The notes under the pieces were generated by a model. The model had not been told where the DNA came from. It ran no database searches and was given only the letters and a program-made list of their open reading frames with translations. A stretch of DNA of 64,000 nt from an uncultured Schlesneria sp. (GTDB lineage Bacteria; Planctomycetota; Planctomycetia; Planctomycetales; Planctomycetaceae): assembly GCA_903840265.1 (NCBI GenBank), contig CAIMFH010000088.1, forward strand, positions 1-64,000, given 5' to 3'. The position numbers and the translations under genes are program-made. Shown in pieces: positions 1 to 64,000 of the stretch; the stretch's first letter is position 1; each line of letters starts with the position of its first letter.

Positions 1-87
1 GGTTGTGTCACACGGCCGGGAGCGGGGGTTGTGTCACACGGCCGGGAGCGGGGGTTGTGTCACACGGCCGGGAGCGGGGGTTGTGTC
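1..87. repeat. 26-bp tandem repeat, three full copies plus a partial
   Basis: Units begin at 1, 27, 53 and 79. Each reads GGTTGTGTCACACGGCC followed by a G-rich tail, and the last is cut after nine bases. The three complete copies look identical. The array runs off the left edge, so its true copy number is unknown. The period is not a multiple of three and no stable frame crosses it, so it is noncoding. It lies downstream of the small membrane protein encoded on the minus strand. It contains no spacers and is not a CRISPR. Confidence 0.9.
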
Positions 88-138
88 GAAAACCCAGGAT
101 AACAGCATACTCAGTACTCCGCACTCAGTACTGCGTAC

Positions 139-642
139 TCATTCGTCCCGCTGTCCCTTGCCACTCGGCTCTTCGCCCTCAGCCTTCTTCGCTGGCACCT
201 TGGGCGGCCAATCGAACGTCCGGCGTACCGCCTCCTTCTCCGGGGCGAAGTAGATCAAGTTGACTTGGATTTGCTCGAAGGTCGGCAGGTTTTCGAATGT
301 TTTCGCAATCTCCAGGACGCGCTCATCAATCTCCACCGCCTTTGCCTCTTCGGCATAGGGGTCGAACGGAACGCTCATCGAGATCCGCAGGATCCAGGGG
401 CCCCGGCCGCGGACGCGGCCCCCTTCGACGTTAGGCCGAGAGTGTCTGAATTCCCGGCCGATCGCCTCGCGCAGTGGTCGAAATGGGCCGGTATGCAGCT
501 CAAAATAGATGAATAGCGTGGCGGTGGCGCAAATTCCTAAGGCCAGCATTCCAATCACAACAGCTTTGCCAGAGATTTCCTGTGTCTTGTGGGGTGCAGC
601 GGCGGCGACGTTTTCGAGTGGGACGTTCATCAATTCGTTCAT
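139..642 (-). CDS. Hypothetical single-pass membrane protein
   Basis: This 167-residue protein belongs to no family I recognise. It has a short hydrophilic N-terminus, one hydrophobic segment at about residues 27-47, and then about 120 residues probably outside the cytoplasm. The C-terminal tail is rich in Lys, Glu and Gly. The order of a charged N-terminus followed by one helix suggests an N-in anchored protein rather than a cleaved signal peptide. The ATG at 642 is used; an in-frame ATG four codons later is equally possible, and neither has a clear Shine-Dalgarno. It is divergent from secA and separated from it by about 395 bases. It could be planctomycete-specific; no function is proposed. 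Confidence 0.6.
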   Translation of the reverse strand: MNELMNVPLENVAAAAPHKTQEISGKAVVIGMLALGICATATLFIYFELHTGPFRPLREAIGREFRHSRPNVEGGRVRGRGPWILRISMSVPFDPYAEEAKAVEIDERVLEIAKTFENLPTFEQIQVNLIYFAPEKEAVRRTFDWPPKVPAKKAEGEEPSGKGQRDE

Positions 643-1037
643 TTCAATAAAAGCGAGTGCTGCCGAATGCCCGTGTCTCGTCGCCGGGCGACTTCAGTCC
701 ACGGACATTTCTCAGATTGTAATGATGCTGGCCAAAACCGCGAGCGGCACGGTGATTGCCTAAATTGGACCGGATTGGCGTTTTTGGCAGACTTTTACCC
801 CGCCATTGACCAGCTTTCGCAACCCCAATAGACTTGCCGGAGAGCAAGTTACGTCGTTAATGTCCGAGATTGGCCGATTGCGGAACCCTCGGGCGCGACA
901 GCCTTCCCGGACATCAGGCGATCCGGAAGACTGTCGGATCGGCAGACGGATTGGTGCTGGCACCATTCGGGAACGGATCGATCGCAGGAAGATGGGATTG
1001 GCAAGACGCGTCCCCGCGTCATTTCAACGGATGAAAA
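643..1037. other. Intergenic region between divergent genes
   Basis: This 395-base stretch separates the minus-strand membrane protein from secA. It must hold promoters for both directions, but I cannot identify convincing -35/-10 pairs. Short open frames on both strands have no recognisable content. No RNA gene was seen. Confidence 0.5.
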
Positions 1038-4000
1038 ATGGAAATCCTCGATAAGTTTGGCGACGCGTTCAATGTAGTGCTGGGCGGGACAGAGCGATTC
1101 ATCACTCGAATCTTCGGTTCTTCGAACGAACGACGAGTCCGCCAGATTGGCTTTGTCCGCGACAAGCAGGGCAATTCGTCGATCGTACCGGGATCAACGC
1201 TGGATCGAATCAACCAGCTTGAACCTCTCCTGGAAAAGTTGTCGGACGCCGAATTGCGTGAGACGGCCTCGAAGCTGCGTCAACGCCTGGCTGCGGGCGA
1301 AACACTCGATGATCTGCTGCCCGACGCCTTTGCCGCGGTCCGTGAATCTGGCAAGCGCTATCTGAAGATGCGTCACTACGACGTGCAGATGGTGGGTGGT
1401 TATATCCTGCACCACGGCATGATTGCCGAAATGGTGACCGGGGAAGGGAAGACGCTTGTCGCCTCCTTGCCCGCGTTCCTTAACGGTGTTGCCGGTTCGG
1501 TTCACGTGATCACCGTGAATGATTACCTGGCCCAACGCGATATGGAATGGATGGGCCCGCTGCATATGGGGCTGGGTCTGACCATCGGTGCCATCCAGTC
1601 CAACACGGGACCGGAAGAGAAGCGCCAGGCCTACGCCTGTGATATCACCTACGGAACGAATAACGAGTTTGGTTTCGATTACCTGCGTGACAACATGAAG
1701 AGCTTCAAGGAGGAGCAGGCTCAAGGTCCGTTGGTGTACGCGATCATCGACGAAATCGACAACATCCTGATCGACGAAGCCAGAACACCGCTGATCATTT
1801 CGGGACGCGCTCACGACGACGTGTCGAAGTACCCGGTGGCGGACAAGCTCGCTCGACAGTTGCAGCGCGATGTTCACTTCGAACTGAAGGAAAAAGAACA
1901 CACCTGCCACCTGACCGAAGCGGGGATCCGTCACGCCGAAGAACTTGCCGGCGTGGAAAGCTTCTACACTCCCGGCAATATGGAATGGCCGCATCTGCTC
2001 GATAATTCGTTGCGAGCTCATCACCTCTACAAGAAGGACGTGGATTACATCGTCCGTGATGGTGAGATCATCATCATCGACACTCACACCGGCCGTATGA
2101 TGGAAGGTCGCCAGTGGAGCGACGGTTTGCATCAGGCAGTCGAAGCGAAGGAAGGCGTGAAGGTCAAGGAAGAGACTCAAACGCTCGCCACGGTCACGCT
2201 GCAGAATTTCTTCAAGCTGTACAAGAAGCTGTCCGGCATGACCGGGACGGCCATGACCGAAGCTTCGGAATTCGTGAAGATCTACAATCTGGACGTGGTC
2301 TCGGTTCCGACCAACCGGCCGCTCAAGCGGATCAATCACCCCGACGCGATCTACCGCACCGAAAAAGAAAAATGGGGCGCGGTCATCGAGGAGATCAAAG
2401 AAGTTCACGAGACCGGTCGCCCCGTCCTGGTGGGAACAGTCTCGATCGAGAACTCCGAAAAAGTCAGTCACATGCTGACTCGCAATGGGATCAAGCACTC
2501 CGTCCTGAATGCGAAGTACCACGAGCGAGAAGCCGAATTCATCGCCCAGGCCGGTCGCATGAATGCGGTGACCATCGCCACTAACATGGCAGGTCGCGGG
2601 ACAGACATCATCCTGGGAGGTAATCCCGAATACTTGGCGTGGGATGATCTGAAGCAGAAATACGAATCGCGGCTGCAAGTTCCCAAATACGAATGGGAAG
2701 AAGTCACGAAGGCCATCGCTGTTCGTGAAGGGATGGCGGACGAGGGTCGCAAGGTTGCTGAAGCCGGCGGACTGCATGTCGTGGGAACAGAACGACACGA
2801 ATCGCGTCGTATCGATTTGCAGCTGCGTGGTCGTGCCGGTCGCCAAGGGGATAACGGTTCCAGCCGTTTCTTCCTGTCGCTTGAAGACGATCTGATGCGC
2901 AAATTCGGCGGCGAGTGGGTCAAGGAATGGCTGGCCGCATTAGGGATGCAAGAGGGTGAACGCATCGAGAGCAAGATGGTCACCCGTCAGATCGAGAACT
3001 CGCAGAAGAAAGTCGAAGAGAAGCACTTCGAACAGCGTAAGAATCTGCTCGAATACGACGAAGTGATGGATGAGCAGCGGAAGCGAGTCTACACATACCG
3101 TCAGTCCGTACTCGAAGGAGCGGACTGTCGAGCGTTGATTATGTCGATGATCGACAAGCAGCTTACCCGCTGGACCGAACACTTCCTGAAGCCGACGTAT
3201 CGCTGGGACACGGTTGTCGAATGGGCACGGGCTCGTTGCGAACTCGAACTGGAATTGCGGGATCTCCGCGGGATGGAACCCGATGTGATGATCGAGTACC
3301 TGAAATCCACCGCCGATCGTCAGGCCGACATCCAAATTCAGGAGAAGATTGAAGAGAACCTGCCACGCGATGTTGAAGACGAACGCGATCGCAATTGGCA
3401 GGCAATGTCGATGTGGGCGAATCGCCGCTTCGGTCTGAATACCAATGACCGCGAATTGAAAAAGATCGGCTTGGAGGAGATCCATCAGACGCTCTACGTT
3501 CGAGCTCAAGAATCGATTCAACGATTCGACTTCTCTCCAGTCGAAGTCTTCCTCCACGATGATTGGGGGCGTCAATCGCTCTCGGGTTGGGTTAAGCAGC
3601 AGTACGGCATCGAGTTGGCACCTGCCACATTTGAAGGCCGGGAGCCCGAAGCTGCTGCCGCCACAATCAAAGAAAAGATTGTGGCACTCTACAAGCACCG
3701 CGACTTGGAGTACCCCGTCTCAGTCGGTCTGTCGCACTTCATGGCCGAAGACAGAGGCGGCGAGCGATACAACCGCGAAGGTTTGGCCAATTGGGCCGCA
3801 CGACGCTTCGCGGCATCAATCACTCCCGAGCAATTTGAAGGTCGCTCACGCGCTGATCTCGCTCAGGCATTGATGGCCCTCAGCACCGCGTACTTTGCGC
3901 AGGGACGCAGCATCGAGCAACTCGACGATCGTCTCGACAAAGCCTGTCAGGGGCCAATTGCGAATGGTCATCCCGCACCCGCTGGCCAAACCGTCGCAGG

Positions 4001-4607
4001 AGCGATCACAAATCCAGCGGCTGCTGTCGAGTTGATCGAATGGGCCAATCAAGAATTCCGCTCGGAACTCGATGCAGCAGCATATAAGCACACGAACCGC
4101 GAAACTCTGGAACATGCCGTTCGCTGGGCTTATGAACGCTGCTACCGCCCTGAACTTTATCAGGCCGAACGATCAGTGATTCTGGACACCCTGGATACTT
4201 CCTGGAAGGACCACCTCTACTTCATGGACCATCTGCGGTCCGGAATCGGCCTGGTCGGATATGCTCAGAAGGATCCCAAGACGGAATACCGTCGCGAGGG
4301 GATGGCGGCGTTTGAACAAATGTGGGACAGAATCGCAGCTCAAGTCACTGGGACCGTCTTCCGAATCGAAGTTGAAGTTCCGGAGTCATCCGGGTCAGTC
4401 TGGCAGATCACTTCGACGGATCACGCCTCTCCTGTCGAAGACATTCCCGATGATCACCCGGCCCTCGCCGGCAGCGGCATGCAGCCTGGTCAAGATCCTC
4501 AGTCAATCGACCCGATTCGCAACTTCGGCGATCGAGTTGGCCGGAACGACCCTTGTCCTTGTGGAAGCGGTAAGAAGTACAAGAAGTGCCATGGTGCTGG
4601 CCTGTAG
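1038..4607 (+). CDS. secA: Preprotein translocase ATPase SecA, enlarged form
   Basis: SecA is the cytoplasmic ATPase that drives unfolded preproteins through SecYEG. The protein has 1189 residues against the usual 840-950. Visible landmarks are Walker A GEGKT at 135-139, the DEID-type Walker B near 238, the preprotein cross-linking domain, the MAGRGTDI motif near 517, the [11 protein letters not shown] helicase motif near 595, the LDxxWKDHL segment near 1052, and a C-terminal SEC-C zinc motif [12 protein letters not shown] at 1173-1184. The extra length lies in the helical scaffold/wing part, about 700-1040. There an element starting with Trp recurs at W729, W793, W851, W919 and W1002. The third copy matches the single wing element of ordinary SecA best (F-x-G-R-E-P then I-K-E-K-I...Y). 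waaA follows in the same direction. Confidence 0.97.
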
Positions 4608-4650
4608 GCCTGAATCGGACTTGAACAGTGATCGCATCGAAAGGGAATGG

Positions 4651-5979
4651 ATGCCCTTCATCGTCGGCTGGGTTCTCAATTGTGTGTATGCCTTGCTGTT
4701 GCTGACCGTGGCTCCAGTGTTGGTCTATCGCCGCATCAGGTTCGGGAAGTACCGTGGCGGCTGGCGTGAAAAGTTAACCGGACAACTTGTCCGTCAGCAC
4801 CCCGATCGACAGTGCATCTGGTTTCATGCGGTCAGCGTTGGCGAGGTCTTGCAACTACAGAAGGTTCTCGACGAGACCGCATCGAGATTCCCCGCAGCCG
4901 AACTCTTCATCACCACGACGACGGATACGGGCTACGAGGTCGCTCGCACGAAATACCCCCAGCACACAGTTGCGTATTTCCCGTTGGATTTTACTTGGTC
5001 CGTCTCGCAAGCATTGAAGTCCATTCACCCTGATCTCGTTGTGCTCGTGGAATTGGAGCTGTGGCCGAACTTTATCTTTCAGTGTCAGAAGCGTGCGATT
5101 CCCCTAGCTCTGATTAACGGACGCATTGGAGAGAAAAGCTATCGCGGCTATTCAAAGATCAAGCCACTCCTGCGGCGCGTCTTGGAATGCTTCGATGTCC
5201 TCGCTGTTCAGAATGAAACCTACGGTCAGCGTCTGATTTCGCTGGGTGCCCCAACTGATCGCGTGGTCGTGACTGGCAACATCAAGTTTGATCGAGCCGA
5301 GTCCGACCGTTCCTCAGCGAAGACCATGGACCTGCGGCGCGCCTTTGGAATCCAACCTGACGAGCAAGTCTTTATCGCGGGCAGCACTCAATCACCCGAA
5401 GAAATGTATGCACTTGATGCATGGAGATCGTTGCGGGCTGACTTCCCCAAGCTCAGGTTGATACTCGTCCCGCGACACAAAGAGCGATTCGACGATGTTG
5501 CCGAACTGGTCCATCAACGCGGCGTCACACTGCTTCGGCGAAGTGAACTCATTGGTGTAATTTCAGCGAGTTCTACTTCGTCACATCCAGTGATCTTGCT
5601 GGACACCTTAGGCGAGCTAGCGGCCTGTTGGGGCTTAGCCGATATCGCTTTCGTTGGTGGCAGTCTGACGAATCGAGGCGGTCAGAACATGTTGGAGCCC
5701 GCAGGGTACGGCGCGGCCGTCTTGTTTGGGCCCAACACCTGGAACTTCAAGGACATCACCGAAGCGTTGTTATCGCGCGATGCCGCTAAGGTCGTTCGAA
5801 ATGCCGACGAACTGACAAGTGCACTCAAAGAGTTGCTCGAAAACCCCGGCCTGGCGAAACAGCTTGGCCGGACGGCTCGTGAATTTGTCGCGGAACAACA
5901 AGGCGCGACCGTAAAGACCATCGACCGCATCGTGCCTCTGATCTCGATCCCACTCGTCGAAAAAATCCGGGCCGCTTAG
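4651..5979 (+). CDS. waaA: 3-deoxy-D-manno-octulosonic acid (Kdo) transferase
   Basis: WaaA/KdtA (family GT30) adds Kdo from CMP-Kdo to lipid A precursor at the inner membrane. The 442-residue protein has a hydrophobic N-terminal anchor (about 5-25) and the HAVSVGE motif at 59-65, whose Glu is the expected catalytic base. It also has the family pattern GGSLTNRGGQNMLEP and FGPNTWNFKD in the C-terminal Rossmann half. The open frame runs 130 codons further back inside secA, but that part looks noncoding. I chose the ATG at 4651, which follows an AAGGGA ribosome site and gives normal family length. It lies 43 bases after secA and may be cotranscribed. Its presence implies lipid A/Kdo-type outer-membrane glycolipid. 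It ends 7 bases from the convergent BY-kinase gene. Confidence 0.93.
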   Translation: MPFIVGWVLNCVYALLLLTVAPVLVYRRIRFGKYRGGWREKLTGQLVRQHPDRQCIWFHAVSVGEVLQLQKVLDETASRFPAAELFITTTTDTGYEVARTKYPQHTVAYFPLDFTWSVSQALKSIHPDLVVLVELELWPNFIFQCQKRAIPLALINGRIGEKSYRGYSKIKPLLRRVLECFDVLAVQNETYGQRLISLGAPTDRVVVTGNIKFDRAESDRSSAKTMDLRRAFGIQPDEQVFIAGSTQSPEEMYALDAWRSLRADFPKLRLILVPRHKERFDDVAELVHQRGVTLLRRSELIGVISASSTSSHPVILLDTLGELAACWGLADIAFVGGSLTNRGGQNMLEPAGYGAAVLFGPNTWNFKDITEALLSRDAAKVVRNADELTSALKELLENPGLAKQLGRTAREFVAEQQGATVKTIDRIVPLISIPLVEKIRAA

Positions 5980-5986
5980 CCCTCCG

Positions 5987-8272
5987 TCAGCTGACCAGTT
6001 CGCTGCTACGGTCAGGCGTGATGCTCTTCGCGGCCTGATTAGCAGACAAGTACTCGCCATAGTTGTAGCCGCGGTTTGGCCCTGCGGTCGCGCCGTTGGC
6101 TACTGCTCCCAAGACCCGGAGTCTTTGGTCTTGGATGATTTCGCGAACTCGAATTGCTGCCGCACGGGTGTTTTTGTTAATGCGGCTGACGATCAGCATG
6201 CCGTCCGTATGTTGAGCCAGAATGCATGGATCGCTGACTGCCAGCAACGGCGGAGCGTCAATGAACACGAAGTCGTACTCGTCTCGAACGTCGCGGATGA
6301 TTTGATGCAGCCGTGGCGACGAAAGTAGCTCCGCTGGATTGGCCGGGACATGCCCCGCCGTCATCACGCTTAACCCGTTGATAATCGTAGGACGGATGGC
6401 GTTGAGTGGGTCGATTTCTCCAGAGAGGACTTCCGTGAAGCCGATTCCCGGAGCCAATCGGAACAAGTTGTGAACGTTGGGTCGGCGCAAGTCGCCATCG
6501 ATCAGCAGAATCTTCTTACCTGATTGAGCGAGTGCAATCGCCAGGTTGCAGACCAGAGTTGTCTTTCCATCGCCTGGTTCGGCACTGCTGATCAGGACGG
6601 TGCGTGCCGCATGTTGCTCGGCGGTCACGAGGAACGCCGTTCGAATCGATCGATAGTCTTCCGCCTCAACCGAGTGCGACGCAACCAAGTACCTCAGGGC
6701 CGGGTGAGGTCCGGCACGGTCATTGTCCGCTGGAGGCTCGAATGCGACGACGCTTCCCAGCACGGGTTGGCGCAGGGTTGTTCGGACATCGCGAACGTCC
6801 TTCAAGGTCAGATCTTTCAACTCTCGCAGCAGGCAAATAATCGCCACCACAAACATCCCGAAGACAGAGCCGCCGAAGTAGAACTTCATCAGCCTCTTCA
6901 AAACCAGGGCGTCTTTCACGGGCGCCAACGTCTTCAGCGAGTATCCGTTCGTGTCCTTTTCGACAGTGACTTCACCTTCACGATCCAACCGCTTTTTCCA
7001 TAGCTCTTTGAGCTGAATCAATTCTGAATTCAAGCTCTGATCAGTGGCTCGAAAGCTGGCAAAGTTGTGTGATCGGATTCCTTCCGACTTGATCATCGCG
7101 TCGAGTTCCTGCTCTTTCAGTTCCACTTCCTGAATCTGACGGCGCAGCGAGTCCATGTAGATACCGACATAGTCGATCGCTTTTGGCCGCTGGGCTGCTG
7201 GAAGTTCCACGCCTTCGGGCAACTGAACGCCAAGTTTCTGGAACGTCTCGACGATCTTGGTGATGCTCTCGCGAGCCGAGATCAGGTCGGGATGATCTTT
7301 GCCGAAGCTACGCGCCAGATCCTGTTCGCGCAGCAACAGTGGGAGTAGCTGTGACTGATAGATGCTGATTTCGGTGCTGCGTGAGTTTCGTTCCGTACGG
7401 CCATCGGCATTCATAAAGCGGCGAATCTCTTGCTCGATGGCATCCCGTGGATCGCCAGCAGCGATCGCGTTCTCAAGGCTCTTCTGACGAGAGCGAAGCT
7501 CGGTCTGACGGATGCGATTGCGGTTGCGTTCTTCACCTAAGGTGTGGATGACGTCTTCAGGCGAGATGTTTGTCGTCGGGGCATTTTGAGCTTTGGGTCC
7601 CACATTTGAACGAAATTCTTCAGGGACCGTCTGCAAGAAGTCATTGTATTCAGACTGTTTCAGTTGAATCTTCTCCTGCAAGTCCGACGTGGTCTTTTTC
7701 GCCAACGTCAACACTTCAGACGAATGCTTGCGGCTTTCTTCGATCAGATATTCGTCGTAGGCTTCGATCACCGCCTTGACGACCTGACGAGCGTCGGCGG
7801 GAACGCGGCTTGGGTAGCGAACTTCAAGCACGCTGAAGTGCGAACGATCCTGGCCCGAGATGCGTTTCACCTTGAGTCCGTCGAGCACTGCTTCCACCAG
7901 ATCAGACTGACCTCGAAACGTTGGCAGGTCTTTCAGGTTGCCGATTCGAATCGCTTTTTCCGCGATCATCGGGCTGACGATCAGCGGAATGTGTTCGCTC
8001 GGCTTGCCGGTATCCTGCAGCATGCGTTCGCTTTCGCGAACTGGCGGCATGTACTTCCGCGACACGAGGATCTGAGCCACTGCTTCGTATTCAGGGCCAG
8101 CCTTCGTGTAGGCAAGATGACCCAATACTAATCCGGCTGCCAAACCACAAAGCAGCCACCAGCGATTGTTAATCGCCAATTGGATGTAGTTGATTGGCAA
8201 GCGCTGAGCCTCATCATCGGGATTGATGTGTCCCGGAAGGGAATCAGCATGGAATTCAAATTCTTGCTTCAC
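5987..8272 (-). CDS. Wzz/BY-kinase polysaccharide biosynthesis protein
   Basis: This protein combines a polysaccharide co-polymerase with a bacterial tyrosine kinase, controlling chain length and export of capsule or exopolysaccharide at the inner membrane. The 761 residues show a first membrane helix at about 37-54 and a long periplasmic coiled-coil region (about 190-420). A second helix lies at about 464-483, followed by a cytoplasmic kinase. The kinase has Walker A GDGKTT at 567-572, Walker A' LLIDGDLRRP near 589, and Walker B FVFIDAPP near 668. The C-terminal tyrosine cluster is short, with Y736, Y738 and Y741 only. The start is a GTG; no ATG exists for the first 70 codons. It lies downstream of the sugar-nucleotide epimerase on the same strand, which fits a shared polysaccharide role. 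Confidence 0.9.
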   Translation of the reverse strand: MKQEFEFHADSLPGHINPDDEAQRLPINYIQLAINNRWWLLCGLAAGLVLGHLAYTKAGPEYEAVAQILVSRKYMPPVRESERMLQDTGKPSEHIPLIVSPMIAEKAIRIGNLKDLPTFRGQSDLVEAVLDGLKVKRISGQDRSHFSVLEVRYPSRVPADARQVVKAVIEAYDEYLIEESRKHSSEVLTLAKKTTSDLQEKIQLKQSEYNDFLQTVPEEFRSNVGPKAQNAPTTNISPEDVIHTLGEERNRNRIRQTELRSRQKSLENAIAAGDPRDAIEQEIRRFMNADGRTERNSRSTEISIYQSQLLPLLLREQDLARSFGKDHPDLISARESITKIVETFQKLGVQLPEGVELPAAQRPKAIDYVGIYMDSLRRQIQEVELKEQELDAMIKSEGIRSHNFASFRATDQSLNSELIQLKELWKKRLDREGEVTVEKDTNGYSLKTLAPVKDALVLKRLMKFYFGGSVFGMFVVAIICLLRELKDLTLKDVRDVRTTLRQPVLGSVVAFEPPADNDRAGPHPALRYLVASHSVEAEDYRSIRTAFLVTAEQHAARTVLISSAEPGDGKTTLVCNLAIALAQSGKKILLIDGDLRRPNVHNLFRLAPGIGFTEVLSGEIDPLNAIRPTIINGLSVMTAGHVPANPAELLSSPRLHQIIRDVRDEYDFVFIDAPPLLAVSDPCILAQHTDGMLIVSRINKNTRAAAIRVREIIQDQRLRVLGAVANGATAGPNRGYNYGEYLSANQAAKSITPDRSSELVS

Positions 8273-8319
8273 CGGATGATCTCTCGATGGATTCGCGTTA
8301 CTGCTCGTGCAAGGCAGCG

Positions 8320-8338
8320 TGCCGCAGGTATTGCGGCA
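8320..8338. other. Small stem-loop between epimerase and BY-kinase genes
   Basis: A 7-bp perfect stem (TGCCGCA / TGCGGCA) encloses a 5-base loop in the 81-base gap between the two minus-strand polysaccharide genes. No T-run follows in the minus direction, so it is not a typical terminator. It could be an mRNA hairpin or chance. Confidence 0.3.
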
Positions 8339-8353
8339 GTTGCTTGTCTCAAA

Positions 8354-9340
8354 TCATTTTGTGGTGGGAATTGACTGCGCGACCTTGGCAGCATCGGCCT
8401 GACGCTGATGCTGATCGACGTACCAGGCGACCGTGCGATCAAGGCCTTCTCGAGCGGAGACCTTGGCGCTGTAACCCAAATCTCGCACTGCGGCCGAAAT
8501 GTCCGCCCAAGAATGCTGAATGTCGCCGACGCGTGATGGAGCGAAATAAGGAGCGAACGGAACGTTGAGCGAATCACAGATCAATCGCAACAAGGTGACG
8601 AGGTCCAGCGAATCCCCGCATGCGGCGTTGTAGACGCGACCACTCACGCCGGGAGCGGATGCGGCCAGCATGTTGGCCTCGACAACGTTGTCGATATACG
8701 TGAAGTCGCGCGACTGGCTGCCGTCACCGTAGATCGTTGGCTGGTCGCCCTTCAACAATGCCGCGATGAACCGAGGGATCACAGCCGAGTATTGGCTGTT
8801 GGGGTCCTGGCGAGGTCCGAACACGTTGAAATAGCGAAGGCGAACTGTTTCCAGACCGTATGTGGAAGCAAAGGCCTCGCAGTAAAGTTCTCCGGCGAGC
8901 TTGGCCGCTGCATAGGGCGACAGAACTTCGGGGACTTGGCCTTCGTGCTTAGGCATCGTCTTCTGGTTGCCGTAGGCGCTGCTCGATGCGGCGTAGACAA
9001 CGCGCCTGACACCGGATCGGCGGCTGGCATCCAGGATATTGATCGTCCCGGTGGCACAGGCGGCATGCGAGTCCAGTGGCTTGTCGACGCTGCGAGGCAC
9101 CGATGCTAGCGCGCCCTGATGGAAGACAACATCCACACCTGCGACGGCCGATTCAACGGCAGCCAGGTCGCAGAGGTCGCCTTCGCGAAAGTCGACCTCT
9201 GATCGGATGTGGTCCAGATTGGTTAGTGATCCGGTCGAGAGATTGTCGAACACACGCACCGTATGGCCGTCTTTGACCAGCCGCGTTGCCAGGTGCGACC
9301 CGATGAAACCTGCTCCGCCAGTTACCAGAAATGTTGTCAA
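8354..9340 (-). CDS. NAD-dependent epimerase/dehydratase, probable UDP-hexose 4-epimerase
   Basis: This is an extended short-chain dehydrogenase that interconverts nucleotide sugars. The 328-residue protein has the NAD-binding GGAGFIGSH at 8-16, a Ser-rich catalytic strand at 119-121 (AASSSAYG), and the YxxxK pair Y143/K147. It also has the [11 protein letters not shown] and [15 protein letters not shown] segments typical of UDP-glucose or UDP-N-acetylglucosamine/galacturonate 4-epimerases (GalE/WbpP type). The start is a TTG, supported by a GAGGAG Shine-Dalgarno eight bases upstream. Exact substrate cannot be read from sequence. It is placed just upstream of the BY-kinase gene and probably supplies that pathway. 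Confidence 0.88.
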
Positions 9341-9546
9341 TTCAGAAGCTCCTCAGATATTTCGCCGCAAACGGTGCATTCAATTCCCGAACGGGGAACG
9401 TCGATTGCCGGCCAACCGTCTACAGAATAACGGAAACCTAGCATCAAATTGATGCCCGGGCGCAACAAGACCTCGCAGCGATCTGGCAACGGCGCGTAGA
9501 AAGTTCGCAACATGCCTGAATCAATCGCTATGAACGTTACAACCAA
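9337..9546 (-). CDS. Possible small ORF overlapping the epimerase start
   Basis: This 69-codon frame ends in a TGA that overlaps the TTG start of the epimerase, the arrangement seen in translational coupling. It has a near-C-terminal CxxC pair and no membrane segment. It starts with TTG, has no ribosome site, and matches no family I recognise, so it may be chance. The flanking bases 9547-9784 hold no other gene that I can support. Confidence 0.25.
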
Positions 9547-9784
9547 ACCGACCGGTGGTCGCGAGTGAGACGTTTGTCCCAGCTTCGAATCAGCGATCAG
9601 TAGCCTCGTAACATAGACTATTCGGCGTTGTGCGAATGCCCTGAGGTTTCCGAGAGCGTAACACTTGGAGGCCGAGGCCTCGCTGGTTCACGGAACGTAA
9701 CGGGAGGCTGGTCGCAGGCTACAAGTCCTGGGACTGGGAAGGTCGAATTGCTTCCGCGAAGTCGTTTCCGTCCGTCCAATACCG

Positions 9785-11215
9785 TCAGGCAGCCTTACGA
9801 ACAGTGCGGACTTCGCGCAGATCGACCATCTCGTGGATGTTGCCTCGAACGGGCTGGCTTTCGAAGCGGCCGTCTTGAGCATCCAACCGCATTATCATCT
9901 CGGTGGTTGGGCACAGCATGGTGGAGATCACTTTGCCGCTGACTTCTGACATGGGAATCGCGGTGACCTTGAACTGTTGCAGGATGGTCGGCAGCACGGT
10001 CTTTAAGATCAGCATGGCCAGGGGAGCACCGATACACATCCGTGGTCCGGCCCCAAAGGGGAGGTATTCATATGGCGAAGGATTAATCGTCAGCCACCGT
10101 TCCGGACGAAACTCTTCGGGGTTCGGATAGAGTTCCGGCATGTGATGCGTCATGAACTGGCTGAACACGATTCCTGCCCCTGGAGCCAAAGCAAAGGGGC
10201 CCAGTTGGGTTGGCACCGCCGTCATTCGCTGCGAGTATGACGAGGCGGGCAGAATGCGCATGCTTTCCTTGATGACGCGTTCCGTGCATGGAAGACGCTC
10301 CACCTGCTCAATGCTGGGGAAGCCGCCGCTCAAATTTGTCTTCAGTTCCTGATGCAGCTCAGACATCACCGAGGGGTGCTCGGCCAGCAGGAACAGCGTC
10401 CACGCCAGTGTGTGAGCCGTCGTCAGGTGAGCGGCTCCAAACATCAACGCCGCCTGTCCGATCAGTTCTTCGTCGGAGATGCTCCCTTCGCTATCATGGG
10501 CACTGATCATCAGCGATAGCGCGTCGCTGCCATTCGGATTGCTCTTCCGCTGGCCGATCATGGCCTTGATTTCAGTTTGCAGGAGCCCAGCGTATTCCAG
10601 CAGTTCCCCGTAGCGATTGGCGATGTCCTGGTTCGCGACGAAGGCGCCCATTCCCAGTTCGTGATTCATATGGACCCAATGGTCGATCATGTGTCCGATG
10701 CGGTAAGCCATATCGGCGTCGTCGATACCGAACAGGATTGTGCTGGTCATCCGCAGCATCAGATCGGTCATGTCGCGATTGATGTCGCGTTCAGTGCCGG
10801 GCTTCCATTCGGACAACATCTCTTCGGTCAGTTTGCGAATCGTGGGGACGTAGTTCAGGATCGCTTTTTTGAGAAACGCGTCCATGACCAGGCGTCGTTG
10901 CCGTTTGTGTTGTTCTCCGTTCATGCTGAGCAGGCCGGAGGAAAGATTGCGCTGCGGCGACTTCCGAGATCCACGAATGGCGAAGAACTGTGAATGATAG
11001 GTTGTTCCATCACTCAGAATCTGATGATTGAAGTGAGGTCCAAAGGCGAAGTAGATCCGCTGTCCCTCATCTTCCAGGGCAGCGATGTTTCCATGCCGGG
11101 CCTGCAATTTTTTCATGCAGGCAATCGGATCGTCGGGAAAATCGAACAGGCGACCACGAGTGACCGGCAGCGGTTCGTCAATTCCGTGCGTCAGAACGAG
11201 GTTGTGAGTCGACAT
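9785..11215 (-). CDS. Cytochrome P450
   Basis: This is a haem-thiolate oxygenase of 476 residues, soluble by sequence. The haem loop FGAGPRMCIG at 387-396 places the proximal ligand at C394. The K-helix ExxR is E317-R320 and the PERW motif is at 371-374. The C-helix region carries basic residues HKRQRR near 103-108. In the I helix, the usual (A/G)Gx(D/E)T(T/S) is replaced by A-A-H-L-T-T at 261-266. The acidic residue of the proton-relay pair is therefore Leu and the Gly is Ala. This may alter oxygen activation or indicate a non-hydroxylating activity. No ferredoxin or reductase gene is nearby, so the redox partner is unknown. Confidence 0.93.
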   Translation of the reverse strand: MSTHNLVLTHGIDEPLPVTRGRLFDFPDDPIACMKKLQARHGNIAALEDEGQRIYFAFGPHFNHQILSDGTTYHSQFFAIRGSRKSPQRNLSSGLLSMNGEQHKRQRRLVMDAFLKKAILNYVPTIRKLTEEMLSEWKPGTERDINRDMTDLMLRMTSTILFGIDDADMAYRIGHMIDHWVHMNHELGMGAFVANQDIANRYGELLEYAGLLQTEIKAMIGQRKSNPNGSDALSLMISAHDSEGSISDEELIGQAALMFGAAHLTTAHTLAWTLFLLAEHPSVMSELHQELKTNLSGGFPSIEQVERLPCTERVIKESMRILPASSYSQRMTAVPTQLGPFALAPGAGIVFSQFMTHHMPELYPNPEEFRPERWLTINPSPYEYLPFGAGPRMCIGAPLAMLILKTVLPTILQQFKVTAIPMSEVSGKVISTMLCPTTEMIMRLDAQDGRFESQPVRGNIHEMVDLREVRTVRKAA

Positions 11216-11550
11216 CGTTGGTGCTTCCCTGCTGGCAAGTTGAAAGGCATCATGCCTTCCCTAAGGTACCTGCGCCACTTGGACTTGTACCATGAAGCCC
11301 GAAGTGCTCCAAGAGAACTTTCTAGACATTTCTAACGGATTCGACATTGCCGATGGCATTCAGTCCAAAACCACGACAAATCGTGGCCTGATAACGAATT
11401 ATTGCTTCTCTAGTCCCCCGTCAGTTCCGCGCAGGCGCAGATCCAGAAGGTGGGGATTAGTGATCGTCGATAACACGGTTCGCTTCAGAGCTGCATTACA
11501 GCGTGCGCGGGAATGACGAGGGTTCCGGGGTGGCGTGATCGGCGGGAAAA
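11216..11550. other. Intergenic region upstream of the P450 gene
   Basis: This 335-base stretch contains a 15-base palindrome at 11244-11258 and a 6-bp hairpin (CCACGA / TCGTGG) at 11371-11386. Nothing else was recognised. Confidence 0.5.
11244..11258. promoter_or_regulatory. Palindrome upstream of P450, possible operator
   Basis: Two 7-base arms (AAGGCAT / ATGCCTT) flank one central base, 29 bases before the P450 start codon. Position and symmetry would fit a repressor site. No regulator gene is adjacent, so the call is tentative. Confidence 0.3.
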
Positions 11551-12219
11551 TCAGCTGGGGCCAGAGGTGAAAACAAGTTCCAGTTGCTCGGCTTTTGACA
11601 GGTCTCTGGGAGTGATCATCTCGCGGTCTGTAGGGACGGGGCCTTTTTCGAAGTGCTCGATGGTCTTTGCGAACGGTTTCCAGTTGAGATCACCTAGCCG
11701 AACCATTTCGCCGAGTGGCTGGCCTGACGAAACACGATAGGCCTTGTAGATGAGTTCCGAACAATAAATCCGTTCATCGTCCATCCGATATCGGACGTCG
11801 TACGGGCGGCCCAGGTATGTTTTCGCGTTGGCGATTGTTGCTGGGACGTATTGCTGAAATTGGCCCTTGAGGCGATAGACCGCGAATCTTCGATCGCGAC
11901 CGCGAAAGAGGAATTGCTTCAGCGGCGTGGTTTCAACATTGCGAAACGCTTCGTAGACAACCCATCGTCCATTCTCATTCGCGACGATGCCGCAGTGGGA
12001 ATAGGGAGACGCGGTCACTCCTTCGATGGCGTCAACGAGCGGCGAATGCGGCAGCGATTGAAACAAAATGTCGCCTTCCAGAGGCTGATAGCTCCAGAAG
12101 GCGACGTATGTCGCACCATAGATCCAAGCGAAAACGGCGAACGAGAAAAGGGCGCAAGCCCCAACAGTCACGACGAGAACACGTCGTGACCGCTCGTTAC
12201 GTCGCAGTGGAGTAGCCAT
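11551..12219 (-). CDS. YiiX/YebB-type permuted NlpC/P60 cysteine hydrolase
   Basis: The YiiX-like family has a circularly permuted papain-like fold and is thought to cleave amide or thioester bonds in cell-wall or lipid contexts. The 222-residue product has an N-terminal membrane helix (about 13-40). The permuted order is then visible: G-D-I-L-F at 49-53, the histidine in YSHCGIV (H75), and the cysteine in IYCSEL (C153). The longer open frame adds 24 codons. I prefer the ATG at 12219 because the basic stretch just before the helix makes a normal N-in anchor. It lies alone between the P450 and the Gfo/Idh gene. Substrate unknown. Confidence 0.8.
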   Translation of the reverse strand: MATPLRRNERSRRVLVVTVGACALFSFAVFAWIYGATYVAFWSYQPLEGDILFQSLPHSPLVDAIEGVTASPYSHCGIVANENGRWVVYEAFRNVETTPLKQFLFRGRDRRFAVYRLKGQFQQYVPATIANAKTYLGRPYDVRYRMDDERIYCSELIYKAYRVSSGQPLGEMVRLGDLNWKPFAKTIEHFEKGPVPTDREMITPRDLSKAEQLELVFTSGPS

Positions 12220-12337
12220 AACTATCGCCGCATCGCGACCAGCATCGACGTTAATGCCAAACCCGCACGGCCTTGTCGAAGACTCCAACACCGTGGCACC
12301 CGCTGCGAATTTGAGGCTTCTATTCCTCTCACCTCAA

Positions 12338-13447
12338 TCAGTTGGAATAGCTGGGAACATCGATCCAGCGGCGTTCAGCATACGACTTGAGCACGGCATC
12401 GGCGACGGCCTGAGCACTGGCACCGTCATCGAATCCTGGCGTGGCGTCGCGGCCTTCGACGATCGCGCTGACCAGTTCATACACCAAGTCGTAGCGGAAG
12501 ACGGTGCTCGGTTTGCCAACTGCTGGATCGCGGGGGCTGCCTTCTGGCTTCATGAACTGGGACGGAACGAGCGACTTTTCCATCGTTCCTCCGTGTTTGC
12601 CGACGAGGATGTAGTTAGGATCGACGAGTTGATACACCGCCGAACCTTCGCTGCCGTTGACTTCGGCCCATTCGAAGCCGACGCCGCTGTTATGGTGCCC
12701 CTTCATCAGGGTACTCCCTTCCCAGACGCCGACCGCTCCGGACTTGAACTGTCCAATGAGGGCGGACCAGTCATCGACTTCGGATGGTGCGCAAGCTGTT
12801 CCATCGGCATTTTTGTCGCGAGGGACGAATGTCTTCACGGCACCACAGACACTTTGGATTGGTCCCATCAGGTCTTGGGAGAAATCGATCCGGTGGATGG
12901 TCATATCGTACAGGTCACCCGCCCCGGCCAGTTTCTTGTACTGACGCCAGCCCCAGCTTGTTTCGGCCCAATCCAAGAATCGCTGGCTGCGGAAATGTCG
13001 CGGCTCGCCGAGTGCGCCTGATTTCACGAGGTGTCGCAGGTATCTCATGGACGGGGCGAAGCGATAGGTGAATGCGGTCATGTGCCGTACGCCTTTGGCT
13101 TTGGCGGCCTGGTACATGGCGTCTGCTTCTTCGTAGCTGACCCCCAGCGGCTTTTCGCACATCACATGTTGGCCGCCTTCGATGCAGGCGAGGGCGATGT
13201 CTTTGTGATTGAAATTCGGGGTGGCGATGATCACGGCATCAATGTCGCGATCGGCGGCGATTTTCTCGTAGTCGGTCGTGTACTTGGCCGGTCCCCACTC
13301 CTTCTTGCGCTGCTCCAACAGTTGCTCGTTGGGATCGCAGACCGCAGCCAATTCGCAGCGCGGATCGAGCCTGATTCCGGGGACGTGATGAAAATCGGAG
13401 ACGAGTCCCGCACCAATAATCGCGATTCGTACCTTCTCGTTGGCCAT
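12338..13447 (-). CDS. Gfo/Idh/MocA family oxidoreductase
   Basis: This is a 369-residue NAD(P)-dependent sugar or polyol dehydrogenase of the Gfo/Idh/MocA type. The N-terminal Rossmann motif is IIGAGLVSDFH at 10-20 and the catalytic-site CEKP is at 97-100 (K99). It is followed by the mixed alpha/beta substrate domain with conserved GAGDLYDMTIHRID. There is no Tat or Sec signal, so it is cytoplasmic, unlike many planctomycete paralogues. Substrate cannot be assigned. It stands alone, with the inverted-repeat element upstream. Confidence 0.9.
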   Translation of the reverse strand: MANEKVRIAIIGAGLVSDFHHVPGIRLDPRCELAAVCDPNEQLLEQRKKEWGPAKYTTDYEKIAADRDIDAVIIATPNFNHKDIALACIEGGQHVMCEKPLGVSYEEADAMYQAAKAKGVRHMTAFTYRFAPSMRYLRHLVKSGALGEPRHFRSQRFLDWAETSWGWRQYKKLAGAGDLYDMTIHRIDFSQDLMGPIQSVCGAVKTFVPRDKNADGTACAPSEVDDWSALIGQFKSGAVGVWEGSTLMKGHHNSGVGFEWAEVNGSEGSAVYQLVDPNYILVGKHGGTMEKSLVPSQFMKPEGSPRDPAVGKPSTVFRYDLVYELVSAIVEGRDATPGFDDGASAQAVADAVLKSYAERRWIDVPSYSN

Positions 13448-13647
13448 CTCTGTCTTTCGTGAATCTGTAGAGTATCGTCACCGATTGATTTGTCCGTCGC
13501 CCTGTTTTTACAGGGCAATCAGCGGAAGGGGAAGTCGGGCGGGATTGTTTCGCAGCGAAAGTTAGATTGCGATTCGAGCCTCGTTTGAAAACAGGCAGGG
13601 TGGCCTGGGAGCCATCCTCCGATCAGCGGAGACGACCCATCGTGTCT

Positions 13648-13888
13648 CTTAGTCCCGGTAGGGACGACCGACAATAGCCCACCGTTTCAACGGTGGGTGA
13701 GCAAGCATCCTCAAGGGCAGTCCCGCCAGGGACGACAGAACACCACGACACGACCGAGGCCCGTGAGATCACGCGTCCGTCACGATCGAGGGTGATCTGT
13801 CGTCCCGCTGGGACTTAGCATTGATTGCGGCGTGGTACCCCACCGTTGAAACGGTGGGCTATTGTCGACCGTCCCTACCGGGACTAAG
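13648..13888. repeat. Nested inverted-repeat element (MITE/REP-like)
   Basis: Two 50-base outer arms, 13648-13697 and 13839-13888, are inverted copies with about two mismatches. Each arm itself contains two small palindromes: GTCCCGGTAGGGAC and a stem CCCACCGTT/AACGGTGGG. Inside lies a second, shorter inverted pair at 13719-13738 and 13797-13816, built on GTCCC...GGGAC and ending in GACGACAG or its complement. The whole 241 bases could fold as one large imperfect hairpin. There is no open frame inside and no transposase nearby. The flanks, 13448-13647 and 13889-14017, hold no gene. I infer a non-autonomous mobile or REP-type element. Confidence 0.75.
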
Positions 13889-14017
13889 ACGAAGAGCGAT
13901 AAATGTGGGTAACACTCAGGGCTCCTCCCCGGCCACCCAATTTGGAAAAGATTCGGCCCGAGTGTTGATTCAGTGCAAAGGTCCGATTGCCAATTGGACC
14001 CTACACGAAACGGACCT

Positions 14018-15256
14018 CTACTTTTGGGATGTCAGTTCGTTGGCGATCGTAATTGCCTGCTCTGTTGATGAGATCTGGTCGTTCAGTTGGGCGTCGCGGA
14101 TTGTTTCCAACAGCGATTTGAAAGCGGGTCCAGGATTCAGCCCCAGCGATTTCAGGATGTCGCCCGTCATTAGCGGCGGGGGATCGATAACCGACTGTGG
14201 CGTTCGAGCGATGTATTCGTCGCAGAACAGGACGGGTTGCAAGTCGGCTGCGGTCGCCAGCAGTTTGACACGCAATAGATTGATTAGATCATCACGAAAC
14301 GGCGCGGCCAGCGTTCGCTTCAGCCGGGCCAAGGTTTGTGTCGGGGCGTCGAGTAGATCGTTCTGGTGAGCGACCAGCCACGTGACTTGGTCGGTCTCGT
14401 CGTTTGACAATTTCAGCCGACGACAGATGTCGTACACCACGGGCCGTGCGGGGAGTGAATGCAGCAGGGAAGCGAGGGCCAACTCGAATGAAGGTTGTTC
14501 GAGGAGTGACAGCATTCGCAATGTGATCTCGCGCTCACTCGGATCGCTACTGAGTTCAGGCAAGATGAGCGGCAGGAGAGCGACATCGGCGCACAGTTCG
14601 ATCGCTCGCCGTCGGTGGGGGTCGACCAGCATCTTTTTGAGTTCTTGAGCGATCCGTTCGGCGCTGACAATTGTGAGTTGGTCCGCCATTTCGCGGACGG
14701 CCGCGGCGGTGCGTTCTTCGAGAGCGAAGTCGAGCGTGGCGGTGAAGCGGACTGCGCGTAGCATGCGTAGCTTATCTTCGCGGACACGTTCGTGCGGATC
14801 GCCGATCGCGCGGACAACTCGGGCCGCGAGATCGGATTCTCCGCCGACATAGTCGAGAACCTGGGCGTCGATGGGATCGTAAAACATCCCGTTGATCGTA
14901 AAGTCACGCCGCTGAGCGTCTTCCTCGGGCGTGCAGAAGGCGACGCTGGCGGGCCGCCGGCCATCGTGATACGGCCCCTCGGTTCGAAACGTCGCGACTT
15001 CCACGTGGCCAGCTTCGCGAGGACCCATGACAATGATGACGCCAAAGCTGGCTCCGACTGGCAGAGTTCGCTTGTGTCCAAACAGGTCTCGCACCTGCTC
15101 GGGCCGGGCGGTTGTCGCAACGTCGTAGTCTTTGGCAGGGCGGCCGAGTAATAGATCGCGGACACAACCACCGGCAAAGAGGGCCGTGTGTCCTGCCGCT
15201 CGCAATTTGCGGACGACTTCAATCGCAAACTCGCGCTGAGGACTATTTGAGGACAT
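14018..15256 (-). CDS. CCA tRNA nucleotidyltransferase / poly(A) polymerase family
   Basis: This class II nucleotidyltransferase has 412 residues. The head has GG at 29-30 followed by RDLLLG, and the metal-binding DYD at 43-45. The RRDFTINGMFYDP motif lies near 136, followed by the ERVREDKLRMLRAVRF neck motif. The downstream helical body is present and full length. Members either add CCA to tRNA 3' ends or polyadenylate RNA. Planctomycete genomes can split CCA-adding between two proteins, so the exact specificity is left open. The tRNA-Cys in this window does not encode its CCA and would need such an enzyme. Confidence 0.9.
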   Translation of the reverse strand: MSSNSPQREFAIEVVRKLRAAGHTALFAGGCVRDLLLGRPAKDYDVATTARPEQVRDLFGHKRTLPVGASFGVIIVMGPREAGHVEVATFRTEGPYHDGRRPASVAFCTPEEDAQRRDFTINGMFYDPIDAQVLDYVGGESDLAARVVRAIGDPHERVREDKLRMLRAVRFTATLDFALEERTAAAVREMADQLTIVSAERIAQELKKMLVDPHRRRAIELCADVALLPLILPELSSDPSEREITLRMLSLLEQPSFELALASLLHSLPARPVVYDICRRLKLSNDETDQVTWLVAHQNDLLDAPTQTLARLKRTLAAPFRDDLINLLRVKLLATAADLQPVLFCDEYIARTPQSVIDPPPLMTGDILKSLGLNPGPAFKSLLETIRDAQLNDQISSTEQAITIANELTSQK

Positions 15257-15287
15257 GCGAGATCGTCAGTTGAGGGATGAAAACGGA

Positions 15288-15323
15288 GCAGCCGGAAGCA
15301 TCTTGACAGACACTCCCGGCTGC
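15288..15323 (-). terminator. Candidate intrinsic terminator after the MFS gene
   Basis: An 8-bp stem (GCAGCCGG / CCGGCTGC) with a 20-base loop lies 47 bases beyond the MFS stop on the minus strand. It is followed there by TCCGTTTT. The long loop lowers confidence. Confidence 0.4.
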
Positions 15324-15369
15324 TGGGAAGTTCACGAGGGTCATTTGCCATCAGCGGATGGCCAACCCA

Positions 15370-17016
15370 TTAACTCTCTGCAGTTCCGAGAGACGTGCCC
15401 GACTCGATTGTGACTGGCTTGTAGCCGCCGATCGCCTTGAAGTAGATCAGCAGGACCAAGTAGATCGCCGCCATGGTAGCGGGGATGCACGAGTCGGCAA
15501 CGAGCGTTTTTCGGTCGCCCGAGATACTGGCCTGGATCAGGGCACGATCGTCGTCCGACAGCTTCTTCAGAGCCACGTCGCTGGCGTCGCCGTCGTCCCG
15601 GAGCTTGTTCAGCTTGGCTTGAGCATCGCCGAGTTTCTTGCCGTCGAGGCCAAAGGCATCAGGGAAGACGAGGAATTTGCTCGACTTCTCGGCTTTGCTC
15701 GCCGCGAAGAGGGGGGCATTCACTTCCTGCAGCGATTCACCCGAGTAGCGGTCTTTGAAATAACCGAGACCTGGCGAACCGAGCAGACCGGCCGACATCA
15801 TGCCGATGCCGCCCATGATGCTGATGGCGATGGCCCCGGTACGCGGGAATCGGTCGGATGCCACAGCCAGCATGGTGGGCCAGAAGAACGTCTTGCCGAT
15901 GCCGTAGACAGTCAACGCGAGGATAGCGCCAGCGAAGGCATCAATACGGCTGGTCAGGTTCAGGCCGATGCAGGCGAGGATCGCACAGATCAGCAGGATA
16001 CCGATCGGAGAGACCCCGATTTTCTTCTCGATAAAGTCGGCACAGAATCGCAAGGCGAACATTAACGCTGATGTGAACACGAACAGGATTTTGCCCTGCT
16101 CGGACGACAGGATGTTACCCGTGATGTTCTGAATCCAGCCGTCTGTCCCCAGTTCCACTGCACCGACGAGTGCGTGGGTGACGAACAGGACGAACAACAG
16201 CACAGATCCCATCGAGAACTTGGTGATCATGCCGATACCGACCAAGAGCACTCCGCCGATGGCATAGCCAACGTATTTTGCGGTGTCATCGGGTAGTCCA
16301 AACACGCTCTTCAGGACATCGCCCATGAACATCGACAGCAGAAAGCAGACGACAAGTCCGCCGAGGATGCCCACGTCTTGAAGCATGTCGCCGAGCTTGA
16401 GCCCCTTTTTCGATGCTTCTGATTTCGGGAAGGATTGACCCAGGAACATCACTCCGTAGAGCACGGTCGGGATCAGATACAGTGAAAGTTGGATCTTCCA
16501 GTCGACCTTCATCCGGTCGTCGAGGATCCAGCCCAGAATACCGCCGAGGATCAAACCGGCAGGCCAACTGGCATGCAGAATGTTCAGATAGTGCGTGCGG
16601 TTGTTCGGGAACAAGGTCGCGATGAGCGGGTTGGCCACTGCTTCCAGGCAGCCGTTCGCCAAGGCGAATAAAAACATGCCCACGTACAGCATGAAGTAGG
16701 CATTTTCTGGAGTGGAAGCCCCGAATGTCACGACGGCGGAAAGCACGTGCAGCAGGAATGCTGTTGCCACCAGTTTGCCGTAACCGATTTTATCGCACAG
16801 TATGCCGCCGATAATAATTCCGAAGCAGAAGCCCGAAAACCCGGCTCCCCCGATTGCACCCAGTTGCGTGCTGTTAAAGTTGTAGGCCGCCGACCAGTTG
16901 TCGAAGATCCCGCCGCGGATCGCGAAGCCGACCCCTGCGGCGAGAATCGCCATAAAGCCTGCCCAAAGAAGACGCTGCGCATTTGGCGCGACGGCGTCGG
17001 TGCCCCCGTTGCTCAT
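15370..17016 (-). CDS. Major facilitator superfamily transporter
   Basis: This is a 548-residue multi-pass inner-membrane transporter. About twelve hydrophobic segments are visible, with an early GxxxDKxGxG loop (CDKIGYGK) typical of MFS proteins. A charged loop of roughly 100 residues, rich in Lys and Asp, is inserted before the last helix. The layout resembles the sugar/nucleoside-symporter side of the MFS, but no substrate residue is diagnostic. The open frame extends 38 codons upstream. I chose the ATG at 17016 because it follows a GGTGGA ribosome site and immediately precedes the first helix. It is preceded by tilS on the same strand. Confidence 0.88.
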
Positions 17017-17152
17017 TGTTGTTCCACCATGTTGTAGATTGCGGTTCGGCGCGTCCGTGCCACCCATTCCTGATCGCGGACATCCGTCGCGCAGATGTGT
17101 GGGGCGGAATGCTATCCGGTTACAGCGCATCTTTCTACAAACGCAGCGCTGA

Positions 17153-18148
17153 TTACCGATCTGTTTTTTCGAGAACCAACAGCCCGGGGGGGTGATGCCG
17201 AACGCGGAGTTTACCGGGGAGGTTGATATTCCCGGTGGTGAGGGCCACGTTGGCGAGGCGATTCCATTCAGCGAATCCCATCGATTGCAGAGGCCATTGC
17301 TGACGCTGCCAGAGTCGTCGGAATGATTCTCGAATCAGGTGAAGCGGCTGGTCTGCGAACAGCCGCGCATTCAGGCGGACCGAATTCGGCTGACAATCGA
17401 GAACGGCCTGATCCAGCAGGCGTTCTGCGAGGATGTTAAGCGTTTGTTCCACATCCGCAGCTTGTTCGGCGAGCCGGTTCAGCGACAGATCGACTTGTGG
17501 GCCGAATTGAGTTCGCAGGTCTGGTAAGAGCTTGTGACGTAGCCAATTCCGGGTCAGGGAGGTGTCCGCGTTGGTCGCGTCCGTTCGAAAAAACTGCCCT
17601 AGCTCAGCCAGATAGCGTTCGATCAGCTCGCGCCGGATCGTCAACATCGGGCGGACCAGCCGCCGCTCGGATGGGGTCAATCGAATCTCGGGAATGCCGC
17701 GGATTCCGGACAGGCCTGTGCCGCGAAAGATGTGATGTAGCACCGTTTCCGCCTGATCGTCGGCGGTGTGTGCTGTCGCAATGACTTCGCAGTTGCGGGC
17801 GAGGGCGGTGCGGTCAAGAAAGGCATGCCGAGCATCGCGGGCGGCTTCTTCGATGCCCCGACTCTGTGGAAGATCCCCGGCGATGCCGATTTCGATGGGG
17901 ACTTGCAGCCGATTACAGAGCGAGCGTACCCACTCGGCATCGGCATCACTGGCGTCGCCGCGTAGTTGATGATTGAGGTGCCCGACGGTGAGCGAGAGCG
18001 CGTATTCGTTGCGGACCTGAACCAGGCCCAGCAGCAAAGCCACGCTGTCGGCGCCGCCAGAGACGCCGATCAGGATGCCGGTGCTGGCGATCTGGCAACG
18101 TTCCAACCCGCGACGGAGTTCGTTCAGAAACAAACTGCTGGCCGTCAC
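17153..18148 (-). CDS. tilS: tRNA(Ile)-lysidine synthase
   Basis: TilS attaches lysine to C34 of the tRNA-Ile that reads AUA, an essential decoding modification. The 331-residue protein begins with the ATP-pyrophosphatase P-loop SGGADS at 30-35 and has [18 protein letters not shown] and [16 protein letters not shown], both family signatures. The C-terminal part is shorter than in E. coli TilS, as in many compact versions. The GTG start shares four bases (GTGA) with the stop of the upstream DUF1501 gene. Its expression is therefore probably coupled to that gene. Confidence 0.94.
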
Positions 18149-19590
18149 GCGAGAACTTCCGCGATGGCTTCGCCGTGATCGAGGACGGGGACCGGCCGAC
18201 CCAGACGATCGGGGACGCGCGACTCGGGTTCGATTCCCAAGCCCTGATACATTGTGGCGGCAATGTCAGCGGGACCAAAGGGACGCGTCAAAGGATACGC
18301 TGCATGCGGATCTGTGGTGCCAACGACCTGCCCGGTTTGGATTCCAGCGCCGGCGAAGAACATCGAGCCGCATTTACCCCAGTGATCTCGGCCCCCGAGG
18401 CTATTGATCTTGGGAGTTCGACCGAACTCGGTCAGATAGACCACCATCGTCGTTTCCAGCAAACCGCGTTGTTTCAGATCGGTAACCAAGGCAGCGAAAG
18501 CCTTGTCCATTCCGGCGACATTGTAGCCGCGCATGACCATCTCTGACACGTGCGGAAACTTCTGCTCGCGGACGTTGTGAATATCCCACAGGTTGCCGTA
18601 GTCGGCATCGTATCCGTAGTCGACCATCACAAATCGGGCACCCGCTTCGACGAGCCGACGGGCCAGCAGGCAACGGCCACCGATCTTGGTACGGCCATAG
18701 TCATCTCGCGTTTGAGTCGATTCCGCAGTGACATCGAACGCATTGCGCACTTGTGGTGCCATCAGCAGTTTGAGCGCTCCGCCGTAATGCCCTTCCATCG
18801 CCGGTAACGCTCCGGTTCGTTCGACTTCACGCAGCGAGTCTTCCAAACTGGATCTCAGTTGGCTGCGGCGCTGGAGTCGACCGATCGTGACTTCTTGCGG
18901 AAAACGGAGTTCGGGTGGATTCAAGTCTTCAGCGGCCCGGGGAGAGGGATCATCTTCTTTTTCGCCGACAGTGAAGTCGGGTTGCTCGGGCTGGCCCCCG
19001 ATGCAGAACGGAGCGTACTGATTTCCCAGCCAACCGCCGACGAACAGGTTGTGCGGTGGGGGGCCTGGCCGCGTGATTCCGGGGACGGCGATGTAGCCGG
19101 GCATCCCATTGCGTGACCCCAGCAGGTACTGGACGATCGATCCGATATTGGGTTCCGTGAAGAGCTGTGCCTGTGTCACCTTCCGACCAGAGAGCGTGTA
19201 GACCTGGCTGAGGAGATGATCGTCACTGTCATGTGAGAACGATCGAACGAGGGCCAGGTCTTTCGCCACGCGAGCCAGATTTGGGCAGGCTTCGCTGAAG
19301 AAGACGCCTGGCATCGCGGTGGGAATTGCGTTCAGTGTCCCGCGGATCTGTTCAGGGGCTTCCGGTTTGGGGTCGAGCGAATCGATATGCGTGACACCAC
19401 CGGCCATCCACAGAAAAATGATGGACTTCGCCTTGGCGGTCGGAGCGACCGCGATTTCGGCTCGGACTGATCCTGTCATCAAGCTGGGCAGGACCGACGC
19501 CGAAATCGCCAGCGGACCGATCTTCAGCAGATCGCGACGACAGACGAGCGATTGCAAGCGCTGAGCACGCATGGAATCAAAGGGAGTCAT
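18145..19590 (-). CDS. DUF1501 family secreted protein
   Basis: DUF1501 proteins belong to the alkaline-phosphatase/sulfatase-like fold and are abundant in Planctomycetota; their substrates are unknown. The 481-residue protein has a twin-arginine type leader, CRRDLLKIG, followed by a hydrophobic stretch, so export by Tat is likely. Typical segments are IIFLWMAGGVTHIDSLDPKP, CLLARRLVEAGARFV, EFGRTPKINS and GRDHWGK. The ATG at 19590 is used; an ATG six codons later would keep the leader intact. The downstream tilS overlaps it by four bases. No PSCyt partner is adjacent, unlike the pair at 41317-46443. Confidence 0.92.
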   Translation of the reverse strand: MTPFDSMRAQRLQSLVCRRDLLKIGPLAISASVLPSLMTGSVRAEIAVAPTAKAKSIIFLWMAGGVTHIDSLDPKPEAPEQIRGTLNAIPTAMPGVFFSEACPNLARVAKDLALVRSFSHDSDDHLLSQVYTLSGRKVTQAQLFTEPNIGSIVQYLLGSRNGMPGYIAVPGITRPGPPPHNLFVGGWLGNQYAPFCIGGQPEQPDFTVGEKEDDPSPRAAEDLNPPELRFPQEVTIGRLQRRSQLRSSLEDSLREVERTGALPAMEGHYGGALKLLMAPQVRNAFDVTAESTQTRDDYGRTKIGGRCLLARRLVEAGARFVMVDYGYDADYGNLWDIHNVREQKFPHVSEMVMRGYNVAGMDKAFAALVTDLKQRGLLETTMVVYLTEFGRTPKINSLGGRDHWGKCGSMFFAGAGIQTGQVVGTTDPHAAYPLTRPFGPADIAATMYQGLGIEPESRVPDRLGRPVPVLDHGEAIAEVLA

Positions 19591-19682
19591 AGCGGATCGT
19601 CCGGCACGAGAAGTCGATGACGTAAGGCGGTATTATGCTGGGGGCCACCGGAACGGGCAAGACATCAATTGGGGTTGATCTG

Positions 19683-19702
19683 TGCGGTTTCGTGAAACCG
19701 CA
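19683..19702. promoter_or_regulatory. Perfect-arm palindrome between divergent genes
   Basis: Nine-base arms (TGCGGTTTC / GAAACCGCA) are separated by GT. The site lies about 95 bases upstream of both the ECF41 sigma gene (+) and the DUF1501 gene (-). It may be an operator for a dimeric regulator or an RNA hairpin. No T-run follows on either strand. Confidence 0.4.
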
Positions 19703-19796
19703 GCGGGCTGCAGGATTGAGTGAAAGTTTCATCAGAGTGGATGGTAGTTCAGAGTGCCAGAGACTCTGCACGCCTGCGAACTAATGCGAGAAGATT

Positions 19797-20681
19797 ATGA
19801 AGCTCGACACCACGTTCGAATTCGAAGAGCTGCGCCCGGATTTGGCTCGTCTGGCTTATCGGATGCTGGGAACCCGGTCCGATGCAGACGACATTTTGCA
19901 GGATGCGTACTTGCGGTGGTCGAACGCCGATCGGGGCGAGGTTCGATCCACTCGAGCCTTCTTGAATACAATCGTTACGCGACTGTGTATTGATCGGCGG
20001 CGCGAGATCGATGTTCGGAAAGAGACGTACGTTGGGCCGTGGCTGCCTGAGCCGATTGTCGAATCGGGATCGTTCGTCTCAGAAGACCGGATCGAGATGG
20101 GCGAGACGGTTTCACTCGCGCTGATGCACGTCATGGAGACATTGTCACCAACTGAGCGGGCGGCCTATCTGCTTCGAAAAGTGTTCGACTACGACTACGT
20201 TGAGATCAGTTCGATCCTGGACAAGTCGGAGGCGAACTGTCGGCAACTTGTGAGTCGAGCAGAAAGTCATATCCAATCAGAGCGGCCGCGTTTCGAGACT
20301 TCGTCCGCTGAGATTGAAAGAATCTCGAACGAGTTTTTGCACGCATGTGAGACGGGCGATTTGGAAGGACTGGTGGAACTTCTGTCCGACGATGTCGTGA
20401 TCTACTCGGATGGCGGCGGAAAGGCGCTGGCAGCGTTGCGCCCGTTGGAAGGGGTAGACAAGGCCTCGCGGTTTCTCATCGGAGTGTTTAAGAAGGGGCT
20501 GTCTGGAGCGGAGATTGTACGGGTTCGCGTGAATGGCCAACTGGGGTTCGCCGCATTTTTGGCGGGACAACTGGCGACCGTGTGGGTGATGGACGTTGTC
20601 GATGGCCATGTCAGGCGCTGCTTCTCGATCCGCAATCCGGACAAGCTGGCGCACGTCAGGATCGCTCAGTCCGGAGTCTAG
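19797..20681 (+). CDS. ECF41-type RNA polymerase sigma factor (SigJ-like)
   Basis: This is an extracytoplasmic-function sigma factor with a fused C-terminal SnoaL-like (NTF2-fold) domain that regulates its own activity. Over 294 residues, region 2 is at about 10-75 (DADDILQDAYLRW) and region 4 at about 108-160 (LSPTERAAYLLRKVFDYDYVEI). The C-terminal domain starts near 172. All three group signatures are present: WLPEP at 82-86 in the linker, DGGGK at 205-209, and NPDKL at 280-284. ECF41 factors usually sit beside the redox or decarboxylase-like gene they control. Here no such target follows; about 750 gene-poor bases do. The ATG is preceded by GCGAGAAG. Confidence 0.93.
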   Translation: MKLDTTFEFEELRPDLARLAYRMLGTRSDADDILQDAYLRWSNADRGEVRSTRAFLNTIVTRLCIDRRREIDVRKETYVGPWLPEPIVESGSFVSEDRIEMGETVSLALMHVMETLSPTERAAYLLRKVFDYDYVEISSILDKSEANCRQLVSRAESHIQSERPRFETSSAEIERISNEFLHACETGDLEGLVELLSDDVVIYSDGGGKALAALRPLEGVDKASRFLIGVFKKGLSGAEIVRVRVNGQLGFAAFLAGQLATVWVMDVVDGHVRRCFSIRNPDKLAHVRIAQSGV

Positions 20682-21431
20682 GCCGCAATGAAGAGATCGT
20701 TCACCGGCTGGCCTGTATTCGAAGTCATGATTGTTGCGGTCATGGCCGGGCAGGTGATGTTCTCGAATCTAGCGATCATCATGTCGGCAATCCGATGGTG
20801 TGCTGCGGCAGCGGAGTCTCTGATTACAGACGCGTGTCATCAATGCTGATCCTGCCGTAAACGTCTTGTTCGCATTGGCAGCGTCAATCAGCGCCCCGTT
20901 CGTACGATTCACCATGCTTCCATGATCGTTATGATCGACACGGTTGGAACTTGATTCATCTCACGCCAGATCCCTGAGACGCCCGCCGGACCGGCTCAGG
21001 CGTTATTGAAAGCTCAACCACGCCAGTTTGTACTTCTTTCAGGTTGCGAGCGGATCGGCATTCGGGCAAATCGACGTAACGCTTGACGCAGTTAACTGTT
21101 GTGGGATCTCGTGAGTGTGGTTCGAGACTTGCGGGTGCCGTAGCTGGGCCGAGCCGCTGAAATCCCCGTAGAACGGGTAATCGGAACTGGAGCGCGAAGA
21201 TTGTCCAGTTATGCCATGTGGATGTAGTGCAAAAAAAAGTTGCAGTTTGACCACTGCAGGAACCCGGCCTATATTCAACTTTGACAACGCGGCTGTTGTC
21301 GTCAGGCAACGTCTGACGGCAATGTGCCACAGGGATTTGAGGGCCGCAATGTCCGCCAGCATTCATTTCGAGGGGGAATGGATGGGATCGGCGTACATCT
21401 TGTCGGATCCGCAAATCCGGGGGAACCTGTC
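20682..21431. other. Long gene-poor region after the sigma factor gene
   Basis: This is among the longest noncoding stretches here, at 750 bases. A 53-codon frame at 20688-20849 starts seven bases after the sigma gene and is rich in hydrophobic residues, but no family is recognisable. A run of eight A at 21230-21237 and small hairpins (GACAAC/GTTGTC near 21280) lie nearer the protease gene. It could be a decayed ECF41 target gene plus a long 5' leader. Confidence 0.45.
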
Positions 21432-23081
21432 ATGTCTGTTTCAACACTCGTTGAGTGGGCGCTCGTTGTTTGGATATCGACAACCGCCGTTGGATTGTGT
21501 GGCTCACCGACGCTGCTCGCTCGAGAAAATAGCTCGGCGAAAGACAGCGGACCCGAGACGGAATCGGATGCCGTCAGTGAAGGTAATCGGCTGAGAACTG
21601 AGCGTCGCTGGGCTGAATCCATCGATCTCTACGAAAAGTCGGTTAAAAAGTGGCCCGACAACGATTCACTGAAGCAGGGGCTGCGTCAGTCGAAGATTCA
21701 CTTCTCGATTGAACGTCGCTACTCGGATCGATCGTTCCTTGAGATGCTGCCGTTGTCTCGTCCAGAGGCCATGGTCTATCTGGATGATGTACTCGAAAAG
21801 GTCAGACGTTACTACGTCGATCCTGTCACGGCGACCGCTTTTGTTGCTCACGGAACAGAGAGTCTATATTTCGCCTTGGCGAACGAGAAGTTCTTGAAGA
21901 AGAACCTGCCGAGTGCTTCGCCGGATCGCATCACGACGTTCCGACGAATGCTGCGAACGTTATACTGGAACAAGCAAGTCAACGGTCAGGATCAAGCTCG
22001 TCGAACTGTCATCGAACTATGTGATACCGCCCAGTACGAATTGGGATTGCCTGCGACGGCCGTTGTACTGGAGTTCGTGTTCGGTGGTTGCAATTCACTA
22101 GATGACTACAGCAGCTACCTCACCCCTGGAAAACTTGGTGACCTGTACAACAACATCGATGGTGAGTTCGTCGGGATCGGCATCGAGATGAAGGCCGAAA
22201 ACGGCAAAGGATTGCTGCTGGTGAATGTCCTGCCCGAAAGCCCTGCTGAAGAAGGGGGCGCGTTGGCTGGGGACATCATCGTCATGATCAACAACGTCGA
22301 TAGCCGCAAGATGTCGACCGAAGAAGCCGCCTCGCTGCTGCAAGGCCAGGCGGGAACGCGTCTGCAACTGACACTGATGAATCCAAGCTCTTCGGAAGAA
22401 CGCAAGGCCACGCTGATTCGTCGAGCCGTGAAAGTGAAGAGCATCCCGGTCGCTAAGATCATCGACCGAGCTAATGGCATCGGTTACATCAAGATGACCG
22501 GTTTTCAGAAGAATACGACTGAGGAATTGGACGCGGCTCTGCTGAAACTCAACAAGGACGGGATGCGAGCTCTGATCTGGGACGTTCGTGGAAATCCCGG
22601 TGGTTTGCTGACGGCCGCTGTTGAAGTCCTGGATCGATTCATCGCCGATGGAGTGCTGGTTTCGACGCAAGGTCGCACACCCGATCAGAACTCGACGTAC
22701 TCCGCTCAAGCTCCTGGAACCTGGAAGGTGCCACTCGTGTTGCTGACCGATGGCGACAGTGCCAGTGCCAGTGAAATCGTGGCGGGAGCGATTCATGATC
22801 ATCACCGCGGGACGATCGTGGGACGCAAGACCTACGGCAAGTGGTCAGTACAAAGCATCCTGCCTGGCCACGCTGAATCGGGCTTCCGATTGACGACTGC
22901 CAAGTTCTACTCGCCAAGCGGGCAGACTTACGGCAAGATTGGAATCCGACCTGATATTGAGATTGCCGCTGGCGAATCGACTCGCACGGGTTATCGTGGT
23001 CGTCGATCTGATCCGCTGGATGATGATCGCGATGTCGAAGCGGGACTGGATGTCCTCCGGAAGCAAATGGCCAAGCGATGA
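21432..23081 (+). CDS. S41 family carboxy-terminal processing protease
   Basis: This is a tail-specific serine protease (CtpA/Prc family) acting outside the cytoplasm. The 549-residue protein has a signal peptide (about 1-30) and a TPR-like segment at about 45-85. A helical region follows, then a PDZ domain at about 240-320 (GIGIEMKAENGKGLLLVNV...SPAEEGGALAGD). The catalytic domain has SASASE with S445 and TYGKWSVQ with K470, giving the usual 25-residue Ser-Lys spacing. The start was moved 36 codons inward to the ATG at 21432, which begins the signal peptide. The next gene overlaps its stop by four bases (ATGA). Confidence 0.93.
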   Translation: MSVSTLVEWALVVWISTTAVGLCGSPTLLARENSSAKDSGPETESDAVSEGNRLRTERRWAESIDLYEKSVKKWPDNDSLKQGLRQSKIHFSIERRYSDRSFLEMLPLSRPEAMVYLDDVLEKVRRYYVDPVTATAFVAHGTESLYFALANEKFLKKNLPSASPDRITTFRRMLRTLYWNKQVNGQDQARRTVIELCDTAQYELGLPATAVVLEFVFGGCNSLDDYSSYLTPGKLGDLYNNIDGEFVGIGIEMKAENGKGLLLVNVLPESPAEEGGALAGDIIVMINNVDSRKMSTEEAASLLQGQAGTRLQLTLMNPSSSEERKATLIRRAVKVKSIPVAKIIDRANGIGYIKMTGFQKNTTEELDAALLKLNKDGMRALIWDVRGNPGGLLTAAVEVLDRFIADGVLVSTQGRTPDQNSTYSAQAPGTWKVPLVLLTDGDSASASEIVAGAIHDHHRGTIVGRKTYGKWSVQSILPGHAESGFRLTTAKFYSPSGQTYGKIGIRPDIEIAAGESTRTGYRGRRSDPLDDDRDVEAGLDVLRKQMAKR

Positions 23082-23974
23082 GGGGCGAATCTGAAGCATG
23101 GCTCTACTCAGGACGGGGCGCCGCACCGGCGCTCCGTTGGTCATTTACGGCCGATGCTCCACTCGCTGATGTCAGATTGGCTCGAGAAACGGGCGAGATC
23201 CTTGCGGCCGATGTCTCTGGCGGATTGTACTTGCTCGATCGCCGCGGCCGTGTTGCCTCGCTGATCAGGACTCGCCACGAGATTCAACGGGTCGCCTGGG
23301 CGGATTCGGGAGTCGGTGGCACAGCTGTGATCGACAATCGGACTGTGGTCTGGTTTGATCGCAAGTTGCAGTTCGATTGGACTCGCGAAGTCCCCGACGA
23401 TGTGCTCGCGATCTCAATGGATCCGCATGGAACGCATGTCGCCGTCTCGATGGCCGATGGTGTGACGGCAGTGCTCACGTCTGAGAGTCGCAAAGTTAGT
23501 CGGTTCGAAACGGTTCGCCCGTTGCGCTATATCCATCTGCTGGCGACAGTCACTCATCTGGTGGCCGCGGCCGAACATGGATTGGTGGGCCGATTCTCCA
23601 TGCGTGGCGAGGCCGTTTGGACCGAGAAGCTGTGGTCGAATGTGGGCGACATGGCCGTCACTGGAGACGGACGGAATTTGTTTCTGGCCGGATTTGCTCA
23701 CGGCGTTCAATCGTACGACGGTGACGATGGTGGATCACGTGGCTCATTCATCACGGAAGGTACCGTGGCACTGGTGGCCTGTGGTTATGCGAGAAAACAG
23801 TTGATCGCGGCGACGCTGGAACGCCAACTGTTCGCGATCAACGATGCCGGTGAACTGGTTTGGAATCTGACATTACCCGAGGATCTGAGTCGAATCCTGG
23901 TCTCGCCTTTAGGTGACTGGGTCATCCTGGGATTTGCATCCGGCCGCATCGTCCGACTCGACACGACGCCGTGA
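23078..23974 (+). CDS. Beta-propeller (WD40/PQQ-like) protein
   Basis: This 298-residue protein is made of repeated short beta units that resemble blades of a WD40 or PQQ-type propeller, for example GEILAADVSGGLYLLDRRGRV, then GTHVAVSMADGVTAVL, and GDWVILGFASGRIVRLD. I count roughly six or seven repeats. There is no signal peptide or membrane segment, so it appears cytoplasmic although it is coupled to an exported protease. The ATGA overlap with the S41 gene indicates translational coupling and perhaps joint function. No enzyme motif is visible; a binding or scaffold role is inferred. Confidence 0.75.
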   Translation: MRGESEAWLYSGRGAAPALRWSFTADAPLADVRLARETGEILAADVSGGLYLLDRRGRVASLIRTRHEIQRVAWADSGVGGTAVIDNRTVVWFDRKLQFDWTREVPDDVLAISMDPHGTHVAVSMADGVTAVLTSESRKVSRFETVRPLRYIHLLATVTHLVAAAEHGLVGRFSMRGEAVWTEKLWSNVGDMAVTGDGRNLFLAGFAHGVQSYDGDDGGSRGSFITEGTVALVACGYARKQLIAATLERQLFAINDAGELVWNLTLPEDLSRILVSPLGDWVILGFASGRIVRLDTTP

Positions 23975-24063
23975 TCCCGATAACGAGGTTCTGGTCGCTC
24001 GCGAAATGCCGCCGCTGACTGGATTAGCGCGAACTTTTGTTGTCGCGGGCTGCTCTGTTGGGT

Positions 24064-24135
24064 GACGCTGAAGTCACACGGCGTGGCAGTGGCCTGCAAA
24101 GCCGCTTTCAGTGGGTTCGACTCCCATCAGCGTCT
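24064..24135 (+). tRNA. tRNA-Cys (GCA)
   Basis: The 72 bases fold as a cloverleaf. The 7-bp acceptor is GACGCTG/CAGCGTC, and a 4-bp D stem (with a T-G pair) has a 7-base loop. The 5-bp anticodon stem is GTGGC/GCCGC with loop CTGCAAA, giving anticodon GCA. The variable loop has 5 bases, and the T arm is GTGGG-TTCGACT-CCCAT. The discriminator is T, as required for tRNA-Cys, and CCA is not encoded. Oddly, position 8 is A and position 14 is C instead of the nearly universal T8 and A14, and 15/48 are A/A. It could be a divergent tRNA-Cys or a second copy. Confidence 0.8.
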
Positions 24136-24145
24136 CTGATTGTAG

Positions 24146-25423
24146 TTAGCCTGCATCGACGTACGGGCCTCGGAAGAAACCACTGTCGACCGGAGCGGAG
24201 TACGTCACTCCCAGGGCTGGATCGGTGATGACCTTGCTGCCGCCCTTCAATGACTGCATGGCCAGGTCCGTCATCGTGCTGGTCAGCAGCGTTCGCTCGA
24301 CAGGGTATGGCGATGAGCCAGTGGCGAAAAACTTCTCGATGTTGAACGTTAATGGATCGAAGAACCGGGCACCGGGAGGAGCGGGCAGGTAGAAGCAACT
24401 GGAGACGGGTTCCGTTTGGCCGGTGACTTTGGCTCCGATCGCGAATTCTGATGTCTGCTCGATGAGATTCAGGACGGCGCCTCGCGTTCCGTCTCGGTAT
24501 TCGACGAGCACCGCTTGCGGTTGCAAGACGTTCTCACGGATTGGGCCGGTGTTGGTGCTGGGGCAACGCGACAATGCGGCGTGGAGGAGTCGCCATGACC
24601 AGCGTCCTTCGTCTCCGGCTTTCCAGACCGAGTCTCCTTCCAAGAACTGGACGGATTTCACGCCGGTTTCGCCGCCTGCTCTTCGCTCCAGCATGCACTG
24701 CAGAACTTCCAAGGCGTGGAAGAGATAGATCTCGACCGTTCCACGATCAAAGCCGAACGAGACGACGGCTTCTTCAAACTTGGTTCCCACTGGCGGTTCG
24801 ATTTCTGGTCGTCGCCAGGTGACAGGCAATGACGACCCAGCCATCAATCCGAATTTCATCTCGTTCGCTGTCGCGACCATCTTGGCTGCGAGCTTGTGAT
24901 CGTACGACAGATGCTTGTCGACGAACACTGGCACGCTGCGGCCCGCTTTCTGGAAGACGTCCACGATCTGTTCGAAGAATTCGTAGCGAGGGTAGAGGAT
25001 CTGACCACGGTCGTTCACGGGATAGTCACCGTGTTCGATGATCAGCAGGACGGCGTCGACATCCAGTCCGCCATTCGCTCCCAAAGCCTCAGCAATCGTC
25101 TCGGTGAGTTCGATATTGTGTGTTTTGCAGACCCTGTGGCCGAGGTCGTCTTTCGGCTGTTGATGATTCCACATCCGTACCAGGTCGAATGGCGGCTGAT
25201 GGTGAAACCCGTTGCGGGTATAGCCGTGAATAAATCGTCCCGCGATATGATAGGCGTGCGATCGCAGTCGATAGATGGAATTGATCGCCGCGACGCGAGG
25301 TCGTGCGAAAGGCGTCTTTTTCTTTTCGCTTACCTCTGCTGCAAATGCCTGGTGACCGAGCATCAGAGCAGATGAAGCGCCTAAAAAGTCGCGGCGCGAA
25401 AGACCTGGCAGCGATCGTGGCAT
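24146..25423 (-). CDS. Tat-exported protein of unknown function, Gfo/Idh-like layout
   Basis: The protein has 425 residues. The N-terminus carries a clear twin-arginine leader, SRRDFLGASSALMLG, so it is exported folded. The body has a segment on the pattern D-A-V-L-L-I-I-E-H-G-D-Y-P followed by PVFVDKHLSYD. This resembles the middle of Gfo/Idh/MocA oxidoreductases, but the N-terminal glycine-rich NAD loop is not evident. It may be a degenerate or non-catalytic relative; function not assigned. The ATG at 25423 follows an AGGAG site and fits the leader; the open frame continues 17 codons upstream. The gene ends 10 bases from the tRNA-Cys. The lactonase-type gene lies upstream on the same strand, 72 bases away. 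Confidence 0.75.
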   Translation of the reverse strand: MPRSLPGLSRRDFLGASSALMLGHQAFAAEVSEKKKTPFARPRVAAINSIYRLRSHAYHIAGRFIHGYTRNGFHHQPPFDLVRMWNHQQPKDDLGHRVCKTHNIELTETIAEALGANGGLDVDAVLLIIEHGDYPVNDRGQILYPRYEFFEQIVDVFQKAGRSVPVFVDKHLSYDHKLAAKMVATANEMKFGLMAGSSLPVTWRRPEIEPPVGTKFEEAVVSFGFDRGTVEIYLFHALEVLQCMLERRAGGETGVKSVQFLEGDSVWKAGDEGRWSWRLLHAALSRCPSTNTGPIRENVLQPQAVLVEYRDGTRGAVLNLIEQTSEFAIGAKVTGQTEPVSSCFYLPAPPGARFFDPLTFNIEKFFATGSSPYPVERTLLTSTMTDLAMQSLKGGSKVITDPALGVTYSAPVDSGFFRGPYVDAG

Positions 25424-25495
25424 GGTGATGCTCCTGAACTGGCAAGTAAACATTGGCGCAGAACAGCGAGGCACGCAGCGCCTGCTCCGAAAGTC

Positions 25496-26662
25496 TTAGT
25501 TCTTCAGTGGCAGAAATCGAATGCAGACAGGGCTGCCGACTTCGATTTTCACGCCGGTTGGTGTCAAATCGCCTGAATTCGGATCGATCCGGAAGACCAC
25601 CACGTCGTTTGTCGATTGATTTGCGGCGAGCAGGAACGCGCCAGTGGGGTCGACGTTAAAGTTTCGCGGCGTCTTGCCACCCGTCGGAGTGTTTCCCTTG
25701 GCGGTTAATTTTCCCGTGGCAGGATCAACCTGGTACACGGCGATACTGTCATGGCCACGGTTTGACACGTAGACGGATTTGCCCGAGGGATGAACCACCG
25801 TCTCGGCCGTTGAATTCTCGCCAGTGAATCCGGCAGGCAGCGTAGACAAGGTCTGGATCTCGGTGAGGGATCCTTTGCCGGCGTCGTATTGGAACGCCGT
25901 CACCGTCGAATTCAATTCATTGTTGACGTACGCGTACTTGCCGGTGGGATGAAATGCCATGTGTCGCGGCCCGCTTCCTGGTGCCACAGTGCCAGCCGGA
26001 GGTTCGTTTGGCTGGAGCGAGCCAGTTGCTCCGTCAAACCGATAGATGAAGATCTTGTCCAAACCCAGATCGGCAGCGAAGGCAAATCGATTCGCTGCGT
26101 CGAGGTTGATCGAATGCGCATGCGGTCCTTCCTGGCGGCTCTTATCAGGGCCCGAACCAGCATGCTGAATCGTCGTTACGGACTTGCTCAGTCGTCCGGA
26201 GGCGGCATCCACAGGCAATACGGCGACCGTCCCGCTGCTGTAGTTCGCGACCAGCACGTTCTTACCGGCGGCATCCACGATCAGATGGCAGGGATGTTTC
26301 CCTTCCGACGGTTGCTGATTCAGAACGCGCAGTGCGCCTGTGGCTTCGTCGATGGACAACGCCGTCACCGCGCCGCTCTTCTTGCCCTCAAAGTCTTCGA
26401 TTTCATTGACGGCATACAGGTATTTCTGGTTCGGATGGATCGCCACAAACGACGGGCTGACAATTTCGGCCGCCAACTGAGCGGCCTGCAACTGGCCCGT
26501 TTCAACGTCGAAAGTAGACTGGTAAATACCACGGCAGGTGGGGCTGGTGTAGGTACCAATGTAGACGCGAAATTTCTTGGTGGCATCGGCAGCAGACGAA
26601 TGATGGATCGACATGAACGAGAATCCCACGAGACACAGAGCCAACCAGACTCGATTCAACAT
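25496..26662 (-). CDS. Lactonase-type seven-bladed beta-propeller (Pgl-like), secreted
   Basis: This 388-residue protein belongs to the lactonase family represented by 6-phosphogluconolactonase YbhE. It starts with a Sec signal peptide (about 1-24), so it should be periplasmic, unlike the cytoplasmic enzyme of the pentose phosphate pathway. Blade-type repeats are clear, such as SPSFVAIHPNQKYLYAVNE, GPRHMAFHPTGKYAYVNNE, and TPRNFNVDPTGAFLLAANQ. The conserved EGPHAHSI segment is present. The ATG follows a GAGGTG site. Activity on 6-phosphogluconolactone is unlikely given export; a surface sugar-lactone or a binding role is inferred. Confidence 0.85.
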   Translation of the reverse strand: MLNRVWLALCLVGFSFMSIHHSSAADATKKFRVYIGTYTSPTCRGIYQSTFDVETGQLQAAQLAAEIVSPSFVAIHPNQKYLYAVNEIEDFEGKKSGAVTALSIDEATGALRVLNQQPSEGKHPCHLIVDAAGKNVLVANYSSGTVAVLPVDAASGRLSKSVTTIQHAGSGPDKSRQEGPHAHSINLDAANRFAFAADLGLDKIFIYRFDGATGSLQPNEPPAGTVAPGSGPRHMAFHPTGKYAYVNNELNSTVTAFQYDAGKGSLTEIQTLSTLPAGFTGENSTAETVVHPSGKSVYVSNRGHDSIAVYQVDPATGKLTAKGNTPTGGKTPRNFNVDPTGAFLLAANQSTNDVVVFRIDPNSGDLTPTGVKIEVGSPVCIRFLPLKN

Positions 26663-26859
26663 GCCGCACCTCGCGAAGTAGATTCAGAGTGACCGCAGAG
26701 CGACAGAATCGCTGGCTGCTTAGAACGATAGGATCGCGGATCGTTCGCGCCAAGGATGGCGGGATGATATTAGCGCAGGAGCGAATTCGGCTCAAAGAAC
26801 GCCACGAGCCAGACTTGAATAGTCTGGCTCGGCGATTCGTACCTTCGTGAACAGTGATC

Positions 26860-27807
26860 TTACTGGCGGCTGAGGCGGTAGTCTTCGTTGGCGTGATCGA
26901 AGTCCAACTGCGTCAAGGCGGCTCGGAATTTCACGTCGGTGTAGACGTAGTGTTCGAGCAGAGTCAGTTCGTCGAGTTCTTCTTCAGAGCGTTTCACATC
27001 ATCTGCGGGCCAGCCGAAATTCTTGATGTACAGTGGAATACACCATTCTTTGTCGATCAGAGTCATCGACTTCCGATAGTCGCCGTTGGCCGCGCGATCT
27101 TTGTATTCCAGGACGAAGCAGTGACAGCTGCGATTGCCGACTAACTGATCTTCCAAGTGGTGACAATGTGAAAACGACTTTGATTCCAAGTCTTTCTGGT
27201 TGAAGCCGATGATCGTGTCGGCCAGTGCCAACATGCCTGCTCGTGTGACAGGGTATCGTGCTTCCTGCATGGCCAACGTGCTATCAGGTTCCATGAGGAT
27301 TGCGGGCAACCGAGATTTCCAGCCGGTTCCCGAGTGTACCAGCATTTTGCCGTCGTTCACTCCGTCGACATACATGACTTCGCGGCCTGCATCACCGTCC
27401 AGCCACTTCAAATAGATACTGAAGGGTTCGTGACGCACCTTCATTGCCATTGTCTGTTCTTCGAGCAATTCGCCATTCACCAACTCACGCTTCATGAACT
27501 GGGCGGTGTAGTCTGGAGTGGCTTGGAGGAAGGCCATCCCTTTCTTCAGCAACTCGATCTTTTTCGCAAGGTTCTGTTCGGCTCGTTGTTCAGGCGTCAA
27601 TGAGTCGTCGGCTGGTGTCGCTGGCTTGGAGGTGTTGATCACCAGCGACGTTTTGGCGACGGATTGTCGGATGATGTCCGCTCCGGCGGGGCGAGCGGGG
27701 CATTCCAAATAGAGAAATCCCGCTGTAAACATCGCCACCATCGCGGCTGATCCGTTTGCCCTTTGCTCGGGTTTCATGGTTTTGATGCGGCGCAGCAGAA
27801 ATCTCAT
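26860..27807 (-). CDS. DUF1571 family protein
   Basis: This 315-residue protein has an N-terminal hydrophobic signal or anchor (about 17-40) and a DUF1571-type domain of beta-rich, LolA-like character. That domain has the features Y-T-A-Q-F-M-K-R-E, then MAMKVRHEPFSIYLKW, GREVMYVDG and KEWCIPLYIKNFGWP. The family is common in Planctomycetota and has no proven function; the resemblance to lipoprotein carriers is from family knowledge only. The open frame extends another 139 codons upstream without coding character. The ATG at 27807 is preceded by a GGAG ribosome site and starts the signal peptide. Confidence 0.8.
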   Translation of the reverse strand: MRFLLRRIKTMKPEQRANGSAAMVAMFTAGFLYLECPARPAGADIIRQSVAKTSLVINTSKPATPADDSLTPEQRAEQNLAKKIELLKKGMAFLQATPDYTAQFMKRELVNGELLEEQTMAMKVRHEPFSIYLKWLDGDAGREVMYVDGVNDGKMLVHSGTGWKSRLPAILMEPDSTLAMQEARYPVTRAGMLALADTIIGFNQKDLESKSFSHCHHLEDQLVGNRSCHCFVLEYKDRAANGDYRKSMTLIDKEWCIPLYIKNFGWPADDVKRSEEELDELTLLEHYVYTDVKFRAALTQLDFDHANEDYRLSRQ

Positions 27808-28567
<760 letters not shown>

Positions 28568-28646
28568 TTACAGTTTTTGAGTCGAGTGCGGCAGGAAGTC
28601 GCCTCATAAAAGTCCCACCTTTGATTTCCCAACGAGGAGTCCCCTG

Positions 28647-29666
28647 ATGGCAGCTAGGAAGCTTGTTCTAGTCAGCGCGGTATTGGTCGCGATGGTCACA
28701 TTGCTCGCGGCACAAAATGCTCAGACGCCGAAGACCGGTTTGGCAATGTCGGCCGCCGCGCAAGGCTTTTTGTCGGCGCTCACCCCCGCTCAAAAGGGTG
28801 AGGCGACATTCAAATTTGATGATCCCGAGCGATTGAACTGGCACTTCATTCCGCGGCCGCGAAAGGGATTGCCGCTGAAGTCGTTGGAAGGAGGGGCGCT
28901 CAAAGCGGCCCATGCCTTCATCCGCAGCGGACTCTCGGATGCCGGATACGATCAGACGCTGAACATCATGAGTCTGGAAGAACTATTGTATCTGCTGGAA
29001 ACAGGGGATCGAACCGAGCGCCGAGAGCGCCGTGATCCAAACAAGTACTTTCTCAGCGTCTTCGGCGAGCCAGCTGAGACGGGTGACTGGGGCTGGCGTC
29101 TGGAAGGACACCATGTTTCCTTGAACTTCACAATCAAAGACGGGAAGGTTGTTTCGAGCACTCCCGAATTTTTCGGGGCCAACCCTGGAACAGTCGAAGC
29201 GGGCAAGGGGCGGCAGATTCGCGTCCTAGGCCCCGAGGAAGATATTGCGCGACAGATCCTGAAGCACTGTACGGCTGAGCAGCAGAAATTGTGCTGGATC
29301 AGCAAAGAGGCTCCTGGCGAAGTTCCGGGACCGAATCTGCCCCAAGCGGTTGTCGTAGCGCCGGTTGGTCTCCCTTACGCTCAGATGTCGGAAGACCAGA
29401 AAAAACTGGTGCAAGAGCTGTTGACGGAGTACTTGAAGAATCTGCCAAGTGATGTCGAACAAGAACGTCGCACGGCAATCAACAACGCCGGTATCGAGAA
29501 GCTGTTTTTTGCGTGGTATGGGGGAAGCGAACTGCACGATCCCCATCACTACCGATTGCAGGGACCGTCGTTCGTCGTCGAGTACAATAATACTCAGAAC
29601 AACGCCAATCACGTGCATTCCATGTGGCGAAACGTGAGTGGCGACTTCGGGGTTTCGGTGAAGTAA
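28647..29666 (+). CDS. DUF3500 family secreted protein
   Basis: This 339-residue protein has a signal peptide (about 1-23) and full DUF3500 coverage. Family landmarks are FDDPERLNWHFIPRPRKG, FGEPAETGDWGWRLEGHH, and a C-terminal YGG then HYRLQGPSFVVEYNNTQ. The last segment has regularly spaced His, Glu and Asn, which might bind a metal. No activity is established for the family. The ATG follows an AGGAG ribosome site. A strong stem-loop lies just downstream. Confidence 0.88.
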   Translation: MAARKLVLVSAVLVAMVTLLAAQNAQTPKTGLAMSAAAQGFLSALTPAQKGEATFKFDDPERLNWHFIPRPRKGLPLKSLEGGALKAAHAFIRSGLSDAGYDQTLNIMSLEELLYLLETGDRTERRERRDPNKYFLSVFGEPAETGDWGWRLEGHHVSLNFTIKDGKVVSSTPEFFGANPGTVEAGKGRQIRVLGPEEDIARQILKHCTAEQQKLCWISKEAPGEVPGPNLPQAVVVAPVGLPYAQMSEDQKKLVQELLTEYLKNLPSDVEQERRTAINNAGIEKLFFAWYGGSELHDPHHYRLQGPSFVVEYNNTQNNANHVHSMWRNVSGDFGVSVK

Positions 29667-29705
29667 GTGACCGGGTGAGACAGCGATTCACCCACCAAAG
29701 AACAT

Positions 29706-29734
29706 AGACGGCTGACCCAAGAGGTCAGCCGTCT
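29706..29734. terminator. Stem-loop between convergent genes
   Basis: A perfect 12-bp stem (AGACGGCTGACC and its complement) with loop CAAGA lies 40 bases after the DUF3500 stop and 30 bases after the end of the convergent TadG-like gene. There is no long T-run on either side, but strength and position suggest a bidirectional terminator. Confidence 0.55.
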
Positions 29735-29763
29735 GCTGTTGATATGATCTGTCCGATGTCAGA

Positions 29764-31650
29764 TCAGTTTGTCGGGACCAACCGGGCTGGCGGCACCGCC
29801 GAGGCAATCTTAGAGAAGACCGTTCGCATCTGATCGGACATCGAAGCCACAGTCGTTCCCGCAGGAACGTCCAGCCAGTATCCCTTTCCGAGCCAGGCTG
29901 CTGCCTTCATCAGGTTGCGGTCTGCGACGGATCCCACGCTGACCGTGTGAACGGTGTATCCCTTGTCGATGGCAATCTTCACTTTGGCCAACACGTACGT
30001 ACAATTTGAGTCTGTGGTTGTGTAATCCGCGGCCCCGTCTCCGTTGTAGTCAAACATCGTGTTCCAGTTCCAACCCGATGGCAGGGCCGAACTGTCGCCA
30101 GAATCAATCGTGTTCGCTTGTCCGTCCGTCATCAGGATGATCGCGGGTCGCGAGCCGTCCCGTTTGTAGGTGTCCAACATTGCGATCGCGTCCTTCATGC
30201 CACCCCCCATATTCGTGGCGTCGCTGTAGTAGGCCGCTTGCTTGTACTGCATCAGCTTCGCAATCGTGGCATAATCGTTGGTGATAGGATTTGCGGCGAT
30301 ATTGATTAACGGAAACAATGGATTCGAATCGTTCAGGGTCGTTTCCATCCGGTGATTGGTATCGTAGCTGACCATCCCCAACTCATCGTCAAACCCCAAT
30401 TGCGTCAGGTAGTCACACAGCATTTGATGTCCGTCTTTGCACGCTTGAAACGGATAGTGGCGTGTTTTCCACAAATCTTTGTTTACCGAGTGCTCAGGAT
30501 AGCTTTTCATGATGTAACAGAGGTAAGTCATGCCTCCGTACATATCCTGGTACCCATAGTTGGGCAGTGCCGTACTGGTTTGCACGTAGCTGACATATCC
30601 TGACCAGCTACCACCGCTGTAGGGATAGTTGTTGTTTGTCAAACCGTATTTTGCCATCACGCTGGTTGCCGAGTATGTGTGCGTTGGCAGTACCACCGTT
30701 TGCGAAGTGCTGCCAACTTTGTAAGCGGTGATGGCAACTGACGAGATTCGCTTGCCCGAGTTGCCGCCGGTTCCGGAATAGGTTCCGGTTTTGGTCGTCG
30801 TACCACTGATGCTGAACGTTTGAGTGGCGTTATTGGTGAACGTCAGCACGACGCTTTTCATCCCGGTTGTATTGGTAATTGCGACGCTGGTTCCCTTGAA
30901 CGTGACTGTCCCTGTTACGCTGGAGCTGGTTTGAGCTTGCGAAAAGTATTGAGGCGTATAGGGGAGAGTTCCCAGCGTCAACGGTTGCAAGTCGCTCCAG
31001 ACCATGGCCAGACCGTCCTCGATCTGGCTTTGCGTCAAACCCGTGGCGACTTCGTCTGTGAAATAGCTATCGAAATTCATGGAGCGCGAGAAATCCTGTA
31101 CGATGACCATGTCGCGTGGGTCAACGAAGGCGACAGCGTCGGTACGGATCGTGGTTCCGCTGGTGGCAAACAATGACGGCACTTTGCCGTCTGGAGCCGA
31201 CGTATTGGCCCCGTCGCGACGGGCGCTGACTTTGACGACATTCGTCTGACTGGCACCCGCAGTCCAGTCGATTTTGTAGGTCTTTGACGAGCTGTCGTAG
31301 TAGCGGCGACCAAACGACACGTCGGTCGAAGCGACGTAAACATTGTTCATCTGCGCAACCGCGGCTGCCTTAATTCTGGCTTGGGACTGGGCGTAGGCAA
31401 AAACGTCGCCTGGTTGATTCCCTGCATTTGCCAAAGCATTGGTGATTTCCATCGCTCCTGCCAACGAAGCGGAATCGACGGCGGCTTGCATCTGGGATTT
31501 CGTCAATGCAGCAACGCCGATGTCGACGGCCAGCGCTGTGATGGCCAGGGCGGCGATCATGCAGATGGCACCGACCACCAGAAAGACCCCGCGTCGCGTC
31601 GGAGACATCTCCGACCATGTGGTAGGAAGCTTTTTGAAATAACAACGCAT
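29764..31650 (-). CDS. TadG-like pilus-associated protein with vWA domain
   Basis: This is a Flp/Tad-associated protein of 628 residues. An N-terminal membrane segment at about 21-43 is followed by the TadG-type stretch AVDIGVAALTKSQMQAAVDSASLAGA. A von Willebrand A domain has MIDAS residues DFSRS at 186-190 and a late LMTDGQAN strand. Between the two MIDAS parts lies a long Ser/Thr/Gly-rich insertion of about 200 residues. The start was set at the ATG at 31650, which has AAGGA eight bases upstream, rather than three codons earlier. It is last in a TadE-TadE-TadG set and probably anchored with its vWA domain outside, for adhesion or assembly. Confidence 0.85.
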   Translation of the reverse strand: MRCYFKKLPTTWSEMSPTRRGVFLVVGAICMIAALAITALAVDIGVAALTKSQMQAAVDSASLAGAMEITNALANAGNQPGDVFAYAQSQARIKAAAVAQMNNVYVASTDVSFGRRYYDSSSKTYKIDWTAGASQTNVVKVSARRDGANTSAPDGKVPSLFATSGTTIRTDAVAFVDPRDMVIVQDFSRSMNFDSYFTDEVATGLTQSQIEDGLAMVWSDLQPLTLGTLPYTPQYFSQAQTSSSVTGTVTFKGTSVAITNTTGMKSVVLTFTNNATQTFSISGTTTKTGTYSGTGGNSGKRISSVAITAYKVGSTSQTVVLPTHTYSATSVMAKYGLTNNNYPYSGGSWSGYVSYVQTSTALPNYGYQDMYGGMTYLCYIMKSYPEHSVNKDLWKTRHYPFQACKDGHQMLCDYLTQLGFDDELGMVSYDTNHRMETTLNDSNPLFPLINIAANPITNDYATIAKLMQYKQAAYYSDATNMGGGMKDAIAMLDTYKRDGSRPAIILMTDGQANTIDSGDSSALPSGWNWNTMFDYNGDGAADYTTTDSNCTYVLAKVKIAIDKGYTVHTVSVGSVADRNLMKAAAWLGKGYWLDVPAGTTVASMSDQMRTVFSKIASAVPPARLVPTN

Positions 31651-31777
31651 GAGGAACATCCTTCAAGGGCGGCAAACCGGTCGCCAACGGCCACTACGGG
31701 GTGGATGATATTCGGTAAAAACAGCAGAAAAACTGGTTGCAGACGATGGACCAAGACGCGACAGATAAGCGGATCTG

Positions 31778-32290
31778 CTACTGCACCATGGTGTTTTTCC
31801 CTTTCCGATAGACGACCGACGCGTTGATCGTGTTCTTGGTAGTCGGGTAAAACGTCACTGAGCAGATCGCAGAAAAGGGGACGCTGGCCTGGATCTTGAA
31901 CATCTGCAGATTGTTATTGGGATCGCCCAAGTCGAATGCCGTTCCGGAGGCCGTGCCATCCGCGTGAGTGATCGTGATCGTGACTTTGCTGCCATCGATC
32001 TTTTCCGCGGTCAGGAAATTTCGAATGTCTTGAATCACTTTTTGGTTGATCGTTTGTCCCGATTGCAATCTGCTGGAGTAGTCCATCGAGGCCAATCGCC
32101 CTGCTTCACGCAGGGCCGTCGTCAGCGTCTGAGCCGACACGATCTGCATCCCTGTTTGAATCGTCCCCATCGCCAGAGTGATGAAGACTGGAAGCACAAA
32201 TGCCATTTCCACGGTGGCCGCACCGCTCCGCTTCGTCGAACGAGTTTTCGCTCGCGGTGTGGGACCGGCAGTGGCTGATTCGGAACGCAT
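31778..32290 (-). CDS. TadE-like pseudopilin
   Basis: This 170-residue protein has the TadE signature: a basic N-terminus, then RSGAATVEMAFVLPVFITLAMGTIQTG, where the Glu after Val lies at the start of the hydrophobic helix as in pseudopilins processed by TadV-type peptidase. The remainder is a small globular domain. The ATG at 32290 follows AAGGA at proper spacing; a GTG six codons upstream is the alternative. Second gene of the set, 30 bases after the previous one. Confidence 0.83.
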   Translation of the reverse strand: MRSESATAGPTPRAKTRSTKRSGAATVEMAFVLPVFITLAMGTIQTGMQIVSAQTLTTALREAGRLASMDYSSRLQSGQTINQKVIQDIRNFLTAEKIDGSKVTITITHADGTASGTAFDLGDPNNNLQMFKIQASVPFSAICSVTFYPTTKNTINASVVYRKGKNTMVQ

Positions 32291-32320
32291 TTTGAGATCC
32301 TTGGACACTTGTCCAATCAG

Positions 32321-32803
32321 TTATTCATGTCGTAATACGGACTGTCCGGTCACGGTGGCATTCTTAACCCAGAATGGCGGCATCAGCGCCACTTGGTTGT
32401 AGGGAACCGTCACTTGCACGATATACAGGTGCCCCTGCTCGATGGTCGATAGTTCGACATTGGGCAGAGTGCTGTAGTTAATCGTTGACGCGTTCATGTT
32501 GGGCGTGTCAAAGACACCGGCATCGCGGATCAGAACTGTCGCGGCACCTGGTTTAATTGCCGTATTCACGATCTGCAGGACCTGAGCTTGAACCTGGGCC
32601 GTGGTGATGCCATCTGTGCTGCCGTAGCGAGCGCCACTTTTCGCGGCGGCCTTCAGCATGTGCGAAACAAACAGGACATGCCCGAATTCCATCAGCGCCG
32701 CGAGGAACATGATGAAAATAGGCAACGTCAACGCGACTTCAACCGCGGTGGATCCACGTCGGCGCGTACTGCGATTCGAATTGTGTTTATATATGCTTAT
32801 CAT
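32321..32803 (-). CDS. TadE-like pseudopilin
   Basis: This 160-residue TadE family protein has RRRGSTAVEVALTLPIFIMFLAALMEFGH at its N-terminus, again with Glu at the head of a single helix. This gene leads the three-gene TadE-TadE-TadG cluster. The ATG at 32803 has GGGA upstream and removes eight codons of unlikely extension. No tadA, tadB, tadC, cpaC-like secretin or prepilin peptidase gene is in the window. Confidence 0.83.
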   Translation of the reverse strand: MISIYKHNSNRSTRRRGSTAVEVALTLPIFIMFLAALMEFGHVLFVSHMLKAAAKSGARYGSTDGITTAQVQAQVLQIVNTAIKPGAATVLIRDAGVFDTPNMNASTINYSTLPNVELSTIEQGHLYIVQVTVPYNQVALMPPFWVKNATVTGQSVLRHE

Positions 32804-33036
32804 AGTTCCCGTCCCTGGGTCAGCCACGGCAAGGGGATGCGGTGCTCCGTCTGACCACCAGAAACTTAGTTCGCGTTTTCGGTCGTGCTGACCAAATTTT
32901 AGAAGATTTGGAAATTTTTCCGTCTTGTGGTCGGCACACGAAAATAGACCGGAACGGGTTCCAATTCGTGCGCTGGTAGCGGTCAGAAGGGCAAAGAGTC
33001 AGAATCTTGCCCAATGGACACACAAGGAGCCTTGCT

Positions 33037-34443
33037 TTGACCAATTGGCAGTCCCCGACTCGGCGCGCGTTTCTCGGTCACTACGCTGGCGGCCTCGGCG
33101 GCCTCGCCTTCGCTCACTTACTTAGTAGCGCAGCGCATTCGGAAACACGCACGCCGGGCTGGTCGGCAGTGACCGGTCGGCCGCGCGCCAAAGCGGTCAT
33201 TTGTCTGTTTCAGCATGGTGGCCCCAGTCAAATGGACTTGTTTGATCCGAAGCCCGAACTTCAAAAGTGGCACGGCAAGCCCTATCCCGGAGGGAATCTG
33301 GAAGTTCATTTTGAAAAACAACAGGGAAATGTCCTCGGCAGTCCATTCAAGTTCTCGAAGCACGGCAAATCGGGAATGGAGCTTTGCGAACTGCTTCCTC
33401 ACACGGGACAGATCGCCGACGACATCTGCCTTGTCCGTTCGATGAATACGGAATCGGTTGATCACGAGTCCGCATTGCGATTGATCCACAGCGGCAAATT
33501 CCTGGCGGGCATGCCTGCATGGGGCGCGTGGGTCAATTATGCCCTGGGCAGCATGAATGAAAATCTTCCCGCGTACGTCGTCTTGGGCGACCCCGGTGGC
33601 TTACCGGTCGATGGAGAGCGAAACTGGACTGCGGGGTTCTTGCCGGCTGTGTACCAGGGAACGCCATTTCGTTCCGGCCCATCCCCCGTTCTGAATCTCC
33701 AGTCACCATCGGGAACGTTGCCGCGGGCGAGACGAAATCAATTGGCGCTCCTGGAGGAACTCAATCGCGATCATTTGATTCGGCATCCTGAAAACGATGA
33801 GCTAGCCGCACGATTGGCGAACTTTGAAACGGCAGCGCGCATGCAAACGGCTGTCCCGGGCGCACTTGATCTGTCGGAAGAAACCGAGGCGACTCGAACT
33901 TTGTACGGCTTAGACAATCCCGCCAGTCAGGAATATGGGACGCGCTGCCTGTTGGCACGTCGCTTGATCGAGCGAGGAGTCCGATTCGTACAGATATTTC
34001 TCAACGGTCAGCCTTGGGATACACACAGCAAGAATGCCGAAAGCCTGAAGGGCCTTTGCGCGCGAACGGATCAACCGAGTGCCGCGCTTGTGCAGGATTT
34101 AAAGCAGCGAGGATTGCTGGATGACACCATTGTTCTCTGGACGGGTGAATTTGGCCGACTGCCCGTGTCCCAGGGAGCCGACGGTCGCGACCACAACCGT
34201 AAAGGATTTTCGCTCTGGCTTGCCGGAGGTGGATTCAAGCGGGGCAATGTCCATGGCGCCACCGACGAATGGGGCTACTCCGCGATTCAGGATGTCGTTA
34301 CAGTTCATGATCTGCATGCGACGTTACTTAGTTCGCTTGGGATCGATCATCATCGATTGACCCATCCCCACGAGGGACGTGAGGCCAGCCTGACCGATGC
34401 TGAAGTCACCCATGCGCGAGTCGCCACGGAATTGCTGGCCTGA
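33037..34443 (+). CDS. DUF1501 family secreted protein
   Basis: This 468-residue Tat-exported DUF1501 protein has the leader PTRRAFLGHYAGGLGG and the conserved HGGPSQMDLFDPKPEL, ARRLIERGVRFVQIF, WTGEFGRLP and GRDHN segments. The start is a TTG at 33037 supported by AAGGAG seven bases upstream; the open frame extends ten codons further. It is divergent from the TadE cluster and lies 96 bases before the vWA-PP2C-kinase triad. Linkage to the triad may be accidental, since no overlap exists. Confidence 0.9.
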   Translation: MTNWQSPTRRAFLGHYAGGLGGLAFAHLLSSAAHSETRTPGWSAVTGRPRAKAVICLFQHGGPSQMDLFDPKPELQKWHGKPYPGGNLEVHFEKQQGNVLGSPFKFSKHGKSGMELCELLPHTGQIADDICLVRSMNTESVDHESALRLIHSGKFLAGMPAWGAWVNYALGSMNENLPAYVVLGDPGGLPVDGERNWTAGFLPAVYQGTPFRSGPSPVLNLQSPSGTLPRARRNQLALLEELNRDHLIRHPENDELAARLANFETAARMQTAVPGALDLSEETEATRTLYGLDNPASQEYGTRCLLARRLIERGVRFVQIFLNGQPWDTHSKNAESLKGLCARTDQPSAALVQDLKQRGLLDDTIVLWTGEFGRLPVSQGADGRDHNRKGFSLWLAGGGFKRGNVHGATDEWGYSAIQDVVTVHDLHATLLSSLGIDHHRLTHPHEGREASLTDAEVTHARVATELLA

Positions 34444-34539
34444 ACGGACTGGCGAAATCGGCGGTACTCTGCCAAGATCGATGTCACACTTCTGACTTGA
34501 TTCCAAATCAATCTCAATTCTCTCGGGGAGATATTCTTC

Positions 34540-35208
34540 ATGGACCAAATTCCATTTGGGACCAATGATTTTGCCGAGAATCCCGAACCGCGCGTCCCCT
34601 GCGTTTTGCTGCTGGATGTTTCTGGGTCCATGGGTGGGCAGCCGATCAGCGAATTAAATGAGGGGCTGACCATCTACAAGGATGAGCTTGTTGCCGATTC
34701 GCTGGCGTCAAAGCGAGTGGAAGTCGCCGTTGTCACGTTTGGCGGCATGGTGCAGACGGCGTGTGACTTCACTACGGCCGATGCGTTTTATCCACCAAAC
34801 CTGACGGCGACGGGGGATACGCCGATGGGAGCAGCGGTGAATCAGGCGGTCGACATGGTTCACGAACGAAAACAGATCTATCGCGCTAACGGAATCGCGT
34901 ACTATCGCCCGTGGATCTTTTTGATCACCGATGGGGCTCCGACCGACGAATGGAAGTCCGCAGCTCAGCGTGTGATTGAGGGCGAAACGAGCAAGGCGTT
35001 CTCCTTCTTCGCTGTCGGTGTCGAGGGGGCCAATATGGACATCTTGAAGCAGCTTTCCAAACGAGAGCCATTGAAGCTGAAAGGGCTGCGATTTCGCGAT
35101 CTCTTTCAGTGGCTGTCAAACTCGCAGCAGTCCGTTTCGCGATCGACTCCCGGTGAGGAGGTTCCTTTGCAGAATCCGACGACGCCAGACGGTTGGGCGG
35201 CTGTTTGA
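34540..35208 (+). CDS. TerY-like vWA domain protein
   Basis: This 222-residue single-domain vWA protein resembles TerY/YegL. The MIDAS is complete: DVSGS at 26-30, T94 in the TGDTPMG loop, and D131 in [10 protein letters not shown]. It is cytoplasmic, with no signal or membrane segment. It leads a set with a PP2C-type phosphatase and a protein kinase. In the TerY-P triad of tellurite-resistance-type stress systems, TerY is proposed to bind metal and present substrates to the kinase/phosphatase pair. The ATG follows GGGGAG. Confidence 0.9.
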
Positions 35209-35258
35209 TTGCGGTCCGATGGTTCGATCTTTGATGTCTGTCGAGGTTGAATGTCCAA

Positions 35259-36023
35259 ATGATATGGAAGGTGCTCGCAAAAAGCGTTCAAGGGTTCAGC
35301 CACAAACGACTGGAAACTGTTTGTCAGGACGCCTGTCAGACTGCGGTTCACCATGTGGGTGGACTGCCTGTATTGGTGTTGACAGTGTCTGACGGGGCAG
35401 GCAGCGCTGAATACTCGGAGATCGGTTCCGAGACCGCTTGCCGTGCAGTCCAAGAGCTGATCGCTGACAAACTGAGAGATCAGACGGATCTCTTGCCTAT
35501 CACGCGTGAAGAAGCCATTTCCTGGTACGAGCACGTCCAGGCCGAGATATTGCGAGAAGCGGAATCTCGCTCCGTTCCAATACGGCAATTGGCTTGCACG
35601 CTACTCGTCGCCGTGATCGGAGGGGCCGGCGCGGCATTCTGTCAGATTGGAGACGGTGCCATCGTTATTCGCGACCAAGGCGAATTGCGTCCTGTGTTCT
35701 GGCCGCAGTCGGGTGAATATGCCAACACGACGAACTTTGTCACGTCCTCTCGAATCGATCAGGATCTGATGTTTGAATGGCGTGCTGCGCCGATCGACGA
35801 CGCGTCGATGTTTACGGACGGTTTGCAATCGGTCGCTCTGAACTATGCGACTCGCCAGGCTCATCAACCGTTCTTCACGCCCCTGTTAGACGCACTCCGG
35901 CAACATGAGGCTCCCGCCGAGCTGCTCGGACCGATGCAGTCGTTCCTGGAGTCGAAGAACCTGACCGACCGGACTGATGACGACTTGACGTTGGTTCTTG
36001 CCACGCGAATCAATTCGGTATGA
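35259..36023 (+). CDS. PP2C-like protein phosphatase of the TerY triad
   Basis: This 254-residue protein has the compact PP2C fold of the triad type. It has CQDAC near the N-terminus, VSDGAGSAEYSEIGSETA with the metal Asp-Gly pair, an internal CQIGDGAIVIRD strand, FTDGLQSV, and a C-terminal DDDLTLVLA with the last metal aspartate. Protein phospho-Ser/Thr removal is expected, opposing the downstream kinase. An ATG at 35259 is used; a TTG four codons earlier has a GAGG directly against it, too close to serve. The kinase gene overlaps its stop by four bases. Confidence 0.88.
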   Translation: MIWKVLAKSVQGFSHKRLETVCQDACQTAVHHVGGLPVLVLTVSDGAGSAEYSEIGSETACRAVQELIADKLRDQTDLLPITREEAISWYEHVQAEILREAESRSVPIRQLACTLLVAVIGGAGAAFCQIGDGAIVIRDQGELRPVFWPQSGEYANTTNFVTSSRIDQDLMFEWRAAPIDDASMFTDGLQSVALNYATRQAHQPFFTPLLDALRQHEAPAELLGPMQSFLESKNLTDRTDDDLTLVLATRINSV

Positions 36024-37999
36024 CCGACTATTTCGATTCACATGGGCATCTCGTCCGTCTGGGCAAGAAGCTAGGGTCAGGTGGCGAAGGAGCCGTCTTC
36101 GAAGTGCAAGGCGACGCGCGACTGGTCGCCAAAATCTATCACCGACCCGCAAAAGAAACTCAGGCCGAAAAGCTTGAGGCAATGACGTTGCTGGCCACGG
36201 AAGAGTTACTTCGTTTCGCGGCTCTCCCAATCGCCACGCTCTCGCAGATTCGATCAGGGCCGGTCGCCGGAATGGTGATGCCGCGAGTTCGGGATCAGGC
36301 TGAGATCCATACCCTGTATAGCCCGGCTCATCGGAAGACGCACTATCCGGAAAAAGATTGGGGCTTTCTGATTCATGTCGCCATGAACGTCGCGGCGGTC
36401 TTTGATTCTTTGCATGAGAAGTCGATTGTCATTGGCGACGTCAATCAAGGCAATGTGCTTGTTTCATCGCGCGGGACGGTCACGTTAATCGACTGCGATT
36501 CATTTCAGGTGTCGGCCAACGGCCGAGTCTATCCGTGCGAAGTAGGGGTGGCACACTTCACGCCGCCCGAATTGCAGGGGCAATCCTTTCACGGCACTGT
36601 CCGAACGGCGAATCACGACTTGTTCGGGTTGGCGATTCTGATTTTTCATCTCCTGTGCATGGGACGACATCCGTTTGCCGGCCGCTTCACTGGAATGGGA
36701 GAACCGCCACCACTCGAGAAAGCGATTGAGCAGTTTCGCTATGCCTACAGCCGCAACGTGAAAACAAACATGCTTCCCCCGCCGCAAACACTGATGGTTC
36801 CGGCCGTCATGCCAGCGCTCGCGGAGCTCTTCGAACGGGCCTTTACGAAGGGAAGTGAGCTTTCCGATGGGCGTCCGACAGCGACTGAATGGCATGCCGC
36901 TCTCCGTGACCTGAAATTGCAGCTTAAACCTTGCGCCGCCGATCTCGGCCACAAGTATCCCAATTACCTGGGAACGTGTCCCTGGTGTGCTCTAGAACGA
37001 GAAGGGGCGCCGAATCTGTTTGCCTCCGTCACGGCTCATCTTGTTGATCGGCGCGAGGGAGAACTGAACGCGAGTCTTGACCCGCTTTGGAAGCCGCTGC
37101 TGGACCTCCGGCAAGCGGCAATAGACTGTGTGCTGCAGAAGGTCTCGTTTCAAAACTTGCACGTCACGGCAAATCCGATTCCTGCCGAGATCGAACAGAA
37201 CCAGTCCTTCGCCCTCTTGTTGGGGCGCTGCTTCCTCGGAATCGTGGCATTGCTCGCTGTGAGTTGGTGGATTCCACCGATGCTGTACATTGCCACGGTG
37301 TTGTCAATTGGATTCGGAATCTGGTGGTTCGTCTTGAATCGTTACTATGGGCTGCAACCCGAAATCGATCGTCGCGAGAGGCGGCTGAGGGAATCGATTG
37401 CGCAACTTCGCGTGCTGGAGTCCGCAGGGGCAACAGAACTGGATTCACTACGGTTGGCCGTTGAGCACGAGTTTCATCGCCTGGATCTGACGAAAGCGGA
37501 AATCGAAGGATTGCGTCCGCGATACCAGGCGGACCTTGATGCTCTCAATCTGCAGCGGGAACGCCGTCAATTGGACGCGTATCTGCAATCCCATCTCATT
37601 CGTTCAACGACGATCTCATTTGTGAACGACTGGCAGAAATCGACTCTGGAATCGTTCGGGATCGAGACTGCCTATGACCTGAACGAGATCCGGTTGGCAA
37701 ATATCAACGGTCTCAGCCAAATCGCGAGGTCGGCCCTGCTCGATTGGAAAGCGGCGATTCAGAAAAAGTTCAAATTCCGCCCGCGCGAGAAGATTCCCAA
37801 TGTCGATCGCAATACGATCCTGGCGCGCTACCTGCGGCAACGGGAAGATCAGGAACAGGCTTTGATGAGCGGCCGATCATCTCTCGAACTGCTCTACAAC
37901 CAATTGCAGGAAGTCCGCTCTCGCTATCAGCAGCGATTGGATATTGCCGCTCAGAAAGCGAAGCAGGCAGAAGCCGACGTGCTGTCGCTGCCTGAATGA
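36020..37999 (+). CDS. Protein kinase of the TerY triad with zinc ribbon, membrane hairpin and HhH region
   Basis: This is a 659-residue multidomain kinase. The N-terminal kinase domain (about 1-300) has P-loop GSGGEGAVF at 19-27, K38, catalytic IGDVNQGN with D140 and N145, and IDCDSF with D158 replacing DFG. The HRD His-Arg pair is Ile-Gly. A zinc-ribbon-like C305-H311-C320-C323 cluster follows (LGTCPWC). Two membrane helices lie at about 400-418 and 421-441. A charged coiled coil (about 445-525) leads to a helix-hairpin-helix-like segment (about 530-585) and a second coiled coil to the end. This order matches known triad kinases. Targets are unknown. The ATGA overlap ties it to the phosphatase. 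Confidence 0.88.
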   Translation: MTDYFDSHGHLVRLGKKLGSGGEGAVFEVQGDARLVAKIYHRPAKETQAEKLEAMTLLATEELLRFAALPIATLSQIRSGPVAGMVMPRVRDQAEIHTLYSPAHRKTHYPEKDWGFLIHVAMNVAAVFDSLHEKSIVIGDVNQGNVLVSSRGTVTLIDCDSFQVSANGRVYPCEVGVAHFTPPELQGQSFHGTVRTANHDLFGLAILIFHLLCMGRHPFAGRFTGMGEPPPLEKAIEQFRYAYSRNVKTNMLPPPQTLMVPAVMPALAELFERAFTKGSELSDGRPTATEWHAALRDLKLQLKPCAADLGHKYPNYLGTCPWCALEREGAPNLFASVTAHLVDRREGELNASLDPLWKPLLDLRQAAIDCVLQKVSFQNLHVTANPIPAEIEQNQSFALLLGRCFLGIVALLAVSWWIPPMLYIATVLSIGFGIWWFVLNRYYGLQPEIDRRERRLRESIAQLRVLESAGATELDSLRLAVEHEFHRLDLTKAEIEGLRPRYQADLDALNLQRERRQLDAYLQSHLIRSTTISFVNDWQKSTLESFGIETAYDLNEIRLANINGLSQIARSALLDWKAAIQKKFKFRPREKIPNVDRNTILARYLRQREDQEQALMSGRSSLELLYNQLQEVRSRYQQRLDIAAQKAKQAEADVLSLPE

Positions 38000-38023
38000 G
38001 ATGGCTGACCGACGACATGCGGT

Positions 38024-39832
38024 TCAGCCTGCTTTCGCAAATCTTTCGTATAACTTCGAATATGCTCCCGCAGCAGCGACCAGTTCCGAGTGAGTGCCGC
38101 GCTCGATGAGGTGCCCGTGGTCGAGCACCAGCACCTGATCCGCATGCCGGATCGTGCTGAGCCGATGTGCGACCACGAAACTGGTGCGCCCAGATAACAG
38201 CACGTTTAGAGCACGTTGCAGGCGAACCTCGGTCTGCGGATCAATGCTGCTGGTGGCTTCGTCCAGGATTAACAGTCGGGGATCGGCCAGCAGTGCGCGT
38301 GCAAAGCAGACCATCTGCCGCTCGCCCTGTGACAATTGGCCACCACGTTCGCCAACAGGAGTGTCAAAACCTTGTGGTAACGATTCCATCAGATCGAGAC
38401 AGTCCAGCCGCCGACAAACTCGCAGCAGTTCTTCCTTTGTTGCGCCGGGTTTGGCGAAGCGAATATTGTCTGCCACGGTCCCCATGAACAAGAAGTTCTG
38501 TTGCAGAACCAGGCCGAATTGCGTGTGCAGGGATTTCGTTCGCAGCCGGTTCAGATCCTGGCCATCGATCAAAACTCGGCCTGTCGTTGGCAGGTAAAAC
38601 TTGGCCAGCAAGTTGATGATCGAAGTCTTGCCGCTTCCTGTGTGTCCTACCAAGGCTATCGTTTGACCCGGCTGAGCTACGAAGCTGATCTTGTGTAAGA
38701 CCGGGCGGCCAGGGTCGTACGCGAACGACACCTCATCGAATTCGACTTTTCCTTCTAGACGCAAGATTGGCAATGCGTCTGGTGCATCCTGCCACTCAGG
38801 TTGACGATCCAACAGCGAGAACAACCGTTCGGCCCCGGCCATCGCGGTCATCGCCTGGTTGTACTGGTTCCCCAGAATCGTGAGTGGCGCGAAAAAAACA
38901 TTCGCCATGAAAAAGAAGCCGACCAACTCACCGACGTCCGTCGCGTTGCCTGAGTTCAGCACGCGCCAACCGCCGATCACAAGCAGCAAGCCCACGAACA
39001 CTTGCGTATTCAACTCGACAAGGGGGAGGAACAACCCGTGGGTTCTCATCACTGCTGTGTTGTAACGTGAATGATCAGTCACAAGCTGGTGAAACAGGCG
39101 GGCGTTCTCTTGCTGGCGAACAAATCCTTGCGTGACGCGAATGCCGATCACTGATTCCACAAGCGTCGCAGTCACTCGGCTGAAGGATTCTCGCATCTGT
39201 CGTAACAGCACACTCAATTTACGATGAAAGTACCGATTGATTCCCCACAGAATCGGAGCCATTCCCAGAACTAACAAAAACAGCACTGGATCCAGCCAGA
39301 TCATGAATCCGGCCGCGACCCCCATTTGTCCGACGGCCACCAGGCTGACGAACAGGACTTCCTGAACGCCGATCCGCACGTCTTCGATATCGGAAATCAT
39401 CCGGCTGATGATCCGTCCGACTTTTGTCTTGTGGAAGTAGCTCATTGGCATCGTCTGCAGATGAGCGAAGATGGCATTTCGCAAGTCGAAGACGACGGCT
39501 TCGCCTAGCTCCAATGCGTAGCGCTGGCGGAAGTGCATTGTCACTTGAGTGAAGAGTGCCAGGAACGCGAACGCGACGGCTCCCCAAATGACTCCGTTCA
39601 CATCGCTGCGCTGGATCGGCCCATCGATCACCGCGGCCAGCACCCACGACAGAGCCGGAAGCTGAATCGCTCTGAACACAACGGCGACAAGTAGCCAGTT
39701 ACGCTGTCGAGCGTATGGCTTCATAAATTCCATCAGTCGCGCGATCAGGCGAAAATCGAGTGGCCGGGAATCGACGTGGTCCTCGTGCTGCCCGAGTTTT
39801 GTGAGTGCTGTCGCCTGAACCGTCTGCGCCAT
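38024..39832 (-). CDS. ABC exporter, fused membrane and ATPase domains
   Basis: This is a 602-residue half-transporter of the MsbA/multidrug type. Six helices lie in residues 40-330. The nucleotide-binding domain has Walker A GHTGSGKTS at 396-404, Q-loop near 444, signature LSQGE at 500-504, Walker B LLILDE at 520-525 and H-loop H556. It would act as a dimer in the inner membrane, exporting lipid or a hydrophobic compound. No partner half-transporter is adjacent, so a homodimer is likely. It converges with the triad kinase, 24 bases apart. Confidence 0.93.
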   Translation of the reverse strand: MAQTVQATALTKLGQHEDHVDSRPLDFRLIARLMEFMKPYARQRNWLLVAVVFRAIQLPALSWVLAAVIDGPIQRSDVNGVIWGAVAFAFLALFTQVTMHFRQRYALELGEAVVFDLRNAIFAHLQTMPMSYFHKTKVGRIISRMISDIEDVRIGVQEVLFVSLVAVGQMGVAAGFMIWLDPVLFLLVLGMAPILWGINRYFHRKLSVLLRQMRESFSRVTATLVESVIGIRVTQGFVRQQENARLFHQLVTDHSRYNTAVMRTHGLFLPLVELNTQVFVGLLLVIGGWRVLNSGNATDVGELVGFFFMANVFFAPLTILGNQYNQAMTAMAGAERLFSLLDRQPEWQDAPDALPILRLEGKVEFDEVSFAYDPGRPVLHKISFVAQPGQTIALVGHTGSGKTSIINLLAKFYLPTTGRVLIDGQDLNRLRTKSLHTQFGLVLQQNFLFMGTVADNIRFAKPGATKEELLRVCRRLDCLDLMESLPQGFDTPVGERGGQLSQGERQMVCFARALLADPRLLILDEATSSIDPQTEVRLQRALNVLLSGRTSFVVAHRLSTIRHADQVLVLDHGHLIERGTHSELVAAAGAYSKLYERFAKAG

Positions 39833-40021
39833 CGGGCCATCAATCCTTAATTGTCGAAGGTCTAGCCGTGCATCTTACACGGCAATGGGGCGTGCGAGAA
39901 TGATCCCAACGAATTCGAAAGCGAGTCGACAACAAATCGAGTTGGAGTTGAGTTACCGGCCGCCACTGGAGACGATAGAGTCGCAAGGTAAGATTCAATC
40001 ACCGGCGGAGAAATAATTGTG

Positions 40022-41254
40022 ATGTTTGATGATATCCGAAGAAGCCTGTCAGGCATTGTCTGTCTGATGCTTGTTGCGTTCGGACTCCATGCGGCGGATG
40101 TTCGCGCGGCAGAGTTTGATGCTGATGCCCTGCAGAAGCTTCAACCCAAGCTACAGGAATTTGTAGACAAGAACGTTGTTGCCGGTGCCGTAGTTGCCGT
40201 AGGAACGCATCGCGGTTTGGAATTGGTCGAGGTCGCCGGATACCAGAACCTTTCGCAAAAGCTGCCGATGCGGCCTGACGCGATGTTTCGCATCGCCTCG
40301 ATGACAAAACCAGTCACCGCGCTGGCTATCATGATCCTTGTCGACGAAGGGAAAGTGTCGGTCGACGACGCGGTCGAAAAGCATCTGCCCGAATTCAAAG
40401 GTCAGATGATCTTGACCGCGGCAGACAAAGAGACTGGTGCGATCACGCTGAAGAAGCCATCGCGAGCAATCACCATCCGTGATCTGCTGACCCACACCTC
40501 GGGACTTCCGGGAGGATTTCCTGATGGAATTGCTGACCTTTACTTCAAGCGACAACTTACGTTGGGGGAAGCGGTCGCCATCAGTTCGCAACGCCCACTG
40601 GATTTCGAGCCTGGGACGAAGTGGTCTTACTGCAATGCCGGAATCGATACGCTGGGGCGAATCGTCGAAGTGGTCTCGAAATCATCATACGAGGACTTCC
40701 TGCAAAATCGCATCTTTGAACCGCTGGGGATGTGGGATACCACGTTTTACCCCACCGACAACCAACTGACGCGCCTGGCAGGACTATACGACATCAAGGA
40801 AGGCAAACTGCACGATGTTGGCTTCCAGTTACTCGGTCCCACGAAAAGCGCAAAGCATCCCATTCCTGCGGGCGGCCTTTATTCGACCGTCGAAGATCTT
40901 GGCAGGCTGTATCAGGTGATGTTGCTTCGCGGCGCGATCGGCGAGTTGAGAATCGTGTCAGAAAAGAGTGTCGCGGAAATGACCAAAGATCAGGTGCCTG
41001 GTTTGACTGCAGGCTTTACTCCCAATATTGGCATGGGGCTTGGCTGGCAGGTGACTCGTCAGCCCAACGGCGTTCACGCGATGCTGTCGTCCGGAACGTT
41101 TGGCCATGGTGGTGCCTTCGGGACACAAGGTTGGATCGATCCCGAAAAGGATCTGTTTGTGATCTTGTTGATTCAACGCCTTGGGATAGCGAATGCCGAT
41201 GCTTCTGACATTCGTCGGGAAGTACAGCAGCTCATCGTTGATGCGATTGAGTAA
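40022..41254 (+). CDS. Serine hydrolase, class C beta-lactamase/DD-peptidase fold
   Basis: This 410-residue exported hydrolase has a signal peptide (about 1-31) and the three active-site motifs of the family. SMTK at 93-96 carries nucleophile S93, YCN at 203-205 is the YxN motif, and a GHGGAFG segment replaces KTG. This pattern is common in esterases and D-amino-acid peptidases of the class rather than true beta-lactamases. The ATG at 40022 directly follows a possible GTG start. The PSCyt gene begins 62 bases later on the same strand. Confidence 0.9.
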   Translation: MFDDIRRSLSGIVCLMLVAFGLHAADVRAAEFDADALQKLQPKLQEFVDKNVVAGAVVAVGTHRGLELVEVAGYQNLSQKLPMRPDAMFRIASMTKPVTALAIMILVDEGKVSVDDAVEKHLPEFKGQMILTAADKETGAITLKKPSRAITIRDLLTHTSGLPGGFPDGIADLYFKRQLTLGEAVAISSQRPLDFEPGTKWSYCNAGIDTLGRIVEVVSKSSYEDFLQNRIFEPLGMWDTTFYPTDNQLTRLAGLYDIKEGKLHDVGFQLLGPTKSAKHPIPAGGLYSTVEDLGRLYQVMLLRGAIGELRIVSEKSVAEMTKDQVPGLTAGFTPNIGMGLGWQVTRQPNGVHAMLSSGTFGHGGAFGTQGWIDPEKDLFVILLIQRLGIANADASDIRREVQQLIVDAIE

Positions 41255-41316
41255 ACTTCCACCCGGAATGAGGTGTTGCAGCGGTACAGTGATTAATTGG
41301 GTGGAGCATTTATCAG

Positions 41317-44300
41317 ATGCTGAATCGTTTTGTTTCGATCGTCTCTCATTTCGGCTTTGGGCTGATAATCAGCTTGAACTTGGCTCATGCTGCAGATGGG
41401 CCTGATTATGGCCGCGTCGTGCGGCCGATCTTGTCGCAGTTTTGCTTCAAATGTCACGGCCCGGACGAGACGAAGCGAGAGGCGGATCTGCGGCTGGACC
41501 TTCGTGAAGAAGCGATCAAGCCAGCCAGTTCCGGAGAACGGCCGATTGTTCCCACTGAACCCGCGGCTAGCGAACTGATCCGACGCATTCTTTCGACAGA
41601 TGGCGATTTACAGATGCCGCCGCCCTCGGCGAAGGCCGTGCTTTCGGAAGCTCAAAAGAAGACATTGCAAGACTGGGTGGCGGCCGGTGCGGAATACAAG
41701 CCGCATTGGTCATTCGTTCCACCCATGCGACCAGTTCTCCCTTCAGTCTCACAACGAAGCTGGCCTCGCAACGGTATCGATACGTTGATTCTGTCGAAGC
41801 TGGAGTCGGAACATCTCGCGCCATCACCTGAGGCGGACCGCACGGCGCTGATTCGTCGCGTTTCCTTTGACCTGATCGGTCTGCCTCCGTCACCTGAAGA
41901 AGCGGACGAATTCCTGGATGACCCGGCACCCGACGCCTACGAGAAACTTGTCGACCGCCTGTTGGCGTCACCTCACTATGGTGAGCGTTGGGGACGGCGC
42001 TGGCTGGATCTGGCTCGTTACGCCGACAGCAATGGCTACGAAAAAGACCGGACTCGATCAATCTGGCCGTATCGCGACTGGGTGATCAAGGCGTTGAATG
42101 CGAACATGCCGTTCGATCAGTTCTCAATCGAGCAATTGGCGGGCGACATGTTGCCTGCGGCGACGCAGGATCAACTCATCGCAACCGGCTTTCATCGCAA
42201 TACGATGTTGAACGAAGAAGGGGGCATCGATCCGCTGGAGTTTCGTTTCTACGCCATGACCGATCGCGTTGCCACGACGGCGACTGTCTGGCTGGGGCTG
42301 ACGTTGGGATGTGCTCAGTGTCATACGCACAAGTACGACCCGATCACGCACCGTGACTACTACAGTTTCTTTGCACTCTTGAACAACGCGGACGAGCCAG
42401 AAATCGATGTAGTTCAATCCGACATTCAATCCAAGCGGCAGGAACTGGAACGAAGAATCGCCTTGCTTCAGGCGGATCTTCCCAATCGGTTTCCGTTGCC
42501 TGATGAATTCGTCTGGTCAGTTGCCAAGCCAACGACGGCAAAATCAGCGAACGGCGCGACTCTCGAGACACAGGCAGACGGGGCCGTCTTTGTTTCAGGT
42601 CCAACGCCTGAGACAGACACGTACCAAATCGACCTCGAAAGCGACCTTTCCGATGTGATTGCCGTCCGACTCGAGGCACTCAGCGATCCAAAGCTTCCCA
42701 GTAAAGGCCCCGGCCGTACCCCACATGGGAATTTTGTGCTTGGTGAGTTCACCGCCGATGTCCAGACGCCGGGTGCATCCGGTGAATCGCAGCGATTGAA
42801 GTTCAGCCGCGCGTCCGCTGATTTTGCGCAAGAGAATTTCCCAGTTGAGAAGGCCATCGACGGAGACGCAAAGACGAGTGGCTGGGCAATTCAGGGCCCT
42901 GGAGAATGGAACGTCACTCGCACAGCAGTCTTTATGGTAGAGCAACCAGTCGTCACCCAAGGCAAGCTGATGCGCTGGACGTTTCGATTGGAGCAGCAAT
43001 TTGGCAAACAGCACACAATTGGCAAATTCCGCATCAGCCTTGGTCGCCGCAACCCGACCGATGCAGGTAGCGAAGGTGAGCGCAGGTTGGCCCACCGCAA
43101 TCGCAAATTCAGTGAATGGCAGGCAACAGAAAAGAACAAGGTCGTGGAATGGATGGCCTTAAAGCCGACTGCGGCATCTGCTGATTTGCCAATGCTGACG
43201 ATCCAGGATGACGATTCAATTCTGGTTAGCGGCGACATGTCCAAACGAGATCTCTACAACGTCAAGTTTGCCCCCGCTTCCAGTCGATCCTCTAGCAATT
43301 CAAAGGCGGCTTGGACAGCGTTGCGAATTGAAGCCTTGCCGGATCCTTCGCTCCCCAAAAATGGTCCTGGCCGCGTCTACTATGAGGGACCGTTTGGTGA
43401 TTTCTTCCTCAGCGAAATCACATTGCGAGCCAATGGCCAAGCAGTGAAACTGACTAACCCTTCGCAGAGCTTTGCGAACGGTGGCAACACGGCTGCGATG
43501 GCGCTAGATGGCAATCAACAGACTGGTTGGTCGATCAGTGGTGGGCAAGGCAAATCACATGTCGCGGTATTCCGCTTCGAGCAGCCGATCGATCGCGACG
43601 CTCAATTCGTTTTGTCGATGTTGTTTGAAAGATACTACGCTGCAGGGCTGGGGCGGTTTCGCGTTTCGGTTACAGACGATTCCGGTTCGGTCGAGGCCAG
43701 TTCGTTTCCCCTGCAGCTTGAGCCTTTGCTACTGTCACTCCGGAGGTCGCCGAGCAGCAATGTGTCGAGCGACGCAAACTCCGTCCTGCTTAAGCAATTC
43801 TGCGAAGTTGCTCCTGAGTTAGCCGGCGAGCGGCAAGCTATTGCGAGTTTGCGTGGGCAACTCGCGGCCTATCCCTCTACGCTCGTTTTCAAAGAACGCC
43901 CATCCAGCAACCCGCGCGCAACTCATCGATATCATCGCGGCGAATTCTTGCAGCCTAAGGAGTTGGTTGAGCCGGCGATGCTGTCGGCGCTTCCTGAGTT
44001 GCCGAAAGGCCAAGCGGTTGATCGACTGACATTGGCCCGGTGGCTGGTGAGTCCCGACAATCCGCTGGGGGCTCGAGTGACCGTGAATCGCGAGTGGATG
44101 GCGTTCTTCGGTCGTGGCATTGTTCGGACCGTCGACGACTTCGGCAGTCAGGGAGCCAGCCCGACTCACGCCGCGCTATTGGACTGGCTCGCTGTGGAAC
44201 TTGGCGGGTCCAAGCAAGCGCCGACAAATGTTGCCCCATGGGACATGAAACGTCTCCATCGACTGATCGTGACCAGTGCCGCGTACCGGCAATCTTCGCG

Positions 44301-44964
44301 AGTTACCCCGGAACTGCTGGCAAAAGATGCACCGAACGAATCGCTTGCTCGTGGACCTCGGTCGCGTCTGGAAGCCGAAATCGTGCGCGATGCGGCTCTG
44401 CAAGCGAGTGGGCTGCTCTCGCACAAAATGCTTGGGCCCAGCGTATTTCCCACTCAACCATCCAGTGTCACAACCGAGGGGACTTACGGCGGGCTCGCGT
44501 GGAACCTGAGTCCAGGCGAAGATCGCTACCGGCGGACGCTATATACGTTCAGCAAGCGCACTGCCCCGTTTGCCATGAGTCTGACATTTGACGGTCCCAG
44601 CGGCGAAGCGTGTATCGCCCGTCGTGAAGTGACGAACACTCCACTGCAGGCGCTGACCTTGTTAAACGATACGGTCTTCGTCGAAGCAGCGCAATCGCTG
44701 GGAAGTGAGTTCAGCGGTCGAAGTGGCGATATTGACGACCGATTGACCTCGCTGTTTCGTCGGTGTTTGACGCGGCCTCCTGTGGAGGAAGAGTTAGCGG
44801 CGCTGAAGCAGTTCTATCAGAAGCAGCATTCGTATTTGGAAGCGGGGGCCGTTGACGCGAAAGCGATTGCTGGTCCAGGAACCGAGAACTTCAAAGACCG
44901 CGCCATGTGGACTCTGGTGGCGCGCGCCATTTTGAATCTCGACGAAGCTGTAACTAAGAATTGA
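41317..44964 (+). CDS. PSCyt1/DUF1549/DUF1553 secreted cytochrome-like protein with two central modules
   Basis: This 1215-residue planctomycete-type protein has a signal peptide at about 1-26. A PSCyt1 domain has CFKCH (C43, C46, H47), a possible c-type haem site, followed by DUF1549 at about 150-360 (SPHYGERWGRRWLDLARYAD). Two related beta-rich modules then occupy about 400-560 and 600-800. Both carry V/A-x-R-L/I-E-A-L-x-D-P-x-L-P, a GPGR turn, a D-G-x-x-x-T-G-W segment and an F-R-x-E-Q or related strand. DUF1553 ends the protein. Function is unproven; surface polysaccharide processing is often suggested. DUF1501 follows 33 bases later, the usual partner arrangement. Confidence 0.92.
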   Translation: MLNRFVSIVSHFGFGLIISLNLAHAADGPDYGRVVRPILSQFCFKCHGPDETKREADLRLDLREEAIKPASSGERPIVPTEPAASELIRRILSTDGDLQMPPPSAKAVLSEAQKKTLQDWVAAGAEYKPHWSFVPPMRPVLPSVSQRSWPRNGIDTLILSKLESEHLAPSPEADRTALIRRVSFDLIGLPPSPEEADEFLDDPAPDAYEKLVDRLLASPHYGERWGRRWLDLARYADSNGYEKDRTRSIWPYRDWVIKALNANMPFDQFSIEQLAGDMLPAATQDQLIATGFHRNTMLNEEGGIDPLEFRFYAMTDRVATTATVWLGLTLGCAQCHTHKYDPITHRDYYSFFALLNNADEPEIDVVQSDIQSKRQELERRIALLQADLPNRFPLPDEFVWSVAKPTTAKSANGATLETQADGAVFVSGPTPETDTYQIDLESDLSDVIAVRLEALSDPKLPSKGPGRTPHGNFVLGEFTADVQTPGASGESQRLKFSRASADFAQENFPVEKAIDGDAKTSGWAIQGPGEWNVTRTAVFMVEQPVVTQGKLMRWTFRLEQQFGKQHTIGKFRISLGRRNPTDAGSEGERRLAHRNRKFSEWQATEKNKVVEWMALKPTAASADLPMLTIQDDDSILVSGDMSKRDLYNVKFAPASSRSSSNSKAAWTALRIEALPDPSLPKNGPGRVYYEGPFGDFFLSEITLRANGQAVKLTNPSQSFANGGNTAAMALDGNQQTGWSISGGQGKSHVAVFRFEQPIDRDAQFVLSMLFERYYAAGLGRFRVSVTDDSGSVEASSFPLQLEPLLLSLRRSPSSNVSSDANSVLLKQFCEVAPELAGERQAIASLRGQLAAYPSTLVFKERPSSNPRATHRYHRGEFLQPKELVEPAMLSALPELPKGQAVDRLTLARWLVSPDNPLGARVTVNREWMAFFGRGIVRTVDDFGSQGASPTHAALLDWLAVELGGSKQAPTNVAPWDMKRLHRLIVTSAAYRQSSRVTPELLAKDAPNESLARGPRSRLEAEIVRDAALQASGLLSHKMLGPSVFPTQPSSVTTEGTYGGLAWNLSPGEDRYRRTLYTFSKRTAPFAMSLTFDGPSGEACIARREVTNTPLQALTLLNDTVFVEAAQSLGSEFSGRSGDIDDRLTSLFRRCLTRPPVEEELAALKQFYQKQHSYLEAGAVDAKAIAGPGTENFKDRAMWTLVARAILNLDEAVTKN

Positions 44965-44997
44965 TCCGCAGACAAAGCGCCTTAACGCGAGGTTGAT

Positions 44998-46443
44998 ATG
45001 AATCCTATTCTGTCAAATTGCACGAGTCTGGCCCGTCGCCATTTCTTTCGTGAGTGCCAACTGGGCGTCGGCAAGATGGCTCTGGCGTCGTTGCTGACAT
45101 CGGCGACGTCGCAATCAAGCCGCGCCGCGGTACCGGTTGCTGAGACTTCGTTAATTCCGCGCCAGCCTCATTATGGATCCAAGGCGAAAGCGGTCATTCA
45201 CCTGTTCATGGCCGGTGCCCCCAGCCAGCTTGATCTATTCGACTACAAGCCAAAACTGGCCCAGTTTGAAGGCAAGCCGATTCCTCCTGAGGTAATCGGG
45301 GGGCAGCGATACGCTTTCATCAGGCCAGATGCCAACTGCCTTGGACCGCAGTTCAAATTTGCGAAGCACGGCGAGAGTGGAGCCGAGCTATCCGAGATGC
45401 TGCCCCATCTGGCCAAGATTGTCGACGACATCGCGATTGTGAAATCGGTTCATACCGATCAATTCAATCACGCGCCGGCGCAAATCTTCTTTAACACAGG
45501 ATTCTCCCAGCCGGGGCGACCCTGCCTGGGCTCGTGGGTCACCTACGGTTTGGGTTCTGAAGCAGACGATCTGCCGGCATTTGTCGTCATGTCGACCGGC
45601 TCGGGGGTCAGTGGCGGTGCTGCGAACTGGTCCAGCGGATTCTTGCCGACAGTCTTCTCAGGGGTGCGATTGCGCAACCAGGGCGACCCCATTCTCGATG
45701 TTTCCAGTCCCGCCGGGATTGATGCGCGACTGCAGCGCGAGTCGCTGGATTTGATTGGAACACTCAATCGACGTCGTCTGGAACTGGAAGGGGATCCCGA
45801 GATCGCGACGCGCATTGCCAGCTACGAAATGGCATACCGGCTGCAAACGTCCGCGCCCGAATTGATGGACCTGAAGAGTGAATCGAAAGAGACTCTAGAG
45901 ATGTACGGCTGCAACCCTGACGTCCCGTCATTTGCTCGTGCGTGCCTGCTGGCTCGGCGAATGATCGAGCGAGGTGTCCGCTTCGTCAACATCTACAACG
46001 AAGGTTGGGACGCACACTCTGATGTTGTGGGGAACCTGAAGAACAACTGCGGAAAAACAGACCAGGCCTCGGCGGCGCTCGTGACAGACCTGAAACGCCG
46101 CGGCCTGTTGGATGAAACACTCGTCGTCTGGGGCGGCGAATTCGGTCGCACACCGATGGTCGAAAACAACACGGCGCTTGGTCGTAGCTTGGGACGGGAT
46201 CACCATCCGCAGGCCTATACGATGTGGATGGCGGGGGGCGGAATCCGGCGCGGGGTGGTCTATGGATCCACGGATGATCTCGGATTTCATGTTGTCGACA
46301 ACCCCGTTCACATCCATGATTTGCAGGCCACAATTCTGCATTTGTTGGGATTCGATCATGAACGATTAACCTATTTCCATGCGGGGCGCCAATTCCGTTT
46401 AACTGATGTCCACGGACATGTCGTTCACGACATTCTGGCCTGA
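44998..46443 (+). CDS. DUF1501 protein paired with PSCyt gene
   Basis: The 481-residue product starts with an arginine-pair leader (ARRHFFREC) and a hydrophobic stretch. Typical segments are HLFMAGAPSQLDLFDYKP, CLLARRMIERGVRFVNIY, WGGEFGRTPMVE and GRDHHPQAYTMWMAGGG. The last includes the His-rich site expected in alkaline-phosphatase-like folds. Immediate placement after the large PSCyt protein is the most frequent organisation of this family in Planctomycetota and implies joint action in the periplasm. Confidence 0.93.
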   Translation: MNPILSNCTSLARRHFFRECQLGVGKMALASLLTSATSQSSRAAVPVAETSLIPRQPHYGSKAKAVIHLFMAGAPSQLDLFDYKPKLAQFEGKPIPPEVIGGQRYAFIRPDANCLGPQFKFAKHGESGAELSEMLPHLAKIVDDIAIVKSVHTDQFNHAPAQIFFNTGFSQPGRPCLGSWVTYGLGSEADDLPAFVVMSTGSGVSGGAANWSSGFLPTVFSGVRLRNQGDPILDVSSPAGIDARLQRESLDLIGTLNRRRLELEGDPEIATRIASYEMAYRLQTSAPELMDLKSESKETLEMYGCNPDVPSFARACLLARRMIERGVRFVNIYNEGWDAHSDVVGNLKNNCGKTDQASAALVTDLKRRGLLDETLVVWGGEFGRTPMVENNTALGRSLGRDHHPQAYTMWMAGGGIRRGVVYGSTDDLGFHVVDNPVHIHDLQATILHLLGFDHERLTYFHAGRQFRLTDVHGHVVHDILA

Positions 46444-46655
46444 TTGGCAAAGGTCGATCCATACGAACGACGTCATCGTCGGCACAATCGCGACAGTCAT
46501 CTCAATCCATCCTGAGAAAAGTCGTGTTGTCGGAACGCCACCAATGTTGCGATTGGACAACACATCAAGTGTGACCTAGGTTTCAGGATGCGGATCGAGT
46601 CTCCAATAGGATCTCGCGGGCCGCACTATCACTGGTCGCACTTCGGGCGGAAACG

Positions 46656-48200
46656 ATGGCAACCGACTTTTTTGACCTCAGTCAAAGTGGTCCACTGGAT
46701 CGCGGTTCGCTGCCGGCCGACTCGACGTCCGTCTCTGATTCGGGCCCATTGCCGATTCCTCCGGCGCATCAAGGGACTTTGCTACTGCCGTTGTGTCTTC
46801 CATCGATCGCCCTCGGCATGGTTGCAGTCGTGTTGGGGACATGGCTGTTCAAATCACCCAGTGCGTCGCTGTTTACTTTTGCTGGATGTCTGTCGGGCTT
46901 GCTGATCACTATCGCATTATTCCGACGGCAGGAAGCGGCTGCCATTGCGATGTTGAACAGACCGGATGTGCGTAACGCTGGTTTGGACTCCACCGGCGTC
47001 TTCAGGTCGCTGCTGGGCGAACTAATCCATCGCGTGGAACGCCACGAGTCGAAATTCCGTGAGCTAACGGATCAACGAGCACGTCTGGAAGCACGAACCC
47101 ACTTACTTAAAACACAAGTTCGGCGGCTGATTCATACGCTGGATCTTGTCGAACAGCCCGTCTTTCTGCTGGACTCGGGAAACACGCTGGTTTATCGCAA
47201 CGCCGCCGCGACGACGCTACTGAACGCTGTCACGGGTAACGCGGAGATCCCTGCCGCCTCGGCATGGGATTCGATGGCCAGTCTCAAATCGCTGGTCGAA
47301 TCCGTTCGCAGCAGGTCGGCTGCTGCCGATAAGCGAACTGCGGAACTGGAATTGAAGTGCTCAGGCGAATTAGTCACCTATCGTGCCGAAGCGGCTAATT
47401 TGTACGATGATGACGGTCGCCAGACTTCTGTCTCGATCGTGCTGTCCGACATCAGAGAGCAAGTCCTGGAGACAGCGAAACAGGCTCAGTTCGTTTCGTC
47501 GGTCAGTCACGAATTGAAGACGCCGCTGGCGAGCATTCGAGCCTACACCGAACTGCTGATGGACGATGTTGACGATCCAGACGAACGACTGGAACTGCTG
47601 CAGTTCATTGATGAACAAGTCGATCGCTTGACACGTCTAGTCAATAATCTCCTGAACTTCGCCCGCGTTGAAAGTGGCGTAATCAAAGTTCAGCGGGAAG
47701 ATGTCGATGTCAATCGAATCGCACGAAAGGCACTGGAAGTCGTTGCCACAGCCGCTAAAGAGAAGCAGATTGCGATCGTCGATGAACTGAGTGATCTGTA
47801 TCTGCCTGCGCATCTGGACGTGGACCTGTTCGGCCAAGCCATCATCAATCTGCTTTCGAACGCAGTCAAATACACACCGAAGGGTGGTCAGATTCGACTT
47901 CGAACAAGAATGCAGGACACCGAAGCTGTTATCGAAGTTCAAGACAATGGCATGGGTATCCCCGTCGATGCGTTGCCGCGATTGTTTGAGCGCTTCTATC
48001 GCGTTCCCCAAAATTCAAAGGCAGCGCCGGGAACGGGACTGGGTTTGGCACTCGTGAAATACATCGTCACCAATATTCATGATGGGGCGATTTCCGCCGC
48101 ATCGCAGGTTCATCAAGGCAGTGTCTTTTCGATCCGAATTCCATTGGGTCATCGGGGCCGTGGAAGCCGCGCTTCACAAATGCAGAAAGCGGTCAACTAA
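46656..48200 (+). CDS. Membrane-bound sensor histidine kinase
   Basis: This is a 514-residue kinase. Two membrane helices at about 41-63 and 71-90 with almost no periplasmic loop imply cytoplasmic or intramembrane sensing. A coiled-coil linker precedes a PAS domain (about 155-265). HisKA has SVSHELKTP with H285. The ATPase domain has the N box NLLSNAVKYTPKGG near 398, DNGMG at 430-434 and GTGLGL at 459-464. It is followed after 79 bases by its probable response regulator, then by STAS and GspE genes in the same direction. The ATG is preceded by GGAAACG. Confidence 0.93.
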   Translation: MATDFFDLSQSGPLDRGSLPADSTSVSDSGPLPIPPAHQGTLLLPLCLPSIALGMVAVVLGTWLFKSPSASLFTFAGCLSGLLITIALFRRQEAAAIAMLNRPDVRNAGLDSTGVFRSLLGELIHRVERHESKFRELTDQRARLEARTHLLKTQVRRLIHTLDLVEQPVFLLDSGNTLVYRNAAATTLLNAVTGNAEIPAASAWDSMASLKSLVESVRSRSAAADKRTAELELKCSGELVTYRAEAANLYDDDGRQTSVSIVLSDIREQVLETAKQAQFVSSVSHELKTPLASIRAYTELLMDDVDDPDERLELLQFIDEQVDRLTRLVNNLLNFARVESGVIKVQREDVDVNRIARKALEVVATAAKEKQIAIVDELSDLYLPAHLDVDLFGQAIINLLSNAVKYTPKGGQIRLRTRMQDTEAVIEVQDNGMGIPVDALPRLFERFYRVPQNSKAAPGTGLGLALVKYIVTNIHDGAISAASQVHQGSVFSIRIPLGHRGRGSRASQMQKAVN

Positions 48201-48279
48201 TTTACTTTGTCGATGTCACCTGGCCCAGAGACAATTGTAACTCGATGGCGTTGTCTCATTCCCATTCAGGAAATTCATC

Positions 48280-48702
48280 ATGTCTCCTCGCATTATCGTT
48301 TGTGACGATGAACCACACATCGTTCGTGCCATTTCTCTGAAGTTCTCGCGTGCAGGATTTGATGTGCACGGAGCTGCCGATGCGGAGGCGTGCTGGGAGT
48401 TGCTGCTAAAGCATCCACCCGCTTTGTTGATTACCGACTATACTATGCCGGGGATGAATGGTGCCCAACTGGTGCGCCGAATCCGGGAGAGCAAATCGCT
48501 AGCCGATCTGCCCGTGATCATGTTGACAGCTCGGGGATTTGAGCTTGCCGAACAGTCCGGGGAACTGAATGGTCTGGACTTGTCTGCCATTGTGAATAAG
48601 CCATTCAGCCCGCGCGAGTTGGTTGTCAAAGCGTATGAAGTCCTGGGTTACGAGGCTGAACCGTCCACAGCGGCGTATCGCGACAGCTACTCTTCCATCT
48701 GA
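48280..48702 (+). CDS. Single-domain response regulator
   Basis: This 140-residue CheY-like receiver has no output domain. The acid pair is D9-D10, the phospho-acceptor is D53 in ITDYTMPGMNG, the switch Thr is in MLTARG (T83), and K107 is in VNKPFSP. It should signal by protein contact, with the STAS protein or the ATPase downstream as obvious candidates. The start follows AGGA. The STAS gene begins six bases after its stop. Confidence 0.94.
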   Translation: MSPRIIVCDDEPHIVRAISLKFSRAGFDVHGAADAEACWELLLKHPPALLITDYTMPGMNGAQLVRRIRESKSLADLPVIMLTARGFELAEQSGELNGLDLSAIVNKPFSPRELVVKAYEVLGYEAEPSTAAYRDSYSSI

Positions 48703-48708
48703 TCACTA

Positions 48709-49044
48709 ATGCAGATCACCACTGAAACATTTGGCGATGTCGTTGTCGTCCATACGCCGGACGACTTGATGGAAGAGACCGCGCGCCTGCTGTCTGAGGC
48801 GGTTGAGGGGCATCTTCACAAGGGAAGTTCCGCGATCGTGCTGCAGATGGACCGTACAGATGCCTTTGACAGCGTCGGATTGACGGCAATCGTTAATTTG
48901 CAGGATCAAGCTCGCCAGGCCGGGGGGGCCGTCAAGATCAGCGGGTTGCCGGACTTGGGCCGCAAGATTTTCGAAGTGACACGACTGGATCAGCGATTTG
49001 ATCTCTTCGATTCAGTCATCGATGCCGTAGCGAGTTTCCGCTGA
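48709..49044 (+). CDS. STAS domain protein (anti-sigma-antagonist type)
   Basis: This 111-residue STAS protein of the SpoIIAA/RsbV fold has the phosphorylatable serine S55 in FDSVGLTAI. It normally switches by phosphorylation from a serine kinase and binds a partner kinase or sigma regulator. No anti-sigma kinase gene is present here. Position between a CheY-like receiver and a GspE ATPase suggests that it relays the signal to the ATPase or another assembly factor. Its TGA shares one base with the ATG of the ATPase gene. Confidence 0.9.
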
Positions 49045-50831
49045 TGTCCGTAGCCACACTCACACCGCTTCGTTCGCCGTTGCTGTCACGTCCGAGACTT
49101 GGCGATCTGCTCGTTCGTCGAGGTTTTCTGACAGCCGAACAACTTCAAGAAGCATTGCGCGTTCAAACTGAAGGTGGTCAAACCAAGTTGCTGGGCGAGC
49201 TGCTGGTCGCTCGCGAATACTGCACCGAAGAACAGATTCTAGAATGCCTGGCCGTTGAATTCCAGATTCCATTCGTTCGCCTTGATCCTCGTCTGTTCGA
49301 TCCAAAAGTCGTCGAACTGCTGCCGCGAGAATTTATCGAAAAGCATGTTGTTCTGCCTTTGTTCAAAGTGCGGAACACGCTGACGGTCGCGGTGGCCGAA
49401 CCCTCGGATGTCTTCTTGCTGGATCGCTTGAAAGCGGTTTCTCGCTGCGAAGTCCAACTGGCGATTGCTTCGGCCAGGGATATCCGCCGCACCCTGCAAA
49501 CGTATCTACCTGACACGCAGGTCTTCGTTATCGATAACGTTGTCGACGACGTGCAGGGCGACGCCATCGAACTGATCGAAGAATCGATCGACGATATCGT
49601 CAATTCCACGACATTGGCCGGCCAAAGCCCGATCATTCGACTGGTGAACTATGTAATTTACACGGCCGTGAAAGAGGGGGCCAGTGATATTCACATCGAG
49701 CCCACCGAACGCCAGATGCGAGTTCGATTTCGAGTCGACGGAGCATTGCAGAAGGCTCTCGAATTGCCAGGCCATATCGCGCCCGCGATTGCCAGTCGAA
49801 TCAAGACCATGGCATCGTTGGATATCAGCGAGACGCATCTGCCTCAGGATGGCCGCATCCATGTGATGATGGAGGGTCGCTCTGTCGATTTATGTGTCAG
49901 CACTTTGCCACTCACGCATGGCGAAAAAACAGTTATCCGCATCCTCGACAACCGCAACATCCCGTTGTCGCTGACTCAACTCGGCTTCAGTTGCGAGAAT
50001 CTGGAGCGATTCCAGCAAAGTATCAATCGTCCCAGCGGAGTCGTACTGGTGACGGGGCCGACAGGCAGCGGCAAAAGCACAACTTTGTATGCAGCGCTCA
50101 ACACGGTGAGCACGATTGAAAAGAATATCTGCACCGTCGAAGATCCCGTCGAATTCCAGATGCAACTCGTCAATCAGTTTCAAGTCAACGAACGAGCTGG
50201 ACTGACATTCGCAAGTGTGCTTCGCAGCCTCCTGCGCCAGGATCCTGATGTCTTGATGGTCGGTGAAATGCGCGATGCGGAAACGGCCAGGATTGCGATC
50301 CAGGCGGCGCTCACAGGGCATTTGGTGTTTAGTGCGCTGCACACGAACGACGCCTGCAGTGCCGTCATTCGACTGGCCAATATGGGCTTGGAAGGTTACT
50401 TGATCAGTTCGTCACTGAATGCTGTGCTGGCCCAGCGCTTGTGTCGCCGAATCTGCGCGAAGTGCAAAGAGTCCTACGAGCCATCACGCGCGATGAGGAC
50501 AATCGTACAGCAGATGGGACTCGACATCGACCATTTTTATCGCGGGGCTGGATGTACCCGCTGCCGAAATACCGGTTACACCGGCCGCATCGCGATCCAC
50601 GAACTACTAGTCGTGGATGAAGCACTGCGTGAGACCATTAATGTGAGTGCGACGCTTCAATCGGTGACCGATCACGCGAAAAGAAGCGGGATGATTCCGC
50701 TTCGCTATGACGGTCTGCGGAAGGTAAAAGAAGGACTGACGACGATCGAGGAAGTGTTGCGAGCCACTGACGAGGGCTGGGTGCCAGTCAACGTCTCGAG
50801 TAAGGCCGCGACGGGACATGCGGTCGTGTGA
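49044..50831 (+). CDS. GspE/PilB-type assembly ATPase
   Basis: This 595-residue type II secretion / type IV pilus ATPase has an N-terminal T2SSE_N domain (about 15-150), then the catalytic core. The core has Walker [10 protein letters not shown] at 338-346, the Asp box near 364, Walker B MVGEMRD near 405, and the His box near 426-435. The zinc-binding tetracysteine is C471/C474 and C504/C507. No gspF, gspD, pilin or prepilin peptidase gene is nearby. It therefore either powers a machine encoded elsewhere or acts with the upstream signalling proteins, with which it shares a compact operon. It converges with the DUF1553 gene, 29 bases apart. Confidence 0.94.
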
Positions 50832-50860
50832 TCTGTGCGTGCTGCCTGCGCGATACTCTC

Positions 50861-53800
50861 TTACAGTCGCGTCACGGTTTCGTGCAGATTCAACAGTGCG
50901 CGAGCGACACTGGTCCACGCGGCCAGTTCGGTTTTGTCGATCATTGCTGGAAGTGGTGCCAGCCCTGTTCGTGGAAGTTGCTCGACGGCTGCAGCGTTCG
51001 CGCGGAACTCTTCCCGGTGCTTCGCCAGTAGTTTCTGCAGGATCGCCAGTTCATCGGCACTTGGGGAACGCGATACGGCACGGCGGAAGCTCCAAGTCAG
51101 ACGAGCATCATCAGTCGAACCGCCGTCCTTCAAGATCATCGTTGCGAAGACACGTGCAGCTTCCACGTAAGTGGGATCATTGAGCAGAGCAAGCGCTTGT
51201 TGCGGCGTATTAGATCTCGGGCGATCGGCCGTACATTCCTCGCGACTTGGCGCATCGAACGTCATGAGTGACGGGTGCAAGAACGAACGTTGCCACCAAG
51301 TATAGAGCCCGCGACGATATTGCTGCTCGCCCTTGTCTGCCTCCCACGATCGACGTGGAAAGTTCAGGAACTCCCAATACCCATCCGGTTGGTAAGGCTT
51401 GTCGCTCTCGCCGCCGAGACGCAGTGACAGCAAGCCGCTAATGGCCAGCGAATTGTCGCGGATGAACTCCGCATCAAGTCGCATGCGATTTTGAGCAGAC
51501 AGTAGTCGATTGAAGGGATCCTGCATTCGCGCCTGTTTGGTTTGGACTGAATTCTGACGATAGGCCCCTGAGGTCACCATCAGCTTGACCAGTTGCTTCA
51601 CGTTCCAACCACTCTCGCGAAAATCCACCGCCAGCCAATCGAGTAGTTCGGGATGCGTCGGCCATTCTCCCTGACTGCCCGCGTCTTCCAGTGATTTCGA
51701 CAATCCATTGCCGAAGAGTAGTCGCCATGTTCGGTTGACAAAGATACGACTGGGCAGCGGGTTGTCAGCCGTAACCATCCAGTTCGCCAGATCCAATCGA
51801 CTTGGCCGTCGCTCTCCCGTGCCCAGCTTACCGAGGAATGACGGAATCGCCGGAGGTACCAGTTCGCCAGAGTCATCCTGCCAATTCCCACGCGGCAGGA
51901 TCCGAACCATTCGAGGTGCGGCGGAAACGGTAATCAAACTGGCGGGGATATTCTTGGAATAGGTATCTCGCTGGCTGTTCCAATGTTGCACTTCGGCCCG
52001 CTGTAGTTGGAAGCGTGCCGATTGATCTTTCAAGAAACCGACTAACTGATTTGATTCGGCATCGGTCCGATCGGCAGATGACTTAGCGATTGTCGCTCGG
52101 ACGGCCGGTGGAACCCATTGTGAGGAGGGTTTGTCCGCGGACGTTCCGCTGATTCGCAGGCGACCGATTCCATGCTGTGGATACTGCGATTTGAATTCTA
52201 AAGTCACGACGATTGACCCGCTGACAGCCTCGGCCAGTTCGAAGACTGCTTCGTGTGATTGGCCGGTCTGTGGCAAGATCGCCCAGCCGCTGCCCCCTTT
52301 GCCGTCGATCGCCGTGCCGATATCGTGTCCATTCTGAGAATGATCGGCGACGGCTTTCGCGATCTTCACCGCCACAGGCTTATCATTCTCGCCGGTTCGC
52401 AGAACCTTGAACTCGGTCAGTACGAAATTGCCGTTTGGTGCCTGCCCCGGTCCACGTGCGGGTAGTTCATCATCGGCGATCGCTTCCAGCTTGAGCCCCG
52501 TCAGCTTCTCGTCCGATTGGAAAGTGAACGTGAAGGCTTCTTGCGCGGCGACCTTTCCTTGTGACTTATAGCTACCGTCCTCTTGCTTGCGGAGTTGTGA
52601 TTCACCGTCGACCTTGATGTCCGAAGCCTCCAGTGGCCGCCATGTCGATGCGGTCTTCAGTTCGTCATTCCAATCGGGTTTCGAAGAGACCAGTGCGGCG
52701 ACGGCTGATTCCAATCGTTGTTGCGCCGCTGCCGCCTCTGAACTCATACGTGCCAATTCCTTTTCATCGTTTGCCGATGGCACCGGCATGCCGGGTTCGC
52801 GTCGACCGACGGCGGTCTCTTGCACGTCTGCGAAGAACGCTGCCATGCTGTAGAAGTCGCGTTGAGTGAACGGATCGTACTTGTGATCGTGGCACTCGGC
52901 GCAGCCCATCGTCGCGCCCAACCAGACGCTGGAGACGTTGCGAACGCGATCTGCCGAATACTTGGCGGTATATTCCTTGGCCTGCGCTCCCCCTTCTTCT
53001 GTAGTCTGTAGCAGGCGGTTGTAGCCCGAAGCCACTTTCTGCCAGGTTGTGGGAGAGGGGAGTAGATCTCCAGACAATTGTTCCACCGTGAAACGATCAA
53101 ACGGCATATTCTGGTTGAATGCCTGAATGACATAGTCTCGGTATGGCGTGATGTCTCGCGGATTGTCACTGTGATAGCCCGCGGTATCGGCAAAGCGGAC
53201 CAGATCAAGCCAGTAGAGCGCCATCCGTTCGCCGTAGTGAGGTGATTCGAGCAGCCGATCGACCAGTTTTTCGTAGGCATCCTGGCTGGTGTCAGCAACG
53301 AATTGATCGACTTGCTCGATCATCGGTGGCAGTCCGGTCAGATCGAAGGATAACCGCCGAATCAGTGTGACTCGATCTGCTTCCGGAGAGGGCTGCAATC
53401 CAGCTGCTCGCAGTCGTGACAAGACGAAGCGATCGATCTCGTTACGGCTGAATCCCGGCTCCGTCGCTTCAGGAGGTGTGGGCCGAACTGGCTTGATGAA
53501 TGCCCAGTGCCCCTGCCATCGTGCTCCTTGCTCGATCCACTTTTTAAGAACCGCCGTGTCGCGAGCCGTGAGGTACTTACCAGAATCGACGGGCGGCATC
53601 TTCTCGTCAGCGACGGAAGTCGTGATGCGTTGATAGAGATCGCTCTCGGCCAGTTGCGACGGGACGACCGGATGCTTCTTGGCTCCTTTGCCGAACAACC
53701 CCGCTTCTGTATCCAGTCGCAATTCCGCTTCGCGCTTGTTGCCATCAGGGCCGTGGCAGGCGTAGCAGTTTTCAGACAGAATCGGCCGAACGTCGCGATT

Positions 53801-53905
53801 GAACTCGACGACATCGGGAATTGGCGAGTCTTCAGCGATGGCCAAAACGCTCAGTGTCGATAGGGTCAATGCGATCGCGCAGGCGGTCAGACGCCAACTC
53901 GTCAT
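50861..53905 (-). CDS. PSCyt1/DUF1549/DUF1553 secreted cytochrome-like protein
   Basis: The 1014-residue protein has a signal peptide (about 1-24), CYACH (C47, C50, H51) in the PSCyt1 domain, and DUF1549 with the SPHYGERMALYWLDLVRFAD segment. A single central beta-rich module has L-K-L-E-A-I-A-D-D-E-L-P, a GPGQ turn and D-G-K-G-G-S-G-W, followed by DUF1553. It resembles the 41317 gene but has one central module instead of two, and no DUF1501 gene beside it. The start was moved 24 codons inward to the ATG at 53905, which follows AGGAGC and opens the signal peptide. Confidence 0.92.
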   Translation of the reverse strand: MTSWRLTACAIALTLSTLSVLAIAEDSPIPDVVEFNRDVRPILSENCYACHGPDGNKREAELRLDTEAGLFGKGAKKHPVVPSQLAESDLYQRITTSVADEKMPPVDSGKYLTARDTAVLKKWIEQGARWQGHWAFIKPVRPTPPEATEPGFSRNEIDRFVLSRLRAAGLQPSPEADRVTLIRRLSFDLTGLPPMIEQVDQFVADTSQDAYEKLVDRLLESPHYGERMALYWLDLVRFADTAGYHSDNPRDITPYRDYVIQAFNQNMPFDRFTVEQLSGDLLPSPTTWQKVASGYNRLLQTTEEGGAQAKEYTAKYSADRVRNVSSVWLGATMGCAECHDHKYDPFTQRDFYSMAAFFADVQETAVGRREPGMPVPSANDEKELARMSSEAAAAQQRLESAVAALVSSKPDWNDELKTASTWRPLEASDIKVDGESQLRKQEDGSYKSQGKVAAQEAFTFTFQSDEKLTGLKLEAIADDELPARGPGQAPNGNFVLTEFKVLRTGENDKPVAVKIAKAVADHSQNGHDIGTAIDGKGGSGWAILPQTGQSHEAVFELAEAVSGSIVVTLEFKSQYPQHGIGRLRISGTSADKPSSQWVPPAVRATIAKSSADRTDAESNQLVGFLKDQSARFQLQRAEVQHWNSQRDTYSKNIPASLITVSAAPRMVRILPRGNWQDDSGELVPPAIPSFLGKLGTGERRPSRLDLANWMVTADNPLPSRIFVNRTWRLLFGNGLSKSLEDAGSQGEWPTHPELLDWLAVDFRESGWNVKQLVKLMVTSGAYRQNSVQTKQARMQDPFNRLLSAQNRMRLDAEFIRDNSLAISGLLSLRLGGESDKPYQPDGYWEFLNFPRRSWEADKGEQQYRRGLYTWWQRSFLHPSLMTFDAPSREECTADRPRSNTPQQALALLNDPTYVEAARVFATMILKDGGSTDDARLTWSFRRAVSRSPSADELAILQKLLAKHREEFRANAAAVEQLPRTGLAPLPAMIDKTELAAWTSVARALLNLHETVTRL

Positions 53906-53973
53906 CGTGGAAGCTCCTGGCTGGAAACTCGAACCCCATACATCATGCGCGGCGGGCATGATAGTTGCCAGTT

Positions 53974-55512
53974 TCACGCGGCATTATGGGAAGGTTCACG
54001 GACCCAGATCTGCCCGATCGCGAACAGCAGCGCCCCTGGAGCCAATTGCATCAGAAAGCGATGGCTCGAACCGCCGATATGCTCTTCTAACGTGATGGGT
54101 GCGATCATCCCAGCCAGCAACAATGCGGCAATGTCGACCGATAATGTGATCAGTAAAAACAATTGGGCTGGTCGCAATGTGCGCATCGGAAACAGGACTA
54201 ACGTCAACGCGACGAACCACCATTGAAGTCCCCACATCGTCGCCTCGCCAAACATTCGCTCGATCAGATGTGGAACGGACCATTTCAAAGTCGGCATGCC
54301 ATGCCAGAGGGAGCTGATACTCAAGCGACCGAAATAGTTCATTTCGCCTGTCATCGGCAAATGTCGGCGATGTTGAAACCACGGAGTGAGTATCAGTGCC
54401 GGAATAACGACCAAGGCAGTCGCCGCGACAATTAATGCGCGCACCGAGAGTTGTTTCCTCGCGTCACTTTCCTGCTGATGTATTCTGCGGTGGACTATGA
54501 TTCCGAAAAGAGCGGCGCAACCGAAAGCGCACGTGCGGATCAGGCCGTGCGAAATTCCTTCGTCTTTCGTAAACGCAACCATAGCACCATAGACGGCTGC
54601 GAAGATCACACTTGATCGCGAAGTCGATGCCATGCCATTTCGTGCTGAAGTGAGCCAATCCCAGAGATAAAGCAGTGCTACCCCTTCGAAGCAGGCCACC
54701 GGCGCATCGGCTTGGCCGGTCAGAAAACCGTAGTCGTCAGGCATCAAAACGGGTGTCGTCGCCAACAGGACAGCCCCCAGCCACGCCGTTCCGCAGGGGA
54801 TGTGCCGCATCATGACACCGGCGAATGTGAAGACCATTCCTGAAAACATGAGCGGGAAGATGACTTTCGACAGGCGGTCATCCACGTGCCCCAGTAACGC
54901 ATAGATGTGTTGTTCTGCCAGTGGAATCAACAGTGGATAGCGAGGGTGACCCTGCACGAAGTCGGCATGAGCCAAGTCCGCGCTGTCGATCGAGCGATCC
55001 TGAAACAGCACAATCGCTTTCAGTCCGTAGTAAGCGCGCTCATCCCAAAATTTCTGCGGAGACAGTAGTGTCTGAACGAAGGCGATCGCAACGAGGCCAA
55101 TGACGATCAGCGAACAGACTCGCGTCAGGAACGCATCATCAGTGGAGTGATTGTCGCCTACCGTACGCCGGCGGATTGGCTCGGCATGGTTTCCCTGTGA
55201 AGACACCAATGCAGGCGACATTTGGGCCCGCCGCATTGCCAACAATCCCAGTAGCAGCCCTCCCACGGCAAGAGTCACACTGCAGCTTCGCCCAAGTTTG
55301 CCGCCCGCAAAAGACCAGATAAACTGCAGGTAGCTCGTTGCCGCTATTCCTAAAGTCCAAGAGAGACCGATCAGTTCTGCACGGGCAACCATGAACCCGA
55401 CGCCGCGCGATGGCTTCGACAGTAGGTCAGGGCCGACAATTAATAGCGAGATCGCGCAACCGAGGCCCCAGAATCCCGCCAGGCAAAGTATCATCCAAAA
55501 AGCGTCAGTCAT
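53974..55512 (-). CDS. Multi-pass membrane protein, GT-C glycosyltransferase-like
   Basis: This 512-residue protein has about ten or more hydrophobic segments. The first large extracytoplasmic loop contains FWDERAYYGLKA, an acidic pair typical of GT-C enzymes (ArnT/PMT type) that use polyprenyl-phosphate sugars. Family membership is inferred from layout, not from a certain match. The ATG at 55512 overlaps the stop of the upstream membrane-protein gene by four bases and follows AAAGGA. The two proteins probably work together, perhaps in envelope glycosylation. Confidence 0.7.
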   Translation of the reverse strand: MTDAFWMILCLAGFWGLGCAISLLIVGPDLLSKPSRGVGFMVARAELIGLSWTLGIAATSYLQFIWSFAGGKLGRSCSVTLAVGGLLLGLLAMRRAQMSPALVSSQGNHAEPIRRRTVGDNHSTDDAFLTRVCSLIVIGLVAIAFVQTLLSPQKFWDERAYYGLKAIVLFQDRSIDSADLAHADFVQGHPRYPLLIPLAEQHIYALLGHVDDRLSKVIFPLMFSGMVFTFAGVMMRHIPCGTAWLGAVLLATTPVLMPDDYGFLTGQADAPVACFEGVALLYLWDWLTSARNGMASTSRSSVIFAAVYGAMVAFTKDEGISHGLIRTCAFGCAALFGIIVHRRIHQQESDARKQLSVRALIVAATALVVIPALILTPWFQHRRHLPMTGEMNYFGRLSISSLWHGMPTLKWSVPHLIERMFGEATMWGLQWWFVALTLVLFPMRTLRPAQLFLLITLSVDIAALLLAGMIAPITLEEHIGGSSHRFLMQLAPGALLFAIGQIWVREPSHNAA

Positions 55513-56390
55513 GATCCTTTCTCCGCCAAGTAGGGACGGAGCGACACCAAGTATGACGGTTGCCAGTTCGGACCGAATCGCCGACGTTGAAAATTCAGCC
55601 AATTCGAATCGCGGCTGAGGTTTTCTCCTTCGATGAATTGTTTTCCTTCGAAGTACTCCAAAATGAAATCAGGGTGCAATTCCTGGATTTGCTCGGGTGT
55701 TAGATCCTGTAACCGATAGGACGCCAGTTGGCGCTGGTTGTAGGGTTTGGCAATCACAAACACGCTATCCGGATGCGACGGATGATAGAGTCGTCGCGGC
55801 AGCAGGTAGTACGACAGAAAGTAAAGCTTCTGATCGCTGACCACGAGAATGCGAGCATTGGGCGGCGTCGTCGCTGCCAAGAAGCGAATCACTTCCCGAT
55901 TGCTTTCGCTGATATTGGGCAGAATCATTTGACCCGTGTGGAGTTGATACAACGGCCAGTCCCAGAGCCGGCGATTGATGCTGCAACCCAATTGATAGAC
56001 ACCAAGCATCAACCAACCCACCACAATCAGTCGGACCGCACCCGTGCGAAAGCTCGAGCGTTTGGAATCAGTATTCGGTGCTGGAACTGTTGCTAGCCAG
56101 AAACCATTGGCTGCTCGCGCTAGTATTGGGGCGGTCATTCGATGCCGAGCCCAGACAACGCTCAGGAGCGCCACCAGGAGTGTCGATCCACAGCGCACGA
56201 ACCACATCGTGGCCGTGATTGCGCCGTAGGCTTCGAACATCGCGAAATCATTGTTGTCAGCACGACCCACCGCCCAGCCCTGCGCAACATCGAGCGGAAG
56301 CAGCCAAGCGATCGCAGCGAGTGCGCCAATCAGGCACCAACTGACAATCAGGACGCCAGTTGCAGCGCTCGAAACCTTCGCGACAGGCAC
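55509..56390 (-). CDS. Membrane protein paired with GT-C-like protein
   Basis: This 293-residue protein has about four membrane helices in the first 165 residues and a C-terminal soluble part of about 130 residues. That part has NSREVIRFLAATTPPNARILVVSD and a NWLNFQRRRFGPNWQPSYLVSL ending. Such a soluble tail is common at the end of GT-C glycosyltransferases, so this and the next gene may be two halves of one function. The open frame reaches to 56486 with a GTG. I prefer the GTG at 56390, preceded by GGAA, since it begins just before the first helix; either is possible. Confidence 0.6.
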   Translation of the reverse strand: MPVAKVSSAATGVLIVSWCLIGALAAIAWLLPLDVAQGWAVGRADNNDFAMFEAYGAITATMWFVRCGSTLLVALLSVVWARHRMTAPILARAANGFWLATVPAPNTDSKRSSFRTGAVRLIVVGWLMLGVYQLGCSINRRLWDWPLYQLHTGQMILPNISESNREVIRFLAATTPPNARILVVSDQKLYFLSYYLLPRRLYHPSHPDSVFVIAKPYNQRQLASYRLQDLTPEQIQELHPDFILEYFEGKQFIEGENLSRDSNWLNFQRRRFGPNWQPSYLVSLRPYLAEKGS

Positions 56391-56599
56391 AAGACTATTC
56401 CAAGTGGGACGAGGGAGACAACGACACTTGGTGCCAGTGTGAAGTCCGCCATCGTGACTTGCAATGCGATCACTTATCAACTCCACACAGCCTGCACAAT
56501 TTTCACTGCATCCACCAACTGTCGAGACACGGAGACCGCGTCAAGAATCGGTATCCCAATTCAGCAAGAGCTTCGCCGCGGCCGTTTCGTGGCGGATTT

Positions 56600-56884
56600 C
56601 TACAGCAACATGACCAGTCCGGGCACCACGCGGATTTTTTCGTAGACCGCCAAGACGTCGTCAGACGACTCGACCCACGGAGTCACCGTGATAGCAATGT
56701 GTCTGCCACCGGGGGTTTCGCGAGTTTCGAACGGCGGATCGAATTCCATCTCCAACGCTTCGCGAATGATCTGGACGACCACCGCGGCGAATTCGGTGTC
56801 GGTCTTGCCGACCGCTTTGAAGACGAATTTGCCGGGAAATGTGTGGACGGACTCAAGTAATTCGCGGGCGGGAAGGGGTGTCAT
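56600..56884 (-). CDS. DUF493 (YbeD-like) protein
   Basis: This 94-residue protein of the DUF493/YbeD family has a small ferredoxin-like fold with possible regulatory ligand binding. Recognisable parts are FPGKFVFKAVGKTDTEFAAVV and RETPGGRHIAITVTPWVESSDDVLAVYEKI. The ATG at 56884 gives the standard family length; the frame extends 22 codons further without support. It is probably a monocistronic gene, divergent from map. Confidence 0.85.
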   Translation of the reverse strand: MTPLPARELLESVHTFPGKFVFKAVGKTDTEFAAVVVQIIREALEMEFDPPFETRETPGGRHIAITVTPWVESSDDVLAVYEKIRVVPGLVMLL

Positions 56885-57203
56885 GTTTGAGGCCCAGGTA
56901 GCGAGATCAAAAACCAATTGCACCTGACGAGACGGTGAACAACTCCACAAAACTCTATACAGCAGGTCAATCCAAGCAGACGAGATTGCAGAAATATGCA
57001 GAAAGACCAGTCATAACCTCGCTTGCCAAACCGCGAAGATCAGTGGACACTATTGGTGTCATTCAACAGGTGTCGCGGTCACGTTTACTTCGACTTAACT
57101 CATCGAATGCAATGTTGCCCGGGCGATAGCAACCGCAAATCATGCAGTGATTGGCTGCAAGATCGCAAGAAGGTCAGAGGCGCGGCGGAATCGCGATTTT
57201 TCA
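56885..57203. other. Divergent intergenic region
   Basis: This 319-base stretch separates the DUF493 and methionine aminopeptidase genes, which point apart. It is more AT-rich in the middle than its neighbours, as expected for promoters. No definite promoter, RNA or repeat was identified. Confidence 0.5.
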
Positions 57204-58046
57204 ATGAAGGGTTTGTGGTTGACCATTATGCAGGCGCTCGGACAAAAGAAAGTCAAACCGAAACCTCCCATCTATGACGAGCAAGAGCGGGAGGGAATGC
57301 GACGCGCGGGCCGCTTCAACGCTCAACTTCTGGACTTTATCAGGCCCCACGTGAAAGCTGGCGTCACAACATTAGAGTTGGATCGCCTGGCTTACGACTA
57401 CACGATCGACCACGGTCACACGCCCGCTTGTCTGGGGTATAAGGGGTATCCGAACACGATTTGTACCAGCGTTAACGAAGTCGTGTGCCACGGAATTCCG
57501 AATAGCCGGCCGTTACGCGAAGGCGACATTGTCAACGTGGATATGACGACGATTGTCGACGGCTGGCACGGCGATTCGTCGGAAACCTTTCTGCTTGAAC
57601 CAGTTACCGAGGACGCTCGGAAACTGGTTCAAGCGGCTTTCGACGCGATGCATGTGGGAATCGATGCGATCCAGCCCTTTGGGAAACTGACCGACATCGG
57701 CCGAGCGATCGAGCGATTTGCTCGACTGCGTGGATATGCAGTCGTGCAGGAATACCAAGGTCACGGTTTGGGACGTGAATTCCATCAGGAGCCTGGGGTT
57801 CCGCATTACGTTCCGAAACTGAATCCCTCAACGGTGATTTTGGAGCCAGGAATGTGCTTCACCGTCGAGCCGATGATCAATGCCGGCACTTGGCGGACTA
57901 TGCTCGACAAACACGACAAGTGGACTGTCCGTACGATGGACTTGTCCTTGTCCGCGCAATTTGAACATACCGTGGTGGTCACGGAAACAGGGGCGGACAT
58001 CCTGACGGAAACTGAAAACGGTCCAAAGCCGGGACACAAGTTTTAG
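57204..58046 (+). CDS. map: Methionine aminopeptidase, type I
   Basis: Removes initiator methionine from new proteins. The 280-residue protein carries all metal ligands: D113, D124, H187, E222 and E254, plus substrate-contact H96 in VCHGIP. Family blocks YPNTICTSVNEVVCHG and GHGLGREFHQEP are intact. A short N-terminal stretch precedes the catalytic core, lacking a zinc-finger domain. Start uncertain: ATG at 57204 is used, and 57228 is nearly as good; the open frame extends to 57147. The site-2 protease gene follows about 100 bases later. Confidence 0.95.
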   Translation: MKGLWLTIMQALGQKKVKPKPPIYDEQEREGMRRAGRFNAQLLDFIRPHVKAGVTTLELDRLAYDYTIDHGHTPACLGYKGYPNTICTSVNEVVCHGIPNSRPLREGDIVNVDMTTIVDGWHGDSSETFLLEPVTEDARKLVQAAFDAMHVGIDAIQPFGKLTDIGRAIERFARLRGYAVVQEYQGHGLGREFHQEPGVPHYVPKLNPSTVILEPGMCFTVEPMINAGTWRTMLDKHDKWTVRTMDLSLSAQFEHTVVVTETGADILTETENGPKPGHKF

Positions 58047-58150
58047 TGCGGATTGTCAGCCATCGCTCGGCTGGCTAAGATGAAATAGACTTTTGCCGGA
58101 TGAAAAACGGAGAGAATCCCCTCCGAGGCAAGCGAAAAGGCATTCCGCCC

Positions 58151-59170
58151 ATGAGCGAACGACTGAATTGGATGTTGCCGTCGTTCGAAGCGGCCCGAAT
58201 CGGGACGATTCAGATTCGGGTCAGTCTGTTTTTTCTGGCCTTGCTGCCTGTTTTTGTCATTCGTCTTGGCTGGATGCTCGGTGGCACCGTCATGGCGATT
58301 CTGGTCGTCTCGGTGCTGCTCCACGAGTTGGGACACGTCTGTCTGGCTCGCTGGACAGGTGGATCAGCGACTGAAATCCATATCTCCCCGATCGGCGGGC
58401 TGGCAATGGTCCAAGCCGGTCGCACGCCTTGGTCGCAGTTCGCGACAGCTGCAGCCGGTCCGTTCGTGAATCTTGTGCTTTGCATGGCGGTGTTTCCAAA
58501 GTACTACGCACCTGAGTATTTGTGGGGGATCCTCAACCCGCTGCAGCTGCCGATTGCAAAACTGAGTGAAGAGCATTTGTTACAGGACGTTGCTCTGTTG
58601 ACGTTTGCAGTGAACTGGTTGCTGTTGTTGATCAACCTCTTGCCAATCCTTCCGCTGGATGGTGGGCGGATTGTTCGAACGATGCTGCTGTCGCGAATGC
58701 ATCCTGAACTTGTGGACCGATTCGCTGTTCAGGTCAGTATGGTTGCCGCCGGACTGTTGGCCTTGGGTGGCTTGCTGGGCGACTGGTCTGTCATTGTGTT
58801 TCTTGGCGGCGTCCTGCTGATCGTGAATCTGATTCAACTTTTCGAAAGCGAATCGATCGACCGCGACGAAGATTCATTCCTGGGTTACGACTTCTCGGAA
58901 GGGTACACCAGCCTAGATCGTTCCACTCCTGCGAACACCAGCATCCAGCCCGCAGAGTCGCATCGAGGGTTGCTTCAACAATGGCGTGAACGCCGTCGAT
59001 TGCAACGGGAGCAGGCACTGCGTCGACAACAGGAAGACGCCGAACGTCAGCTCGACGACCTCCTGGCCAAAGTCCATGCCAATGGCATGGGTTCGTTGAC
59101 ATCGCACGAACAGCAACTGTTAAAGCAAGTCAGCGACTTGTTGCGTGAACGCGGAAAACGTCCTTCGTGA
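58151..59170 (+). CDS. Site-2 protease family (M50) membrane metalloprotease
   Basis: This intramembrane zinc protease has several helices. Counting from the upstream ATG at 58100, HELGH is at 75-79 and the second zinc/Asp motif is NLLPILPLDGG with D187. The layout resembles the SpoIVFB/Rip3-like group without a PDZ domain. The C-terminal 90 residues are hydrophilic, with an Arg/Gln-rich helix (LQQWRERRRLQREQA) of coiled-coil type. The ATG at 58151 is preceded by AAAAGG ten bases away; 58100 lacks a ribosome site. It is probably involved in cleaving membrane-bound regulators such as anti-sigma factors; substrate unknown. Confidence 0.88.
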   Translation: MSERLNWMLPSFEAARIGTIQIRVSLFFLALLPVFVIRLGWMLGGTVMAILVVSVLLHELGHVCLARWTGGSATEIHISPIGGLAMVQAGRTPWSQFATAAAGPFVNLVLCMAVFPKYYAPEYLWGILNPLQLPIAKLSEEHLLQDVALLTFAVNWLLLLINLLPILPLDGGRIVRTMLLSRMHPELVDRFAVQVSMVAAGLLALGGLLGDWSVIVFLGGVLLIVNLIQLFESESIDRDEDSFLGYDFSEGYTSLDRSTPANTSIQPAESHRGLLQQWRERRRLQREQALRRQQEDAERQLDDLLAKVHANGMGSLTSHEQQLLKQVSDLLRERGKRPS

Positions 59171-59436
59171 CAGGATCGTCATCCGAACACTGTCGAAGCG
59201 ATCGGGTATCTGGATGATTCCGGCGGCGAGAATTCCTCTGCCTTCCCCGCTATTTCCGATTGAGTCAGTTGTGCCGGAAAAACCAGCTTACGCTTTTCCG
59301 CAAAAATCGATGTCGATTTGCTCGTTGCTTGGCATGACCTACAGTTCCTAAGCCTACCGCGCCGACACCGTGCATTTGTACGGAGAAGGGTCGGTTGGTT
59401 GATCTGCTGAACCCGATTCGGCGTTTAGGGAACTTG

Positions 59437-61116
59437 ATGATGTCAACTTGGCTGCTCGAAACTCCGTCCGAGCATGGCGATGTCGATAAAGGCGAAGTGT
59501 CGTTTGCTCCCGGAGCCGATTCGCCCACGATCGGAGTATTGCAGGAATTCGGTGATATCACCGGATTGCCATGCGTGCTCGTTGATCGAGAATTTGGACG
59601 AGTACTCGCCCAGTCGCATCCCGATCTGATTCATTACATCCCGCCAAATTCTCTCGCTCGCACCGCCGACTCGAACATCGATGTTCAGATCATCAGTGAG
59701 GAACTGACATATTTCGTTATCCCGCTGCCGTCCCACGTTGGATTGGCCATCGCCGGATACGTTTTGTCTTCGCGAAACGCTCGCCCGCCGGAACTGCAGC
59801 TCGCAGCCATGGAAGCGCAGCGCTCAGAAAAAGAGCTTGAACAGTGGCTGGCCGCGGTACCGGTTTGCGACGTGCGTCTGCTACGCCGACTACTGGAATG
59901 CGCTTTTAAGCAGTTGAAGCAGCAAAGCCTTGAGTCTGATCTGCAACTGGAATTGGAGTCGCTGAGCCAGCAAATCGACTACACTTATGAAGAGATCAGC
60001 CTGCTGCACCGATTGACGCAGAATCTGCAGTTGTCGCGACCCTCGGAAGAACTGGCCGAACTTTGCGTGCGTGGCCTTTATCCACTCATCGAATGTGCTG
60101 GGGTCGGGATCTGCGTTGAAAACTCTGATCATTCGATGCGATTCCTCTCCCAGGGACGTTTGCCGTTTGATCAGATGGGGTTCGCCCGCCTGCTGGCTCG
60201 ATTCGATCAGCACAATTGGAGCAAGCCGCTGGTCAAGAACAAGCTGCAGCATACGCTGCTGGGCGAAGACTTCCCCGGCTTGAAAAACGTCGTCATCGTT
60301 CCAATCGGTGATCCACAGCATCGACGTGGCTGGATTGTCTCGACCAACCTGAGAGGGGGACGCGAATTTGGCACTGTCGAAGCGAACCTGATCAGTTCGA
60401 TCGCTACTATCCTGGGAACCCATATTCGTAACGTCGAACTCTACGACGAACACGATGAACTGCTGGTTGGTTTCGTCAGATCGCTGGTTTCGACACTTGA
60501 TGCGAAAGACCCTTACACGCGCGGCCACAGTGAACGAGTCGCGCTGTTGGCTCGACGTCTGGGTCAGCAGATCGGTCTAGAAGTGAGCGATCTGGACGAC
60601 ATCTATCTATCAGGTTTGCTGCACGATATCGGCAAAGTCGGAGTCGATGATCGAATCCTGGCCAAGCCGGGCCAACTGACAGAAGATGAGTTCCGCCAGA
60701 TCCAGCAGCATCCGATGATCGGTTATCAGATCCTTTGTCAGCTCAGAAACCTGGCTCATATTCTGCCGGGTGTTCGACATCACCACGAAGCGTTCAACGG
60801 AAAGGGTTATCCAGACAAGCTGAAGGGAGACGGCATTCCGTTGATGGCTCGCATTATCGCCGTTGCGGACAGTTACGACGCCATGGTCAGCGACCGGCCG
60901 TACCGCAAAGGAATGCCCATCGATCGGCTCGAGGAAATCTTTCGCCGTGGAGCCGGCGAGCAATGGGATCCGCGAGTGATCGATGCCTATTTCCAATCGC
61001 GCGACGATTTCCAGCAGCTTTGCGATTCGTACTCGCCCGCAACCGGCAACCTGCTGCGGGACAAAGCGACGACGCGATCCGGCCCTGTCCTTGGACGAGC
61101 TTTGCTGAAGCAGTAA
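59437..61116 (+). CDS. HD-GYP phosphodiesterase with GAF-like sensor
   Basis: This 559-residue cytoplasmic protein likely degrades cyclic di-GMP. An N-terminal unassigned domain (about 25-165) is followed by a helical linker and a GAF-like domain (about 190-330). The HD-GYP domain has RGHSERV (H363), LLHDIGK with H396-D397, VRHHHE near 446, and the GYP signature in FNGKGYPDKLKG (G457-Y458-P459). The domain is complete, so activity is expected. The ATG at 59437 is preceded by AGGGAA; the longer frame starts with TTG at 59395. The 266-base region upstream has no other gene. Confidence 0.92.
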   Translation: MMSTWLLETPSEHGDVDKGEVSFAPGADSPTIGVLQEFGDITGLPCVLVDREFGRVLAQSHPDLIHYIPPNSLARTADSNIDVQIISEELTYFVIPLPSHVGLAIAGYVLSSRNARPPELQLAAMEAQRSEKELEQWLAAVPVCDVRLLRRLLECAFKQLKQQSLESDLQLELESLSQQIDYTYEEISLLHRLTQNLQLSRPSEELAELCVRGLYPLIECAGVGICVENSDHSMRFLSQGRLPFDQMGFARLLARFDQHNWSKPLVKNKLQHTLLGEDFPGLKNVVIVPIGDPQHRRGWIVSTNLRGGREFGTVEANLISSIATILGTHIRNVELYDEHDELLVGFVRSLVSTLDAKDPYTRGHSERVALLARRLGQQIGLEVSDLDDIYLSGLLHDIGKVGVDDRILAKPGQLTEDEFRQIQQHPMIGYQILCQLRNLAHILPGVRHHHEAFNGKGYPDKLKGDGIPLMARIIAVADSYDAMVSDRPYRKGMPIDRLEEIFRRGAGEQWDPRVIDAYFQSRDDFQQLCDSYSPATGNLLRDKATTRSGPVLGRALLKQ

Positions 61117-61132
61117 CGCTGGCTTCGTCCTG

Positions 61133-61897
61133 TTACTCAGGTCGAACAGGTGAAGGCTCTGTGATCTCTCGCAGCCAGATATTTCGGAAGCGAACAGGGT
61201 TTCCGTGGTACTGCAGCCGGATCGGTGCAGGGCCGTGCGGCTTCAGGATCGGCGGACTTTCATAAGCCGTTTCGCCGAGGATCTCGGTATGGTTCTGCAC
61301 GAGCACGCCATTGTGTAAGACCGTCACATAGCCGGGCTTCACAATCGTTCCTTGCTCATTGAAGCGAGGAGCGTTGTAGACGATGTCGTAGGTCTGCCAT
61401 TCTCCGGGCTTGCGACTGGCGTTCACCAGCGGTGGCTTTGATTTGTAGAGTGCACCTGCCTGGCCATCGAAATAGGTCTTGTTCTCGAACGAGTCGAGCA
61501 CCTGGATTTCATATTGGCCACCAAAGAAGATGCCGCTGTTGCCGCGGCCCTGGCCGCTGCCAGACACTTGTTCAGGTGTGGCCCATTCGATATGGAACTG
61601 GCAATCTCCGAAGGCAGCTTTGGTCCGGATCTCGCCGCCACGTGGCGACGCAGCCCCGTCCTCGACCACCCACTTGTCAGCACCGTTCCACTGGGACAGA
61701 TCTTTGCCGTCAAACAGCACGATTGCGTCCGAGGGAGGACCGCCGACAGGGCCCGGGACCACAACGGCAGGCTCGGGCCAAATGATTCCGCTCACCCATT
61801 CCTTGGAGACGGCCATCGAACCGAATGCCAGCACGGCAATTCCGCTGAGCAGAACAAATTTGCGTAGCGAGTGGGCGTTGAGATGAGTGCGCCGCAT
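61133..61897 (-). CDS. DUF1080 (3-keto-disaccharide hydrolase-like) secreted protein
   Basis: This 254-residue protein has an N-terminal signal/anchor (about 12-32) and a single concanavalin-like DUF1080 domain. It shows IVLFDGKDLSQWNG, FGDCQFHIEWATPE, GRGNSGIFFGGQYEIQVLDS and the closing FRNIWLREI. Some family members hydrolyse 3-keto-disaccharides; whether this one does is unknown. It is abundant in Planctomycetota. The gene ends 16 bases from the convergent HD-GYP gene. Confidence 0.92.
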   Translation of the reverse strand: MRRTHLNAHSLRKFVLLSGIAVLAFGSMAVSKEWVSGIIWPEPAVVVPGPVGGPPSDAIVLFDGKDLSQWNGADKWVVEDGAASPRGGEIRTKAAFGDCQFHIEWATPEQVSGSGQGRGNSGIFFGGQYEIQVLDSFENKTYFDGQAGALYKSKPPLVNASRKPGEWQTYDIVYNAPRFNEQGTIVKPGYVTVLHNGVLVQNHTEILGETAYESPPILKPHGPAPIRLQYHGNPVRFRNIWLREITEPSPVRPE

Positions 61898-62025
61898 GGT
61901 TGGCCGTCCTTATTGAACTTGGGGTCACTAATTTGCCGTAAGTCACGATGCGCGAGGAATCGTAACAAGCCGCTGTTTGAGTTGGCAACGACCGTCGATG
62001 TCTTCAGGGGACTCGGATTGTTGAC

Positions 62026-63114
62026 CTAGAACAACCGGAGTTGTCCCGACGTTGGTTGCGGCCGGATAAAGTGGTCCGTCGACAAAGGTGGCAGCGATTT
62101 GTCGAGCCCGTGCTTGCGAGCGAACAGTTTGAACGTTTGTTTGATCTGGTCGGCGATTTGACCGGTGCCACGCATCCGTTCACCGAAGTTCGAGGAATTG
62201 AGTTCGCCGCCACGCACCGCCTGGATCAGTCCGACGACACGGTCGTATTTCAGCGGCTCTTCGCGTTGCAGCCACTCCAGAAACACCGGCTTCACCGCCA
62301 AAGGAAGACGCAGCATGGTGAACGAAGCGTGGCGAGCACCCGCTTGAGATGCGGCCTGCAATAGCGCCGGTAGCTCGCTGTCGTTCACGCCAGGGATGAC
62401 GGGGGCGGTCATGACGCGAACTGGTATGCCGGCAGCGGAGAGATCGCGGATTGCCCGCAATCGAGCGTCGGGAGAACTTGTCCGCGGTTCCAGCCGTCGA
62501 GCAAGCTTGGCATCCAACGTCGTCAGGCTGATGTTGACATGCGCACAATCAATGGCGGCGAGTTGACTAAGCAGATCCAAGTCACGGACTACAAGCGCGT
62601 TCTTGGTGATGATGGAGACGGGCTGACGGCTCGCCAAGCAGACCTCGAGGCACTGACGAGTCAGTTCGAATTGACGCTCACACGGCTGATAGCAATCGGT
62701 GACACCCGAGAAGGAAATATGCTCAGGAATCCATGCCTCACGAGCCAACCAATCTTGGAGAAGGTGGGCTGCATTATGCTTCACGAAGATCTTGGATTCA
62801 AAATCGACCCCGGCGTTCAGTCCCAGATACTCGTGGTAGGGGCGGGCGTAGCAGTACGAGCAACCATGTTCGCAGCCGCGATACGCGTTCACGCTATAGC
62901 GGAAGTACACATCAGGACTGTCGTTTGCGCTGACGATGCTCTTGGAGTTATCGTCGAGAAACCGTGTCGGGACGCGACGCAGCTCTGCGAGAAAATCAGG
63001 ATCATTCTCGAAGTCGGCGTAATCCGGTACGGAATGAACGCTGGTGAAGCGGTTCGGCGGATTGATAGCCGAACCGCGGCCATGCGGAGCCGGCCTGTCG
63101 TCGATCTCGCTCAC
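62026..63114 (-). CDS. PA0069-type radical SAM protein
   Basis: This 362-residue radical SAM enzyme related to the spore-photoproduct-lyase-like PA0069/Rv2578c family has unknown reaction. The FeS cluster motif CEHGCSYC (CxxxCxxC) lies in YRGCEHGCSYCYARPYHEYLG. Downstream are ISFSGVTDCYQPCE and ITKNALVVRDLDLL, both family features. The GTG at 63114 has GGAG five bases upstream, making it preferable to the TTG five codons earlier. It is on the same strand as, and 33 bases after, the D-2-hydroxyacid dehydrogenase. Confidence 0.92.
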   Translation of the reverse strand: MSEIDDRPAPHGRGSAINPPNRFTSVHSVPDYADFENDPDFLAELRRVPTRFLDDNSKSIVSANDSPDVYFRYSVNAYRGCEHGCSYCYARPYHEYLGLNAGVDFESKIFVKHNAAHLLQDWLAREAWIPEHISFSGVTDCYQPCERQFELTRQCLEVCLASRQPVSIITKNALVVRDLDLLSQLAAIDCAHVNISLTTLDAKLARRLEPRTSSPDARLRAIRDLSAAGIPVRVMTAPVIPGVNDSELPALLQAASQAGARHASFTMLRLPLAVKPVFLEWLQREEPLKYDRVVGLIQAVRGGELNSSNFGERMRGTGQIADQIKQTFKLFARKHGLDKSLPPLSTDHFIRPQPTSGQLRLF

Positions 63115-63147
63115 AATGGCTCCTTCCAAGCAAATCCCGCAATTCGT

Positions 63148-64000
63148 CTAAACGACTCGCCATGGTAGTGGCTCACCGCGAAGCCCAGCGTTCAGATTCT
63201 GGACTGTCATCTCTTCCATGCGACGACGTGTTCGATTGGCGGCACTCCCCAAATGCGGCGCGATGACAATATTGTCCAGTTCCAGCAGGGGATGATCGCG
63301 TGGCAGTGGTTCGGGTGAAGTGACATCCAGAGCTGCACCTGCAATTCGTCGTGACTTGAGCGCCGACAGCAAGGCGTCGTGATCGACAACCGCGCCACGA
63401 GCGACATTCACTAGTATCGAAGTCGATTTCATCAGGCTCAGCTCTCGTCGACTAATCAGATTCGTGGTCTCGGCGGTCAGTGGGCAATTCAACGCGACGA
63501 AATCGCTCTGTTTCAGCAGTTCGTCAAGCGATGCGTAGGTGACTCCCAATTCTTTCTCGGCTGCTTCGTCGCGCCCGCGGTTGTGGTAGAGAATCTTCAT
63601 GTCGAAGGCGCGGGCTCGCTTCGCCACTTGCTTGCCGATACGTCCCAGTCCCACAATTCCCAGCGTACTGCCAGAGACTTCGTAGCCGATCATGAACGCA
63701 GGATCGTAGTGCGTGAACGCAGCAGACCGAGCAAACTTGTCGCCAGCGACCACATTGCGGGCGGCTGCCAAGAGCAGGGCCATCGTCATGTCGGCCGTGG
63801 CCGCGTCGAGGCAGCCCGGGGTGTTTCCGACGAGAACTCCGCGCGATTTGGCTGCCGCACAATCGATATGGTCGACGCCAACGCCATGGTTACTAACGAG
63901 CTTCAGGTTCGGAGCTCGATCCATCAGCGCGCCATCGACACGAGGGTGGCCGTAGGTGATGAACGCGACGGCGCGGGCGAGTGCTGCTGATGTGGGACTG
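63148..64000 (-). CDS. D-2-hydroxyacid dehydrogenase family protein, 5' end outside window
   Basis: The gene is cut by the right edge; the frame stays open through 64000 with coding-like sequence (TYGHPRVDGAL) before the first internal Met at 63924. The visible 284 codons contain the NAD-binding GIVGLGRIGKQVA, the catalytic Arg in NVARGAVVD, the Glu in VTSPEPLPRDHPL, and the His in IAPHLGSA. It reduces or oxidises a 2-hydroxyacid; candidates are phosphoglycerate dehydrogenase or a glyoxylate reductase-like enzyme. There is no ACT domain at the C-terminus, so a short-form enzyme is likely. Confidence 0.92.
   Translation of the reverse strand, partial: SPTSAALARAVAFITYGHPRVDGALMDRAPNLKLVSNHGVGVDHIDCAAAKSRGVLVGNTPGCLDAATADMTMALLLAAARNVVAGDKFARSAAFTHYDPAFMIGYEVSGSTLGIVGLGRIGKQVAKRARAFDMKILYHNRGRDEAAEKELGVTYASLDELLKQSDFVALNCPLTAETTNLISRRELSLMKSTSILVNVARGAVVDHDALLSALKSRRIAGAALDVTSPEPLPRDHPLLELDNIVIAPHLGSAANRTRRRMEEMTVQNLNAGLRGEPLPWRVV

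Follow-up and report, generated by a model that had tools for sequence, protein, structure and literature searches.

A vWA-PP2C-kinase gene triad of an uncultured Schlesneria sp. related to the Escherichia coli YegL-PphC-YegI set

Gene order and surroundings of the triad

Genes for a vWA protein, a PP2C phosphatase and a Ser/Thr kinase lie next to one another on the + strand, at 34540-37999 of the 64,000-nucleotide stretch of uncultured Schlesneria sp. DNA analysed here (the window; Table 1). The first-pass annotation had described this adjacency together with an overlap of the last two genes. Both are borne out by the open reading frames and the sequence, in which the PP2C and kinase genes share the letters ATGA at 36020-36023. 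The PP2C gene has an alternative TTG start at 35247 (ORF 35247-36023). From the gene spacing we infer that the triad would form an operon. A scan of 34300-38300 for sigma-70-like promoters returned none on the + strand and two on the - strand, and a search of this interval for terminator-like sites came back empty.

Table 1. Genes of the triad and segments of the kinase, in window coordinates.
Feature	Position	Strand	Details
YegL-type vWA protein	34540..35208	+	222 aa; Pfam VWA; YegL alignment
PphC-type PP2C phosphatase	35259..36023	+	254 aa from ATG; PP2C_2; PphC alignment
YegI-type Ser/Thr kinase	36020..37999	+	659 aa; Pkinase; YegI alignment; kinase fold
Kinase domain	36020..36919	+	residues 1-300; K38, G139-D140-V141-N142, N145, D158-C159-D160
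Cys/His cluster	36920..37009	+	residues 301-330: C305, H311, C320, C323
Probable membrane hairpin	37184..37354	+	residues 389-445; hydropathy
Long-helix stretch, probably coiled-coil	37355..37552	+	residues 446-511; model helices 421-496, 498-523
HhH-like segment	37553..37795	+	residues 512-592; own-family profile match 8.1e-37 (the segment is itself a profile seed)

All three proteins pass Pfam cut-offs (VWA, 3.2e-10; PP2C_2, 1.7e-48; Pkinase, 1.5e-09), and none has an NCBIfam match over cut-off. Unnamed PHROGs families cover most of the kinase (37888, 2.2e-109), the vWA protein (28389, 4.4e-94) and the PP2C (37072, 5.4e-26). The vWA protein and E. coli YegL align full-length, with 63% identity over 221 positions (E 3e-97). 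Its MIDAS residues, assigned with a pattern given in the available part of PMC11090510, are all present (D26, S28, S30, T94 and D131) and are invariant in all 10 aligned vWA rows, one of which, L006, is a near-duplicate of the planctomycete protein. The PP2C aligns with E. coli PphC, also over its whole length (34% identity over 255 positions, E 5e-38), and contains SDGAG, GDG, FTDG and TDDDL. The alignment of the kinase with E. coli YegI, at 35% identity over 660 positions, takes in almost the whole of both proteins. The planctomycete triad almost certainly corresponds to the YegL-PphC-YegI module of E. coli. All three genes are under purifying selection, with dN/dS against L006 of about 0.010 for the vWA gene, 0.113 for the PP2C gene and 0.084 for the kinase gene.

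The scanned neighbours of the triad are TadE/TadG-like, DUF1501 and ABC transporter genes. No extra neighbour is conserved, in that ten flanking proteins at five other planctomycete loci belong to unrelated families or to none. A recent insertion into this genome is ruled out by the even GC content (0.54-0.58 throughout 33-39.5 kb) and by the collinearity of 18 kb around the triad with L006 at 90%. For an empty site we compared five other genus members with strong matches to both the DUF1501 and the ABC protein. The two matches lie on separate contigs in G392, G393, G396 and G401 and about 2.1 Mb apart in G405. What was matched as DUF1501 in these genomes may be a paralogue.

Catalytic and accessory parts of the kinase

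The kinase reads VIGDVNQGN at residues 137-145, with IGD in place of HRD, and LIDCDSFQ at 156-163, with DCD in place of DFG. The first-pass annotation treated these motifs as altered; both are indeed in the translation, but they are the family norm, since the G-D and D-x-D motifs are common to all 29 kinase relatives. This rules out a peculiarity of the planctomycete copy. Residues K38, G139, D140, D158 and D160 are likewise kept in 29/29, and N145 in 19/29. The changed HRD and DFG, together with the loss of the catalytic-loop Asn from the other 10 relatives, could be taken to mean that the protein is a pseudokinase acting as a scaffold. We consider this very improbable, as the planctomycete copy retains K38, D140, N145 and D158, and the K, D and D are found in every relative. 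Furthermore, E. coli YegI has Ser where the planctomycete kinase has the catalytic Asn145, and is nevertheless reported to autophosphorylate in the available part of PMC13232886. In the AlphaFold2 model this domain has a kinase fold. Kinases took up the 50 best PDB rows in the fold comparison (Z 18.6-19.6), which therefore bears on the kinase domain. The model was poor with four alignment rows (pLDDT 57) and reached pLDDT 78 with six.

A zinc ribbon had been proposed on the kinase. The C-H-C-C cluster itself is well conserved, with C305 and H311 in 28 and C320 and C323 in all 29 relatives, and against L006 it carries 8 changed codons with no residue change. The model does not resolve a fold for residues 301-330 (block pLDDT 49-54), and the zinc ribbon label, for which conservation is the evidence, is less sure. 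The two-helix hydrophobic hairpin noted in the first pass is upheld by two hydropathy peaks, at 396-414 and 421-439. The model places helices at 389-414 and from 421 onward, with low confidence (block pLDDT 46-66 over the hairpin region).

The proposed HhH tail stands in part. The AlphaFold2 model gives short helices at block pLDDT 86-92 over residues 521-580, and a profile of the segment, seeded with 10 rows including the planctomycete kinase, matches 21 of the 29 relatives, its own seed rows counted in. The planctomycete kinase, on the other hand, has no Pfam HhH match. HHH_5 hits 4 of the 10 relatives aligned (E <= 0.05); the strongest of these, E. coli YegI at 1.6e-4, falls short of the curated cut-off. 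Against PDB sequences the profile gave weak matches to L32e (0.013-0.016), DNA polymerase IV (0.086), REV1 (0.2) and ComE operon protein (0.35), all of which presumably carry HhH or similar parts. The two best PDB rows were chance repeat matches.

The nucleic-acid-binding hairpin motif of HhH domains is Gly-hydrophobic-Gly. Among the 21 HhH-bearing relatives, Gly-x-Gly occurs in hairpin 1 of 13 (the match is offset in two of them, L024 and L043) and in hairpin 2 of 15, and the HhH hairpins of E. coli YegI have it. In contrast, the corresponding hairpins of the planctomycete kinase, SFVNDW and NGLSQI, both lack it. The suggestion that the tail could read DNA or RNA is therefore weakened for this lineage. 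The segment nonetheless shows 24 changed codons and no residue change against L006, its nearest relative, and would bind something conserved, perhaps other than generic DNA. With both Gly-x-Gly hairpins lacking, and with no residue change between the two closest copies while synonymous sites changed freely, the YegI-type tail might in this lineage have become a site for specific docking or ligand binding, in place of a clamp on the nucleic-acid backbone. The very strongly conserved vWA protein, retained even where its gene sits on a different contig, would be the output of the switch. We regard this reading as speculative and rather unlikely.

Distribution and proposed function

The kinase was found in at least 14 of 392 genomes of the phylum and at least 4 of 15 of the genus. 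These counts are lower bounds, because the survey scored the best three first-look candidates per genome for the kinase and the best seven for the vWA protein. The vWA protein is present in all 14 kinase genomes among the 392 (Fisher p 3.7e-23, related genomes treated as independent) and in the same four of the genus. Three genomes (G121, G032 and G351) have a weak vWA match and no kinase match. Homologues of the triad also keep company elsewhere, so that the refuting condition named in the first pass, a failure to co-occur in other genomes, did not arise. Of 18 planctomycete kinase loci, 15 have the three genes together, as do all 13 non-planctomycete loci examined, two of these with one gene or an IS in between. 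In G396 the vWA gene stands alone on contig C58 and the PP2C-kinase pair is on C1, and all three are retained. In G123, a genome 59% complete, two kinase loci have neither partner beside them, and a vWA gene is on another contig.

In a tree of 29 kinases the planctomycete and other rows are mixed, with four label changes, weak inner support and long branches. This suggests horizontal transfer of the kinase; a single origin would fit too, given the weak support. Triad genes occur in plasmid records of Pseudomonas, Cupriavidus, Mesorhizobium, Sinorhizobium, Sphingobium, Methylocystis and Deinococcus. Seven IMG/VR contigs match, two of which contribute no more than short or weak pieces, and 2 of 50,697 phage records match at 27-29% over half of the kinase.

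A stress or defence switch passed from genome to genome would best account for the patchy spread, a reading we regard as tentative. In a rival explanation the triad would be a mobile module with an anti-phage or plasmid-conflict role, in which the HhH or Cys/His part would sense infection or incoming DNA and phosphorylation via the vWA protein would stop a cell function. Patchiness and the plasmid, viral-contig and phage records speak for it. In addition, the available parts of the literature describe TerY-P-like triads with an OB-fold kinase as stand-alone antiphage systems (PMC11090510) and name T7-like phages for TerY-P (PMC7699616). However, none of the three adjoining genes scanned is a named gene of defence. 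A PADLOC mad3 model matches the ABC transporter at 3.6e-26, but MsbA-like exporters match it far better (2.5e-125). Pfam recognised no effector domain in the triad proteins, and the 18-kb collinearity with L006 argues that the triad did not arrive recently in this lineage. An anti-phage or plasmid-conflict role is thus doubtful here.

Taken as a whole, the evidence is best explained by a three-gene membrane-kinase switch of the YegL-PphC-YegI type, to which we assign a probability of about 0.8. The short two-helix hairpin would anchor the kinase in the inner membrane. The kinase domain and Cys/His cluster precede the hairpin, the probable coiled coil and HhH-like tail follow it, and the two parts presumably lie in the cytoplasm. 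A ligand sensed or docked by the tail or the Cys/His cluster may lead the kinase to autophosphorylate and to phosphorylate a target, by analogy with E. coli YegI, and the PP2C would reset it. The vWA protein, with its complete metal site, would then pass the on/off state to other proteins. That it does so as an adaptor or as the main substrate is a possibility to which we give slightly less than even odds.

Comparison with TerY-P and YegL-PphC-YegI

The TerY-P triad of Anantharaman et al. (2012), as reported in the available part of PMC11090510, consists of a TerY-like vWA protein, a PP2C and a kinase that carries a zinc ribbon at its C-terminus. The first-pass annotation read the planctomycete triad as a TerY-P copy detached from the Ter genes. 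Their absence holds even genome-wide for TerB and TerD, neither of which was found in the whole genome; the TerC family has one gene, on another contig. The assignment itself gives way to E. coli YegL-PphC-YegI as the closest relative found.

A strict TerY-P triad would be a metal-sensing phosphorylation switch of tellurite- or restriction-type systems, here as a copy working alone. The three domain types are identical to those described, a conserved C-H-C-C cluster directly follows the kinase domain, and some TerY-P-like systems stand alone, so that ter linkage is no strict criterion (PMC11090510, available part). Against this, the genome lacks TerB and TerD, and the scanned neighbours of the triad include no ter, CoCoNuT or restriction genes. 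PADLOC models match neither the vWA protein nor the PP2C, and give the kinase only weak kinase-domain matches (best 3.1e-10; STK_OB 2.6e-4 over residues 124-191). They likewise leave E. coli YegL and PphC unnamed, and the vWA protein of a distant planctomycete triad (L032) matches PADLOC TerY at 5.5e-5. Furthermore, identity to YegI spans the whole kinase, which continues for more than 300 residues past the Cys/His cluster, and its membrane hairpin and HhH-like tail fall outside the TerY-P description in the available part of PMC11090510. We conclude that a strict TerY-P triad is unlikely. The OB-fold TerY-P-like defence system (Gao et al. 2020, from the available parts of PMC7699616 and PMC11090510) shares the vWA-phosphatase-kinase make-up. 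The planctomycete kinase probably differs, in that Pfam recognised no OB fold in it, its STK_OB match is weak and confined to the kinase domain, and its tail is helical in the model.

The E. coli K-12 set yegL-pphC(yegK)-yegI (b2073, b2072, b2070) has the same vWA-PP2C-kinase order on one strand, and no ter gene lies in the 16 kb inspected at that locus. Its kinase shares the G-D-V-N and D-x-D motifs, the Cys/His cluster, the hydrophobic hairpin and the HhH tail. The two sets differ in that identity is just 34-35% for the PP2C and the kinase, and in that yegJ lies between the E. coli genes and the Hsp70 gene yegD adjoins them, neither of which accompanies the planctomycete triad. E. coli YegI is reported to be a membrane Ser/Thr kinase with serine autophosphorylation, and PphC to dephosphorylate it (PMC13232886, available part). 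By this analogy, the planctomycete kinase would autophosphorylate and its PP2C would dephosphorylate it.

The E. coli counterpart of the planctomycete triad has been studied in part. Across planctomycete and plasmid copies the catalytic K/D/D, the Cys/His cluster and the vWA metal site are constant, and the HhH hairpins and C-terminal domains vary. Together, these constant parts and the unlinked vWA gene retained in one genome direct attention to a possible contact between vWA protein and kinase in E. coli.

The vWA-PP2C-kinase unit and its distribution

The first-pass annotation was accurate in describing a three-gene vWA-PP2C-kinase unit, and the unit is real, because the ORFs, their spacing and Pfam matches above cut-off all support it. 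The vWA and PP2C genes are separated by 38 or 50 bases, depending on the PP2C start chosen, while the PP2C and kinase genes overlap by ATGA. A DUF1501 gene lies 96 bases upstream on the same strand, and a convergent ABC transporter gene lies downstream. Elsewhere in the window is a row of three genes whose outer two have TadE or TadE/G-like matches; the largest also gives a weak vWA match.

Coordinates of the triad and of features at other loci
Record	Positions	Strand	Feature
Window	34540-35208	+	vWA gene; ORF; Pfam VWA above cut-off
Window	35259-36023	+	PP2C gene; ORF; Pfam PP2C_2 above cut-off; upstream TTG start at 35247 possible
Window	36020-37999	+	kinase gene; ORF; Pfam Pkinase above cut-off
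Window	29764-32827	-	TadE/G-like row
Window	29764-31659	-	largest gene of that row
L007	7244-9965		PP2C-kinase pair
L084	9220-9888		lone vWA
L031	1409-3872		planctomycete triad
L049	7959-9901		broken yegI
L030	9549-12743		kinase, FGE-sulfatase end
L083	6430-8406		kinase
L044	7974-10130		YegI-type kinase
L081	6421-8574		YegI-type kinase
L082	6423-8570		YegI-type kinase

The kinase was found in at least 14 of 392 Planctomycetota genomes (E <= 1e-30) and the vWA protein in at least 17 (E <= 1e-25). All 14 kinase genomes fall within the 17, and the remaining three match the vWA only weakly (E 6.6e-27 to 1.2e-30). Of 15 genomes in the genus, 4 carry the kinase, and the vWA protein occurs in exactly these four.

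Homologues also co-occur at the level of the locus. Among 18 planctomycete kinase loci (the window, L006, L007 and L024-L038), 15 hold all three genes; L036 reads kinase-vWA-PP2C, and the remaining 14 follow the order vWA-PP2C-kinase. In L031, one of these 14, PP2C and kinase are separated by an additional, more distantly related vWA. The kinase stands alone at two loci, both in one incomplete genome, and L007 holds a PP2C-kinase pair without vWA. A lone vWA, 91% identical to that of the window, lies on another contig of the L007 genome (G396/G406), and the 9 kb read to each side of it holds neither PP2C nor kinase. G406, the genome of L007, has the same places as G396, and the L007 coordinates fit the kinase place of G396. 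Therefore, the triad is kept in this genome though split over two contigs.

The ordered triad was likewise present in 13 of 13 other loci, namely E. coli K-12, one viral contig and 11 plasmid records of our own selection (40 of 50 matching plasmid records were listed). yegJ or an IS element is interposed in two, and in one E. coli record a broken yegI reads as three ORFs, whereas the yegL and pphC ORFs next to it are full-length. Plasmid records with the triad came from Pseudomonas, Cupriavidus, Mesorhizobium, Sinorhizobium, Sphingobium, Methylocystis and Deinococcus. In both E. coli "plasmid" records read, the triad has its usual chromosomal neighbours, and these records are uninformative on mobility.

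Conserved residues and predicted structure of the kinase

K38, G139, D140, D158, D160, Q163, C320 and C323 are present in 29 of 29 kinases, C305 and H311 in 28, and N145 in 19. The altered HRD and DFG motifs noted earlier are indeed present, but they are not peculiar to this kinase; judging from the alignment, IGD and DCD are family marks, because G139, D140, D158 and D160 are invariant. Between the window and its nearest relative, L006, the kinase domain differs at 29 of 300 residues (94 changed codons), and the Cys/His segment at none (8 changed codons). For whole genes, dN and dS were 0.035 and 0.42 for the kinase, 0.053 and 0.47 for PP2C, and 0.004 and 0.39 for vWA. Constraint on the vWA gene is strong, but not unique, since the adjoining ABC transporter gene gave 0.006 and 0.36.

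An AlphaFold2 model of the kinase, built with six aligned sequences, had a mean pLDDT of 78.3 and a pTM of 0.52. Residues 1-303 match solved kinases with Z up to 19.6 among the 50 best PDB matches. As to the proposed zinc ribbon, the C-H-C-C cluster is conserved (28-29 of 29), and the model is too low in confidence there to show a ribbon (residues 308-317 and 329-343 fall under pLDDT 50). In the model, residues 521-580 form mostly short helices (block pLDDT 86-92), followed by a long helix.

The HhH-like tail and other C-termini

A profile of the HhH segment, built from ten members that are included in the count, matches 21 of 29 kinases. The eight non-matchers include L030, where kinase and Cys/His cluster are fused to a C-terminal FGE-sulfatase domain (Pfam), L029, with an Lcl_C match below cut-off, and L031, where the kinase runs past the contig end. 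By eye only, the C-terminus of L083, another kinase with the Cys/His cluster, resembles that of L030. L044 carries an extra C-terminal topoisomerase-type C4 zinc finger (Pfam Zn_ribbon_Top1); the ends of L081 and L082 look similar by eye.

Gly-x-Gly occurs in hairpin 1 of 13 of the 21 HhH-bearing kinases (11 in register; L024 and L043 have an offset match only) and in hairpin 2 of 15. It is absent from both in the window, L006, L007, L047, L027 and L028, although in the window kinase hairpin 2 retains its first Gly. Between the window and L006, residues 512-592 show no residue change over 24 changed codons. That an HhH-like segment with Gly-x-Gly in neither hairpin is so strongly constrained suggests that it has a conserved partner, one that is not simply generic nucleic acid.

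Comparison with TerY-P and YegL-PphC-YegI

The TerY-P triad, as described in PMC11090510, combines the same three domain types, vWA, PP2C and kinase. The first-pass annotation had accordingly proposed a TerY-P copy detached from the Ter genes, a view that we do not retain. Neither TerB nor TerD was found in the whole genome of the window, and PADLOC models name neither the window triad nor E. coli YegL or PphC. Literature searches on the triad (E. coli, TerY, domain names), with most subscription papers outside coverage, found no publication describing a planctomycete copy.

In E. coli K-12, yegL, pphC (yegK) and yegI are ordered as in the window, except that yegJ sits between pphC and yegI. 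The window proteins align nearly end to end with YegL, PphC and YegI (63% over 221, 34% over 255 and 35% over 660 positions), and the kinase alignment spans the G-D-V-N and D-x-D motifs, the C-H-C-C cluster, the hydrophobic hairpin and the HhH tail. Rajagopalan and Dworkin (2020) reportedly describe a kinase without conserved motifs, located at the inner membrane. YegI is reported to autophosphorylate, to be located at the membrane and to be dephosphorylated by PphC, and earlier work reportedly found no condition promoting yegI and pphC expression (PMC13232886); the in vivo role is called unknown (PMC7535926). For the window triad, the sequences establish homology, the shared gene order, co-occurrence, a hydrophobic hairpin and the conservation of catalytic and metal-site residues. 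By analogy with E. coli, the window kinase would autophosphorylate at the membrane and its PP2C would dephosphorylate it. The vWA protein may serve as substrate or adaptor, the Cys/His cluster may bind zinc, and this cluster or the kinase tail could sense the trigger. Overall, the window copy fits YegL-PphC-YegI better than TerY-P.
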